NCBI GenBank assembly: GCA_021810245.1
Contig: JAJZJF010000007.1
Location: 1-47,128, forward strand
Length of the DNA stretch: 47,128 nucleotides
DNA from: a bacterium
GTDB taxonomy: Bacteria > Elusimicrobiota > Elusimicrobia > UBA1565 > UBA9628
Reading direction: 5' to 3'
This document shows, in pieces, positions 1 to 47,128 of this stretch. How positions within the stretch are numbered: the stretch's first letter is position 1; every line of letters starts with the position of its first letter. Under the pieces are notes generated by a model, which was not told the DNA's origin, ran no database searches, and was given only the letters and a program-made list of their open reading frames with translations. Made by a program: the position numbers and the translations under genes.

Positions 1-1601
1 TTTTGCATTCCGTTCATCGCGGGCGGAGTTTGGTAATTGACTTGATAAAGGTTATCCTTGATTTTTTCGGCGCTCCATGGGCTTAAATCTCCCAATGGAG
101 ACCTGGGAACTCCCAAGGCTTGGGAAATGGTTTTTCCGCTTGAAGGTATCGGCCAGTTTTGGACCATCTCAATGGCGGAATCTTTAAAAGCTTTCTCCTG
201 TTCCGGAGGAAGAGAAGATTGAGCCGCCGGCGGAGCCGGCTTGGGCATCGAAAGTCCCAAAGCCGATCGGGAAGAAGAAAGAGGCCGCGAAGGCGCGGCT
301 GGTTTTGGTTTGGAAAACTCAAGGCCAGGAATCAAACCTAAGACGTAAGCCAAGGCAAACAAAGCCCCGCCCAAAACGATCAGAATAAAAAGCCAAGATC
401 CTTTTTTAGATTTCTTTGGCGCTTTGGCCGGGGCCACTTCGGGCTCCGATGAAGACTCAAAAAGGGAAGAACTATCAGAAGCCCCCGTTTCGGCCTGGGG
501 CTCTGTCGCGGCTCCCATTGAAATAGGAGAGCCCAAGAGGCTGTCTCCCCCAAGACTGGCAGGCTGATTCGCATCTATTGCCGGAGATGGAGAAGAAGAT
601 AAATTTGGATCGGGAACATTTCCAGTCGGCAAAATAAAGTCTGGAGCTGGATCGCTCGGCAACGGCGAAGTTGCCTCTCCCATCGAAACCATTGGGGAAG
701 CCCCTGGCATCGAAGACGGAGGAGCGAACGGAGAGGGAGGAAAACCCATATTTCCGGCTGAAGGTTCCACCGCAGCTACCGGCGAAACAGATTGAGGCAT
801 TGTGGAATCCAGGGAAGCGGCGGGAACAGATTCTTGCTTAAGCTTAACTTCCGAAATTTCATCTTTGAGCCCGTTAATCATGGCTCGCAACTCATCCAAA
901 GACGCACTTAAAACGGAGCTTTGAGAGTTTCCATTGACTTTTTCCGCTAACTCCTGGAAACGGGTGTTAAGATCGGCAATTTGAGCCGACAAATTTTGAC
1001 TTTCTTGACCGGCTTGAGAAAGCATCTCAAGTTTTTGGCTCAACTCTTCCATCAAACGCTTTTGCGAACGAGTCGCCTCTTCTAGCGGCGCCCATTGAGC
1101 GCGAGACTCGGCGGAAATTTGCTCGATATCGCCCTTTAAGGCCCCCAATGACGACAACGAGCTTTCCAGATTTTGTATCCGGCGGCTCCAATCCTCATTG
1201 TGCTGATTATTGCCATCGAATTTCGCGCGGAATTCATCCAACTCTCTTCGCGCCTCTTTAAAAGATTCCTGAAGCTGGTTAACGCTTTGCCCCAAAGCCC
1301 CCAATTTTTCATGGACAGCGCCTAATAAGCTCAATTCCTTAATTAAAAGAGCGTCGCCCCCAGGTTCTGGACTTAAAGTCGGTTGACTTTGCAAAACCGG
1401 AAGAGGCGATTTTGGCTTAGACAACGCCTGCTGAATGGGAGGCATTAAACTGGCCCTTTGCCAATCGCCAGCGTCAGTGCCTTGCCGACCCTCGGGGCAA
1501 ACCAAGGCATCGCCGGAAAAATCAGGGCGAGACAACAACTCTTCGATTGAAAAAGGGCCGATGACTTGATTATTTTGAAAAATCCAATATCGCTCGCTCA
1601 T
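1..1601 (-). CDS. GYF_2-like / coiled-coil / single-TM protein (3' part missing)
   Basis: This gene is absent from the ORF track because it has no stop inside the window. Reading from the ATG at 1601 (GAGG Shine-Dalgarno just upstream), the frame stays open to base 1, about 533 residues. Residues 1-50 carry a GYF_2/DUF4339-like motif (YWIFQNNQVIGPFSIEELL). About 82-255 are heptad-rich and predicted coiled coil. About 265-385 are Pro/Ser/Ala-rich linker. About 400-420 form one hydrophobic helix (WLFILIVLGGALFALAYVLG) preceded by a Lys-rich stretch. The rest is a further Pro/Ser-rich stretch and the beginning of a soluble domain. With no signal peptide, the N-terminal part is probably cytoplasmic and the C-terminal domain extracytoplasmic. 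It may be an envelope scaffold or adaptor; no catalytic motif is visible. The order of parts is seen directly; the function is unknown. Confidence 0.8.
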   Translation of the reverse strand, partial: MSERYWIFQNNQVIGPFSIEELLSRPDFSGDALVCPEGRQGTDAGDWQRASLMPPIQQALSKPKSPLPVLQSQPTLSPEPGGDALLIKELSLLGAVHEKLGALGQSVNQLQESFKEARRELDEFRAKFDGNNQHNEDWSRRIQNLESSLSSLGALKGDIEQISAESRAQWAPLEEATRSQKRLMEELSQKLEMLSQAGQESQNLSAQIADLNTRFQELAEKVNGNSQSSVLSASLDELRAMINGLKDEISEVKLKQESVPAASLDSTMPQSVSPVAAVEPSAGNMGFPPSPFAPPSSMPGASPMVSMGEATSPLPSDPAPDFILPTGNVPDPNLSSSPSPAIDANQPASLGGDSLLGSPISMGAATEPQAETGASDSSSLFESSSEPEVAPAKAPKKSKKGSWLFILIVLGGALFALAYVLGLIPGLEFSKPKPAAPSRPLSSSRSALGLSMPKPAPPAAQSSLPPEQEKAFKDSAIEMVQNWPIPSSGKTISQALGVPRSPLGDLSPWSAEKIKDNLYQVNYQTPPAMNGMQ

Positions 1602-1640
1602 AGGACCTCAAAGCCTCCCAAAGTTTGGCATCTCAGAAAA

Positions 1641-1668
1641 AGTATAACAACTCTAGCTCACAAATCAA
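1641..1668 (-). promoter_or_regulatory. Putative promoter of the GYF_2-like gene
   Basis: Read on the minus strand: TTGATT (-35), 16-nt spacer, TATACT (-10). It lies about 40 bp upstream of the gene start and overlaps the promoter of the divergent solute-binding protein gene. Sequence match only. Confidence 0.4.
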
Positions 1669-1695
1669 TGACAAATTTGTTACGCCCGCTATATT
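1668..1695 (+). promoter_or_regulatory. Putative promoter of the solute-binding protein gene
   Basis: ATGACA (-35), 16-nt spacer, TATATT (-10). Transcription would begin about 7 nt before the ATG at 1709, giving a nearly leaderless mRNA. No Shine-Dalgarno is visible before that ATG, which fits. Its -35 abuts the -35 of the divergent promoter. Confidence 0.4.
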
Positions 1696-1708
1696 CTATA
1701 CTTCTCTT

Positions 1709-3433
1709 ATGGGAAAAACATGGGGATTGTTTTTAATTTTACTCGCCCGCCCGGCTTTCTGCGCTCAAACCAAGACCTTCGTTCTTGCCCAGGTCGACGA
1801 AATCACAAGCCTTGATCCGGCTTATCCATATGACAATGCTAGTCAAAATATTATTTTTAACGTCTACGATACGCTTCTAGGGTTGGACCCAAAATCTCAC
1901 GGACGTCTTATCCCTAAAATCGCGACCGCGGTTCCCTCGCGCAAAAATGGCGGTATTTCCAAAAACGGCAGCATCTACCGATTTCATATTCGCGAGAATA
2001 TCCGCTTTCAAGACGGACGGCTTTTATCTCCCGAGGATGTTCGCTATTCTCTGCTCCGTTTTATGCTCATGGACCGGCCCGGCGGCCCCTCGAGCCTTCT
2101 GCTAGAACCCATTTTAGGAATCAGCTCAACCCGCGAGACAGGAGTTTCTCTCAAATCCATTTTCGATGCCGCCCAAAAAGCCGTTCGCGTTGAAGGAAAC
2201 GATGTCGTCATTACGCTTAAGCGTCCCTTTGCTCCTTTCTTATCGATTATGGCTCGCTGGTCCTACATCCTTCCAAAAAGCTGGGCCGTTGAACATGGAG
2301 ACTGGGACGAAACATGGGCGTCTTTTCCCCATTTCAACAACCCCCAAGAAGACCGCAGCTATTTGCGCAATCATATGGACGGGAGCGGGCCATTTAAGCT
2401 CGCGCGGTGGGACCCAATCTCTAAATACGTGATTCTCGAGCGCAACGACAATTATTGGAGAAAGCCCGCCTCTCTATCTCGGGTGATTATCCGAACTATT
2501 CCGGAATTTTCAACCCAAAAACTAATGCTCAAAACCGGGGATGCCGACGCCATCAGCGTGTCTCCTGTTTTCTTAAGCGAGGTCTCTAGTCTCCCAAACG
2601 TAAAAATCATTCCCCACCTTCCGCGCTTAACCACCGATCCGGTATTTTTCTTTACTTTCCGCGTCAATCCAATGGCGAATCGAGATATCGGCTCGGGCCG
2701 CTTGGGAGAAAATGGGATACCGCCGGATTTTTTCTCCGATCGCGATGTCCGCCTCGGCATGAGTTACGCCTTTGACGCCCAGATCTTTGTCCGCGACGCG
2801 CTCAAGGGCGAAGGAGTCAGAGCTAAAAGCGTGGTTCCCCCCGCGCTTTTACAGACAAGCGCCCATTTCCCTTACCGATCTTATAATCCCCAAAAAGCGA
2901 TCTCGCATTTTAAGCGGGCTTTTAACGGAGAGCTTTGGAAGAAAGGATTTCATTTCACCCTCACCTATAACGTCGGCTCTGAAAACCGCATGGCGGCGGC
3001 TCTTATCCTTAAGAAAAGCGTGGAATCTCTCAATCCAAAATTTCACATCGACATTCGCGGCCTTGACTGGCCCTCTTTCTTGGATAAAAGCGAAAAACAT
3101 TTAATGCCGATTTTTATGCGCGGCTGGTACGCCGATTATCCAAACGCCTATAATTTCTTCTACGCGTTTTTTGACTCAAACGGCCGATATCCTCTCGAAC
3201 AGCGATATCAAGACCCTCAGATGGATCGCCTCCTCGAAAAATTTGCCTCGGCCCATAATCGTCAGCGACAAAAGGAATTAGAGGAAAAAATTCTCAAACT
3301 CGCCAACTATGACGCGCCCAATATCCCGGTCGCGCACCCAACGGACATTTACGCTCTGAGAAGCGATGTCAAAGTCTTTTATGACAACCCTATTGCCTTG
3401 GGACTCGATTATTATTATATAAGGAAGAGATGA
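1709..3433 (+). CDS. ABC transporter substrate-binding protein, family 5 (peptide/oligopeptide type)
   Basis: A 574-residue extracytoplasmic solute receptor of the DppA/OppA class (SBP_bac_5). The ORF track starts 28 codons earlier at a TTG. The ATG at 1709 is preferred because it opens directly into a signal peptide (MGKTWGLFLILLARPAFCA) followed by the mature start. The family signature is clear: a VDEITSLDPAYPYDN-like opening, then a long domain with IYRFHIRENIRFQDG and SPEDVRYSL. Length is normal for the family. No permease or ATPase gene is adjacent, so it is an orphan receptor or works with components encoded elsewhere. The stop overlaps the nth start (ATGA). Substrate is probably a peptide, but this family also binds nickel, haem and sugars. 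Confidence 0.88.
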   Translation: MGKTWGLFLILLARPAFCAQTKTFVLAQVDEITSLDPAYPYDNASQNIIFNVYDTLLGLDPKSHGRLIPKIATAVPSRKNGGISKNGSIYRFHIRENIRFQDGRLLSPEDVRYSLLRFMLMDRPGGPSSLLLEPILGISSTRETGVSLKSIFDAAQKAVRVEGNDVVITLKRPFAPFLSIMARWSYILPKSWAVEHGDWDETWASFPHFNNPQEDRSYLRNHMDGSGPFKLARWDPISKYVILERNDNYWRKPASLSRVIIRTIPEFSTQKLMLKTGDADAISVSPVFLSEVSSLPNVKIIPHLPRLTTDPVFFFTFRVNPMANRDIGSGRLGENGIPPDFFSDRDVRLGMSYAFDAQIFVRDALKGEGVRAKSVVPPALLQTSAHFPYRSYNPQKAISHFKRAFNGELWKKGFHFTLTYNVGSENRMAAALILKKSVESLNPKFHIDIRGLDWPSFLDKSEKHLMPIFMRGWYADYPNAYNFFYAFFDSNGRYPLEQRYQDPQMDRLLEKFASAHNRQRQKELEEKILKLANYDAPNIPVAHPTDIYALRSDVKVFYDNPIALGLDYYYIRKR

Positions 3434-4077
3434 AGGCCCTAGAGCGCGTCAACCGGGCTCAAAAGATAATCAGGGGGCTTAAAACCCTTTATCCGGACGC
3501 CCACTGCGAACTTAATTTTCGCTCCCCCTGGGAACTCGCCGTCGCTACGATTCTGTCGGCCCAATGCACGGACAAAAGAGTCAATTCCATCACTCCCGCT
3601 CTTTTTAAAAGATATCCCACGATTGAAGACTACGCCAGAGCCGATATTCATGAACTTGAGTCCTTGATTCGCTCAACCGGCTTTTTCCGCTCAAAGGCTT
3701 TATCCATTCAACAATCGGCGAGGACCCTTCTCAAGGATTTTAACGGTCAAATTCCAAAAACTATCCACGAATTAACTCAATTACGCGGCGTGGCCAGAAA
3801 AACGGCCAACGTCATTCTAGGAACGGCTTTTGGCCTCGCGGAAGGAATCGTTGTTGACACTCATGTCAAACGGGTGTCTTTCCGACTAGGGTTGACCCAA
3901 AAAACCAACCCCGTTCCCATTGAAAGAGATCTGATGTCCCTTATTCCAAAGGAAGAATGGATTTTTTTCGGACACGCTCTGGTCAGGCACGGAAGACAAG
4001 TCTGCGCGGCGCGAAAACCCCGATGCGCATCATGCCTATTGAAGACTCTTTGCCCCTATGGGATTAAAAACTCATGA
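3430..4077 (+). CDS. nth: Endonuclease III (DNA glycosylase/AP lyase)
   Basis: A 215-residue base-excision-repair enzyme that removes oxidised pyrimidines and nicks the abasic site. Visible elements are the HhH motif (LTQLRGVARKTANVILG) with the catalytic Lys, the conserved Asp of VDTHVKRVSFRLG, and a C-terminal [4Fe-4S] loop with Cys spacing C-x6-C-x2-C-x5-C (CAARKPRCASCLLKTLC). Length is typical. It starts inside the stop of the solute-binding protein gene, so the two are probably co-transcribed, although their functions are unrelated. Confidence 0.97.
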   Translation: MKALERVNRAQKIIRGLKTLYPDAHCELNFRSPWELAVATILSAQCTDKRVNSITPALFKRYPTIEDYARADIHELESLIRSTGFFRSKALSIQQSARTLLKDFNGQIPKTIHELTQLRGVARKTANVILGTAFGLAEGIVVDTHVKRVSFRLGLTQKTNPVPIERDLMSLIPKEEWIFFGHALVRHGRQVCAARKPRCASCLLKTLCPYGIKNS

Positions 4078-4146
4078 ACCCCGCTTTTTACCGTTTTTTT
4101 ACCATTCTGTCACAAATTCGATACAAACAAGGAGAATCATAATCTT

Positions 4147-5256
4147 ATGGCAGACAAAGAACTGACTTTAAACCAACTTTTATCGGAAGCGATCGCGGTG
4201 GGCGGAAGCGATCTTCATTTAGTCCACGGCTCATCTCCCATGGTCCGGGTTTCGGGCGAAATAGCGGCGTTGAAACACCCCGCCTTAAGCTCGGATGAAA
4301 TCATGACCTTGCTAAAACCATTTATCGACCAAAATGAGATGGACGCCTTTAAACGAGAGCTTCACCTCCATTTTTCAAGGAGTATCGACTCTTTGGGTAG
4401 ATTTCGTTTCTCCCTTTACTACGCGCTGGGAACGGTGGGGGCAACCATACGAATCATCACCAGCAAAATTTATCCATTAGCGACGCTAGGGCTTCCCCCC
4501 ATTGTCGGCAATTTGATCACCAGAAAAACAGGCATTATCCTAGTCACTGGGCCCACCGGAAGCGGGAAAAGCACGACCATGGCGGCAATGCTTGAACATC
4601 TTAACCAAAGCGGAAGGCCGCAAAAAATAATCACCATTGAAGACCCCATCGAGACTATTTTTAAACCCGCTCGCTGCATTTTCGTTCAAAGGGAAGTGGG
4701 CACCGATACCCCTTCATTTGAAACGGGAACGTTAGACGCGCTAAGGCAAGACCCCGATATTCTGTGCATCGGAGAATTAAGAGACTCAAAATCCATCCAG
4801 GCCGCGATGCTGGCTGCCGAAACCGGGCACTTGGTCATCACGACCCTGCATACCCGCGACGCGTCCAAAACGGCCCAAAGAATCATCTCTTCTTTTCCGG
4901 AAGCCGACCAACAAGCCTTAAGCGAACAATTCGCTTCCACCATTGAAGCCGTCATATCCCAGGAACTATTGCCAAGAGCCGATGGGAAAGGAATGGTGAT
5001 TGCGCCTGAAATTTTACTTGCCACCTCCGCTGTCCGACAACTCATCCGCGAACGCCGTTTGGAAGCTATTAACGATGCGATTCAATCAGGGGCCAGCGTC
5101 GGAATGGTTTCCAAAGACATGTGGTTAAAAAATCTCTTGCAGAAAAATATTATTTCCCGTGAAACCGCTCTCGGGGCGGCCCACAGCGCTGAAATGCTCG
5201 ATGAAAAAAATAAGGCTGCGCAGCCCAAGGAAAATGTATTTTTCCGGAAACTTTAG
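4147..5256 (+). CDS. pilT: PilT-like type IV pilus retraction ATPase
   Basis: A 369-residue hexameric secretion-superfamily ATPase, normally the motor that depolymerises type IV pili at the cytoplasmic membrane. The N-terminal PAS-like region begins with the family signature GGSDLHLVHGSSPMVRVSGEI. Walker A (GPTGSGKST) is near residue 135, the Asp box (TIEDPIE) near 160, Walker B (DPDILCIGELRD) near 202 and the His box (TGHLVITTLHT) near 226. AAGGAG lies upstream but is rather far from the ATG. No pilin or other pil gene is in the window, so PilT versus PilU cannot be decided. It is convergent with the next gene, with 3 bp between them. Confidence 0.9.
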   Translation: MADKELTLNQLLSEAIAVGGSDLHLVHGSSPMVRVSGEIAALKHPALSSDEIMTLLKPFIDQNEMDAFKRELHLHFSRSIDSLGRFRFSLYYALGTVGATIRIITSKIYPLATLGLPPIVGNLITRKTGIILVTGPTGSGKSTTMAAMLEHLNQSGRPQKIITIEDPIETIFKPARCIFVQREVGTDTPSFETGTLDALRQDPDILCIGELRDSKSIQAAMLAAETGHLVITTLHTRDASKTAQRIISSFPEADQQALSEQFASTIEAVISQELLPRADGKGMVIAPEILLATSAVRQLIRERRLEAINDAIQSGASVGMVSKDMWLKNLLQKNIISRETALGAAHSAEMLDEKNKAAQPKENVFFRKL

Positions 5257-5259
5257 GCC

Positions 5260-6105
5260 TTAGTGAATCCCTAGAGCCTGTCGCGTTTTTTGAGAGAAGG
5301 ACTCTAAGTCTTGAGCCCTATAAAAGGGAACTTCGCTTAAGCGCTTAATCCCGCCCCAAGCGATGAGTTTTTGGCCGTCCTCAAGAAAAATTCCCGGATA
5401 GATCTTGCCCGAGGCGACAACCAAGCGGCCTTGCGCCCGGTTGACGACCCCGTCAAAATCGGGGCCATAGAGCCGGATAAAATCTCTAAGCTCGGAAATA
5501 AAGGGGACTTGGTCAGAAACGCGGTAAAGCAAATAGGGATCACGCGAAAAAAGAACGGAGTCAAAAGCGGTTTTTTCCGCTTCTCCATGCATGAGCTTGC
5601 GCCCAATTCCCTCCGCGAATAATTTTTGCGCCTCAAGGACGCTGGAATTAAAATCACGCGCGAATTTAGCATCTTTAACGCCGTATTCCACCGCAAACAA
5701 GACGCGGTTGACCCGCGCGTAAAAAAGGCTGTCTTCCGTTTTAATCGGGAGATCTAAAGAGGCAATGGATAAGGCACGAATAAAATCTAAAGCAAGACTC
5801 GGAGAAAAATCGCCGTTCAAAGCATTTCTGCTAAACACAAACCGGGAATTGGGAGAGAATATGTAAGCAGCCAAGCGATTTTTTTTGACAGGTCCGATAA
5901 AAACCGGAATAAAGGTCGTTTCAGCCAAAAGCTTCCGCCCGATTTCCGTCTTGGAAATTTCTCTTTTGAGTCTTTCCAGATTGCGCGCTTCGGGCAACGA
6001 TAAATTCCTTTCGGAAAAACCCAAATCCGCGGGAGAAACCGCCGGTTGAGCAAATGAAAGACCGCCGCAAACGCCCAGAAAAAACCCCGCGAGAAGACCT
6101 TTCAA
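5260..6105 (-). CDS. Secreted protein of unknown function
   Basis: A 281-residue protein that I do not recognise. The start is a TTG inside the stop of the upstream reductase gene (TTGA overlap), and it opens straight into a signal peptide (MKGLLAGFFLGVCGGLSFAQ), which supports that start. The mature part is mixed alpha/beta without Cys pairs, metal motifs or repeats. It has a hydrophobic core segment (LALDFIRALSIASLDLP) and many aromatic residues. Translational coupling to the reductase suggests co-expression but gives no function. Confidence 0.75.
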   Translation of the reverse strand: MKGLLAGFFLGVCGGLSFAQPAVSPADLGFSERNLSLPEARNLERLKREISKTEIGRKLLAETTFIPVFIGPVKKNRLAAYIFSPNSRFVFSRNALNGDFSPSLALDFIRALSIASLDLPIKTEDSLFYARVNRVLFAVEYGVKDAKFARDFNSSVLEAQKLFAEGIGRKLMHGEAEKTAFDSVLFSRDPYLLYRVSDQVPFISELRDFIRLYGPDFDGVVNRAQGRLVVASGKIYPGIFLEDGQKLIAWGGIKRLSEVPFYRAQDLESFSQKTRQALGIH

Positions 6106-7517
6106 ATCGCCTTATCCACCGCCGCCAGATCAAGGGCGCTAAGCGCTTCTGATACGCGAGAAAACTTTTCGCGCGTCTTGCCTTTCTTTTTTCCCGCTTC
6201 CATTTCGATTTTATCGAGTTTTTGCCAATCGGAAAAAGAGACAAATCGGAGACGCTTTTGACGCAGAAAATCTTCTATCGAATCTGATTTATTTAAGGCG
6301 CCAATATCCCAGCCGAATTTTCCCGCCAAGGCGTCTTCCAGCGCCGCTTTGACTGTGGCGACCGAGTCGGCGCGGTTAGTGCCGATAAGCCCGCTAGGGC
6401 CTCTTTTAGCCCAGCCGACCACATATTCTCCCAAGCGCGGAATTTTAAAATCCGAAGAGAAAACGCGCCCTTCCCGATTCGGGATTTTCCCGGATTTTGG
6501 ATCAAATGGAACTTCTGGAATGGGGGTCCCCCGGTATCCGACTGAACGAAAAACAAGACCTACCGGCAAAGTTTCAAACTGCCCAGTCCCCAAAGCCTTG
6601 GCCTTTCCATTTTCGTCAGAGACCAGTCTGTTTTTCTCAATTTTGAGCGCTATGACCCTGCCGTTTGAGGCCTCCACTTGAACCGGAGAAACGCAAAAGC
6701 GAAGCCTGATTTTTCTGGGCTTTTTCCCCTCGCCCATCTTGGCTTGGGCTTGGACATAATCGACATTTTTTTTATTCTCGGGATCCAGATAATCGGTCTT
6801 TGAAACTTCATCTAAGCGGGCCTCTTCTTCCCGAATCACTAAATCCGCCGTCGTCAGGCTTCCGAGTTCTTTAATTTCCGCCGGAGAATACGCCGCTTGG
6901 GCTGGCCCACGGCGGCCCAAAAGATAAATCGTCTTAATGTTACTTTTTCTCAAGGCTTCAAGCGCGTATTCGGCGATATCGGTCTTGGCCAAAATTTCAG
7001 GGTCCTCGGCTAAGATTCTGGCGACATCGATTGCGACATTGCCGACTCCCACAATCGCCGCGCTTTCGCAGGATAAATCGAACGATTGATCTCGGTAATC
7101 GGGATGCCCATTATACCACCCCACAAAAGCGGTCGCGGAATGGCTTCCGGGCAAATCTTCCCCGGGAATTCCCATTTTCCGATCCGTTTCGGCTCCAACC
7201 GCATAGACGATTTGATGATAGCGCTCCTTGAGATCGGAAACCTGGATATCTTTCCCCAATTTGATATTCCCAAAAAAACGGAAGCCCGGCAACTGCGCGG
7301 TTTTTTCATAGACCGCGCTCACGGCCTTGATTTTCTGGTGATCCGGAGCGACGCCGCCGCGGACAAGACCGTAGGGGGTGGGCAAACGATCGAACATATC
7401 CACCTCAAGCGGAATCTCTTTTTGTTTAAGAAGGGCCTCGGCGGCATAAAAACCCGATGGACCGGAACCGATCACCGCCACACGCAAAGGATTTCGAGAA
7501 ATGCCGTTTTGTTTCAT
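6102..7517 (-). CDS. Ferredoxin/adrenodoxin-type NADP+ reductase (FprA-like)
   Basis: A 471-residue flavoprotein of the adrenodoxin reductase family, which transfers electrons between NADPH and ferredoxin via FAD. An N-terminal FAD Rossmann motif is present (VAVIGSGPSGFYAAEALL), then the family signature PTPYGLVRGGVAPDHQKIK, a second nucleotide motif (VGVGNVAIDVARIL), GRRGPAQAAYSPAEIKEL, and the C-terminal GWAKRGPSGLIGTNR. A strong Shine-Dalgarno (AAGGGGGG) precedes the ATG. The next gene overlaps its stop by 4 nt. The electron partner is unknown; the small 2Fe-2S ferredoxin at 13.5 kb is one candidate but is not linked to it. Confidence 0.9.
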   Translation of the reverse strand: MKQNGISRNPLRVAVIGSGPSGFYAAEALLKQKEIPLEVDMFDRLPTPYGLVRGGVAPDHQKIKAVSAVYEKTAQLPGFRFFGNIKLGKDIQVSDLKERYHQIVYAVGAETDRKMGIPGEDLPGSHSATAFVGWYNGHPDYRDQSFDLSCESAAIVGVGNVAIDVARILAEDPEILAKTDIAEYALEALRKSNIKTIYLLGRRGPAQAAYSPAEIKELGSLTTADLVIREEEARLDEVSKTDYLDPENKKNVDYVQAQAKMGEGKKPRKIRLRFCVSPVQVEASNGRVIALKIEKNRLVSDENGKAKALGTGQFETLPVGLVFRSVGYRGTPIPEVPFDPKSGKIPNREGRVFSSDFKIPRLGEYVVGWAKRGPSGLIGTNRADSVATVKAALEDALAGKFGWDIGALNKSDSIEDFLRQKRLRFVSFSDWQKLDKIEMEAGKKKGKTREKFSRVSEALSALDLAAVDKAI

Positions 7518-7577
7518 AACGCCCCCCTTTTAAGCCGTCTAATAAGTAAAATATTTAAAGTGGAGCGTAATCAAGCG

Positions 7578-9137
7578 ATGAGCGATTTACCCGTCGAGAC
7601 CCTGCCGGAGCTTCTCAGGCAAAGAGCCAAAGAGGCCCCGGACAAACCTTTTCTTTTCTTCAAAGACCAGGTTTGGACCCGAAAAGAGCTTGATCTCGCC
7701 TCGGATGCCATCGCCCGAAAGCTCGAAGACCTTCAAATCACAACCGGAGAGCGCGCGGCGTTGATTCTCCCCAATGGCCCGGAGTTTATCATCCATTTCT
7801 TTGGAATTTTAAAGGCGGGCGGCATCGCCGTTCCGGTGAATACCGCTCTCAAGGAAGAAGAAATTTCGTTTATCCTCAAAGACTCCGGCGCTTCCGTTTT
7901 ATTAATCGGGTCCGAGCATAAGGCTTCAGGCAACCCCTTTAAACACATTCCAACTCTCAAGACAGTTTTAAGCATTCCCATTGGAGAAAAAAAGAGTTTT
8001 TGGCTGGACTTAGGCCCTGCCTTCCTCGCAAAAGCGTGCCGGAGATTCTCTGGGAATGGTTCCAACTCCCCGCTCCCCGATTCCGCGACGCTGATCTACA
8101 CCTCGGGAACGACCGGTTTTCCCAAGGGCGCGGAATTGACTCATCGCAATTATCTTTTTGACGTCGAAAAATTCGTCGCGGCGACCCAGATGAATGAATC
8201 AGACCGATTTTTGTGTTTCTTGCCGCTTTTCCATGTCAACGCTCAAGTGGTCACCCTTTTATCTCCGCTTTATTGCGGCGGGGCGATGGTCTTGATGGAC
8301 AAATTTTCGCCGAAAGAATTTTTTGAAACCCTCTCCGCGAAAAAAGCCACCGCCTTTAGCGGAGTTCCCTCGGTTTATTCCGTCCTACTGGGAATTCCGG
8401 AATCCGCCAACTATGATTTGTCGTCTCTTCGCTTTTGCATCTGCGGCGCCGCCCCGATGCCGGTCGAGGTTTTTGAGCGCTTTGAGAAAAAATTTAACGC
8501 TTATATCTTGGAAGGATACGGGCTTTCCGAAGGAACCTGCGTGTCCTCGATCAACCCGCCGCCGCCCCAGAAAAGAAAAATCGGCTCTATCGGACTTCCT
8601 CTTAAGCATCAGGAAATGAAAATTTTAGACGCCAATGACCGTCAACTCCCACGCGGAGAGACTGGAGAAATCGCCGTCAAGGGCGAGAATGTCATGAAAG
8701 GTTATTGGAATAATCCCGAGGCGACACTCAAGACCATCAGAAACGGCTGGCTTTACACCGGAGATATGGGATATCAGGACCAAGACGGGTTTTTCTTTAT
8801 CGTCGGACGCTCTAAAGAGATGATTATCCGCGGCGGAGAAAATATTTATCCCAAGGAAGTCGAAGAAGCCCTCTATCGCCATCCTGCGATCCTTGAGGCC
8901 GCCGTCATCGGTCTTCCCAACGAGCGTTGGGGAGAAGAAGTCGCGGCCTTTGTCGTTTTAAAAGAAGGCCAGGGTTTGAGCGCCAAGGATATCCGCGAAT
9001 TTATTAAAGATAAAATCGCCGATTATAAAATTCCACGCAGAATCGAGATCGTCCTTGCGCTTCCCAAAACGGCGACTGGAAAGATCCAAAAGCTAAAACT
9101 CAGAGCCGAAATAATGTCCCGGGAGAGACTCAAATAA
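7578..9137 (+). CDS. Acyl-CoA synthetase / AMP-dependent ligase
   Basis: A 519-residue ANL-superfamily enzyme that activates a carboxylic acid with ATP and joins it to CoA; a fatty acid is the likely substrate. The ORF track extends 164 codons upstream, antisense to the reductase gene. The ATG at 7578 is chosen because homology begins there (LRQRAKEAPDKPFLFF) and GGAG lies upstream. Motifs are A3 (YTSGTTGFPKGAELTH, near residue 175), A5 (YGLSEGT), A7 (YTGDMG), A8 (GRSKEMIIRGGENIYPKEVE) and A10 with the catalytic Lys (PKTATGKIQKLKLR, near residue 500). It appears complete. The downstream glpD-like gene starts in its stop codon, so the pair looks like one lipid/glycerol unit. Confidence 0.92.
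   Translation: MSDLPVETLPELLRQRAKEAPDKPFLFFKDQVWTRKELDLASDAIARKLEDLQITTGERAALILPNGPEFIIHFFGILKAGGIAVPVNTALKEEEISFILKDSGASVLLIGSEHKASGNPFKHIPTLKTVLSIPIGEKKSFWLDLGPAFLAKACRRFSGNGSNSPLPDSATLIYTSGTTGFPKGAELTHRNYLFDVEKFVAATQMNESDRFLCFLPLFHVNAQVVTLLSPLYCGGAMVLMDKFSPKEFFETLSAKKATAFSGVPSVYSVLLGIPESANYDLSSLRFCICGAAPMPVEVFERFEKKFNAYILEGYGLSEGTCVSSINPPPPQKRKIGSIGLPLKHQEMKILDANDRQLPRGETGEIAVKGENVMKGYWNNPEATLKTIRNGWLYTGDMGYQDQDGFFFIVGRSKEMIIRGGENIYPKEVEEALYRHPAILEAAVIGLPNERWGEEVAAFVVLKEGQGLSAKDIREFIKDKIADYKIPRRIEIVLALPKTATGKIQKLKLRAEIMSRERLK
9121..9136 (+). promoter_or_regulatory. Shine-Dalgarno and apparent ATA start of the glpD-like gene
   Basis: GGGAGA lies at 9121-9126. GGAG (9122-9125) is followed by 8 nt and then ATA (9134-9136), normal spacing for initiation. 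ATA overlaps the TAA of the acyl-CoA synthetase gene. No ATG, GTG or TTG occurs in this frame between here and 9203. Confidence 0.6.
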
Positions 9138-10453
9138 GAAATTTTGATGTCGTCGTTATCGGGGGAGGAATCACGGGCGCAGGGCTGGCTCGGGATTTAT
9201 CCATGCGCGGGCTTAAAACCCTCATCCTTGAAAAAAAATCCTTCGGGCAAGCGACGACGGCTTCTTCTTCCCATATGATCCACGGCGGGCTCCGCTATTT
9301 AATGTATGACCGCCTGACCACTCAAATCACCTGCTGGGATTCCGGCAATATTCTTCAAATCGCCGGGAAAAATCTAATCCGCCTGCCGATTATTTGGCCC
9401 GTCTATCAAGGCCATGCGCACGGAATCGAAACCGTCGAAACCCTGCTGGAGTCTTATGATCAATTCCAGCCCATGAAAGGCGGGCTCAAGCATTTAAGAC
9501 TCTCCAAAGAAGAAACTCTTTCCTTGATTCCCGGCCTGAGAGAGGAAGGCCTCATCGGCGCGGTTTCTTTTGATGAGTGGTGGGTGGATCCGGTTGAACT
9601 CGTTAAAAAAAATCTTGAATCCGCCCGGAAATATGGAGCCGAAATCGAAGAAGGCCGCGGTCTTGACGAGTTCATCTTAAAAGACCGCCGAATGATTGGC
9701 CTTAAATCAAGCGGAGAAGAAATTCACGCGAAAATTCTCATCAACGCCGCCGGGCCCTGGATCGACGAAGTGGCGGGTTTGGCCGATATCCATATCCCTC
9801 TTCGCCTGCAAAAGGGGACGCATCTGGTCTACAAAGAGAAGCTCTCCGCCTTTGGCCTTCTCCTTCAAACCCTGGACCAAAGATATATCTTCGTCATTCC
9901 CTCTCCTCAAGGAACTCTCATTGGCCCGACCGATATCGCCACCGCTGAAAAGCCTGGGCGGATCACAACTTCCGAGGAAGAAATTCAGTACCTGCTTAAA
10001 ACGGCCCTCCACTATTTGCCGTCATGGCCGGCCAAATATGATTCGACCATTGTCGGCGCGCGCCCGATTTTAGCGCAAAAAGGAAATGAGAAACTTCTCT
10101 CGCGCGGTTTTGAGGTCTTAGATCACGAGAAAAGAGACGGCCTGGGCGGATTCATCACCATCGGCGGCGGAAAAATGTCGGACTTTAGGCTCATGGCCGA
10201 AGAAACCTCCAATCTCGCCTGCGAAAAGCTGGGAATTAAAAACTCTTGCCGCACCGCGCTTGAAACCTTGGACGGAGAAACCCTTGCCCCATCCCCATTT
10301 AGGCGTCCCTCATCCATTCTTGAAGGCTTCTTAAAAGCCCGCCCCCATTTGCGCGAAGCCCACGCCTTTTCCCATCTGGCCTTCGCCTTTTTAAGGCACT
10401 TGTCCCACTCCCACCCCAAAAGCGCGGAATTTAAGTCTTATTATTCGGTTTAG
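9134..10453 (+). CDS. glpD: Glycerol-3-phosphate dehydrogenase-like FAD oxidoreductase, apparent ATA start
   Basis: A 439-residue FAD enzyme of the GlpD/GlpA (DAO) family, which oxidises glycerol-3-phosphate to dihydroxyacetone phosphate and passes electrons to quinone. The track's ATG at 9203 would remove the FAD-binding motif. Upstream in frame, VVVIGGGITGAGLARDL is fully present, preceded by RNFD and an ATA codon with a well-placed GGAG. Further family signatures are SSSHMIHGGLRYL and the C-terminal GGFITIGGGKMSDFRLMAE. It is shorter than aerobic GlpD (about 500 residues or more) and seems to lack most of the C-terminal DAO_C domain, resembling shorter GlpA-like proteins. A G-to-A change from an ATGA junction, or a sequencing error, would explain the start. 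Confidence 0.85.
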   Translation: MRNFDVVVIGGGITGAGLARDLSMRGLKTLILEKKSFGQATTASSSHMIHGGLRYLMYDRLTTQITCWDSGNILQIAGKNLIRLPIIWPVYQGHAHGIETVETLLESYDQFQPMKGGLKHLRLSKEETLSLIPGLREEGLIGAVSFDEWWVDPVELVKKNLESARKYGAEIEEGRGLDEFILKDRRMIGLKSSGEEIHAKILINAAGPWIDEVAGLADIHIPLRLQKGTHLVYKEKLSAFGLLLQTLDQRYIFVIPSPQGTLIGPTDIATAEKPGRITTSEEEIQYLLKTALHYLPSWPAKYDSTIVGARPILAQKGNEKLLSRGFEVLDHEKRDGLGGFITIGGGKMSDFRLMAEETSNLACEKLGIKNSCRTALETLDGETLAPSPFRRPSSILEGFLKARPHLREAHAFSHLAFAFLRHLSHSHPKSAEFKSYYSV

Positions 10454-10507
10454 AACCCCCTAAAAAATCTTTTCAAAACAAAGAGTTGAATAGAAAAATC
10501 AGAGAAC

Positions 10508-10592
10508 ATGCTTCTTAACTCCTTCGTTTTAAACGCCAATCAGCGTTTTTTGAAGGGTTTGCGTGAGCTGGCGGGACCGCGTCGCGGCGATT
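10508..10592 (+). repeat. Imperfect direct repeat, copy 1
   Basis: An 85-nt element that matches 11283-11364 in the same orientation apart from a 3-nt indel and scattered substitutions. It contains an identical core (AATCAGCGTTTTTTGAAGGG) and a shared CCGCGTCGCG block. A 61-codon ORF overlaps it, but the two copies do not differ in a coding-like pattern. It lies 54 bp after the glpD-like gene. No terminal inverted repeat was recognised. Confidence 0.75.
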
Positions 10593-10681
10593 TTGCCGGA
10601 TTCCTAAACGACGCGCTCGATTTCGGGTTCATGAAGCGAGGCGCGGCAACTAAAATTCCCCCGCGACAAATCCCGATTTGT

Positions 10682-10700
10682 GTTGTATTATAATTACAAC
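10682..10700 (+). promoter_or_regulatory. Palindromic operator over the -10 of the XRE-like gene
   Basis: GTTGTA and TACAAC form a perfect 6-bp inverted repeat around a 7-nt spacer that contains TATAAT. The ATG of the XRE-like gene is 19 bp downstream. This layout is typical of an autorepressed promoter. No good -35 is visible at the right distance. Confidence 0.55.
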
Positions 10701-10718
10701 ACGGCAAAGGGGAATAAG

Positions 10719-10936
10719 ATGAACAAGGGGAAAAAGTTTGGAGAGTATTTTAAGAGCCTGCGGCTTCATCTTGGGTTGGCTTTGCGCGACTTTTGCCTGA
10801 AAAACGGTTTTGACCCCGGCAATGTCAGCAAATTGGAGCGGGGAGTTTTTTGCCTCCCCAAGATGATCAAAAAATTCGCGTCTATGCGTATAATAGCATG
10901 AGAAAGCAAAATCAGGAAAAACTTATTATGCCGTAA
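10719..10936 (+). pseudogene. XRE-type HTH regulator/antitoxin remnant, frameshifted
   Basis: The start has AAAGGGGAATAAG upstream. The open frame gives 60 residues (to 10901) with an XRE helix-turn-helix: FGEYFKSLRLHLGLALRDF then NGFDPGNVSKLERG, very like small antitoxin-type regulators of about 100 residues. After the T6 run at 10846-10851 the frame diverges from the family. Inserting one T gives LPPQDDQKIRVYAYNS, which resembles the usual continuation (LPPPxxxxKxxxYA), running to a stop at 10934-10936. Even repaired it would be only about 70 residues, so the 3' end also looks lost. It could be a decayed antitoxin, a natural short repressor or a homopolymer sequencing error. Confidence 0.6.
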
Positions 10937-10955
10937 AATAGAGGATGAAATTGAC

Positions 10956-11252
10956 ATGACTATTCCAACACAAGATACGGTTATAGATAGGCTGAAAAGG
11001 TACTGGGCAAAAGAAAAATGGTGGTTCATATTGACGGTTGTCCTAGGGATAATTGCTGGCGTGGCGATAGCGGATGGAGACAGGGAAGGATTTTTAGGAA
11101 CGCCTCTATCTATACTTATTGGAATAACTAGGGCAATAACTTTTGTAGCCCTTCTCAGATTCATAGTATGGCCTATTATAAGGGCGCCTATAGTTGCTTT
11201 CCGTGAAATGCGCAAAGCAAATATTCCACCCAAAAGCTCCGATAAAATCTAA
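10956..11252 (+). CDS. Small membrane protein of unknown function
   Basis: A 98-residue protein with a charged N-terminus (DRLKRYWAKEKWW), a first hydrophobic helix at about 23-41 (FILTVVLGIIAGVAIA), a second at about 50-75 (LSILIGITRAITFVALLRFIVW), and a basic C-terminal tail. GAGG lies upstream of the ATG. Codon use is visibly more AT-rich (many ata, aaa and tta codons) than in the flanking genes, which suggests recent acquisition. It follows the broken XRE regulator by 19 bp, so the two may be remnants of one transferred unit. I do not recognise a family. Confidence 0.65.
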   Translation: MTIPTQDTVIDRLKRYWAKEKWWFILTVVLGIIAGVAIADGDREGFLGTPLSILIGITRAITFVALLRFIVWPIIRAPIVAFREMRKANIPPKSSDKI

Positions 11253-11282
11253 AGTGATGCGGAGGTAAAATCAAGCGCTAGG

Positions 11283-11364
11283 ATGCTTAACTCATCCGTT
11301 TTAGGCGGCAATCAGCGTTTTTTGAAGGGCTTCCGTGATCTGGTAAAACCGCGTCGCGACGATT
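11283..11364 (+). repeat. Imperfect direct repeat, copy 2
   Basis: An 82-nt counterpart of 10508-10592, with the 20-nt core AATCAGCGTTTTTTGAAGGG identical and CCGCGTCGCG shared. It sits between the small membrane protein gene and the phosphoesterase gene. Together the copies bracket the AT-richer island, 775 bp apart start to start. Confidence 0.75.
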
Positions 11365-11401
11365 CAGGGAAAAACTTTTCGCCGTTTGATAGAATAATTC
11401 C

Positions 11402-12280
11402 ATGATCAATTTTATTTTTCTCATCGCCTTGATGATTCAACCGGGTTTTGCCGCCATCAAACCAGCAAAACCGACGAAAAAAATTCCCCCGTTCCATAAA
11501 ATTTTAATCGTCATTTTTGAAAACACGAATTATCAAGACGCGGCCAAGCAGCCGTTTATGGCTTCTCTCGCAAAAAAAGGGGCTCTCCTTGCCAATTACC
11601 ACGCCGTCGCCCATCCCTCCTTGCCGAACTATCTCGCCTTAACGTCGGGAAACACTTGGGGGATCCATGATGACAACGACGCGACTCTTAAGGTCCGCCA
11701 TATCGGCGATTTATTAGATGAAGCCCACAAAAGCTGGAAGGTTTACGCCGAGGCCTATCCGGGAAAACCCGGCCAATGTTTTCTAGGATCTTATTCCGGA
11801 ACCTATGCGCGAAAACACGTGCCGATGCTCAGCTATAAAGACGTTCAAAAAACCCCGGCCCTGTGCGGCAAAATCGTCAACGCAAAAGAATTTTTTAGTG
11901 ATTTTCAAAAAAAATCTCTGCCGGATTTCGCCCTTTACATTCCCGATCTAAAAAATGACGCGCACAATACCGACGTTCGCTACGCGGACCGCTGGTTTAA
12001 AAAAGATTTCGGTCCGCTCATGTCAAAATGGCCGAAAAACGAGCTCCTCGCCTTTACTTTCGATGAAGACGGCTCTTATAACGTCCACACCCATGGGTAT
12101 AACAAAAGCGCCAACCGCGTCTTGACGGTCTTGTATGGACAAGGCGTGCGGCGCGGAGAGGTCTCAAAAAAGTGGTATAGCCATTACAGCCTGTTAAAGA
12201 CTGTGGAAGCGGCGTTGGGGCTTAAGAGTTTAGGACAAAAAGACAAGTCGGCTCCCATCATCGACGATGTATGGAACTAA
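11402..12280 (+). CDS. Secreted phosphoesterase (acid phosphatase / phospholipase C family)
   Basis: A 292-residue protein of the bacterial phosphoesterase family (PF04185-type; alkaline-phosphatase fold), which hydrolyses phosphomonoesters or phospholipid headgroups outside the cytoplasm. A short signal peptide (MINFIFLIALMIQPGFAA) opens the protein. Family motifs are ILIVIFENTNYQDA near the N-terminus (Glu/Asn metal ligand region), AHPSLPNYLALTSG, and LAFTFDEDG near the C-terminus, all expected metal-site segments. Length is typical of the smaller members. It stands alone on its strand and converges on the lipoprotein gene, with a hairpin between them. Substrate not deducible. Confidence 0.85.
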   Translation: MINFIFLIALMIQPGFAAIKPAKPTKKIPPFHKILIVIFENTNYQDAAKQPFMASLAKKGALLANYHAVAHPSLPNYLALTSGNTWGIHDDNDATLKVRHIGDLLDEAHKSWKVYAEAYPGKPGQCFLGSYSGTYARKHVPMLSYKDVQKTPALCGKIVNAKEFFSDFQKKSLPDFALYIPDLKNDAHNTDVRYADRWFKKDFGPLMSKWPKNELLAFTFDEDGSYNVHTHGYNKSANRVLTVLYGQGVRRGEVSKKWYSHYSLLKTVEAALGLKSLGQKDKSAPIIDDVWN

Positions 12281-12297
12281 GGCTCTGTGACAGAGCC
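12281..12297. terminator. Hairpin between convergent genes, possible bidirectional terminator
   Basis: GGCTCTG-TGA-CAGAGCC, a perfect 7-bp stem with a 3-nt loop between convergent stop codons. No clear T-tract follows on either strand, so termination is inferred from position. Confidence 0.5.
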
Positions 12298-12971
12298 TAA
12301 CCTTGGGATTTCGTCGCGATCAGTTGCGGCCAGATGGGGACCAGCGAATTAATAAAAGAATTGGTGATATCGGTAATCGCTGACAGGCGATCTAAACCCT
12401 GATAGGTCATCGAAGCCGACCAAAGAACCTGCCCTGTTTGAACATCCACCATTCGCGACACCATCGAAACCTGGGCCGCGGAAGTGACAATTTGAGAGCC
12501 GGGAACGCCCATCACCGAGCCCTGCGAATAAACGTTGTTTCCCGGGATAGGCGTCATCCCATAGCCATACATTCCTGGATAGCCGACCGCCGGGTATCCC
12601 GCCGCTCCGGTAACGACATAACTTTGACTGGGAGCGCTGGCCACCACGCTACCGACAAAGAGAGCGTCAACGCCGAGAATCTTTCCTACCTGATGAACCG
12701 TTGAGGGATCCAAAATCCCCGAGGCAGCTAGGTGATTTTCATTTAAAATCGCGTTAAGTTGCTGCCGTTCAATGACATTAGCCCCATGGGCCACCAAGGC
12801 CTGGGTCATCATATCCGCCGCCGCATTGCCGTTAGAACCGCTAAAGCCAACGACGGCGACACGATGAATGGACGCGAAATCAAAGCGCGGGTTATAGGCC
12901 ACGCTGGGGGCCGAGGAACACCCGATGACGGCGAGAGAAGCGCTTAAGAAAAGAAAAGAGACTTTTCTCAT
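12297..12971 (-). CDS. CsgG/LpoB-like lipoprotein
   Basis: A 224-residue lipoprotein. The signal peptide ends in a lipobox-like AVIGC (Cys about residue 18). The core IHRVAVVGFSGSNGNAAADMMTQAL, VIERQQLNAIL and VGKILGVDALFVGSVV matches the fold shared by CsgG, LpoB and related lipoproteins. A later MVDVQTGQVLWSASMTYQG is the typical closing strand of that fold. A Gly/Tyr/Pro-rich loop (VGYPGMYGYGMTPIPG) is inserted midway. LpoB-type proteins activate penicillin-binding proteins and CsgG forms secretion pores; this protein lacks an obvious pore insert, so an accessory envelope role is more likely. Its start overlaps the stop of the TPR gene by 4 nt. Confidence 0.75.
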   Translation of the reverse strand: MRKVSFLFLSASLAVIGCSSAPSVAYNPRFDFASIHRVAVVGFSGSNGNAAADMMTQALVAHGANVIERQQLNAILNENHLAASGILDPSTVHQVGKILGVDALFVGSVVASAPSQSYVVTGAAGYPAVGYPGMYGYGMTPIPGNNVYSQGSVMGVPGSQIVTSAAQVSMVSRMVDVQTGQVLWSASMTYQGLDRLSAITDITNSFINSLVPIWPQLIATKSQG

Positions 12972-13438
12972 GGGGTTTTCTTGGTTTTCTTAATGACGAT
13001 CTTGGGGTCGATATGGTGAATATGAAGTATGGCGGTGTTTTTCATTTCAGGGTCGGTCGCCCACTTAAGGCACTCCTGCCATTCTTTAAGGGCTTTTTTA
13101 GTCTCTTTACGATACTCATAAATCAAGCCCAACATATAATGGCCCTCGACCAATTTTGGATCAATTTTGACCGCCTCTTCAAAAGCCCGCCTCGAATCTG
13201 CATACCGCTTCATTTTTTTAAAGATAAAGCCTAGTTGAATCTCCAATTCCGCATTCTTGGGGTATTTTTTAGCGGCCTCTTCGATGACATCCTTGGCTTG
13301 GACCAAATCAGGGCTAACGGCGGGAGAAGTTTTTGCCGGTTTGACCGTTCCCGCAACTTTCTGCGCGCTTAAAGCCAAAGGACCAACCAAGACAAAAACG
13401 GACACAAACGCGAAAATCTTAAAAGAAGTTAATTTCAT
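12968..13438 (-). CDS. Secreted TPR-repeat protein
   Basis: A 156-residue protein. The track starts 12 codons earlier, but the ATG at 13438 has a strong Shine-Dalgarno (GGGAGG, 5 nt spacing) and opens into a signal peptide (MKLTSFKIFAFVSVFVLV...LSAQK). The mature part contains two or three tetratricopeptide repeats (about residues 55-140: YPKNAELEIQLGFIFKKMKRY, PKLVEGHYMLGLIYEYRKE), which form a protein-binding surface. It probably acts outside the cytoplasm, perhaps as partner of the lipoprotein encoded immediately downstream with overlapping codons. Confidence 0.75.
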   Translation of the reverse strand: MKLTSFKIFAFVSVFVLVGPLALSAQKVAGTVKPAKTSPAVSPDLVQAKDVIEEAAKKYPKNAELEIQLGFIFKKMKRYADSRRAFEEAVKIDPKLVEGHYMLGLIYEYRKETKKALKEWQECLKWATDPEMKNTAILHIHHIDPKIVIKKTKKTP

Positions 13439-13460
13439 ATCTGCCTCCCAGAAAATTATG

Positions 13461-13754
13461 TTAGCAAATTCCAAGCTCGCTTAGAATTTGCGGGATATCG
13501 GCCAACTTTACATGGCTTTTCCAAACCCCATCGGGGTAAATGAATAAATTGGGACCCTGGGCGCATAAATCGAGGCAGCCCGAGTTCGCCACCCTGATTT
13601 TGCCTTTGAGACCCGCCGCCTTGACGGACTCTTTAAGGGCTTTGCAAAGCTCCACCCCGCCTTCTAAAGAATCAGCGCAGGAAGGACGCCCGTCCTCTCT
13701 TTTATTGACGCAAACGAAAACAGTTTTTTGATAGGGAATTTTTTTTCGTTCCAT
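13461..13754 (-). CDS. Thioredoxin-like [2Fe-2S] ferredoxin
   Basis: A 97-residue protein of the (2Fe-2S) ferredoxin family with a thioredoxin-like fold. Four Cys ligands are spaced as expected: C-x10-C near the N-terminus (CVNKREDGRPSC) and C-x3-C later (GCLDLC), followed by the family's AQGPNLFIYPDGVW. A small electron carrier in the cytoplasm. The start overlaps the stop of the MurU-like gene (TAATG), so it is part of the same operon. Why an electron carrier belongs with wall-recycling genes is not evident. Confidence 0.88.
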   Translation of the reverse strand: MERKKIPYQKTVFVCVNKREDGRPSCADSLEGGVELCKALKESVKAAGLKGKIRVANSGCLDLCAQGPNLFIYPDGVWKSHVKLADIPQILSELGIC

Positions 13755-14482
13755 TAAGACAACTCTTCAAGCCAAAAAGGGGCTTCCTGACCCCCTTTCA
13801 GAAAATCCTCGGAATTGCCGACATCACGCCAGGCAAAAGAATCAGCTAAAAAAGCCTGAATATTTTCGCCCTCTTCCGCCAAGCGGAGATATAAATCAAT
13901 GATAGAAAATTTCCCAACTTCCTTGATCTTTGAAAATATCCTGGGGCTGACGACATGAATCCCGTCAAAAGCCAGGGCCTTGAACTCCCCTGATTTTGAA
14001 AAAGACCGGGTTTTTCCCTCTTTTTGGTATCCGCATAAACGGCCTTCCTCAAATAAAAGAAAGCGGGAACTCAAACGCTGGCGCACCGACAAGGTCGCGA
14101 GAGCTCCTTTGGAATCTAAGTGAAATTGATAGAGACTCTTTAAATCAACCCGGCTTAAGACGTCAGCATTATGAATAAAAAAAGGAGCGCCATCTTCCAA
14201 AAAACGCGCCGCGTTTTTAAGCCCGCCTCCAGTCTCGAGAATCTCCTCTTCATGAGAAACCCTGATGGGAACGCCAAAAGACTTTTGGGAAATAAAATCT
14301 TTAATCTGGTCGGCCTTATAATGCGTGTTAATGACAATCGAAGAAACTCGAGCCTTGATCAGCCGCCGAATGGCGATTTCAAGGAGCGAAACGCCTCCAA
14401 CGGTCAAAAGAGGTTTGGGAGTTTTTTCGGTCAATGGGCCCAGCCTCTTTCCAAACCCGGCCGAGAAAATTAAAGCCTGCAT
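13754..14482 (-). CDS. murU: MurU-like sugar-1-phosphate nucleotidyltransferase
   Basis: A 242-residue NTP-transferase. The N-terminal signature MQALIFSAGFGKRLGPLTEKTPKPLL contains the nucleotide loop and the conserved KPKPLL-type segment. ETGGGLKNA and FFIHNADVL provide the metal-binding Asp, and AWRDVGNSEDF closes the fold. Length fits MurU (MurNAc-1-phosphate uridylyltransferase, about 225-240 residues); mannose-1-phosphate guanylyltransferases are similar and cannot be excluded. The neighbouring AmgK-like kinase, 12 bp upstream, is what points to MurU: kinase plus uridylyltransferase convert recycled MurNAc to UDP-MurNAc. Confidence 0.8.
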   Translation of the reverse strand: MQALIFSAGFGKRLGPLTEKTPKPLLTVGGVSLLEIAIRRLIKARVSSIVINTHYKADQIKDFISQKSFGVPIRVSHEEEILETGGGLKNAARFLEDGAPFFIHNADVLSRVDLKSLYQFHLDSKGALATLSVRQRLSSRFLLFEEGRLCGYQKEGKTRSFSKSGEFKALAFDGIHVVSPRIFSKIKEVGKFSIIDLYLRLAEEGENIQAFLADSFAWRDVGNSEDFLKGGQEAPFWLEELS

Positions 14483-14494
14483 GAAAGAATAAAA

Positions 14495-15940
14495 TTAAGC
14501 GACAGGCTGAGGCAAACTCAAGTGTTTCACCAGAACGTTTAATGAGAAATTTTTCCTCAGATGTTCCGCCAATTTTTCCGCGCAATAGACCGAGCGATGG
14601 CGCCCGCCCGTGCATCCAAAAGCGACAAAAAGATTTGAAAATCCGCGAGAAGTATAATTTTCAACGCTTTGATCGATAATTGAAAAGATAGAAGTTAAGA
14701 ATCTTTTAACCTCGGGACTTTTGTCTAAAAGCGAAATCACCTCGGCGTCCAAGCCCGTTAAATTGGCCATCTTTTTATCGCGCCCGGGATTCGGCAAGGC
14801 CCGGCAATCAAACACAAAACCGCCGCCATGCCCATTTTCATCTCTAGGAACTCCCGCGGGATAAGAAAAACTAAAAATATTGACCGTCAGTTTCTTGGTC
14901 GCTGCGCCCAAAGCCATCAACTGGGGAGAAGAAGCCATTTTCTTAAGCAAGGGAACAAAGGCGGGCAAGGAAACTCCTAGTTCTTGCGTTTCCAGAAGCC
15001 AGGACAAATTCTTAAGAGCGAAAGGGATGCTCTGAAGAAAATGAGGTTTTCTATCGTAAAATCCTCTCAAACCGTAGGCTCCGAGAGCCTGGAGAATGCG
15101 AATCAAAATAAAGCCTGGGTAATATTTCATGAAAGCGGCACGATTATAAGACGTTGTTTTTCCCAAAGCTTTTAAGTAGGCCTCTAACAGCTCTTCTCTA
15201 AAGGCCGCGCTAAGATTAGCCTTAGCGTCAAAAGCGAGAGAGGCGATATCATATTGCAAGGCCCCGTGCCGCCCCCCTTGATAATCGATAAAAGCGGGCT
15301 TTCCGCCGCAGACCATGATATTTCTCGACTGAAAATCGCGGTATAGGAAATAATTGGAATCAGCTCCCGACAGGAAATCGCTAAAGCGCTCAAAATCTTC
15401 TTCCAAGGCCTGCTCATCAAACGGGATATGGGCCAAGGTTAGAAAATAATATTTAAAATGATTCATGTCCCAAAGCATGGATTTTTTATCAAAATGGGAG
15501 CGCGGATAGCAGGCGGAATAGTCTAAGTTTTTTCCCGCTTCGACTTGAAAACGCGGCAAGATTTCAGCCGCTTCCAAATAGACGGAAGCGACCTCGGGCG
15601 GTATTTTCTGTTTCGATCGGTTTTGAGAGAGATAGTCAAAAAGTGTCACATCCCCCAAATCTTCTTCCAAATAAACTCCAGCGCCAAGGTTTTCAGCGTA
15701 GATTTCGGGCACGAAAAGCCCGCTTTTGCGGAAGCGCCTTGAGAAAGAAAGGAAGGCCTCGTTTTCCTTTCTCTCCGGCCCCCAAACCCCAATGACGCTT
15801 AGATTTTTGGCGCGCAAGCGAAAAATCTTCCGACTGGATCCGTCGCCTTTCAAAGCCTCAATGGAAACAGGAGCTTGAGAGAAGGTTTTTTTAAATAGGG
15901 CTAAAAGAGATGATTCTGGAGTTTCCAACGAGCCTCTCAC
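14495..15940 (-). CDS. AmgK-like sugar kinase fused to a RapZ C-terminal domain
   Basis: A 481-residue two-domain protein. Residues 1-340 are an aminoglycoside-phosphotransferase-type kinase: glycine-rich GDGSSRKIFRL, catalytic loop YRDFQSRNIMV, metal-binding FIDYQGGRHGALQYDIAS. This resembles AmgK, which phosphorylates MurNAc/GlcNAc at the anomeric position. Residues about 355-475 match the C-terminal domain of RapZ: FVFDCRALPNPGRDKKMANLTGLD and VAFGCTGGRHRSVYCAEKLAEHL. In E. coli RapZ the GCTGGxHRSV segment lies in the glucosamine-6-phosphate sensing domain. The RapZ N-terminal P-loop domain is absent. The start is GTG, overlapping the regulator's stop (GTGA). Inference: the RapZ part may sense amino-sugar phosphates and tune the kinase. 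Confidence 0.85.
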   Translation of the reverse strand: MRGSLETPESSLLALFKKTFSQAPVSIEALKGDGSSRKIFRLRAKNLSVIGVWGPERKENEAFLSFSRRFRKSGLFVPEIYAENLGAGVYLEEDLGDVTLFDYLSQNRSKQKIPPEVASVYLEAAEILPRFQVEAGKNLDYSACYPRSHFDKKSMLWDMNHFKYYFLTLAHIPFDEQALEEDFERFSDFLSGADSNYFLYRDFQSRNIMVCGGKPAFIDYQGGRHGALQYDIASLAFDAKANLSAAFREELLEAYLKALGKTTSYNRAAFMKYYPGFILIRILQALGAYGLRGFYDRKPHFLQSIPFALKNLSWLLETQELGVSLPAFVPLLKKMASSPQLMALGAATKKLTVNIFSFSYPAGVPRDENGHGGGFVFDCRALPNPGRDKKMANLTGLDAEVISLLDKSPEVKRFLTSIFSIIDQSVENYTSRGFSNLFVAFGCTGGRHRSVYCAEKLAEHLRKNFSLNVLVKHLSLPQPVA

Positions 15941-16341
15941 GAAGGCTTGCCCTTCTTGCGATTTTCGACCGCCGCAATCGCGCGCTCAATCTTAGTCTTA
16001 AGCGCCTCGATTTCGACGGGTTTAACGATATAGTCGACGGCGCCAAATAAAAGGGCGTCATTTAAGGTCGCGGCATCGGCAAGGCCGGAAACGACGATGA
16101 TGGGAATATCAGAATATTTGGCCGAAGCCCGAAGTTCCCGCGTAAAAGCGATTCCATCTTCTCCCGGCATCATGATGTCCATTAATATCAGGCTTGGCTT
16201 GCGCACTTCAATGGCTTCCCGCGCTTCCTTAGCGCTAAGAGCACACGCGGCGTCATAGCCCAAAAACGGCAGTGTCTTTTCGTAAAACTCGCATAAAGAC
16301 ACCTCATCATCCACCGCCAAAATTAAGTGTTTATTCGCCAT
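15937..16341 (-). CDS. REC-only response regulator
   Basis: A 134-residue stand-alone receiver domain. The ATG at 16341 is chosen (AAGGA 7 nt upstream; homology starts at HLILAVDDE), 10 codons inside the track ORF. Conserved residues are visible: acidic pair in AVDDE, phospho-acceptor Asp in LILMDIMMPGEDG, Ser in IVVSG, and Lys in YIVKPV. There is no output domain, so it must act by protein contact. Its 5' end overlaps the MauE/DoxX gene by 11 bp and its stop overlaps the kinase start. No histidine kinase gene is in the window. Confidence 0.9.
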   Translation of the reverse strand: MANKHLILAVDDEVSLCEFYEKTLPFLGYDAACALSAKEAREAIEVRKPSLILMDIMMPGEDGIAFTRELRASAKYSDIPIIVVSGLADAATLNDALLFGAVDYIVKPVEIEALKTKIERAIAAVENRKKGKPS

Positions 16342-16843
16342 GATTGTTCCTTTTCCCAGCCCACAAGTCAAGAGCCCAAATCGGCTGAACCTTAAATATA
16401 ATCAGCGATAAGATAATGAGGACAAAATCAACGCCAATCATGATTTTAGGCTCGGGATGAAAAGAGGCCCCAAAACACCCGCAGCTAGGCAGCTCGATGC
16501 CGCGAATCTTTAGAGAGAAAAGCGCGAAGTCAAAAGCGATAAACAAAATACCGGAAGCGACAGTGAAAAGACGCAAAAGATATCCCGTCAACAAACTGTA
16601 TCCAATCAACAGCTCAAGCCACGGCAAGAATGTCGCCAAGGTCAAGGCGGTCGAAGGGGAAACCAAGTTATAGGCTTCAATGATGAGCGCAAACTCTTCT
16701 TTGGGCGCCGCCAGTTTAGAGACTCCGGCGACAATCAAGATAATTCCAATAAGAAGCCGGGCAAAAACGGAAATAAACCTAAAGGCCTTAGAAGATGAGG
16801 CTCGTTTCTCCGGCGAACTTTTGACTTCGGTTTCTTTATCCAT
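16331..16843 (-). CDS. MauE/DoxX-family membrane protein
   Basis: A 170-residue integral membrane protein with four hydrophobic helices (about 25-45, 72-92, 95-118, 130-152). The loop motif LPSCGCFG, a Cys pair next to Phe-Gly, is characteristic of the MauE branch of the DoxX-like superfamily, which supplies or relays disulfide/thiol electrons for periplasmic maturation. It overlaps the DsbA-like gene by 8 bp, and such pairs commonly cooperate, the membrane protein re-oxidising or reducing the thioredoxin partner. Direction of electron flow cannot be told from sequence. Confidence 0.82.
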   Translation of the reverse strand: MDKETEVKSSPEKRASSSKAFRFISVFARLLIGIILIVAGVSKLAAPKEEFALIIEAYNLVSPSTALTLATFLPWLELLIGYSLLTGYLLRLFTVASGILFIAFDFALFSLKIRGIELPSCGCFGASFHPEPKIMIGVDFVLIILSLIIFKVQPIWALDLWAGKRNNHGE

Positions 16844-17459
16844 GTTTTTTGGCCAGAATTTTATCGATCCAAATTGGCCCCAAGGCCGAGAGTTGAAGGC
16901 CGCCTATAAATCTCTTTCCGTTAATAAAAAATGTGGGTGTGGCGCTCACCCAACGCTCTTGCCCTTCCTTGACATCGGCATCAATTAAGGCGACCGTTTT
17001 CGGATCTTTCAAACAGGCCTTAAAGGCCGCGTTATCCAAGCCCAAGGATTTCACATAAGCCTCAATCGCCTCAGGCGGGGATTTTGCTTCCACCCACTGG
17101 TCTTGATTTGCATACAGCAAGTCGTGAAGTTCCCAAAATTTCCCCTGTTCTCCCGCGCATTCCGCCGCAATGGCCGCCGACTTTGCCCAAGGATGAATAT
17201 GCTCGAGAGGGAAATCCTTGAATATAAAGCGAACCTTGGAGCCGTAAAGGGCTAAGAGTTGTTTGCGCGGCCCTTCTGCCGCCCGGCAGGCGGGACATTC
17301 AAAATCGGAGAATTCTGAAATCGTAATAGGAGCGCCAGCCGGACCTTCAATGCGATAAGCGGGAGCGGTCTCCACATAAGGCTTGCGGCTCTTCTTAGCG
17401 AAAAGCCCGGTCACGGCGACCAAAGCTAAAACAACAAGACCCCCGTAAACACGCTTCAT
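16836..17459 (-). CDS. DsbA-like thioredoxin-fold disulfide oxidoreductase
   Basis: A 207-residue extracytoplasmic thiol-disulfide enzyme. It has an N-terminal signal anchor (MKRVYGGLVVLALVAVTGLFA), then a DsbA/Thioredoxin_4 domain with active site CPAC (FSDFECPACRAAEG, about residue 55) and cis-Pro in VSATPTFFING near the C-terminus. The helical insert between them is typical. First gene of the 17.5-12.3 kb operon, with the MauE-like partner directly overlapping. It is likely to introduce or isomerise disulfides in secreted proteins. Confidence 0.9.
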   Translation of the reverse strand: MKRVYGGLVVLALVAVTGLFAKKSRKPYVETAPAYRIEGPAGAPITISEFSDFECPACRAAEGPRKQLLALYGSKVRFIFKDFPLEHIHPWAKSAAIAAECAGEQGKFWELHDLLYANQDQWVEAKSPPEAIEAYVKSLGLDNAAFKACLKDPKTVALIDADVKEGQERWVSATPTFFINGKRFIGGLQLSALGPIWIDKILAKKHG

Positions 17460-17479
17460 CCCGATTATTCTACAAAACC

Positions 17480-17498
17480 TTGGCGCCTATAGCGCCAA
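17480..17498 (-). terminator. Hairpin downstream of the ribonucleotide reductase gene
   Basis: TTGGCGC-5 nt-GCGCCAA, a perfect 7-bp stem directly after the stop codon. On the minus strand it is followed by AAGG-free TTTTG a few bases on (GGTTTTGTAG), a weak T-run. It separates the reductase gene from the DsbA-like operon. Confidence 0.5.
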
Positions 17499-20015
17499 TT
17501 ACGAGCACTCGGAAAACCCGCAGTCATGACAGACAGGCCCCGGGCATCCGGACTCAAAAGAGACATTTGAAGAATAACACTTCGGGCAATACGAGCTCAG
17601 CGGAATGGGCGATGCTTCCGCCTTAATGGAACCCGCGGATTCCTCCAGCCATCCGGTTTTTTTCAAATGCTGGCGAAGAGCGATGGCAATCGCATGCGGA
17701 ATAGAATCAACCCGATTTTCCCCGAAACCGGAAGGCCTATCGCCCTTGACGCAGTTAAGGTGTTTGAGAACCCGAATGGGGTCCCCGCCTTCCGCGAAGT
17801 ACTTCGACAAAAGAATTCCCACTAAGGACGTCAGTCCCGAGATTTCGGTTCCCAAGGGCGGGATATTCGTAAATATCTGATAAGGGCCCCTTTCATCGTA
17901 ATTGATATGAATGTGAAGCGGCCCGTATCCAGTTCGCATTTGATAATACTCGGAAGAAACGCCAAAGGCCCTCTGAACCGATTCGCGGCGGCTTTTTTTC
18001 TCTTGCGCCGGAGAGATGTTTAAGACCTGTTGGGCTTTGGATCCATCCCGATAGATGGTAATTCCCTTACAGTTGAGTTCATAGGCCAACAAATAAGCCC
18101 GGCGAACATCTTCAACGGTAGAAGAATGAGGGAGGTTGATGGTTTTTGAAACCCCGTTATCGGTATGTTTTTGGAATGCGGCCTGAATGCGAACATGATC
18201 TTCAATTCCGACATCATGGGCCGTTGGAAACAACGATTGGATTTTGGCGGGAATCGCCGATAACCCGCGAACGGATTTATGGTTCTTGTCAATCAAGCTC
18301 CACAACTCTTTTTCCGACAGTCCAAAGAAGTTGTTTTCCTTGGCGATACTCTGAAAGAGGGGGTTAATTTCAAAGAAAACGTCTTTGTCGGCCGGTTTCT
18401 CGCCATTTTTAATCTTGGCCAAAGCCTGCGCATTGTAGCGGGTATAAGCGATGGCAAAAAAGGGCTCAATTCCACCGCCTTGAAGGCCCGCAGCAATAGC
18501 GATCGTGCCAGTCGGAGCGATCGTCGTTCGCGCGCAATGCCGGGGGGTGCGGCTTTCCCCTCTAAAATAAGAACCTTCCGGATCATAGACTGAGTTTTTC
18601 CAATTCGGGAAAACTCCGCGCTCTTTGGCTAATTCTTCGGAAGCGCTGAGCGCCGCATCATTGATGGAATGCATCAACTTTTCCGCAAAAGAAAAACAAG
18701 CTTCCGAGTCATAAGCAATTCCCACCTTCACCAAGGCCTCGGCAAAACCCATGACGCCAAGACCGATTCGGCGATTTCCCTTGGCCATCCGCTCGATTTC
18801 AGGAAGAGGATAATTATTGACTTCAATGACGTCGTCTAAAAACCGAACCGCAACCCTGACCGCTTCGCCGAGTTTCTTAAAATCGAACTCCCCCGCCATT
18901 GTTTTGCCATGGACAAAATTGGAGAGATTAATCGAGCCTAAATTACAAGGCTCCCAGGGCAAAAGCGGCTGCTCTCCGCAAGGATTGGTGGATTCAATCT
19001 GCCCCAAGGCCGGAGTGGGGTTTGAGCCGGAAGAATTAATCCGGTCAATGACAATCATTCCCGGGTCTCCAGTTTTCCACGCTTGTTCGACCATCAAATC
19101 AAAAATCTCGCGCGCCTTGACTTTCCCAGCGGGCTCCTTGGTCCTCGGATTTAAAAGATCGTATTCGGAATCGGAAGCCACCGCCTTCATAAAAGTCTCA
19201 TCAATTGCGACCGAAACATTGAAGTTTTCCATGACGCCGGGTTGGGATTTAAGAGTGATAAAATCCTTAATCTCGGGATGGGTGTAATGCAAAATGCCCA
19301 TATTAGCTCCGCGCCGGGTCCCGCCCTGCTTAACAACTTCGGTCATCTTGTCAAAAAGCTGCATAAATGAAATAGCGCCCGAGGCGACCCCATGGGTTTT
19401 CTTGACTAAATCTCCACGAGAGCGAAGCCGACTGAAAGCGAAACCCGTCCCGCCGCCGGATTTCTGAATCAAGGATTGTGCCGCCAAGGCGTCGTTAATG
19501 CCTTCCATGGAATCGGCGACCGGAAGAACATAACAAGCCGACAGCTGCTGCAAATCCCGCCCCGCATTCATGAGAGTCGGGGAATTGGGCAGAAAATCCC
19601 ACGAGGACATCAAAGCGAAAAACTTATCCTCCCATTCCGACACCAAGGCTTGAGCGGTTTTATTTTTTTGATAAATTTTTTCAAGGTTTGAGATTAAGCG
19701 AGAAAAGTTCTTTTCTCTCTCGGAAGAAGAACGCAGGCCCTCGTGAAAAAGATTCATTCGAGAAACGGCGTTGCCAGCCACGGCCGGAATCTCTTCTGTC
19801 GACAAGTGAACGCCTTCAAACGCTCCCCACTCAGACGCGCGTAAATCATAGAGAATTTCCGCTAAGGCAATATTGTGGGCGACCCCCTTAAGCCAGGATT
19901 CAACCGACGCGGCGTCTCGAAGGTATTTATCTTTAATGACCTTTAATTGGTTTTCAGTGACTGAAACGCTCCCTGCGGAATGTGCGGCTTTCTCAAGCGA
20001 TGTTTTATGGCTCAT
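17499..20015 (-). CDS. nrdJ: Class II (adenosylcobalamin-dependent) ribonucleotide reductase
   Basis: An 838-residue enzyme that reduces ribonucleotides to deoxyribonucleotides using a cobalamin-generated thiyl radical. Visible: FLPNSPTLMNAG, substrate-site Cys in QLSACYVLP, GGGTGFAFSRLR, active-site STNPCGEQPLLPWEPCNLGS with the radical Cys, APTGTIAIAAG, and a TSCPD-type region (GDRPSGFGENRVDSIPHA). The C-terminus ends in a zinc-ribbon-like Cys-rich tail (CPKC...CPGPVCHDCG), the usual redox-active tail. No N-terminal ATP-cone is seen, so overall activity control by dATP may be missing. GGAGG is 5 nt before the ATG. It is a single gene with its own promoter and terminator-like hairpin. Confidence 0.95.
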   Translation of the reverse strand: MSHKTSLEKAAHSAGSVSVTENQLKVIKDKYLRDAASVESWLKGVAHNIALAEILYDLRASEWGAFEGVHLSTEEIPAVAGNAVSRMNLFHEGLRSSSEREKNFSRLISNLEKIYQKNKTAQALVSEWEDKFFALMSSWDFLPNSPTLMNAGRDLQQLSACYVLPVADSMEGINDALAAQSLIQKSGGGTGFAFSRLRSRGDLVKKTHGVASGAISFMQLFDKMTEVVKQGGTRRGANMGILHYTHPEIKDFITLKSQPGVMENFNVSVAIDETFMKAVASDSEYDLLNPRTKEPAGKVKAREIFDLMVEQAWKTGDPGMIVIDRINSSGSNPTPALGQIESTNPCGEQPLLPWEPCNLGSINLSNFVHGKTMAGEFDFKKLGEAVRVAVRFLDDVIEVNNYPLPEIERMAKGNRRIGLGVMGFAEALVKVGIAYDSEACFSFAEKLMHSINDAALSASEELAKERGVFPNWKNSVYDPEGSYFRGESRTPRHCARTTIAPTGTIAIAAGLQGGGIEPFFAIAYTRYNAQALAKIKNGEKPADKDVFFEINPLFQSIAKENNFFGLSEKELWSLIDKNHKSVRGLSAIPAKIQSLFPTAHDVGIEDHVRIQAAFQKHTDNGVSKTINLPHSSTVEDVRRAYLLAYELNCKGITIYRDGSKAQQVLNISPAQEKKSRRESVQRAFGVSSEYYQMRTGYGPLHIHINYDERGPYQIFTNIPPLGTEISGLTSLVGILLSKYFAEGGDPIRVLKHLNCVKGDRPSGFGENRVDSIPHAIAIALRQHLKKTGWLEESAGSIKAEASPIPLSSYCPKCYSSNVSFESGCPGPVCHDCGFSECS

Positions 20016-20054
20016 AATAACCTCCGAGTTCGGAAAATCCCCGCGTCAGAAATA

Positions 20055-20078
20055 AACGGTAACAAGAAGTTTACCGTT
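20055..20078. promoter_or_regulatory. Palindromic operator at the nrdJ promoter
   Basis: AACGGTAA and TTACCGTT form a perfect 8-bp inverted repeat around an 8-nt spacer. It covers the putative -10 of nrdJ. It does not match the usual NrdR box pattern, so the regulator is unknown. Confidence 0.55.
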
Positions 20079-20096
20079 ACAAAAGACTTCTGTCAA
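20068..20096 (-). promoter_or_regulatory. Putative nrdJ promoter
   Basis: On the minus strand: consensus TTGACA (-35), exactly 17 nt, TAAACT (-10, 4 of 6). The -35 is also one arm of a second small inverted repeat (TGTCAA-GGTC-TTGACA, 20091-20106). Confidence 0.6.
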
Positions 20097-20117
20097 GGTC
20101 TTGACAAAACTAAAATT

Positions 20118-20504
20118 TTATTTCCTAATCGCGACGGCGTCAATTTCAATAGAGACGCCCTTTGGAAGAGACTTAATCTCCACGGTCGCGCGAGCGGGAT
20201 AAGGCTGCTTAAAATGCCCGGCATAGGCTTCGTTCATGGCGGGAAATTGAGACAGGTCGGTCATGTAAACTGTTGTTTTGACGACATCGGATAAAGACAA
20301 TCCCACTGTCCGCAAAATGGCGTCAATTTGTCCCAAACATTGGTTCGTCAATTCCGCGATCGTTCCTTTCATCGGGTTTCCCGCGGGATCGGCGGGAATC
20401 TGTCCGGACACAAACACCAAATTCCCCATTTGAACTGCCTGAGAATACGGGCCGATGGCCTTTGGCGCGAGATCGCTGTGAAGGGCTTGTTTTTCATTAT
20501 TCAT
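20118..20504 (-). CDS. ridA: RidA-family enamine/imine deaminase
   Basis: A 128-residue trimeric cytosolic enzyme of the YjgF/YER057c/UK114 family, which hydrolyses reactive 2-aminoacrylate-type intermediates. Signatures are KAIGPYSQAVQMGNLVFVSGQIP near the N-terminus, the conserved Arg in YPARATVEIKSLPKG, and VEIDAVAI at the C-terminus. Last gene of the 27-kb run; its ATG overlaps the rho-like stop (ATGA). Confidence 0.95.
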   Translation of the reverse strand: MNNEKQALHSDLAPKAIGPYSQAVQMGNLVFVSGQIPADPAGNPMKGTIAELTNQCLGQIDAILRTVGLSLSDVVKTTVYMTDLSQFPAMNEAYAGHFKQPYPARATVEIKSLPKGVSIEIDAVAIRK

Positions 20505-21526
20505 TTAAGAGCTCCTAAAAGTGCGTGATTAGTTTTATGCGTGCGCATCAACTCCAATAGAGACTTTAAAGCTTCGATATCGCCCTTGTCCGCCAAAAGC
20601 CGTCTGAGCTTCCAAACGCCTTCAAGCACCTCAGGCGGGAACAATTTTTCTTCTTTTCTTGTTCCTGAATCTCGAACCTTCATCGCCGGAAACAATCTCA
20701 TCTCCGCAGCTTGCCGGGAAAGGACAATTTCCATATTCCCCGTGCCTTTAAACTCTTGGAATATAATATCATCCATCTTGCTACCGGTGTCAACCAAGAT
20801 GGTAGCGATAATGGTCAGAGATCCTCCTTCCTCCAGCTTGCGCGCGGCCCCAAAAAAGCGACGCGGGACTTCCATCGCGCGGGAATCAAGCCCTCCGGTC
20901 ATGGTTCTTGATCCTCCCGCGAACTGATTATGCACGCGCGAAAGCCGAGTGAGAGAATCCAATAAAATGAGGACATCCGCGCCTCCCGCCGCATCGGTGA
21001 TCGCTTTGGCCATTAGAGCCTCTGCGGTCGCCACATGTTCTTGATAACTCTTATCGCTGGAAGAAGCCGATACCTCGGCCTTGACACTCCTTTTAAAATC
21101 AGTGACTTCCTCTGGACGCTCATCAACCAAGAGGCAATATTGCTTGATTTGGGGATCAACGGCATAGACTGCATTGGACAGAGATTTCAAAATCGTGGTC
21201 TTTCCCGCTTTTGGGGGAGCCACAATCAGCCCACGGGTGCCGCGGCCGATGGGGCAGAGTAAATCCATCGCGCGCATCGTCAAATCCGATGACCCCTTTT
21301 CCAGCTGGATCCACTGTTGCGGATCGATAGGCGTTTTGTCGGCGAAGGCTTTTTCTATCTCGCTTAAAACCCGCGGCGCGCGCGCCTCTAACGTCTTCAT
21401 ACCGCCGGAATTGGGATTATTTTGCCTTTTATTCCATCTCTGCCCGGGACGATTGCGGTAATGCGGGCGAAAGCGCTTGCGCCCAAAATGTCCGCCGCCC
21501 GTTCCGTTTTTTTCAGAATTATTCAT
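20501..21526 (-). CDS. rho: Short Rho-type transcription termination ATPase lacking the cold-shock RNA-binding domain
   Basis: A 341-residue protein; canonical Rho has about 420. The RecA-like motor is well preserved: IGRGTRGLIVAPPKAGKTT (Walker A), LLVDERPEEVTDFKRSVKAEVSAS, ADVLILLDSLTRLSRVHN (Walker B), RRFFGAARKLEEGGSLTIIATILVDTGSKMDD, EFKGTGNMEI (R-loop region), SGTRKEEKLF. The N-terminal helical and cold-shock RNA-binding domains are replaced by a 45-residue basic, Asn/Arg/Gly-rich tail (GRKRFRPHYRNRPGQRW). The Q-loop carries GGSRTMTGG where family members usually have a Lys. The GGAGGGAG Shine-Dalgarno fixes the start. It may use the basic tail as a substitute RNA-binding arm, or be a paralogue of a full Rho elsewhere. 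Confidence 0.88.
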   Translation of the reverse strand: MNNSEKNGTGGGHFGRKRFRPHYRNRPGQRWNKRQNNPNSGGMKTLEARAPRVLSEIEKAFADKTPIDPQQWIQLEKGSSDLTMRAMDLLCPIGRGTRGLIVAPPKAGKTTILKSLSNAVYAVDPQIKQYCLLVDERPEEVTDFKRSVKAEVSASSSDKSYQEHVATAEALMAKAITDAAGGADVLILLDSLTRLSRVHNQFAGGSRTMTGGLDSRAMEVPRRFFGAARKLEEGGSLTIIATILVDTGSKMDDIIFQEFKGTGNMEIVLSRQAAEMRLFPAMKVRDSGTRKEEKLFPPEVLEGVWKLRRLLADKGDIEALKSLLELMRTHKTNHALLGALK

Positions 21527-22119
21527 GACTTCTCCCTCCGCTGTCGCTTAGTTATTTCCTTAAGTTCCGTAAAATATCCCGGCCACTGAACATCCAAGGC
21601 TTCCACCAGATGGGTCATAAACAATCCCGCCGTCTCTAGAATCACGGGCGCCTGAGGAGCCGCAAGGAAATATTTTTCTACCCCATGATCCCATGGAACG
21701 CTCCCGGTTTTAGAATAAAATTTTAGAGATTGAATCTCGATGAATATCTGCCTTAACGAACTCTCGAAATCAAGATGCGCCGCGCGCGCAGACCATAAAT
21801 TCTCCCGCCAAGGGGCTTCCCAATCCAGTTTTGAGATCTCAGACAACGCCTCTTCCGCTCGAACAGCCGAGTCTTTTTCCATAACCCAACGAGACCAAAG
21901 CGATAAAATGGCCAAGGTTCTTAAAACCGACAAAGCCTCTATCTCATGGCCATGAGAAATAAGGAGAGCTATCGCGTTTGAAGACGCGACCGATCGAGAA
22001 GCGAACACAACTAAAATAGAGTCAACCGGATTTGAAAAATCGATGTCCTTGCCCAAGCGGCTTAAGCCGTTATCAATAGCGGCCTTGGCCCGCGCCATTA
22101 AAGAAATCGTTTCGTTCAT
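21523..22119 (-). CDS. Hypothetical protein, helical, DUF5677-like
   Basis: A 198-residue, mostly helical soluble protein without signal peptide or catalytic motif that I can name. The segment GHEIEALSVLRTLAILSLWSRWVMEKD resembles the Arg-rich helix of DUF5677-type proteins, but this is a weak likeness. The track begins at a TTG three codons upstream; the ATG at 22119 lies just past the murI stop. It overlaps the rho-like start by 4 nt, so the two are translationally coupled. Confidence 0.65.
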   Translation of the reverse strand: MNETISLMARAKAAIDNGLSRLGKDIDFSNPVDSILVVFASRSVASSNAIALLISHGHEIEALSVLRTLAILSLWSRWVMEKDSAVRAEEALSEISKLDWEAPWRENLWSARAAHLDFESSLRQIFIEIQSLKFYSKTGSVPWDHGVEKYFLAAPQAPVILETAGLFMTHLVEALDVQWPGYFTELKEITKRQRREKS

Positions 22120-22120
22120 G

Positions 22121-22960
22121 TTATTCAAAGTTTTTCTTTAAGACCCGCTTGACCGCAAGAGACGAACCCAGAAATCTCCGGGAGAGCCTGAGAAATCTCT
22201 CGGGATCATCGGAAACGTAGAAGCGAGACCAACCGCGCCCGGTCCTTTTCCTTAAATTGAGAGCCTCAAGCGTCTTTTCAAATTCTTGAGCGGTGTGTTC
22301 TCCCGAATCAATCAAAGACACATTTTTTCCCATAACCCGGGAAATAACCGGTTTGATGACCGGATAATGCGTACACCCCAGAACCAGCGAATCAACCCGG
22401 GCTTTTTGAAGAGGCTTAAGATAGATCCGGGCCACCTCTTCGGTCACGCCATATTTCCACCATCCCTCTTCGACCAAGGGAACAAAAAGCGGGCATGGCG
22501 CTTCGAAAACTCGGGCCTGTGGAGAAAATCTTTTAATTTCAGCGGCATAAGCCCCAGACCGGACGGTACCCTCAGTTCCAATGACCCCAATTCTGCGAAA
22601 CCCCCTCCGCACGCAAGCCCGCGCGCCAGGGACAATGACGCCTTCCACTGGAACGGAAACCGCTTTTTTAATCGCGGACAAAGCGACTGCAGAAGAGGTA
22701 TTGCACGCCACTACCAGCGCCTTGATTTTTTGCTGGCATAGGAAATGGGCGATTTCAACCGAGAACTGAATAATCGAAGCCCGCGATTTCGACCCATAAG
22801 GCAAATGAGCCGTGTCTCCAAAATAAATCATGTTCTCTTGAGGCATCAACTTGCGCAAGGCCTTAAAAACAGTCAACCCCCCAATGCCCGAGTCAAAAAT
22901 TCCGATGGGACGCTCGGCCTTTAAGCCGCTATTTTTTTGGATGATTGATTTTTTTTGCAT
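22121..22960 (-). CDS. murI: Glutamate racemase
   Basis: A 279-residue cofactor-independent racemase that makes D-glutamate for peptidoglycan. Catalytic motifs are visible: IGIFDSGIGGLTVFKAL and the first Cys in VVACNTSSAVAL, the second Cys in VLGCTHYPVI, and the substrate-site VSLIDSGEHTA. The track start is a TTG; the ATG at 22960 is preferred. It begins 32 bp inside the end of amiC. Its place after amiC and the elongation genes fits a wall-synthesis cluster. Confidence 0.95.
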   Translation of the reverse strand: MQKKSIIQKNSGLKAERPIGIFDSGIGGLTVFKALRKLMPQENMIYFGDTAHLPYGSKSRASIIQFSVEIAHFLCQQKIKALVVACNTSSAVALSAIKKAVSVPVEGVIVPGARACVRRGFRRIGVIGTEGTVRSGAYAAEIKRFSPQARVFEAPCPLFVPLVEEGWWKYGVTEEVARIYLKPLQKARVDSLVLGCTHYPVIKPVISRVMGKNVSLIDSGEHTAQEFEKTLEALNLRKRTGRGWSRFYVSDDPERFLRLSRRFLGSSLAVKRVLKKNFE

Positions 22961-24161
22961 ATTCCACAATGCCCGTGTATAAGCCGCGCATAAGACGCTG
23001 GCGGAAACTTTCGCTCCTTAAATCTCGCTCATCCTGGGGATTGGTCAGATATCCCATCTCAAACAGAATGGCTGGCGCATGAGTTCCTCTTAAAACATAA
23101 AACCCCGCTTGTTCAACCCCTCTGTCCGGGATATTGACTTCTCCGCTGGCCTCGCGCGAGACCAGCCCCGCGAATTCAGAAGAAGCGTTGACATATTCCG
23201 TTTTCGATAATTCTCCCAATAACATCTGAACTTCCGCTTCCTGGCGAAATTTAGACTCATAGTTAATCGAAGAGTTTTCAAACTCCGCCAAGCGCTGCGC
23301 ATGAGGGTCGGAAGCCTTCTCCGACATAAAATAAGTCTCAAAACCGGAATCTCTGGGATTTTTAGCGGCATTGGAATGAAGAGACACAAATAAATCGGCT
23401 TTCCACTGATTGGCAATCTCCGAGCGTTTGGAGAGAGAAATAAAGGTGTCGTTATGCCGCGTCAATTTGACTTCAAAAACCCCCGTCTTTTTTAGCAAAC
23501 GCGCAAGCTCTAATGCCGCTTTAAGATTGACGTCTTTTTCAAGGGTTCCGCCAATTCCCCGAGCTCCAGGATCCTTGCCGCCATGCCCCGGATCGATGAC
23601 GATGCGGAGCTTTCGGACCCAGATATGGCCATCGGGAATTTGGTTTTGAGCGCTGGAAGTCGTCTGAGGCCGAGAACGCGCCGCCGCCACTGGAATTGGT
23701 TTTGACTCTCCGATCGTCAAGAGCGCCTTATGCTCATCAAAAAAGGCGGGAGTTCCGGACCAATCGACAAAAGCGGGAGACTCTAAAAAGGAAATCGGGA
23801 TCCAAGCCTCCGAAGCGCTCCATATCACCTGCGATTTAAGCGGAATGGAACGCCCCGACACCGAGGCGGCGGTGGCATTGGCCTCAAAAGCGAGGATATT
23901 TCCCGAGCGGCTTAATTCCACGATTTTTGACACTGGGCGCCAGTATATTTGGGCCTTATACAGACGCGCCATTTCATCCGCGCTTAAAAAATAATTAGAA
24001 CCTAAGCGGTATCCAGAAACTATCTTCGGAGGGTTGCCGGTATGGGCAAACGCAATTGAAACCGGAGCCGCCTCCGCAAAAACGGAAAGCGGAAAAAAAA
24101 GCGGCGCCAAAATCAAAAAGCGGCAGAAGGCCCAAAATGCTGGACTATTAATTTCGCTCAT
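22929..24161 (-). CDS. amiC: N-acetylmuramoyl-L-alanine amidase (AmiC type)
   Basis: A 410-residue periplasmic zinc amidase that cleaves the bond between MurNAc and the stem peptide. A signal peptide (FLILAPLFFPLSVFAEA) is followed by a copper-amine-oxidase-N-like/AMIN-like beta domain at about 35-145 (SGYRLGSNYFLSADEMARLY...WIPISFLES), a Pro/Ser linker, and an Amidase_3 domain from about 180: VIDPGHGGKDPGARG (zinc His), the zinc His in FVSLHSNA, and the catalytic Glu in AILFEMGYLTNPQDE. It overlaps the RNase gene's stop by 4 nt. Confidence 0.93.
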   Translation of the reverse strand: MSEINSPAFWAFCRFLILAPLFFPLSVFAEAAPVSIAFAHTGNPPKIVSGYRLGSNYFLSADEMARLYKAQIYWRPVSKIVELSRSGNILAFEANATAASVSGRSIPLKSQVIWSASEAWIPISFLESPAFVDWSGTPAFFDEHKALLTIGESKPIPVAAARSRPQTTSSAQNQIPDGHIWVRKLRIVIDPGHGGKDPGARGIGGTLEKDVNLKAALELARLLKKTGVFEVKLTRHNDTFISLSKRSEIANQWKADLFVSLHSNAAKNPRDSGFETYFMSEKASDPHAQRLAEFENSSINYESKFRQEAEVQMLLGELSKTEYVNASSEFAGLVSREASGEVNIPDRGVEQAGFYVLRGTHAPAILFEMGYLTNPQDERDLRSESFRQRLMRGLYTGIVEYAKKINHPKK

Positions 24162-25855
24162 TCTATGATAATGCGATAATCCTCCAAGGGAATCGTCGGG
24201 GTCGATTCAACCTTAATTGAGCGTTGAATATTTTTTTCGATCATGGCTTGTTTGGATTTAAGAGACTCCGCAATTAATGGATGGACGCAAACGCGCACCT
24301 GCCCTCCGGGACGTCCGCGCGTCATGTCGAGAATCTCCTCCTGGATTTTAATGCGCATCGTCTCTTCGGACAAAACCCGTCCAGAACCGTGGCATTCACG
24401 GCACTCCTGGGTGATTAACTTGACCGTGGATTCGCGCTTGCGCTCCCGAGTCAATTCAATTAAGCCCAATCTCGTAATCGGAAGAATCCTAATCTTCGCG
24501 CGGTCTCCTCTCAAGGCCGCCGCAAAAGCCTCCATGACCTTATTTCTATTGGAAGCCTTTTTCATGTCGATAAAATCAACGACGATAATGCCGCCGATAT
24601 TTCTCAGCCGCAATTGATGCGCTACTTCCTTTGCCGCCTCGATGTTAGTTTGAGTGACGGTTTCTTCCTGGGATTTGGAGCCGGTAAAACGCCCGGTATT
24701 GACGTCGATGGCGCAAAGAGATTCCGCCTCTTGAATGACAATCGAGCCCCCATTGGGCAGAGAAACGACGGGCTTGCGCATTTTCTCAATACCCTCTTCA
24801 ATCTTAAACGCTTTAAAAATCGGCGTCTTCCCATCATAGAACTGAATTCTCTTTTTGAGTTCTGGGGAAATTTTATCGATGAATTCAGATAAGCGCTCAC
24901 AGGTTTCTTTGTTGTCGCACAAAAAAATTGCGACATCTTCAGAAAGAATATCGCGAGCGACCTGAAGGGTCAAATCCAGATCTTTATGGAGAAGAGCAGG
25001 CGCCGGCTCAGACTGCATTTTCTTTTGGATATCTTCCCAAAGGCTCAACAAATAGCGCGCTTCGCGCTCAAGCTCTTGCGCTGGAACTCCTTCCGCTTCG
25101 GTTCTCGCGACTAAGCCTTTCCCGCCCAAGATTCCGGAAACAAAACCCTGCATCAAGGCGGAAAGCCTCGCCCTTTCATCGGAATTCTCAATATTTTTAG
25201 AGACCCCCGCGAAATTCTCAAATGGAGTAAACACCACGTACCGTCCTGGAAGGCTAACGGCCATCGTCACCTTCATTCCCTTGGTCCCAATCGCCTCCTT
25301 GGCGATCTGAATCATCACCGGTTGATTTTTTTTCAGGATGGACTCAATGCCGGCATTTTTATCTCCCAGAACGTCCGATATATAAAGGTAGGCGTTTTTA
25401 TCGTAGCCGATATTGATAAAGGCAGAAGAGATTCCAGGAAGGACGTTTTCAATCACTCCCTTGTAAATATTGCCGACCAGATTCTGCTGGTTTTTCCGCT
25501 CCCAGAAGAGCTCGACCAATTTCCCATTCTCCAGAATCGCGATGCGAACTTCCTCGTTGTTGACATTGGCGAGAATCTCTCTTTTGACCGGAGACGCCGG
25601 CAAGGGAGCGCCGGAATTATCCGCGGCGGACGCATGGGACGCATGGGACTCATGCGGGCGATGTCCATTCCCAGGTTTCTGGCCTTGGCGCTCCGACTTT
25701 CTCTGGGAATGAAAACGCCGGCGTTTCTGCCTACGCTTATCATCCACGCCTACAGGCGCCGGGGATGCGGCTTTTTCCAAAACTTCGGACTGCTCTTGGC
25801 TTGCCGCCACCTCTTCTTTTAAATCTTCTTTTTGCGAAATTTCTTCTTCAGACAT
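24158..25855 (-). CDS. rng: Ribonuclease E/G family protein
   Basis: A 565-residue endoribonuclease for mRNA decay and rRNA maturation. AGGAGG lies 6 nt before the third Met codon (25855) but abuts the track's first, so 25855 is chosen. Residues 1-95 are a low-complexity Lys/Arg/Glu and His-rich arm (KRRQKRRRFHSQRKSERQ, SHASHAS). The catalytic half follows: an S1 domain (GNIYKGVIENVLPGISSAFINIG), the DNase-I-like core with metal Asp residues (ESLCAIDVNTGRFTG, IIVVDFIDM), and the Zn-link CRECHGSG. No long C-terminal degradosome scaffold is present, so it is closer to RNase G in layout. Confidence 0.93.
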   Translation of the reverse strand: MSEEEISQKEDLKEEVAASQEQSEVLEKAASPAPVGVDDKRRQKRRRFHSQRKSERQGQKPGNGHRPHESHASHASAADNSGAPLPASPVKREILANVNNEEVRIAILENGKLVELFWERKNQQNLVGNIYKGVIENVLPGISSAFINIGYDKNAYLYISDVLGDKNAGIESILKKNQPVMIQIAKEAIGTKGMKVTMAVSLPGRYVVFTPFENFAGVSKNIENSDERARLSALMQGFVSGILGGKGLVARTEAEGVPAQELEREARYLLSLWEDIQKKMQSEPAPALLHKDLDLTLQVARDILSEDVAIFLCDNKETCERLSEFIDKISPELKKRIQFYDGKTPIFKAFKIEEGIEKMRKPVVSLPNGGSIVIQEAESLCAIDVNTGRFTGSKSQEETVTQTNIEAAKEVAHQLRLRNIGGIIVVDFIDMKKASNRNKVMEAFAAALRGDRAKIRILPITRLGLIELTRERKRESTVKLITQECRECHGSGRVLSEETMRIKIQEEILDMTRGRPGGQVRVCVHPLIAESLKSKQAMIEKNIQRSIKVESTPTIPLEDYRIIIE

Positions 25856-25875
25856 GACCATCCTCCTATCAAATT

Positions 25876-27219
25876 TTATAAAAGCGCGTACTTGCGCCTA
25901 CCCACATTAGCGACAATTCCCAAAGACCATAAACTGGCCATTAAACTGGATCCTCCATATGAAATCAACGGCAGGGGAATTCCCGCAACAGGGAAAAGAC
26001 CCAGACACATTCCGACGTTTAAAATGAAGTCGAAAGCGAACATCGAGGCAATTCCGCAGCAAACCAAATATCCATATCGATCGCGGGCATTAGAGCCAAT
26101 CTCCGTAATTCGCCAAATCATCCCCAAATAAAGAAGAATCACAATCACCGCGCCGACAAAACCCATCTCTTCTCCAATGACGGAATAAATAAAATCCGTG
26201 TGTCTCTCCGGGAGAAAACCCAATTGAGACTGGGTTCCGGAGAAAAGGCCTTTCCCGATAAACCCGCCCGAACCGATGGCGATCTGGGACTGGTGGACGT
26301 GGTAAGCCGCCCCATGGATATCGGAATGAGGATTAATATAAGCGGTAAATCGGCTCTTTTGATATCCTTTCAATTTATGACTGACCGCGATTCCCACTAA
26401 CACGCCAGAGGTCAATAGAAGCCAAAAAACGAGAAACAAACTTGCCCTCAAGCGCCAGCGCATTAAAAAATTAGCGTAATAGGCCGCTCCGAAAATAGCG
26501 GCTAAAACTAAAACAAAAACGAACTCGGACAACTTAGACTGAAACACCTCCATAAAAAAATAAAGCAAGCTTCCTGAGGATGGATGGGCATAATAAGAGC
26601 CTAAAAATAAATAAAGAAACGGCATCGAAGCCGCAGAGACGGAAAAAAGGCTAAGGCCAGACAAGTATTCCCATCCGGCTCCGGCGCAGAAAAGCATCGC
26701 AAAAAAAATAGGAAACAAAGTCAAAGTCATCGAGAAATCAGGCTGTTTGACAATCAAAAGGACGATCGGGGCAATCGCCGCTAGAGACATGGAAATCGTC
26801 GAAAGGTATTCCATCTTAAGCGCTCTCTTATCAAAGATTGCGGCCAAAATTAATATCATTCCCACCCGGGCAAACTCGGAGGGTTGAAAAGCGAAAAAAC
26901 CGAGTTGTATCCAAGAGCGGTGCCCCTTATGGACGGTCCCCACAAGCAAAACCGCGACCAGGCAAGAAATGATAAACCCATAAACAGCCCAAAATTGATC
27001 TTCATAGACCTCATATGCGAAGTTGGCCGCGACGGTGAAAATAAAAAGGCCAAAAAGCATCGCCGAAAAATGCCGTTCAAGAGCTTGGTGGTAATACGGA
27101 AGCGGACGAGTGGCCGAGAAAACAGCTAAACTCCCTACGATTAAGAGAGATAATACCGCTCCCAAGAAAACGCCGTCAAGACGACTCTTTCTGGATGAAG
27201 AACGGGGAAAGCCAATCAC
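25876..27219 (-). CDS. rodA: RodA, SEDS peptidoglycan glycosyltransferase
   Basis: A 447-residue polytopic membrane protein that polymerises glycan strands during elongation, paired with PBP2. About ten hydrophobic segments are seen. The SEDS signature is present: IAIGSGGFIGKGLFSGTQSQLGFLPERHTDFIYSVIGEEMGF, including the catalytic-region Glu/Asp, and the C-terminal PVAGIPLPLISYGGSSLM. GTG start with GGAGAG upstream, overlapping the mrdA stop. Confidence 0.95.
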   Translation of the reverse strand: MIGFPRSSSRKSRLDGVFLGAVLSLLIVGSLAVFSATRPLPYYHQALERHFSAMLFGLFIFTVAANFAYEVYEDQFWAVYGFIISCLVAVLLVGTVHKGHRSWIQLGFFAFQPSEFARVGMILILAAIFDKRALKMEYLSTISMSLAAIAPIVLLIVKQPDFSMTLTLFPIFFAMLFCAGAGWEYLSGLSLFSVSAASMPFLYLFLGSYYAHPSSGSLLYFFMEVFQSKLSEFVFVLVLAAIFGAAYYANFLMRWRLRASLFLVFWLLLTSGVLVGIAVSHKLKGYQKSRFTAYINPHSDIHGAAYHVHQSQIAIGSGGFIGKGLFSGTQSQLGFLPERHTDFIYSVIGEEMGFVGAVIVILLYLGMIWRITEIGSNARDRYGYLVCCGIASMFAFDFILNVGMCLGLFPVAGIPLPLISYGGSSLMASLWSLGIVANVGRRKYALL

Positions 27220-29054
27220 AGGGTCTCTCCTTTCCGGGAAGAGCCGATTTTTTTTGGAGAAAATTTAGGCCATTCATACTGAGATTTTTTTCCGACTCGA
27301 AAATCCGCAGCAATGACTTGTCTTGCAATAGGAACAGCGGCGGAGGCTCCGTGGCCTCCGTTTTCAACCAAAACAGACACCGCAATTGAGGGAGCTTGTC
27401 CGGGCTTTCCCGCGAAAGCGATAAACCAGGCATGGTCTCTCCCAGATGAGTTCTGCGCGGTTCCGGTTTTCCCCCAAACCTGAATCCCTTTAATATAAGC
27501 TCCTCTGGCGGTTCCCGAGGCAACGACCAAGGACATCGCCTGGTCGAGCAAATTCCAGGTCTTGTTACTGGCCCGCACAAAACCAAGCTGATGGGGGTTC
27601 TCCTTTAAAATTTCGCTGCCATCCTTGGAATCGATAGAACTCAGATATTGAGGCCGCCATAGAGTCCCATGATTAGCCAAGGCCTCAGTAACGACCGCCA
27701 TCTGAAGCGGCGTGACCAAAAGCTGACCTTGGCCAATCGCAAGATTAAGCGTGTCTCCGCCAATCCACGGCTTGCCTTTTTTCATAGAGGTTTCAGGGCC
27801 GAACAAATTGCCAGCCTCCTCGCCCTTTAAAGCGATTCCCGTTTTTTGTCCAAGATGAAAGAGCTTGGAGTATTTTTCGATCAAACTCGCGCCAATGGCA
27901 AGCCCCATCTTATAAAAATAAACATCGCAAGACTGGGCGAACGCGGTCAAGAAATCGACATTCCCATGCCCGCGATGATTCCAGCATAAAAAAGTCCTTC
28001 GCCCTAACTTAAAATATCCGGGGCAGAAAACAATCTGGGCCGGATTTAATTTTCCCTCGTTAATTCCGGCGACAGAAACAATCGTTTTAAATGTCGACCC
28101 TGGAGCATAAAGTCCGGAAATCGCGCGGTCAAACTCCGGCACCGAAGAAGGGACAAAGGTCGAATAATCTACGGAGAAGGGATCCGCTCCCAAAAGCTCA
28201 TTGGGGTCAAAACTAGGAGCCGCCGCGAAAGCGAGAATATCCCCATTCGATGGATCTAAGGCAATGACGGCTCCCCTTTGAGTCGCGGTATGGCGAAGCC
28301 CTTCATCGGCGGCCCGCTGAACAATGGCATCCAAGGTCAGATGAATATTTCTCCCGTCTTTCCATGGAAGCTGCTTTAGAATTTTCTGAATTCGCCCCTG
28401 AGCGTCAACTTCTATTTTGACGGCGCCGTCTGTTCCGCGCAATTGTCTTTCGAAAATCGACTCAAGCCCCAGCCGCCCGATTCGGGAATCCATGCGATAA
28501 TTTTCATTTTTCAATCTCGCCCATTGCCCCGGGGTAATTTTACCCATATAGCCGATCAAGTGACTGGCAAAAGGCCCGAAAGGGTAATAGCGCCGAGCTT
28601 CGAGAACTAAATCTATTCCCGGATAAAAAGGCTTGAGCTCGGAAAGTCGAAACATCACCGGAATGGATAGGTTCTCCGCGATGCGCGAAGACTCTCTTGA
28701 TTGGCGCGCCTGACGCAATTTCGCCAATATTATTCCGGGATCCTGCCGCAAGACTTGGCTTAATTCTGCGGCCAAGCGGTTTAATTCTTTCTGGTTTGTC
28801 TCTCCGGATGGCGGAAGATAAATCAGCGAAAAAACCGGCTCATTGGTCGCTAGCGGAATGCCGTTTCTATCATAAATGATTCCCCGCGGAGCGGTCTGAT
28901 AGACCATCTCGGTTCGATTCCGGTTCGCGGCCAACTCGTAAGCCTTTTTTTCCAAAATTTGCATCTGAAAAAGCCGAAGGACTAAAACTGCCGCGACAAA
29001 GGCGAACCCAGCCAGAAGCAGCTGTAACCTTTCAGGCGAAAAATTTCTCTTCAT
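27216..29054 (-). CDS. mrdA: Penicillin-binding protein 2 (elongation transpeptidase)
   Basis: A 612-residue class B PBP that cross-links peptidoglycan in the elongasome. One N-terminal membrane anchor (LQLLLAGFAFVAAVLVLRLF) is followed by the pedestal domain and the transpeptidase domain with SxxK (APGSTFKT, about residue 324), SxN-type SCD (FAQSCDVYFYKMG) and KTG (VWGKTGTAQNSSG). It overlaps mreD by one base and rodA by four, so the elongasome genes are translationally coupled. Confidence 0.96.
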   Translation of the reverse strand: MKRNFSPERLQLLLAGFAFVAAVLVLRLFQMQILEKKAYELAANRNRTEMVYQTAPRGIIYDRNGIPLATNEPVFSLIYLPPSGETNQKELNRLAAELSQVLRQDPGIILAKLRQARQSRESSRIAENLSIPVMFRLSELKPFYPGIDLVLEARRYYPFGPFASHLIGYMGKITPGQWARLKNENYRMDSRIGRLGLESIFERQLRGTDGAVKIEVDAQGRIQKILKQLPWKDGRNIHLTLDAIVQRAADEGLRHTATQRGAVIALDPSNGDILAFAAAPSFDPNELLGADPFSVDYSTFVPSSVPEFDRAISGLYAPGSTFKTIVSVAGINEGKLNPAQIVFCPGYFKLGRRTFLCWNHRGHGNVDFLTAFAQSCDVYFYKMGLAIGASLIEKYSKLFHLGQKTGIALKGEEAGNLFGPETSMKKGKPWIGGDTLNLAIGQGQLLVTPLQMAVVTEALANHGTLWRPQYLSSIDSKDGSEILKENPHQLGFVRASNKTWNLLDQAMSLVVASGTARGAYIKGIQVWGKTGTAQNSSGRDHAWFIAFAGKPGQAPSIAVSVLVENGGHGASAAVPIARQVIAADFRVGKKSQYEWPKFSPKKIGSSRKGETL

Positions 29055-29548
29055 TAGACGATGCTTCTAAACCTAGACGATGGGAGATAGGAATTGGGCC
29101 TCAGCACGGCCAAAATAAAGCAGAAAAATCCATTGTAAAGAGGCTCAAGGATAAACACAAGCCATCCCACCCATAAAAATTGTCCGGAGAAAATTAAAAA
29201 GATAAACCCCAAAATCAGGCGGTAAAGAACCGTCGCGACGACAGCGACAATGGCTTGGGAAGCGGGAGTATTCATGTCCACGTGCCTCCGAACAAGCCCG
29301 AGGCCGTAGGCAATCAAGGTCAAAACCAAAGCTCGCGCTCCAAACAACTTAAGACTGAGAGCATCCCAAAAAAGCCCCCAGAAAAATCCGAAGATCATCG
29401 CCTCCACCGCGCCGCTAACGGCCGCGACATTGATCGTTAAAATCAATAAAATCTGCGGGTTAAGTCCTCGAAATGATAGATAGCGGGAAAAGATCCATTC
29501 ACCCAGCAGCCCCAAGAAAAAAATCGCTACGCGCTTAATCAATTTCAT
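29054..29548 (-). CDS. mreD: Rod-shape protein MreD
   Basis: A 164-residue hydrophobic protein with about five membrane helices, typical length and composition for MreD. Identification rests mainly on position between mreC and mrdA and on the MreD-like opening (RYLSFRGLNPQILLILTINVAAVSG) and FGFFWGLFWDALSLKLFGA. Bridges the cytoplasmic MreB filaments to wall synthases. The start overlaps the mreC stop by 4 nt. Confidence 0.88.
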   Translation of the reverse strand: MKLIKRVAIFFLGLLGEWIFSRYLSFRGLNPQILLILTINVAAVSGAVEAMIFGFFWGLFWDALSLKLFGARALVLTLIAYGLGLVRRHVDMNTPASQAIVAVVATVLYRLILGFIFLIFSGQFLWVGWLVFILEPLYNGFFCFILAVLRPNSYLPSSRFRSIV

Positions 29549-30402
29549 TGGTTAATTTTAGCCTTGTTGACCCCAAGCCCCACCAAAACCTCGTTAATCT
29601 CAGATGGAGAGAGAGCCGGCCGGACATCAGCGGATTTAAAAATCAAAAATGGATCGACGGGATAAACCTTAACGACCGTCCCAATCAAAATCGACGGCGG
29701 AAAACTAACGCTATTGGGCGAAGTATACACCTTTTCTCCTTCTTCCAAAGGAGCTTGAACCGGAAGATAACTAATCTGCAGATTGGGCGCGTCCGAGCCT
29801 TGGATGAGGCCGTTAAATGATCCATGGGTATGAGAACTTTGAGAAACGATAAAAGAATCAATCGCTGAAAGATCGCTGGTCAATAACTGAATAACCGCGG
29901 TATTAGAATGGACCTCAAGCACGCGGCCCACCGCCGCGAGAGTGTTGCCATCAACGGCAAAGACTGGGTCGTTAAGTTCAACTCCCTTATTTTTTCCAAC
30001 GGAAATAATGAAATCCTGATACCAATCAGCCGGAGAACGTTGAATGACCTGGCCCCAGACAAAAGAAAAGGAAACGTGCTTTCCAAAATCCATTTCGGAG
30101 CGCAGGCGATCATTCTCGGTTTTTAAAGAATCGATCTCCGCATTCAAAACCGGCTCCATTTTTATCTCATCTTTTAATTCTCTATTTTGAATGTCGGCCG
30201 ATAATAGATTTCTCAAGGAAAGAGGAATTTCAGATATCCGCTTAAGGCCGTCGGCCCCTTGATAGAGCCCCGGATCGATTAAATACTGCAGAGAAGCTTT
30301 AAAAGAAGCGACTGGAACAGACAATGGCAATGATAATAAGAGAATGGAAATTCCAATAAAAAAAATCGCCAGTCGATTGGCTAGCCGCAACTCGCGGTGC
30401 AT
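29545..30402 (-). CDS. mreC: Rod-shape protein MreC
   Basis: A 285-residue single-pass membrane protein of the elongasome. The ATG at 30402 is preferred to the track's TTG two codons earlier. One TM helix (LAIFFIGISILLLSLPLSV), a short coiled coil (LKDEIKMEPVLNAEIDSLKTENDRLRSE), then the periplasmic beta domain with the family's SVGKNKGVELNDPVFAVDG and GRVLEVHSNTAVIQLLT. It forms periplasmic filaments that activate PBP2. Spaced 82 bp from mreB, the largest gap in this part of the run. Confidence 0.94.
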   Translation of the reverse strand: MHRELRLANRLAIFFIGISILLLSLPLSVPVASFKASLQYLIDPGLYQGADGLKRISEIPLSLRNLLSADIQNRELKDEIKMEPVLNAEIDSLKTENDRLRSEMDFGKHVSFSFVWGQVIQRSPADWYQDFIISVGKNKGVELNDPVFAVDGNTLAAVGRVLEVHSNTAVIQLLTSDLSAIDSFIVSQSSHTHGSFNGLIQGSDAPNLQISYLPVQAPLEEGEKVYTSPNSVSFPPSILIGTVVKVYPVDPFLIFKSADVRPALSPSEINEVLVGLGVNKAKINQ

Positions 30403-30484
30403 ATTCAATTAGTCAGAGACAACACTTTATCAGGAAGAACGCAAAACGCCACGCGACAGGAATTCCCGCTCCCGAGCGCAAAAA

Positions 30485-31525
30485 TTAGGGGCGAGATACG
30501 GCAAATCTGTGGCGGTGTTCCATTATACGATCAAGTTCTTCCAGGAATTTACCGGTCCCAATAGCGACGCAACTGAGAGGATCGGCCGAGCGATGAACCG
30601 GAAGCTCGGTTTCCTGCCGAATCAAGTCCGGGAGGCCCCTTAAGAGCGAGCCGCCTCCCGCAAGCATAATGCCACGATCAACCAAATCGGCGGATAATTC
30701 CGCAGGCGTTTCTTCTAAAGTGTTTTTGATGACATCCAATATCAGTTGAACGGGATCTAAAAGGGCCTGTCTCACTTCTTCTGAAGTAATTAAAACTGTC
30801 TTAGGCAACCCGTTCGCCTGATCTCTTCCTTTAACCTCCATCGTCTTTTCTTCTTTTAACGGGAAAACCGATCCGATTTGAATTTTCACTTCCTCGGCCG
30901 TCGACTCCCCGATGAGCAAATTATATTTCCGGCGGAAATGAGCGACAATAGCCTCATCCATTTCGTCTCCGGCGATATCAAGAGACTTGGAAACAACCAA
31001 ACCTCCCAAGGAGATAACCGCGGCCTCGGTTGTCCCGCCGCCGATATCCACGATGAAATTGCCGCGCGGTTCGGAAATAGGCAAATCCGCCCCGATAGCC
31101 GCAGCCATCGGCTCTTCAATTAAATGGACATCTCGCGCGCCGGCTTGCTGGGCTGATTCTTGAACGGCTCTTCTCTCCACTTCGGTGATCCCCGAGGGAA
31201 TGCCAATGACGACCCGAGGATGCAAAAGAGAACGCCGATTATGAACTTTTCGGATGAAATATTTAATCATCTCCTGGGTCGCTTCAAAATCGGCGATGAC
31301 CCCGTTTTTGAGGGGACGCACCGCGATAATGGAAGCCGGAGTCCGGCCCAACATTTTCTTTGCTTCCGAGCCAATGGCCAACAGACGCCGGCTGTCCCTA
31401 TCGATCGCGACAACCGAGGGCTCTCTTAAAACAATTCCCTGGCCCTTGACATAGACCAAGGTATTGGCTGTACCCAGGTCAATACCCATGTCATTAGAGA
31501 AAAGGCGGAAGAAAAAATCAAGCAT
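30485..31525 (-). CDS. mreB: Rod-shape-determining actin homologue MreB
   Basis: A 346-residue bacterial actin, full length. Conserved nucleotide-binding pieces are present: [28 protein letters not shown] (phosphate 1), [20 protein letters not shown] (phosphate 2), and [17 protein letters not shown] (adenosine motif). The N-terminal amphipathic [11 protein letters not shown] probably binds the membrane. It begins only 9 bp after the rplQ stop, so it is probably transcribed with the alpha-operon ribosomal genes. Confidence 0.98.
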
Positions 31526-31534
31526 TAGGATATT

Positions 31535-31879
31535 CTAGGATAAAAGCTCGACTAAACCGCGCTGAGATCCATCGCCTTGTCTTTGCGCCAGCTTCAAAAT
31601 CCGAACATATCCTCCCGGACGAGAACCGTAGCGCTGGGCCAAGGTGTCAAAAAGCTTCTCATATGCTTTTTTGTCTTGAACCTGCCGGCGAACCATATAA
31701 TGCTGGCCTTTTTTCGCCGCGGTAATAATGCGTTCGGCAAAGGGCCTTAATTCCTTGGCCTTGGCCAAGGTCGTCTCCACTTTCTCGTGGATAAACAAGC
31801 TTGTCGCCATGTTCCGCAACATCGCTCGGCGATGAGAAGAGGTAACACCCAGCTTCCGCGCCCCCATATTCTTTACCAT
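31535..31879 (-). CDS. rplQ: Ribosomal protein bL17
   Basis: A 114-residue large-subunit protein of normal length. Signatures are [21 protein letters not shown] near the N-terminus and [26 protein letters not shown] at the end. AGGAGAC precedes the ATG. Last gene of the alpha group, following rpoA by 24 bp and abutting mreB. Confidence 0.98.
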
Positions 31880-31903
31880 AAAAGTCTCCTCAAAAAAATA
31901 CTT

Positions 31904-32905
31904 TTAAGAGGCGGATGAAACGGACCCCTCGGGGACATCCATCCCCAAAGACAGGCCCATATCTTTCAGCCGCTCTTTAATTTCATCAAGCGATTTTTGT
32001 CCGAAATTCTTAACCGCAAGCAATTGATCATCGCGCTTTGAAACCAATTCTCCCACTGTTTTAATATGGGCGACTTTTAAGCAATTGGCCGCGCGAGAAG
32101 ACAGCTCGATCATATCAACGGATTGGTTCAAGATGTCTTTTAATTTCGCCTCGGAAGAACCCTCGCCTCCCCCCATCTCGGAAGATCCAGAGGCGGCAGC
32201 GGCCTCTTCTTCGGGGATAAAGATGTTGAGAGATTCTCTCAAAAGCTTGGAGGCCTGAATCAAGGCTTCTGCGGGGTTAAGCGTTGAATCAGTCCAAATC
32301 TCCAAAATCAGGCGATCATAATCAGTCACCTGGCCCACGCGCGCGTTCTCGACGTCATAGTGGACCTTGGAAACGGGAGAGAACAAGGCATCCACTGGAA
32401 TAAATCCCGCTGGCCAATGGTTCTGGTTGCGCAATTCATCGGCGGTAATATATCCGCGTCCGCGAGAGACCTCGATTTCCATCGATAGCTTAGCCCCGGG
32501 CTCAAGATGCGCCAAAACTAAATTACCGTTGACGATTTCCACATTCGCGTTTTTCTGAATTTGAGAAGCCACAACCGCGCCCTCTTTGTTAGCTTCCAAA
32601 TAAAGAATCTCAGGACCCGAGGAAAACATTTTCAGCCGGAGTTTTTTAAGGTTCAAAAGGATATTCATCACATCCTCTCTCACCCCCGGCAGAGTCATGT
32701 ATTCATGAGGAGCTTTTTCCACCCGGACGGCGGTGACCGCCGCTCCTTCAAGGCTGGAAAGCAGAACGCGCCTAAGCGCATTTCCAACAGTATGCCCGTA
32801 ACCTCTTTCATAAGGCTCGGCGACGAATTTTGCGTAACTGTCGGACATCGTCCGCTCGTCCACGCTTAATTTTTGCGGAAATATCAATTCTTTGTAATGG
32901 GCCAT
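31904..32905 (-). CDS. rpoA: RNA polymerase alpha subunit
   Basis: A 333-residue protein with both domains. The N-terminal assembly domain contains EPYERGYGHTVGNALRRVLLSSLEGAAVTAV. An acidic/Gly/Ser linker (about 240-255) leads to the C-terminal domain with the promoter-contacting helix-hairpin region SSRAANCLKVAHIKTVGELV and NFGQKSLDEIKERL. Classical place between rpsD and rplQ; AGAGAGG precedes the start. Confidence 0.98.
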   Translation of the reverse strand: MAHYKELIFPQKLSVDERTMSDSYAKFVAEPYERGYGHTVGNALRRVLLSSLEGAAVTAVRVEKAPHEYMTLPGVREDVMNILLNLKKLRLKMFSSGPEILYLEANKEGAVVASQIQKNANVEIVNGNLVLAHLEPGAKLSMEIEVSRGRGYITADELRNQNHWPAGFIPVDALFSPVSKVHYDVENARVGQVTDYDRLILEIWTDSTLNPAEALIQASKLLRESLNIFIPEEEAAAASGSSEMGGGEGSSEAKLKDILNQSVDMIELSSRAANCLKVAHIKTVGELVSKRDDQLLAVKNFGQKSLDEIKERLKDMGLSLGMDVPEGSVSSAS

Positions 32906-32923
32906 AGCATCCTCTCTCTAATT

Positions 32924-33547
32924 TTATCTTGAATAATACTCGACAATCAGCTGCTCGGAAACCGGCAGAGAAATCTCGCTCCGCTCCGGCAAACGGATTA
33001 CTTTCGCCGATAAAGCGGCAGGATCAAACTCCATGTAGTTCGGGCGATTATTGAGCCTTTGCGTGGTCTCAAGGCTTAGTTTGACTCCCACGTTTTCTTT
33101 GAGTTTCGGGTCCACGGCGACGACATCCCCCACGCGGCAACGATAAGAGGGAATATTGAGCCAGCGACCATTGACTTTAATATGCCCATGAGAAACAATC
33201 TGCCTGGCGGTCTTAAGGGAAGACGCAATACCCATTCTTCGGACCACGTTATCAAGCCTCATTTCTAAAAGGGCCAATAATTCGGCCCCGCTGTTAGCGG
33301 CCTTGGAAGCCTGATCCACCCAGCGGCGGAAAGGCTTTTCGGTCATCAGAACAAAGCGGCGAAGCTTCTGTTTTTCTCTCAAACGCACGGCATAGGCCGA
33401 CATCTTGCCGCGCTGAACGCCGGCCATGCCGGGTTTAGTGGGGCGCTTATCTAAAACGCAACGCGTATGACACTTATCTCCCTTTAGAAAAAGCTTGGTT
33501 TGTTCCCGACGGCAAAGTTTACAAACAGGTCCGCTATAATTAGCCAT
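32924..33547 (-). CDS. rpsD: Ribosomal protein uS4 (zinc-type)
   Basis: A 207-residue primary 16S rRNA binder. The N-terminus keeps four Cys (CKLC and KCHTRC), the zinc-binding form. The S4 RNA-binding domain is clear: LEMRLDNVVRRMGIASSLKTARQIVSHGHIKVNGR. Placed between rpsK and rpoA as usual; S4 often autoregulates the alpha operon, though no leader structure was recognised here. Confidence 0.98.
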   Translation of the reverse strand: MANYSGPVCKLCRREQTKLFLKGDKCHTRCVLDKRPTKPGMAGVQRGKMSAYAVRLREKQKLRRFVLMTEKPFRRWVDQASKAANSGAELLALLEMRLDNVVRRMGIASSLKTARQIVSHGHIKVNGRWLNIPSYRCRVGDVVAVDPKLKENVGVKLSLETTQRLNNRPNYMEFDPAALSAKVIRLPERSEISLPVSEQLIVEYYSR

Positions 33548-33550
33548 GAA

Positions 33551-33967
33551 TCACACCCTCCTCGACTTTGGCGGCCGACAACCGTTATGCGGAAGCGGCG
33601 AGACATCCTTCAAAGAAAGAATGGTTAGCCCCGCGTTTCCCAAGGCGCGCACCGCAGTTTCTCGTCCCGGCCCCGGGCCTTTGACAAAAACGACAATCTG
33701 CTTGACGCCCAATTCCACGGCTTTCTTGGCGACTTTTCCGGCGGTAACGCCGGCGGCAAAAGGGGTTCCTTTTTTGGTCCCTTTAAAACCATTGACGCCC
33801 GCTGAAGCCCAAGCAAGAACATCGCCTTTATCGTCAGTCAAGGAAACAATCGTATTATTAAACGAGCACTGAATAAACACTTTCGCGAAACTCAAATGTT
33901 TCCAGTTTTTTTTCTTCGCCGGGACTGCCGGTTTTGCGCCTTGGGCGCCAGGTTTTTCTTCTGCCAT
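33551..33967 (-). CDS. rpsK: Ribosomal protein uS11
   Basis: A 138-residue small-subunit platform protein. The track starts at a TTG inside the Shine-Dalgarno; GGAGG followed by 5 nt and ATG at 33967 fixes the true start. A Lys/Ala/Pro-rich N-terminal extension precedes the core ([52 protein letters not shown]). The C-terminus is conserved. Confidence 0.97.
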
Positions 33968-33982
33968 AGATGCCTCCAAATT

Positions 33983-34390
33983 TTAAGCCTTAGCCGGGGC
34001 TTTCGCCTGCGGCTTTTCAGCCTTACCAGCTCCCACCGTTCTCCGGCGGCCGCGGCGGGTACGCGCATTGGTCCGCGTTCGCTGCCCGCGAAGAGGAAGG
34101 TTTCGGCGATGCCTCTGACCGCGATAAGAGCCGATTTCCTGCAGGCGCCCGACATTGGACTGAATTTCTCGCCGCAATTCTCCTTCCACCTTGTATTCCT
34201 TCACCAATAAATTATTGATGAGTCCGACTTGGTTCTCCGTCAAATCTTTGACTCGAGTCGCCGGATCGACAGCTCCATTTAATTTTTCCAGGAGTTGGTT
34301 AGCCGTCGTTTTTCCCAATCCGTACAAATACCTCAAAGCGACATCAACTCGCTTCCCTTTCGGCAAATCTACGCCCGCAACGCGTGCCAT
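33983..34390 (-). CDS. rpsM: Ribosomal protein uS13
   Basis: A 135-residue head protein of the 30S subunit that contacts the P-site tRNA. Begins with [24 protein letters not shown] and carries the conserved [30 protein letters not shown]-terminal Ala/Lys/Pro extension (about 15 residues) exceeds the usual length, like several other ribosomal proteins in this genome. Follows rpmJ by 16 bp. Confidence 0.97.
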
Positions 34391-34406
34391 AAGAATTCTC
34401 CTTTAT

Positions 34407-34520
34407 TTATCCCTGTCTCTGTTTATGCTTAGGGTTCGAGCAAAATACGCGGATGGCCCGCCCTCTTTTAATGACTTTGCACTTTTGGCAAATCGGTTTA
34501 ACGCTCGCTCTGACTTTCAT
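34407..34520 (-). CDS. rpmJ: Ribosomal protein bL36 (zinc-type)
   Basis: Too short for the ORF track. Reading the minus strand from the ATG at 34520 gives 37 residues: [19 protein letters not shown], then [13 protein letters not shown] and TAA. The C-x2-C...C-x4-H zinc ribbon is intact. The position between infA and rpsM is the classical one. It is complete and typical in length. Confidence 0.95.
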
Positions 34521-34536
34521 TTCAACACCTCTCCCG

Positions 34537-34779
34537 TTATTCCCTAAAGACAATGCGCCCGCGAGTTAAATCATAAGGCGACAGCTCGATTTTCACTCGA
34601 TCTCCAGGCAGAATTTTAATGTAATGCATCCTCATTCGGCCCGAAATATGGGCCAAGACGATCTTTCCCGGAGCGATTTCCACTCGAAACATCGCATTGG
34701 GAAGGGCTTCTAAAATATTTCCTTCGACTTCAATTTTATCGCCCTTTTTTTCTTCCTTCTCGCTGTGAACTTTTCTCAT
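34537..34779 (-). CDS. infA: Translation initiation factor IF-1
   Basis: An 80-residue OB-fold factor that occupies the ribosomal A site during initiation. [19 protein letters not shown] and [35 protein letters not shown] are diagnostic. The N-terminus has about ten extra charged residues ([11 protein letters not shown]). The ATG overlaps the map stop by 4 nt. Confidence 0.97.
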
Positions 34780-35558
34780 TGAGTTAAAATCTCCGGCCCC
34801 TTTTCCGTTAAGGCCACCGTATGTTCAAAATGGGCGGACAAACGCCCATCTTTTGTCACGGCAGTCCATTGGTCATCTAAAACCTTCACTTCAGATCCAC
34901 CAGCATTCACCATCGGCTCAATGGCCAAGACCATGCCGGAAACCAACCGCATCCCCGTTCCCTTCTTTCCGTAGTTGGGCACCTGGGGCTCCTCATGAAG
35001 GGCCCGCCCGATGCCATGTCCGACAAAATCATAAACGACGGAAAAGCCGGCTTTTTCGCAATGAGATTGAACGGCGAAACCGATATCCCCAAGGCGGTTG
35101 CCGACCAAGGCCGCCGCGATTCCGCGCTCAAGCGACTCTTTAGTAATTTGAATCAATCGCAAGGCTTCTTCGGAAACGTTCCCGACAGGGGCCGTCACAG
35201 CCGCATCGGCATAAAAGCCGCCAATGACGCAACCGAAGTCCAAGCTGACAATATCCCCGTCGGCGATTTTTCTCTTCGGCGATGGAATTCCGTGCACCAC
35301 TTCGGAATTAATTGAAACGCAGATCGAAGCAGGAAAGCCCCGGTATCCCAAAAACGCGGGTTGAGCGTTATTTTTTGATAAATAATCCATCGCGAGAACA
35401 TCAATATCTTTTGTGCTCATTCCCACGGAGAGGCTTTTTTTCAGCATAGTCAAAGCCCCAGCAACGACCGCGCCAGCTTGGCGCATAAGAGATATTTCTT
35501 CCCTTGTTTTCATCTCTACTTTTCGAGGAGGCTTCGGCATTAACACAGTGGAACTCAT
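34776..35558 (-). CDS. map: Methionine aminopeptidase, type I
   Basis: A 260-residue dinuclear metalloprotease that removes the initiator Met. Metal ligands are visible in [19 protein letters not shown] (two Asp), [16 protein letters not shown] (His) and LAIEPM (Glu), with a final Glu in [12 protein letters not shown]. The N-terminus is about 15 residues longer than in the E. coli enzyme; internal Met codons at 35540 and 35513 are alternatives, but only 35558 couples to the adk stop (ATGA). Confidence 0.96.
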
Positions 35559-36205
35559 AGCTTGGCAAAAATTGAATCGACAAACATAGACAAAGCCGCG
35601 CTCACTTCTTCGGGTTTGCGGCCGGCATCGACCTCTTTAAAAACAGATTCAGATTGGTAATAGGAAATCATGGGGCGCGTAATGTCTTCAAATACCATTA
35701 AACGCTTACGCGCGGTAGTTTCAGAATCGTCTTCGCGCAAAATAACGTCCCCGCCACAACTCGCGCATTTCCCGCCAGGGGCGGGCTTGGTTTGAATATT
35801 GTATACTTGTCCGCATTGCGAACAAACCCGGCGGGAAACAATGCGCTCAAGAGCCAGTTCTTGCGAAATTTTAAGCAAAACAACTAAATCAATCGATAGA
35901 TTTTCATGAGCGAGAATCGCAGACAAAGACTGCGCTTGGGTAAGGTTTCTCGGGAACCCATCCAACAAATAGCGCCCCTCTTTTGAGTTAAAGCGCGCCG
36001 CCACCATTTCCGTCACTAAATCGTCGGGAACTAATTTACCCGCTTTCACATATGACTGAGCCTTAACTCCCAGAGGAGTTTTCTCCGCGATTTCATTGCG
36101 GAAAATATCCCCGGTAGCTAGGTGAGAAAGGCCGTATTTTGCGCTCAGAAATTTTGCCTGCGTGCCTTTTCCAGAGCCGGGAGCGCCTAGCAAAATAGTG
36201 ATCAT
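35555..36205 (-). CDS. adk: Adenylate kinase (zinc-lid type)
   Basis: A 216-residue enzyme interconverting ATP + AMP and 2 ADP. P-loop GAPGSGKGTQAKFLS, AMP site GDIFRNEIAEKTPLG and LLDGFPRNLTQAQSL, and a long LID with four Cys (CSQCGQ...CASCG) that binds zinc. The standard spc-operon place between secY and map, overlapping both by 4 nt. Confidence 0.98.
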   Translation of the reverse strand: MITILLGAPGSGKGTQAKFLSAKYGLSHLATGDIFRNEIAEKTPLGVKAQSYVKAGKLVPDDLVTEMVAARFNSKEGRYLLDGFPRNLTQAQSLSAILAHENLSIDLVVLLKISQELALERIVSRRVCSQCGQVYNIQTKPAPGGKCASCGGDVILREDDSETTARKRLMVFEDITRPMISYYQSESVFKEVDAGRKPEEVSAALSMFVDSIFAKL

Positions 36206-37539
36206 GAACTACTCCCCACATTAAACCAGCGCTGCCTTAAGCGGCTCTTTTTTAAAAAGCCCTCGTAATGGCGCATGATAAGTTGCGCTTCTAATTGCCC
36301 CATCGTATCCAAGGCCACGCCCACTACTATTAAGAGCGCCGTACCGCCAAAATAAAAAGGAACATTTAAACTGGTGCGCAGCCAGTCCGGGAGAACGGCG
36401 ATGGCCGCGACAAATAGCGCTCCGCCCAAGGTAATTCGCTCCAAAACCCACTCGATATATTTCGCCGTCGATTCACCGGGGCGATATCCGGGAATAAACC
36501 CGCCTGATTTTCTCATGTTGTCAGCTAAATCGGTGGGATTAAAAGAAACCGAATTATAGAAATAGCAGAAAAAAATAATTAGAGCGGCATAGACGAGCTG
36601 ATAAATCCAACTCCCGGTTCCCCAGAAATGGAGCATCTTTTGCGCCCAGGTTGACTGCGGAGCGAAACTCGCCACTGTAATAGGAACGGCTAACAGAGAG
36701 ACGGCAAAGATGACTGCAATAACTCCGGATTGATCAACCTTAAGGGGCAAATAACTTTGAGAGCCGCCGTACATTTTCCTTCCCACCACGCGTTTGGCGT
36801 ATTGCACCGGAATTTTTCGTTGAGCGGTTTCAACCCAAACGACCAAAACCGTGACGACTAAAATGGCGGCTAAAACCAGCAAAGCCGGCAAAAGTCCCAT
36901 CACTTCGGCCTGCACTAAGCGAATCATATTCATCACCGCGCTTGGGATGCGCCCGACAATGCCGGCAAAGATGATGAGAGAAACTCCATTTCCGATGCCG
37001 ATTTCAGTGACCTGTTCTCCCAACCACATAACGAAAATGGATCCGGAGGTCAAGGTCAAAACCGTCAAAACATAAAACCCCCAGGAAGGATTGGAGATAA
37101 CAGGAATATTTCCGGGAGTTGGCATTTTGGATATCGCGAGAGTGAGGCCAAAGGATTGAAAAGTAGCCAAAAACAAGGTCAAATAGCGCGTATAGGTGTT
37201 GAGTTTACGCCGACCCAACTCTCCCTCTTTGTAGAGGCGATCCAAGTGCGGCAGAACGTGCGCCCCTTGCAAAAGGCTCATGATGATCGAGGCGTTGATA
37301 TAGGGCATGACTCCCATTGAAAAAATAGAGAAACGCCTCAAGGCTCCGCCCGAGAAAATATTGATGAATCCCAGCAGGCCGCCACGCTGAGCGTTAAAAA
37401 TAGATTTCAAGGCATCCGCATTAATCCCGGGAATGGGAATGGCCGCTCCCACCCGGTAAACGGCGATCGCCCCCAAGGTATAGAGGAGTTTCCGCCTTAA
37501 ATCCGGAGATTCAACGAGTTCGGTAAGACTTTGAGCCAT
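36202..37539 (-). CDS. secY: Protein translocase subunit SecY
   Basis: A 445-residue channel protein with ten membrane helices. Signatures are AIPIPGINADAL in the first segment, the plug-region GGALRRFSIFSMGVMPYINASIIMSLL, IGIGNGVSLIIFAGIV, and the C-terminal tail. Starts at the rplO stop (TAATG) and overlaps adk by 4 nt, the standard spc order. Confidence 0.98.
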   Translation of the reverse strand: MAQSLTELVESPDLRRKLLYTLGAIAVYRVGAAIPIPGINADALKSIFNAQRGGLLGFINIFSGGALRRFSIFSMGVMPYINASIIMSLLQGAHVLPHLDRLYKEGELGRRKLNTYTRYLTLFLATFQSFGLTLAISKMPTPGNIPVISNPSWGFYVLTVLTLTSGSIFVMWLGEQVTEIGIGNGVSLIIFAGIVGRIPSAVMNMIRLVQAEVMGLLPALLVLAAILVVTVLVVWVETAQRKIPVQYAKRVVGRKMYGGSQSYLPLKVDQSGVIAVIFAVSLLAVPITVASFAPQSTWAQKMLHFWGTGSWIYQLVYAALIIFFCYFYNSVSFNPTDLADNMRKSGGFIPGYRPGESTAKYIEWVLERITLGGALFVAAIAVLPDWLRTSLNVPFYFGGTALLIVVGVALDTMGQLEAQLIMRHYEGFLKKSRLRQRWFNVGSSS

Positions 37540-37991
37540 TACCCGCCTATGACCACAGCGGCCCCACCCACTTTCTCGATTTGCGCGCGAGAAGAGGCGG
37601 AAAATGCGTGAACCGAGATTTTATACGGGTTTTTGACCGAGGTCTTCCCGCTCAAAATTTTCACGGGAAGCTTAGAGGAAATAAGACCATGCATCTTAAG
37701 AGATTCCAAAGTAACCTCTTTTTGATTTTTAAAAACGCGTTCGATATCCGTAAGGGAAACGACTTGATAGCGCTTGGTGAAAGGAGCGTTGCTAAAACCG
37801 TATTTCGGCACGCGTCTAAGCAAAGGAGTCTGTCCGCCTTCAAAACCGGACATTTTTCCGTCTCCAGAGCGGGAACGCTGCCCTTTTTGTCCTCGGGTGG
37901 CCGTCTGACCATGGCCGGAGCCCTCGCCCAAACCAATGCGAGTCCTTTTACGGCGCGATCCAGCGCGCGGAGACAACGAAGTTAAATTCAT
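37539..37991 (-). CDS. rplO: Ribosomal protein uL15
   Basis: A 150-residue 50S protein. The track start lies 19 codons too far upstream; GGGAGG with 5-nt spacing and ATG at 37991 gives the true N-terminus [20 protein letters not shown]. It continues with [19 protein letters not shown] and [17 protein letters not shown]. The start overlaps the rpsE stop by 4 nt; no rpmD lies between, unlike in E. coli. Confidence 0.97.
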
Positions 37992-38569
37992 TTTTCCCTC
38001 CCACGCAACTTCATGATTGATTCTTTGGTTCTCAAGAGACGCAAACATTGCAAAGTCGCGCCAATCATATTGAAGGAATTAGAGGAACCCAAGCTCTTGG
38101 TTAGAATATTTTTAACCCCAGCCGCCTCCAAAACAGATCGGACAGCTCCACCGGCGATAACGCCGGTTCCCGGCGCAGCGGGCTTCATCCAAACCTTTCC
38201 CGATCCGAACTTGGCAATGACTTCATGAGGAATCGTCCCGTTGACCAAGGGAAACTTAAAAACCTCTTTTTTCGCCTGCATCTGCCCTTTTTGGATCGAA
38301 GACTGGACGTCTTTGGCCTTTCCAAGGCCAAACCCGACCGTGCCTTCTCCATCTCCCACGACCACTAAAGCGCTAAACGAAAATCTCTTTCCGCCCTTGA
38401 CAACTTTAGCGACGCGATTAATCGCGACAACATTTTCCACCAACTCTCCGGGAAGTCTCGGCGCGGCGACGCGCGGCCCTCTGGGAGATCGGGCGGCAGG
38501 AGAAAAATTTTCTCCGGGAGCCGCAGATTTTTTTTCTTTTTTTTCTGGAACAGACGCGGTTTCAGTCAT
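37988..38569 (-). CDS. rpsE: Ribosomal protein uS5
   Basis: A 193-residue 30S protein important for decoding accuracy. An N-terminal Lys/Pro/Ala-rich extension of about 40 residues precedes the RNA-binding domain ([35 protein letters not shown]) and the C-terminal domain (GVRDVL-type [20 protein letters not shown]). Followed directly by rplO. Confidence 0.97.
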
Positions 38570-38579
38570 TCAATCCTCT

Positions 38580-38945
38580 CTAAAATTCAAGCCCGCTTGA
38601 ACGCGCGGAGTCAGCCAAGGCCTTTAGCCGTCCATGATAGACGCGCCCGCCGCGGTCAAAAGCGACTTTTTTAACTCCCGCTTCCACCGCTTTTTTGGCG
38701 ATTAACGCCCCGACGGCCTGAGCCGCCTCTTTGTTTTTCGCGGATTTTGGAAATTTCTGATGAATCTCCTTGGACAAGGAAGAGACCGCCGCGACAGTCA
38801 CTCCTTTGGAATCATCAATCACCTGCGCGTAAATGTGGCGCAGACTGCGATGAACGCTCAACCGCGGGCGATCTGACGAAAACTCAGCCAGAGCCCTGCG
38901 TGTCCTTTCTTTCCTAAACTCAAAACGAATCTTTTTATCCTTCAT
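38580..38945 (-). CDS. rplR: Ribosomal protein uL18
   Basis: A 121-residue 5S-rRNA binder. Recognised by [43 protein letters not shown] and the end [19 protein letters not shown]. Normal length; lies between rplF and rpsE in spc order with 9-10 bp gaps. Confidence 0.97.
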
Positions 38946-38954
38946 TGCTGTCTC

Positions 38955-39527
38955 CTACTTCTTGGCCCCGCCAGCGGCTCCAGCCCCTGCCGCAGTTTTT
39001 CCGGCCTTTCTGCGAATATGTTCGCCCTGATAGCGAATGCCAGTCCCTTTGTAAGGTTCCGGCTCTCTCAAACCTCGAATCTTAGCGGCAATCTCTCCCA
39101 CCAATTCCTTGTTGATACCACTGACCGTAATCTGAGTTTTCTTGGGGTCAACCGCCAATGTCACTCCCTTCGGAGCCTCAAAAACGACCGGATGAGATTT
39201 CCCAATAGCCAAAGTCAGCTTCTGACCCGCAACTTCCGCGCGAAAGCCCAAACCGACAATGTCTAAAACCTTGCTGAAACCGCTTGAAACGCCCAAAACC
39301 ATATTTTGGATTCTAGCGCGGGACAAGCCGTAAATCGCTGAAACCTCTTTTTCTTTCGACAAGTCGGCGCTCAAAACAACTTGGCCATCCTTGACTTCCG
39401 CGCTAACAAAAGAATGAAGAGGCTCCTTTAATTCGCCCTTAGGTCCTTTGACGGTGACCAGGTGATTGGCAACAGAAACCTGAACCCCCGAAGGAATCAC
39501 GACTGGCTGTTTTCCAATTCTGCTCAT
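38955..39527 (-). CDS. rplF: Ribosomal protein uL6
   Basis: A 190-residue 50S protein near the factor-binding site. Starts MSRIGKQPVVIPSGVQVSV and contains VKGPKGEL, ITVSGINKELVGEIAAKIRGLREPEPYKGTGIRY, then EHIRRKAGKTA with a short Gly/Ala tail. Two repeated beta-alpha domains are of normal size. Confidence 0.98.
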   Translation of the reverse strand: MSRIGKQPVVIPSGVQVSVANHLVTVKGPKGELKEPLHSFVSAEVKDGQVVLSADLSKEKEVSAIYGLSRARIQNMVLGVSSGFSKVLDIVGLGFRAEVAGQKLTLAIGKSHPVVFEAPKGVTLAVDPKKTQITVSGINKELVGEIAAKIRGLREPEPYKGTGIRYQGEHIRRKAGKTAAGAGAAGGAKK

Positions 39528-39533
39528 ATAATT

Positions 39534-39932
39534 TTACCAAACCTGGCAGAGAACTTCTCCGCCGATTTTTTTCTCAATCGCCTGTCTTTCAGTCAAAAAA
39601 CCCTGTGGAGTAGACAGAATACTGACCGACATTCCATTTGGGTTTCTCATTGGTAACTGGCGATAAGAACGATAAACCCGCAATCCCGGCTTGGAAACGC
39701 GCTTAAGTCCGCGTATCGCGGCTTCCTTTGTCGGGGAATATTTTAAAAACACCCGCAAAATCCCGTATTTAACTCCCGCGGGATACAGAGATTTATAATT
39801 CGCGATAAAGCCCTCATCTTTTAAAAGTTTGACAATCTCAAACTTAATTTTAGAATAGGGAACATCGACCCGGTCTTTCATCCGGGAGTTTGCGTTACGA
39901 ATTCCAGTCAGTAGATCAGCAATAGGGTCCAT
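39534..39932 (-). CDS. rpsH: Ribosomal protein uS8
   Basis: A 132-residue primary 16S binder, in E. coli the repressor of the spc operon. MDPIADLLTGIRNANSR opens it and MRNPNGMSVSILSTPQGFLTERQA leads to the end IGGEVLCQVW. Normal length; follows rpsN by 6 bp. Confidence 0.98.
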   Translation of the reverse strand: MDPIADLLTGIRNANSRMKDRVDVPYSKIKFEIVKLLKDEGFIANYKSLYPAGVKYGILRVFLKYSPTKEAAIRGLKRVSKPGLRVYRSYRQLPMRNPNGMSVSILSTPQGFLTERQAIEKKIGGEVLCQVW

Positions 39933-39938
39933 TTTATC

Positions 39939-40124
39939 CTACCATGAAGATTTTTTAACTCCCGGGATTAACCCCCGGTGAGCCATGTTTCTTAAACAAA
40001 TTCGGCATAAGCCGAAATCGCGGTAATACGCCCTTGGGCGTCCGCAAATCTGGCAACGATTTCTATAGCGCGTAGAAAATTTTTGAGGTTTCCTTAATTT
40101 CGCGACCCAGGCCGTTGTAGCCAT
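39939..40124 (-). CDS. rpsN: Ribosomal protein uS14, zinc form
   Basis: A 61-residue short, zinc-binding S14 (type Z). Cys ligands are in CQICGRPRA and [10 protein letters not shown]. This replaces the ~100-residue zinc-free form found in enteric bacteria. No second S14 gene is in the window. It sits between rplE and rpsH as expected. Confidence 0.97.
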
Positions 40125-40127
40125 CTT

Positions 40128-40856
40128 CTATTTCTCCTTTCCAGCCGCGGCCAAAGCCTCGGTCTTTCCGTGCCCGGAATTTTGAGGTTTCTTAAACGGA
40201 AATCCCAAGGCGGTCAAAAATTCTAAACCGCGGTCGTCTTTCCCCGCAGAAGTTACGATGGTGACATTCATTCCCTGTTGTCCCAAGGATCTCTCCATAT
40301 TGATTTCAGGGAATATGGTTTGATCTTTAAGACCGAGATTGTAATTTCCCCGGCCATCAAAACCCTTTAACTCCAATCCGCGGAAATCGCGAATACGCGG
40401 AATCGCAATCGCAATCATCCGATCTAAGAATTCCCACATCCGATCGCCCCGCAGAGTCACGCGCAAGCCAATCGGCATCCCTTCTCTTAACTTAAAATTT
40501 GAGATGGATTTTTTTGATTTACGAACCTGCGGCCATTGCCCGACCATCATCGCCAATTCTTCTCGGGCGGAATCAAGAGCCTGAACGTTCTCCCGCGCGC
40601 GCGAGACGCCCATGTTGATGACAATTTTAATCAAGCGAGGAATCTGAAAGGGATTTTCAAGGCTCCACTTCTCCATTAATCCTGGAACCAGCTCTTCTTG
40701 GTAATATTTTTTCAATCGCGGTTTTGGGTGCGGCGTCTCCTTGCCATCCGAAACGACAATGGAAGAAACGACAGCGGCCGGCTTGTTACCATGAGCCTGC
40801 TTAGGCGCACGCGCCTGAGCGGGCTTTTCCGTCTTATTTTTCTCTATTGTAGCCAT
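40128..40856 (-). CDS. rplE: Ribosomal protein uL5 with N-terminal extension
   Basis: A 242-residue protein; the usual length is about 180. The L5 core begins near residue 48 (PRLKKYYQEELVPGLMEKW) and includes PRLIKIVINMGVSRA, SKKSISNFKLREGMPIGLRVTLRG and FPEINMERSLGQQGMNVTIVTSA. Ahead of it is a basic, Ala/Pro/Gln-rich arm of about 45 residues. No alternative ATG or GTG with a Shine-Dalgarno exists near the core start, so the arm appears to be translated. A ~20-residue C-terminal tail is also present. Confidence 0.95.
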   Translation of the reverse strand: MATIEKNKTEKPAQARAPKQAHGNKPAAVVSSIVVSDGKETPHPKPRLKKYYQEELVPGLMEKWSLENPFQIPRLIKIVINMGVSRARENVQALDSAREELAMMVGQWPQVRKSKKSISNFKLREGMPIGLRVTLRGDRMWEFLDRMIAIAIPRIRDFRGLELKGFDGRGNYNLGLKDQTIFPEINMERSLGQQGMNVTIVTSAGKDDRGLEFLTALGFPFKKPQNSGHGKTEALAAAGKEK

Positions 40857-40870
40857 GTTCTATTTCTCAA

Positions 40871-41182
40871 TTATTCAATCTGTTGTTCGCAACGCCGACA
40901 AATTCGGACGTTGTCTCCGCTTGGAAGGCGCTCAAGGCCCACGCGAGAAGGCTTTTCGCACTTCGGACACATCAGCATGACCTTAGAATAAGAAATCGGC
41001 GCCTCATACTTCTGTATTCCACCCGGGTCAGTCTGCGTCCCTTTTTTATGCTTTGAAACAATATTGACCTGCGAAACCAAAACTCTCATTTTATCGGGAA
41101 AAACTTTTACGATCTCGCCAATTTTCCCCTTGTCCTTGCCGGACATGACCATCACTTTGTCTTTTTTATGGATTTTAAGCAT
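40871..41182 (-). CDS. rplX: Ribosomal protein uL24
   Basis: A 103-residue assembly initiator of the 50S subunit with the KOW motif ([27 protein letters not shown]) and [26 protein letters not shown]-terminal CPKC...CRRC pair, found in many bacterial L24 proteins, suggests zinc binding. One base separates it from rplN. Confidence 0.97.
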
Positions 41183-41183
41183 C

Positions 41184-41552
41184 TCAGATCACCTCCGGAG
41201 CGAGAGAGATGATTTTTAAAAACTCCTTGTCGCGGAGTTCCCGCGCCACGGGGCCGAAAACGCGCGTTCCCTTGGGTTCATTTTTATCATCAATCAAGCA
41301 AGCGGCATTTTCATCAAAACGGACGTAAGAACCGTCCGCGCGCCGCGAGTTCCTGGCGACTCTGACCACGACGGCCTTAACGACTTCTCCCTTTTTAATC
41401 GCGCCATGTGGGATAGCGTCTCTAACGCTGCAGACGATGATGTCTCCAACCCCGGCGTAACGCCGATAAGAACCGCCCATCACATGGAAACATTGCAACT
41501 TTTTCGCGCCGGAATTATCGGCGACATTTAAAATAGAGCGTAGCTGAATCAT
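41184..41552 (-). CDS. rplN: Ribosomal protein uL14
   Basis: A 122-residue 50S protein. The ATG at 41552 begins the classic [19 protein letters not shown]; the 38 upstream codons in the track are out-of-frame S17 sequence. Also seen: [29 protein letters not shown] and [28 protein letters not shown]. Overlaps the rpsQ stop by 4 nt. Confidence 0.98.
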
Positions 41553-41881
41553 CCCGCAATGCCTCCCGCTGAGGCCTCTTTCTGATTGGCCGCAACATAA
41601 CCCGCCGGAGCTTTTTTGACGATGCGCACCAGGCGCCAGCGCTTGGTTTTGGAAAGGGGGCGACAACTCATCACTTCAACCAAATCTCCCAACTTTGAAG
41701 TCCCTTCTTCATCATGAACGACTAAACGAGAATTTTTTCTCATTACTTTGTCATAGACTCTGTGCTTGGTTAAGCGCTCAACAGAAACGATTCGAGTCTT
41801 CGTCATTTTGTCGGAGACGATCAAACCCTCAAAGACTTTCCGGTTTGATCTCGATTTTTCAACAGATGATTCAAGAGCCAT
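41549..41881 (-). CDS. rpsQ: Ribosomal protein uS17
   Basis: A 110-residue 30S protein. The track starts at a GTG; the ATG at 41881 behind AAGGTGG is preferred. Core features: [61 protein letters not shown]-terminal tail of about 20 residues exceeds the usual length. The start overlaps the end of rpmC by 11 bp. Confidence 0.96.
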
Positions 41882-42083
41882 GGGCACCCACCTTCTTACT
41901 GGAAATCCAAGTGTTAATCCGGGCGATATAGCGCCTCAGATTTCTCAACTCCATCGGATTATCCAATGGACTTAAAGAATGTTTCCAAGAGAGATTCGCC
42001 AGCTTTTCTTTTGTTTGCCGCAATTCCTGCTCCAATTCCGCTACGGTCAAACTTTTTTTCGCTTCTCGTTCTTTTGTCTTCAT
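41871..42083 (-). CDS. rpmC: Ribosomal protein uL29
   Basis: A 70-residue, two-helix protein near the peptide exit tunnel. LTVAELEQELRQTKEKLANLSWKHSLSPLDNPMELRNLRRYIARINT matches the family. Position between rplP and rpsQ is canonical. Confidence 0.95.
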   Translation of the reverse strand: MKTKEREAKKSLTVAELEQELRQTKEKLANLSWKHSLSPLDNPMELRNLRRYIARINTWISSKKVGAHGS

Positions 42084-42098
42084 TTTAAAACCTTTAAA

Positions 42099-42515
42099 CT
42101 AGATGTGCTCCCGGACTACCACTTTCGTCTTAATCGGAAGCTTATACGAAGCGGAGCCAAAAGCCTTTTCGGCCTCTTCCTGGGGAATTCCTTCCAATTC
42201 AAAGAGAACGCGGCCCGGCTTAACGACACAAACCCAATGATCCGGAGCGCCTTTTCCCTTTCCCATACGAGTTTCAGCGGGATGCTTGGTCACCGCTTTA
42301 TCCGGAAAAACGCGGACCCAAAGCTTGCCGCCTTTTTTCAGATATCGGCCGATAGCGACGCGAGCCGATTCGATTTGACGAGCCGTCACCCATTTCGGCT
42401 CTAAAGCCTTAAGCCCGAATTCTCCAAATGAAATCTCGGTTCCGCGCTTGGCCAGCCCCTTGATGCGAGGATGGCTATGCGGCTTTCTATATTTAACGCG
42501 TTTTGGCATCAACAT
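42099..42515 (-). CDS. rplP: Ribosomal protein uL16
   Basis: A 138-residue 50S protein organising the A-site tRNA pocket. [20 protein letters not shown] opens it; [22 protein letters not shown] and [17 protein letters not shown] are typical. GGGGA lies 6-7 nt before the first ATG. The Arg in the segment PAETRMGKG that is hydroxylated in some bacteria is present. Confidence 0.98.
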
Positions 42516-42524
42516 AAAATTCCC

Positions 42525-43307
42525 CTATTCAAGCTCCGCTGAATCTTTAGGGCTTTCCGCCGCCGCTTCTTTTGCCCCTTCTTTTGCCGCGACCGCTGCC
42601 ACAGGCTGAATGCCCGTCGGAGCGACAATCGCCGCCACGTTCTGATCTTTCTTAGCCAGAAGCAAAAGCTCTTTAGGGCTCTTGACGAAAAGTTGTTTGC
42701 GGAATATCCAAACTTTAACTCCAATGAGGCCTGCGGTCGTCATCGCTTCCGCCGAGCCGTAGTCAATATCCGCCGAAAAGACGTGAAGAGGAACCCGGCC
42801 TTCCCTCGCCCATTCCCGGCGAGCGATTTCCGATCCATTTAAACGCCCGCCCACCATGACTTTAATTCCCAAAGCTCCAGACTGCATCGTGCGTTCCATC
42901 GCCCGGCGCATCACGCGCCGATAGGCCGCGCGCTTTTCAATCTGAGCGGCAATAGCTTCAGCCACTAAACGAGAATCTAATTCCGGTTCTTTAACTTCAA
43001 TGACATTGATAAAAGTTTTACGGCCGGTCATGTCTTCAATTTGCTTGCGAACAGATTCAATATCGGCGCCCTTTTTCCCGATAACGATCCCCGGGCGAGC
43101 GGTGTGAACATTGACTCGCAAATAAGTTCCTGCCCGTTCAATAGCCACCGCGCTGACAGCCGCATGCCGAAATGTCCGCTTAACCAACAGACGAATGCGA
43201 TGATCTTCTCCAATCAAGGCGGGCATTTCTTTTAAAGAGAACCAACGCGATTCCCAATCGTGGATGTAGCCCAAACGCATCGCGTTAGGATGAGTTTTAT
43301 TTCCCAT
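42525..43307 (-). CDS. rpsC: Ribosomal protein uS3
   Basis: A 260-residue mRNA-entry protein. The ATG at 43307 gives the conserved MGNKTHPNAMRLGYIHDWESRW; the track adds 15 spurious codons. KH domain (ARPGIVIGKKGADIESVRKQIE) and C-terminal domain (KVMVGGRLNGSEIARREW...IDYGSAEAMTTAGLIGVKVWIF) are intact. An Ala/Glu-rich C-terminal tail of about 50 residues is added. Confidence 0.97.
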   Translation of the reverse strand: MGNKTHPNAMRLGYIHDWESRWFSLKEMPALIGEDHRIRLLVKRTFRHAAVSAVAIERAGTYLRVNVHTARPGIVIGKKGADIESVRKQIEDMTGRKTFINVIEVKEPELDSRLVAEAIAAQIEKRAAYRRVMRRAMERTMQSGALGIKVMVGGRLNGSEIARREWAREGRVPLHVFSADIDYGSAEAMTTAGLIGVKVWIFRKQLFVKSPKELLLLAKKDQNVAAIVAPTGIQPVAAVAAKEGAKEAAAESPKDSAELE

Positions 43308-43308
43308 A

Positions 43309-43686
43309 TTATTTCCCTTTCCCCGTCTTTTGATAGGAGTCGGAGACGACAACGGTGACGTGACAAATCTTGCGGTGTAGCGTCATCGCGCGCCCCTGCG
43401 GACCCGGGTTGACGCGCCGCATGGCGCCCAACGGGCCGATAGTCGCCCAACACGACTTAATATAAACCTTCTCCGGAACGAGAGGCTTGCCCTGTTTGGC
43501 CGCCTTGTTCGCGAGATTGGCCGCGGCGGATTTCACCACGTGCGCGACCATCTTTCCGGAAATGCGCGGGATGTTTGGCAGAATCTCTTCCGCCTCAAGA
43601 ACGGCCTTGCCCCGAATTTCATCGAGGACCTGATTGACCTTCCGCGCCCCGTATCGTTGAAAACGTCCGTATGCTGTCGCTTCCAT
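43309..43686 (-). CDS. rplV: Ribosomal protein uL22
   Basis: A 125-residue protein lining the exit tunnel. ATG at 43686 gives MEATAYGRFQRYGARKVNQV; the track's 14 earlier codons belong to rpsS sequence read in another frame. The tunnel hairpin region (GPLGAMRRVNPGPQGRAMTLHRKICHVTVVV) is normal. One base separates it from rpsC. Confidence 0.97.
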   Translation of the reverse strand: MEATAYGRFQRYGARKVNQVLDEIRGKAVLEAEEILPNIPRISGKMVAHVVKSAAANLANKAAKQGKPLVPEKVYIKSCWATIGPLGAMRRVNPGPQGRAMTLHRKICHVTVVVSDSYQKTGKGK

Positions 43687-43690
43687 GTTA

Positions 43691-43975
43691 TTAAGTGAGA
43701 GCCGTCGCTTCTTTATGCATGCCGCCATGAGATCTGAAGAATCTTGTAAAGGAAAATTCCCCCAAGCGGTGGCCGACCATTTGTTCGGTCACGTAGACCG
43801 GTAAAAATTTACGCCCATTATGAACGCCGAAAGTATGTCCAACAAATTCAGGCGGAATCGCAGAAGCTCGAGCCCAGGTCTTAATCATCTTCTTCTCCCC
43901 GGCAACGTTCATCTTCTGCACTTTTTTAAACAGCTTAGCGTCTATATACGGACCTTTTTTAGTCGATCGACTCAT
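43691..43975 (-). CDS. rpsS: Ribosomal protein uS19
   Basis: A 94-residue 30S head protein. [19 protein letters not shown] at the start; [47 protein letters not shown] follows. Complete and of usual length; lies between rplB and rplV. Confidence 0.98.
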
Positions 43976-44003
43976 ATTTTTTCCTTCACCTCATCAAACT
44001 GAA

Positions 44004-44849
44004 CTACGCCGCCACCTGCTTAGCGCGCCGGCGATCCGCGACAATCATCCAACTCCAGATTTTGCTTTTCTTACGGGTCTTATAACCCTTCGCCAATTGA
44101 TTCCAAGGCGATTTCGGATGGTTTCCACCCTTTGATTTCCCGCGCCCACCGCCCATCGGATGGTCAGTCGCGTTCATCGCGCCGCCGCGAACTGTGGGCC
44201 GAATCCCCAGATGTCTTGAGCGGCCAGCCTTACCGAGACTGATGGTATTGTGATCGGTATTGGAAACTTGTCCAATGGTCGCCAAGCAAGAATCCGGCAC
44301 CTTGCGAATCTCTCCCGAAGGCATTCTAAGCTGAGCGAAACCGGAATCTTTTGCCATCAACTGCGCTTGAGAACCGGCGGAGCGAATCATTTGTGCGCCA
44401 CGACCAGGCTGAAGCTCAATATTATGGATAAAAGTTCCATCAGGGATATACGACAAGGGCAAGGCATTTCCGACTTTAATTTCCGCGGAGGGGCCGCTCA
44501 TAATCACGTCCCCAACCTTGAGCCCCACGGGATGAACGATATAGCGTTTCTCTCCGTCGTTGTAATTAATGAGAGAAATGCGCGCGCTTCGGTTCGGATC
44601 ATATTCAATAGAGGCAACGCGCCCTGGAACGCCGAATTTTTCGCGCTTAAAATCAATAATCCGATAGGCGCGACGGTGACCGCCACCCTGATGGCGCACC
44701 ATGATCATTCCAGTGTTATTGCGCCCGCCTTTTTTACGAAGATTTTTTAATAAGCTTTTCTCCGGAGTATCGGTTGTTAATTCCGCAAAATCCGGGCTCG
44801 TCATATTGCGACGAGAGGGAGTATAAGGTTTATAAAATTTAAGACCCAT
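44004..44849 (-). CDS. rplB: Ribosomal protein uL2
   Basis: A 281-residue protein near the peptidyl-transferase centre. [42 protein letters not shown], and the C-terminal [28 protein letters not shown] are diagnostic, including the conserved His near the active centre. It starts next to the rplW stop. Confidence 0.98.
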
Positions 44850-45140
44850 CTAATTTTCCTCTCCGATTTTAATAGATTGGCCCGCTTTGACGCGCACGAC
44901 CGCTTTTTTCCAATCCGATTTTCGCCCGACGCTTCTCGTCACGCGGCGAATCTTTCCGGGGAAAACCATCGTCCGGACGTCTTCTACAGTCACATGAAAA
45001 AGACCTTCCACGGCTTTTTTGATCTCGGGTTTCGTAGCCGATTTATTCACGCGGAAAACATATGCGTTCTGCTTATCTTTTAAAATAGTGCTTCTCTCGG
45101 TGCGAATAGGCCGTTCGATAATTCCGTAAAGATTTTCCAT
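44850..45140 (-). CDS. rplW: Ribosomal protein uL23
   Basis: A 96-residue protein at the tunnel exit, docking site for SRP and trigger factor. ERPIRTERSTILKDKQNAYVFRVNKSATKPEIKKAVEGLFHVTVEDV is the family core. Normal length; between rplD and rplB. Confidence 0.97.
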   Translation of the reverse strand: MENLYGIIERPIRTERSTILKDKQNAYVFRVNKSATKPEIKKAVEGLFHVTVEDVRTMVFPGKIRRVTRSVGRKSDWKKAVVRVKAGQSIKIGEEN

Positions 45141-45143
45141 AAA

Positions 45144-45794
45144 TTATTTTCCCACAACGCTCAATTTCTGCCATGCCGCCTGGGTCAAAACAAGCCGGTC
45201 GGCCGCCAAAACCCCATATGCGTTCAAATTTTCGGGCTGAGTGACGGTAAGATCTTTAATATTACGGGCAGCGAGAGAGACCTTGGGATTTTTTTCCTCA
45301 ATCACCAGAACAGTTCTTGGGGAACAATTTAATTTCTTCAAAAGAGACGCCATCTCGCGGGTGCGAGCGTCGCTCAATTGAACGGAATCCAGAAACGTGA
45401 TTTTTCCCTCTTGATATTTAGCGGCCAACGCATGCGCTAAAGCCTTGCGCGCTTTTTGTCTGGGAAAATCCAGATGGAGGCGTCCCGGCTTCGGGCCATG
45501 AATAACCCCGCCATGCCTCCATAAAGGAGAACGAATAGACCCCGCGCGCGCGCGCCCGGTATGTTTCTGTTTCCAAGGTTTTTTGCCGCCGCCGGAAACT
45601 TCCGAGCGAGTCTTTACGCTCGCCGAACGCTCCCGCTGATTTGCTAAATAGACAGTCACATACTCATGGAGAAATTCCTTGGAAGGACTAATCTCGGCAA
45701 AAGTATCCTGCAAATCAATCTGCCCCACTGATTCCCCTTTCATATTCAAAAGGGGAGCCTGCATTTTTGCTTGTTTTTCTTTTGATTGCGGCAT
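45144..45794 (-). CDS. rplD: Ribosomal protein uL4
   Basis: A 216-residue protein; in E. coli it autoregulates the S10 operon. The track starts at a TTG; the ATG at 45794 behind GGTGAG is preferred. Conserved loop: KTRSEVSGGGKKPWKQKHTGRARAGSIRSPLWRHGGVIHGPKP; later ENLNAYGVLAADRLVLTQAA. An N-terminal extension of about 10 residues is present. Confidence 0.97.
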   Translation of the reverse strand: MPQSKEKQAKMQAPLLNMKGESVGQIDLQDTFAEISPSKEFLHEYVTVYLANQRERSASVKTRSEVSGGGKKPWKQKHTGRARAGSIRSPLWRHGGVIHGPKPGRLHLDFPRQKARKALAHALAAKYQEGKITFLDSVQLSDARTREMASLLKKLNCSPRTVLVIEEKNPKVSLAARNIKDLTVTQPENLNAYGVLAADRLVLTQAAWQKLSVVGK

Positions 45795-45812
45795 ATTCAA
45801 TCTCACCAAACC

Positions 45813-46616
45813 TTATTTTTTAGCTGCCGTCGGCTTCTTGGCCGTAATAATATTACCCATCTTGTCTTTCTTAATGGCGGACTTGACAGGCTCAATCCAG
45901 AATTTTCTAGATTTAACCGTTTCAAAAACCTTGACTAAGCCGCCGCGCGGCCCAGGAACAGAACCCTGTAGATAAACTAAATTTTGACTCGCATCGACTT
46001 CAATGACTTCAATTTTCTGAACGGTAGACATCTCTCCGCCCATGCGCCCCGCCATTCTCTGACCGGGCAATACCCGCCCTAAAGAGCGGCGAGAAGCCAA
46101 AGAACCGGGAGAACGCTGCTTATCGGAAGCTCCATGAGAAGCTGGCAAACCTCGAAAACCGTGGCGCTTCATCGCCCCAGCGAAACCTTTTCCTTTATTA
46201 ACGGCTTGGACATCGACATAATCCCCGGGTTTAAAAATATCGGCCACATGCACTTGCTGCCCAAGCTCAAAACCAGAAACATTGTCAACTCGAACTTCGC
46301 GAACCCAGCGCGCCGGAGAAACGGAAACTTTCTTAAATTGCCCCAAAAGCGCCTTGGAAAGATTTTTCTCTTTGCGTTTCCCATAGGCCAATTGAACGGC
46401 ATTATAGCCATCCGAACCGCTTGAGCTTTTAACTCCGATTACATCGCAGGGGCCAGCTTGAACCACCGTGACATCGCACAAACGCCCATTTCTCTGACGA
46501 AAAACCTGCGTCATTCCCACTTTCTGGCCAAAAATAACGCGCAGAGATGCGGGAGCTTTTTTAACCGCGCCCGTTTTAGATTCCGTCTGTTCCGGCTTTT
46601 CTGTTTCTTCGCTCAC
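45813..46616 (-). CDS. rplC: Ribosomal protein uL3
   Basis: A 267-residue early-assembly 50S protein. The start is GTG (GAGG upstream); the overlapping ATG two bases earlier meets a stop at once. FGQKVGMTQVFRQRNGRLCDVTVVQAGPC and KGKGFAGAMKRHGFRGLPASHGAS identify it. Both ends carry extra Lys/Ala-rich residues relative to the ~210-residue norm. Confidence 0.97.
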   Translation of the reverse strand: MSEETEKPEQTESKTGAVKKAPASLRVIFGQKVGMTQVFRQRNGRLCDVTVVQAGPCDVIGVKSSSGSDGYNAVQLAYGKRKEKNLSKALLGQFKKVSVSPARWVREVRVDNVSGFELGQQVHVADIFKPGDYVDVQAVNKGKGFAGAMKRHGFRGLPASHGASDKQRSPGSLASRRSLGRVLPGQRMAGRMGGEMSTVQKIEVIEVDASQNLVYLQGSVPGPRGGLVKVFETVKSRKFWIEPVKSAIKKDKMGNIITAKKPTAAKK

Positions 46617-46649
46617 ATGACCCTCGAATGTTAAAAAAAATTCCCCAGA

Positions 46650-46973
46650 CTAGAGTTTTATTTCAACGTCAACCCCAGCCGGCAAGTCCAACTTCATCAA
46701 TTCGTCTACGGTCTTTGCCGTAGTGCTGTCGAGCTCAATAAGACGCTTGTGAATGCGCATCTCAAATTGCTCACGGGATTTTTTATCCACGTGTGGAGAA
46801 CGCAACACCGTATATTTTTTAATCCGCGTCGGAAGGAGTACCGGACCCCGAACCACAGCGCCTGTGCGCTGGGCGGTTTCAACAATCTTCCCCACACTCG
46901 CATCTAAGATGCGATAGTCATACGAACGAAGCCGTATCCGAATTTTTTGCTGCGGACTGCTTAGCTCAACCAT
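46650..46973 (-). CDS. rpsJ: Ribosomal protein uS10
   Basis: A 107-residue 30S protein, also NusE in transcription antitermination. [44 protein letters not shown] and [21 protein letters not shown] are diagnostic. Follows tuf by 28 bp, so the S10 operon may be read through from tuf; no separate promoter was recognised. Confidence 0.98.
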
Positions 46974-47001
46974 GTTATTTTACCTTATTATTTAATTTTT
47001 T

Positions 47002-47128
47002 TCAAGCGATGATATCGCCGACGACTCCGGCTCCGACGGTGTGGCCGCCTTCTCTGACCGCAAAGCGAAGTCCCTTTTCAAGAGCGATAGGACAGATGAG
47101 TTCAACATCAATGTCGATATTGTCTCCG
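47002..47128 (-). CDS. tuf: Elongation factor Tu, C-terminal end only (5' part beyond window)
   Basis: The last 41 codons and stop are visible: [20 protein letters not shown], then [20 protein letters not shown] and TGA at 47002-47004. This is the invariant C-terminal barrel of EF-Tu. The frame is not in the ORF track because it is cut by the window edge. Location just upstream of rpsJ is the usual str-S10 junction. Confidence 0.95.

Follow-up and report, generated by a model that had tools for sequence, protein, structure and literature searches.

A single polypeptide of the Elusimicrobiota joins an AmgK-like anomeric sugar kinase to the C-terminal domain (CTD) of RapZ, and its gene adjoins one for a MurU-like nucleotidyltransferase. 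The same arrangement recurs in the Bacteroidota, where the kinase and MurQ avoid each other and the CTD co-occurs with AnmK. Tentatively, with a confidence that falls somewhat short of even, we favour the reading that the fusion is a two-step enzyme, a MurNAc-6-phosphate (MurNAc-6P) phosphatase and MurNAc 1-kinase feeding MurU, that would serve the anabolic recycling of MurNAc.

Domain structure and genomic context

The analyzed stretch of 47,128 nucleotides (the window) belongs to an Elusimicrobiota genome of 2.03 Mb that is 94% complete. The features relevant to the fusion are the following.

14495..15940, minus strand: fusion protein of 481 aa, AmgK-like anomeric sugar kinase plus RapZ CTD (Pfam, NCBIfam and PDB sequence matches)
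14951..15940, minus strand: kinase part, residues 1 to ~330, APH fold (APH at 58-258, AmgK model at 11-310)
14495..14890, minus strand: RapZ CTD, residues 351-481 (PapZ_C at 351-474, AlphaFold2 model)
14819..14839, minus strand: Gly-rich stretch ENGHGGG, residues 368-374, subfamily-specific in the alignment with RapZ
14591..14614, minus strand: C-X5-R-S pocket loop CTGGRHRS, residues 443-450 (alignment and CTD model)
13754..14482, minus strand: MurU-like nucleotidyltransferase of 242 aa (NCBIfam), adjoining the fusion 12 bp downstream
15937..16371, minus strand: response-regulator receiver protein (receiver-domain families), overlapping the start of the fusion by 4 nt
13461..13754, minus strand: 2Fe-2S ferredoxin-like protein, abutting murU, a neighbour at the genus level only

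The fusion gene starts with GTG, and the GTGA overlaps the stop codon of the upstream response-regulator gene. The original prediction had proposed a direct fusion of an AmgK-like kinase to the RapZ CTD that lacks the P-loop part of RapZ, and this is what Pfam returned: APH at residues 58-258 (E 3.1e-9, above the cut-off) and PapZ_C (PF22740) at residues 351-474 (E 4.9e-34, 117.6 bits versus a cut-off of 27), the latter a clearly significant relation of the C-terminal region to RapZ. The P-loop N-terminal domain of RapZ (PF03668) was not found in the 481 residues, while it was found in E. coli RapZ, which served as the positive control. In line with this, the NCBIfam RapZ family matches the fusion over the CTD part only, below its equivalog cut-off, and a comparison by sequence with the PDB aligned E. 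coli RapZ to residues 335-476 and the aminoglycoside-phosphotransferase-family entry 3csv to residues 19-307. The kinase part has the APH fold with the catalytic Asp/Asn motif and the metal-binding Asp; the motifs YRDFQSRN (200-207) and IDYQGG (218-223) are invariant in an alignment of seven sequences. Its AmgK scores in NCBIfam lie below the equivalog cut-offs (58.8 bits versus 550 and 49.1 versus 500). The fusion is genuine and no assembly artefact, since the single open frame recurs in dozens of independent genomes.

MurU was the best of 28 NCBIfam families for the 242-aa neighbour (119.9 bits, below the equivalog cut-off of 250), and a comparison of loci showed murU to be the sole widely conserved neighbour of the fusion. 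The response-regulator gene was seen in the genus of the window alone (loci L001-L005 and the duplicates L031-L033 and L036), and the loci of other genera lack it. A Mur ligase gene next to the fusion in locus L006 was considered as Mpl, an assignment that was rejected: the protein scores best as MurC and the neighbour is not conserved.

Elsewhere in the window, some 6 kb separate the fusion from a wall and shape cluster upstream of it (22121-30408, likewise on the minus strand), with genes for a glutamate racemase, an N-acetylmuramoyl-L-alanine amidase, an RNase E/G family protein, RodA, PBP2 and MreC. Two genes past the ferredoxin-like gene, the product of 12297-12971 (minus strand) shows a weak match to the LpoB family of penicillin-binding-protein activators (E 0.002, far below the cut-off). 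No RNA family was detected in the window with Rfam. The earlier suggestion that the fusion operates without an sRNA circuit is not one that can be claimed, considering that congeners have a separate RapZ and that an RNase E/G gene is present within the window. The RapZ P-loop domain was not found in the 94%-complete genome of the window, which probably reflects a gap in the assembly and possibly a real loss.

Sequence and structure of the RapZ domain

We aligned 54 fusion CTDs (in part from genomes that are nearly identical) and four standalone CTDs with 17 Elusimicrobia RapZ sequences and that of E. coli. The fusion and standalone CTDs carry five extra Gly-rich residues (at 368-374 in the fusion of the window), the GG of which is invariant and which are absent from all 17 RapZ. 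Moreover, position 190 is Gly in every fusion and standalone CTD, whereas it is Asn, Tyr, His or Phe in RapZ, and position 191 is Arg or Lys in all but two of them, against Tyr in the 17 RapZ and Trp in E. coli. Val183 is replaced by Cys in nearly all, and position 236 is usually Arg. Conversely, none of the 75 CTDs (54 fusion, 4 standalone, 17 RapZ) deviates at C247, T248, G249, G250, H252, R253 or S254. Thus, four of the five residues of the RapZ pocket set (H190, T248, G249, H252 and R253) are invariant, the fifth being Gly in the fusions and Asn, Tyr or Phe in most Elusimicrobia RapZ. The basic C-terminal tail with which E. coli RapZ binds RNA has no clear counterpart in the aligned fusion of the window. 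In the tree, one branch splits the fusion CTDs from RapZ (SH-aLRT 100). Judged by alignment and tree, the fused CTDs constitute one subfamily that has kept the pocket loop GCTGGxHRS.

An AlphaFold2 model of the CTD, made from six sequences, reached a pLDDT of 90.6. Its closest structures were 5o5s, 5o5o and 8b0j, it superposes on the CTD of E. coli RapZ (5o5s) with an rmsd of 1.7 A, and its convincing Foldseek matches were to RapZ only. RapZ-CTD-like folds were also seen in the giant viruses Klosneuvirus, Yasminevirus and Hyperionvirus (BFVD A0A1V0SIZ8, A0A5K0UAE1 and A0A3G5A6C5). The model of the full-length fusion (pLDDT 63, pTM 0.41) was too poor for judging the interface between the domains. 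The fused CTD is thus like RapZ/YvcJ in its fold and its invariant loop, and differs in the Gly-rich insert, in the residues at positions 190 and 191 and in being attached to a sugar kinase instead of a P-loop domain.

In the CTD model the conserved loop connects a strand (93-100) to a helix (106-121), with the Cys ending the strand and the Arg beginning the helix. This placement of a C-X5-R-S loop, as predicted by the model, resembles that in the Cys-dependent tyrosine phosphatases. The resemblance is local and limited to the loop, since there was no phosphatase fold among the significant Foldseek matches of the model. The motif C-X5-R-[S/T] is absent from the 30 other ORFs of the window.

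Distribution and annotation

The sampling covered the Elusimicrobiota (147 genomes, namely that of the window and those of relatives), the Bacteroidota (198 genomes) and plasmid records. By a count from the match table, about 70 of the 147 genomes have the fusion, whole or as a fragment; most of the remaining ones match over the CTD only, which is consistent with a separate RapZ. The linkage to a MurU-like gene that was noted in the window is general: the gene adjoins the fusion in all 37 Elusimicrobia genomes checked (30 distinct and 7 more) and in 17 of the 24 CTD-bearing Bacteroidota, the other seven being G147, G160, G164, G181, G275, G278 and G327. These 24 genomes, out of 198, all encode the kinase as well; the two parts are fused in 20, encoded by adjacent separate genes in three (G178, G159 and G242) and located on different contigs in one (G327).

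Fusions with 41-43% identity to that of the window were recovered from the plasmid collection for Parabacteroides distasonis, Phocaeicola massiliensis, Bacteroides finegoldii and a Prevotella, and in the three of these four records that were checked all motifs are present. Both annotated records name the protein 'RNase adapter RapZ', followed by an adjoining 'nucleotidyltransferase family protein' (RefSeq):

L167, 4016-5446: 'RNase adapter RapZ' of Parabacteroides distasonis, WP_005858754.1
L169, 3971-5401: 'RNase adapter RapZ' of Bacteroides finegoldii, WP_237923178.1

These Bacteroidales proteins are like the fusion of the window in being fused, in the order with a nucleotidyltransferase next door and in their motifs. 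The name reflects the C-terminal domain only, and the kinase half is thereby hidden. As to whether the fusion was already known from other phyla, it is thus present in public databases, where copies of Parabacteroides and Bacteroides bear the misnomer RapZ, while we found no published description of a kinase-RapZ CTD fusion in the literature on AmgK, MupP and RapZ. The fusion is an undescribed yet database-visible variant of a known pathway.

Co-occurrence with genes of MurNAc recycling

The Pseudomonas route runs from MurNAc-6P, formed by AnmK, through dephosphorylation by MupP and phosphorylation at C1 by AmgK to UDP-MurNAc, made by MurU; in Beta- and Gammaproteobacteria either the AmgK route or MurQ is found (PMC5371407). 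We scored MurQ as present at E < 1e-45 and made contingency tables for the 198 Bacteroidota, the p-values of which assume independent genomes and carry a much lower true weight, since on the kinase tree about three changes each of AnmK and MurQ suffice (parsimony) among the CTD-bearing genomes: the kinase and MurQ are nearly exclusive, MurQ being present in 10 of 67 genomes with the kinase and in 130 of 131 without it (Fisher p 5e-38); among the genomes with the kinase, AnmK is present in 17 of the 24 with the CTD, and hence missing from seven, versus none of the 43 without it (p 1e-10); and among the genomes with AnmK, the eight that lack MurQ all have the CTD, and MurQ is present in each of the 119 without the CTD (p 1e-8). 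The near-exclusion of kinase and MurQ is like the pattern of AmgK and MurQ in Proteobacteria (PMC5371407). Together with the conserved linkage in two phyla, the avoidance of MurQ by the AmgK-type genes in Bacteroidota supports the originally proposed role in the salvage of wall amino-sugars.

For the Elusimicrobia no significant association of the fusion with AnmK (p 0.22) or MurQ (p 0.26) was found. The genome of the window encodes AnmK, MurQ, MurA and GlmS, and MurQ is also present in most fusion-bearing Elusimicrobia. The idea that MurQ is missing and that the fusion replaces it was rejected for this group. Since MurQ offers MurNAc-6P another outlet in the genome of the window, the route via the fusion is not the sole one.

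The system is thus like AmgK-MurU-MupP of Pseudomonas in the pairing of an AmgK-like kinase with a MurU-like uridylyltransferase, in the near-exclusion of MurQ in Bacteroidota and in the presence of AnmK in the window's genome; it differs in the RapZ CTD on the kinase, in the sub-cut-off scores of kinase and MurU and in the presence of MurQ in that same genome. The scores, far below the equivalog cut-offs, and the many sugars that the nucleotidyltransferase family spans would agree with a kinase that acts on C1 of GlcNAc, glucosamine or a hexose for a surface polysaccharide, with the RapZ domain following the substrate. We consider this improbable, given that no family matches the neighbour better than MurU, that the kinase nearly excludes MurQ and is associated with AnmK in Bacteroidota, and that an AmgK/MurU-type route for exogenous MurNAc was predicted for T. 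forsythia (PMC5790795, PMC7670621).

Phylogeny of the kinase

A kinase tree, made by a quick method, gathers the copies from Elusimicrobia in a single group (support 99) that includes one Bacteroidota copy (G275) and is placed beside or within the Bacteroidota diversity, which suggests transfer between the two phyla. The kinase-only Bacteroidota copies of G175, G328 and G191, sampled from a large kinase-only set, are remote, whereas that of G156, although kinase-only, is found among the fused copies. The kinase of G178, with its split genes, is sister to the fused copy of G271 (97), and the split is likely a fission as judged from this placement. In the locus concerned (L102), the kinase and the CTD have open frames of their own, which almost touch (at ~7993-7999) and precede murU. 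An ancestral state with split genes is disfavoured, since the positions of G178 and G156 favour fission or loss, albeit with some uncertainty given the long branches.

The existence of a kinase-only relative such as G156 also bears on the idea that the CTD is a mere module for oligomerisation or a scaffold. The RapZ CTD does form tight dimers in crystals (PMC5737377). Nevertheless, considering in addition that 75 sequences show no variation in the pocket residues, such a purely structural role seems very unlikely to us.

Function of the RapZ domain

The original prediction held that the kinase is gated by GlcN6P. The pocket has kept its phosphate side, but its sugar side is unlike that of RapZ, in which replacement of His190 abolishes activity (H190A in E. 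coli; PMC9841335). As the sugar side is changed in every fusion CTD, and as the co-occurrence follows AnmK and MurQ and thereby points to the chemistry of MurNAc-6P, we have demoted gating by GlcN6P to an alternative. Instead, we read the domain as a module that handles phosphosugars in the recycling of MurNAc, most likely as a phosphatase, although our confidence in this stays just short of the halfway mark, and otherwise as a sensor.

According to the favoured two-step reading, the CTD would bind MurNAc-6P, the product of AnmK, and dephosphorylate it by means of the C-X5-R-S loop. The N-terminal kinase would then re-phosphorylate the freed sugar at C1, and the adjoining MurU-like enzyme would convert the product to UDP-MurNAc, bypassing MurA and MurB. 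The Gly at 190, the Arg or Lys at 191 and the insert would be expected of a pocket that accommodates a bulkier, lactyl-bearing sugar. The CTD would thus take the place of MupP, which in Pseudomonas is a HAD phosphatase unrelated to it.

That the loop may be catalytic has been proposed for RapZ itself. Khan and Goerke noted its resemblance to that of the Cys-dependent tyrosine phosphatases and proposed that GlcN6P may be hydrolysed over time (PMC7199280). Co-crystals of E. coli RapZ with GlcN6P contained a likely 'chemically transformed product' in the pocket, for which the authors suggested a catalytic -SH, and the C247S replacement abolishes activity (PMC9841335). Since C247 mutants lose RNA binding too (PMC9841335), the loss of function is no proof of catalysis, and the papers on RapZ that we consulted report no phosphatase activity of its CTD. 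The connection of the putative catalytic pocket to MurNAc recycling is our own suggestion.

Alternatively, the CTD could be an allosteric sensor: with a sugar phosphate or a nucleotide sugar as its ligand (GlcN6P, MurNAc-6P, GlcNAc-6P or UDP-sugars), which it would not turn over, it would control how active the fused kinase is. The conserved phosphate side of the pocket would suit such a role, and genomes that have both MurQ and the fusion would profit from a means of switching between routes. On the other hand, the invariant residues of the loop, including the Cys and the Ser, are kept in every copy, turnover by RapZ has been hinted at (PMC9841335, PMC7199280), with the altered sugar side GlcN6P itself is not the obvious choice of ligand, and in G327 CTD and kinase are on different contigs. 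We regard a sensor as a serious contender, though one about which we are doubtful.

The fusion sets a RapZ domain beside wall-sugar salvage enzymes and away from any sRNA, which makes it a clean test of whether the domain is an enzyme, a question that stems from E. coli RapZ (PMC9841335, PMC7199280). It also proposes a dephosphorylator of MurNAc-6P for those Bacteroidota that have AnmK and lack MurQ, and exposes a misannotation in widely found gut genera, whose wall-sugar kinases go by the name 'RNase adapter RapZ' in the databases. Taken further, and with appreciable reservation, the protein may be a bifunctional enzyme for the MupP and AmgK steps that is misnamed in gut Bacteroidales, in which case the RapZ domain would be an enzyme by descent and its role with sRNAs in enterobacteria a later use of the pocket.

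Follow-up and report, generated by a model that had tools for sequence, protein, structure and literature searches.

A predicted operator pair over the promoter of the sole ribonucleotide reductase gene detected in an Elusimicrobiota genome that lacks NrdR

Introduction

A genome in which only one ribonucleotide reductase (RNR) is detected, and in which neither the repressor NrdR nor an ATP-cone protein is found, raises the question of how its lineage controls the dNTP supply. Almost all bacteria have nrdR, whose product sets RNR expression; Rickettsia, Helicobacter and Desulfovibrio are the only exceptions given in a 2014 review (PMC4009431). NrdR binds two boxes approximately three helical turns apart over the promoter (PMC9110341), and RNR genes elsewhere are targets of several global or stress-type regulators (PMC4009431). 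The present analysis concerns the MAG of an uncultured Elusimicrobiota bacterium, from which a stretch of 47,128 nucleotides (the window) contains the RNR gene nrdJ. The original prediction for this locus proposed that two inverted repeats overlie the nrdJ promoter and imply a dedicated regulator. A conserved pair of predicted operators would provide a concrete bait for a substitute regulator.

The nrdJ locus and its promoter

The nrdJ gene (positions 17499–20015, minus strand) encodes a class II (B12-dependent) RNR, and its product is identified as an adenosylcobalamin-dependent enzyme by TIGR02504 with 658 bits (cut-off 400). No RNR large subunit other than NrdJ is detected in the genome, whose completeness is ∼94%. 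The ridA gene (20118–20504, minus strand) lies upstream of nrdJ in the same direction, and the two genes are separated by a gap of 102 bp. Rho (20501–21526, minus strand) is short, with 341 aa, and its N-terminal RNA-binding domain is not recognized by Pfam. On the other side, nrdJ is closely trailed (14495–17459, minus strand) by genes for a DsbA/thioredoxin-4 protein and then a MauE/DoxX membrane protein; the same stretch encodes a stand-alone receiver domain and an APH-like kinase fused to a RapZ C-terminal domain. In four relatives (G017, G019, G044 and G047), NrdJ contains long in-frame insertions within open frames of 1272–1842 aa, and the NrdJ matches are split near residues 346 and 627. 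These insertions in several relatives are probably inteins.

The nrdJ promoter is of the sigma70 type (TTGACA-17-TAAACT, 20096–20068, minus strand) and consists of a -35 hexamer at 20091–20096 and a -10 hexamer at 20068–20073. It agrees with the consensus at 10 of 12 positions, as expected from the near-consensus promoter that had been proposed. The predicted leader is ∼45 nt long. A second promoter-like match at the end of ridA (TTGACG-17-TAAAAT, 20115–20143, minus strand), also with 10 of 12 positions, is probably a chance occurrence within coding sequence. A candidate hairpin over the ribosome-binding site (20021–20036) was discarded, as it is not retained in every congener. A cobalamin riboswitch, which would tune the same enzyme when placed before a class II RNR gene, had been judged not to fit in the short leader, and neither this nor any other Rfam family reaches the threshold anywhere in the window.

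Two dyads over the promoter elements

The promoter is overlaid by two dyads. Dyad 2 is an exact palindrome, AACGGTAA-N8-TTACCGTT (20055–20078, minus strand), that spans the -10 hexamer together with the start site predicted near 20061 (about -17 to +7) and lies where the original prediction placed it. Dyad 1 (20091–20106, minus strand) is also exact, and its downstream arm includes the -35 hexamer. This repeat had been described with arms of 6 bp and a spacer of 4 bp; the involvement of the -35 hexamer holds, but the arms are 7 bp long and the spacer is 2 bp (TGTCAAG-N2-CTTGACA). The two dyad centers are 32 bp apart, which corresponds to three helical turns. Dyad symmetry over the -35 and/or -10 element is a generic property of repressor operators, and both elements are overlaid here.

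The symmetry was compared with chance expectation. A repeat with 8-bp arms (spacer of at most 12) occurs in 2.1% of the dinucleotide shuffles of the 102-bp intergenic region, and an 8-bp dyad accompanied by a separate 7-bp dyad occurs in 0.02%. Across the whole window, 21 8-bp repeats are observed versus 16.3 expected from shuffles. Because this number is about as large as expected, dyad symmetry by itself is weak evidence, and the case for the dyads therefore rests on their conservation.

Conservation of the promoter block

Both dyads are located inside a 57-bp block (20053–20109, minus strand) that was delineated by comparing five genomes of the genus, which represent closely related species with NrdJ identities of 94–98%. 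In the block, 54 of the 57 columns are invariant (95%), compared with 14 of 39 columns (36%) in the leader just downstream, 73% in ridA and 65% in the 5′ coding region of nrdJ. The difference yields P values of 3e-10 against the leader and 1e-4 against the ridA coding sequence, which are indicative, given that related sequences are not independent samples. The three changes are found between the -35 and -10 hexamers, in the palindrome spacer and just past the palindrome. No substitution affects a dyad arm, and both dyads are perfect at nrdJ in all five genomes. Core promoter constraint explains part of this conservation. The bases between the two hexamers are also conserved, to an extent that, as judged from the alignment, exceeds the need of a bare promoter.

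Outside the genus, the other 51 order genomes all lack the palindrome, and a search for the block in 56 order genomes retrieves the five congeners only. Footprinting of nrdJ leaders in relatives, where a lack of conservation was to refute the original prediction, thus gives a divided answer: the palindrome is kept in 5 of 5 congeners but is absent in all other genera. The conservation in orthologous promoters that is expected of an operator is accordingly confined to the genus. The core promoter persists in other genera as TTGACA-17-TAMACT without the palindrome, and the -35 hexamer and its 17-bp spacing are retained in most of them. The -10 hexamer of relatives is TAAACT or TACACT and is usually preceded by TG, and among the 29 promoters matched in other genera, 20 have the extended form TGTTAMACT. 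In the genus, CGG from the palindrome arm occupies this position. The comparison indicates that the genus retained an ancestral TTGACA-17-TANACT core in which a palindrome arm took the place of the TG extension, and this replacement points to a derived, genus-level operator.

Distribution of the dyads in the genus genomes

Neither dyad has a further perfect copy in the five genus genomes. A genome scan for AACGGTAA-N8-TTACCGTT, which had been suggested as a check, detects the perfect palindrome at nrdJ only. With up to three mismatches, the palindrome is matched 12, 9, 5, 5 and 10 times in the five genomes, versus 10, 6, 13, 5 and 16 times for the reversed control. A palindrome regulon was rejected, as matches with two or three mismatches are no commoner than those of the control. 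Near matches of dyad 1 (two or three mismatches) are only slightly commoner than the control. The near matches of the dyads that were inspected lie inside coding frames; GGTCAAGACCTTGACC in three congeners is part of a long coding frame that resembles a cation ATPase on visual inspection, and a palindrome copy with two mismatches on C145 is within a long reading frame. The exact palindrome is matched 39 times in viral contigs, a number put down to chance in so large a collection, and a literature search for its letters returned unrelated sequences only.

Absence of NrdR and LexA

NrdR (TIGR00244) is absent from all five genus genomes, from all 46 order genomes and from both genomes of the family f4 (G000–G046 and G055 constitute the order and f4). 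As a positive control, the same model detects NrdR in 7 of 7 genomes from families f5–f10 of the same class, where nrdR is directly upstream of the RNR gene in six of the seven. NrdR-box pairs 30–31 bp apart are present in four of six nrdR promoters of other families. NrdR therefore appears to have been lost lineage-wide in the order and f4, and sister families retain an nrdR-nrdJ operon. No ATP-cone protein was detected in the genus, and the LexA DNA-binding domain (PF01726) is found in none of its five genomes.

The claim that neither repeat resembles the NrdR box is only partly borne out. Dyad 2 has no box core, but the NrdR-box (CAAGACCTTG) core, C(A/T)A-N4-T(A/T)G, does occur in dyad 1, in reversed flanks. 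When two such cores 30–32 bp apart are sought at nrdJ, this core is the single match and has no partner, and the genus has no NrdR to bind it. Inspection of 52 distinct nrdJ leaders likewise revealed no NrdR-box pair. The dyads share with NrdR-box pairs an arrangement as two dyads approximately three helical turns apart over an RNR gene promoter. They differ from such pairs, which precede the nrdR-nrdJ operon in related Elusimicrobiota families, in that the two dyads are unlike each other, dyad 2 lacks the box core and nrdR is missing from the genus and order. By analogy, the pair may work like NrdR boxes, with similar geometry and different sequence, without being a member of that class.

A predicted operator for a non-NrdR repressor

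Because NrdR is absent from 46 of 46 order genomes, some other control of the sole RNR is to be expected. The 57-bp block probably combines the nrdJ promoter with an operator that is specific to the genus and serves a repressor other than NrdR. A regulator other than NrdR is the best reading because the sites are constrained in the genus and perfect only at nrdJ, and because NrdR and LexA are absent. To this extent the original prediction is upheld; its term "dedicated" is too strong, although the uniqueness of the site, as seen in incomplete genomes, is compatible with it. A dimeric (or tetrameric) repressor would bind AACGGTAA-N8-TTACCGTT over the -10 hexamer and the start site, and a second repressor unit or a partner would probably occupy TGTCAAG-N2-CTTGACA at the -35 hexamer. 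With their centers three turns apart, the two dyads would be presented on one face of the DNA. Binding at this promoter, the only one for an RNR, would block RNA polymerase, and release of the repressor would allow nrdJ transcription according to the demand signaled by dNTPs (or AdoCbl). Protein binding, repression, the use of one protein for both dyads and the signal are all inferred, and a single protein for both dyads is doubtful because they differ in sequence. Several features count against an operator: the palindrome arms are 16 bp apart from center to center, which is longer than in many dimeric repressor sites; one arm of dyad 1 simply equals the -35 consensus; and a genome-unique site, though what a dedicated regulator would have, is uncommon among transcription factors. 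Overall, a predicted operator over a promoter is ordinary in kind, and its setting, with a sole RNR and NrdR lost, is unusual.

The strongest competing explanation, which we consider unlikely but serious, is that the block is only a strong, conserved core promoter free of any regulator, with dyads that reflect chance symmetry in sequence contacted by RNA polymerase. Conservation of the core far outside the genus without the palindrome, the overlap of a dyad 1 arm with the -35 hexamer and the ∼2% frequency of a chance 8-bp dyad in the gap are all consistent with it. Two separate dyads are far rarer in shuffles, however, and the downstream arm and the loop past the -10 hexamer, whose conservation a promoter does not require, are invariant apart from one loop change. 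The spacer is also conserved. A Rho-independent terminator that halts rho-ridA read-through before nrdJ, or a leader RNA hairpin, is improbable. The palindrome does give a terminator-like score on the minus strand with eight pairs and a TATTTCTGAC tail, but the stem reaches only -7.5 kcal/mol with three GC pairs, the U-tract is poor and variable in the genus, and the 51-nt fold has a z value of -1.57. The loop is also invariant in four of five genomes with one change in the fifth. Moreover, the nrdJ mRNA itself cannot form the palindrome hairpin because its predicted transcript starts inside the palindrome.

Regulators known from other systems account for the site even less well. Control by a global or stress regulator (SOS/LexA or an anaerobic or redox factor), with nrdJ as one of many sites, has precedent in the several such regulators that target RNR genes in other bacteria (PMC4009431), and LexA/SOS operators on nrd genes are likewise palindromic repressor sites on the -10 hexamer. 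This is very improbable here, as the genus lacks the LexA DNA-binding domain, perfect copies occur nowhere else and near matches are not above the control for the palindrome and slightly above it for dyad 1. A relict or diverged NrdR operator is scarcely credible. The CAA-N4-TTG core in dyad 1 and the 32-bp center spacing, near that of NrdR-box pairs at approximately three turns (PMC9110341), would fit such an origin. Dyad 2 nevertheless lacks the core, the site is perfect at present rather than decayed, NrdR is missing from the genus and order, and an ATP-cone protein was not found in the genus either.

A different element in related genera

In place of the two dyads of the preferred operator reading, other NrdR-less genera carry a conserved CTCGWCNGAG 11–12 bp upstream of the nrdJ -35 hexamer. 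CGWC-N0-2-GA just upstream of the -35 hexamer (consensus TCTCGWCNGAGRAT) is present in 14 of 26 nrdJ TTGACA promoters from other genera and in none of eight promoter-like background sites, a small control. Seven of the 11 genome-wide matches with at most one mismatch are at nrdJ. The element, by its appearance a distinct control site for nrdJ in the order without NrdR, is similar to the dyads in being partly dyadic and fixed beside the same promoter, but it has another sequence and is absent from the dyad-bearing genus. Tentatively, the whole order may have lost NrdR and placed its class II RNR under non-homologous regulators, with operators that are replaced from one genus to the next: CTCGWCNGAG in many genera and the AACGGTAA and TGTCAAG dyads here; we regard this broader scenario as possible but less probable than the operator itself. 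The TCTCGWCNGAGRAT element is often palindromic, as in TTCTCGACGAGAA, CCTCGACGAGG and TCCTCCGTCGGAGGA (nrdJ upstream regions L011–L028, L034 and L075), and a perfect copy is also located before a Rieske-like gene in L113.
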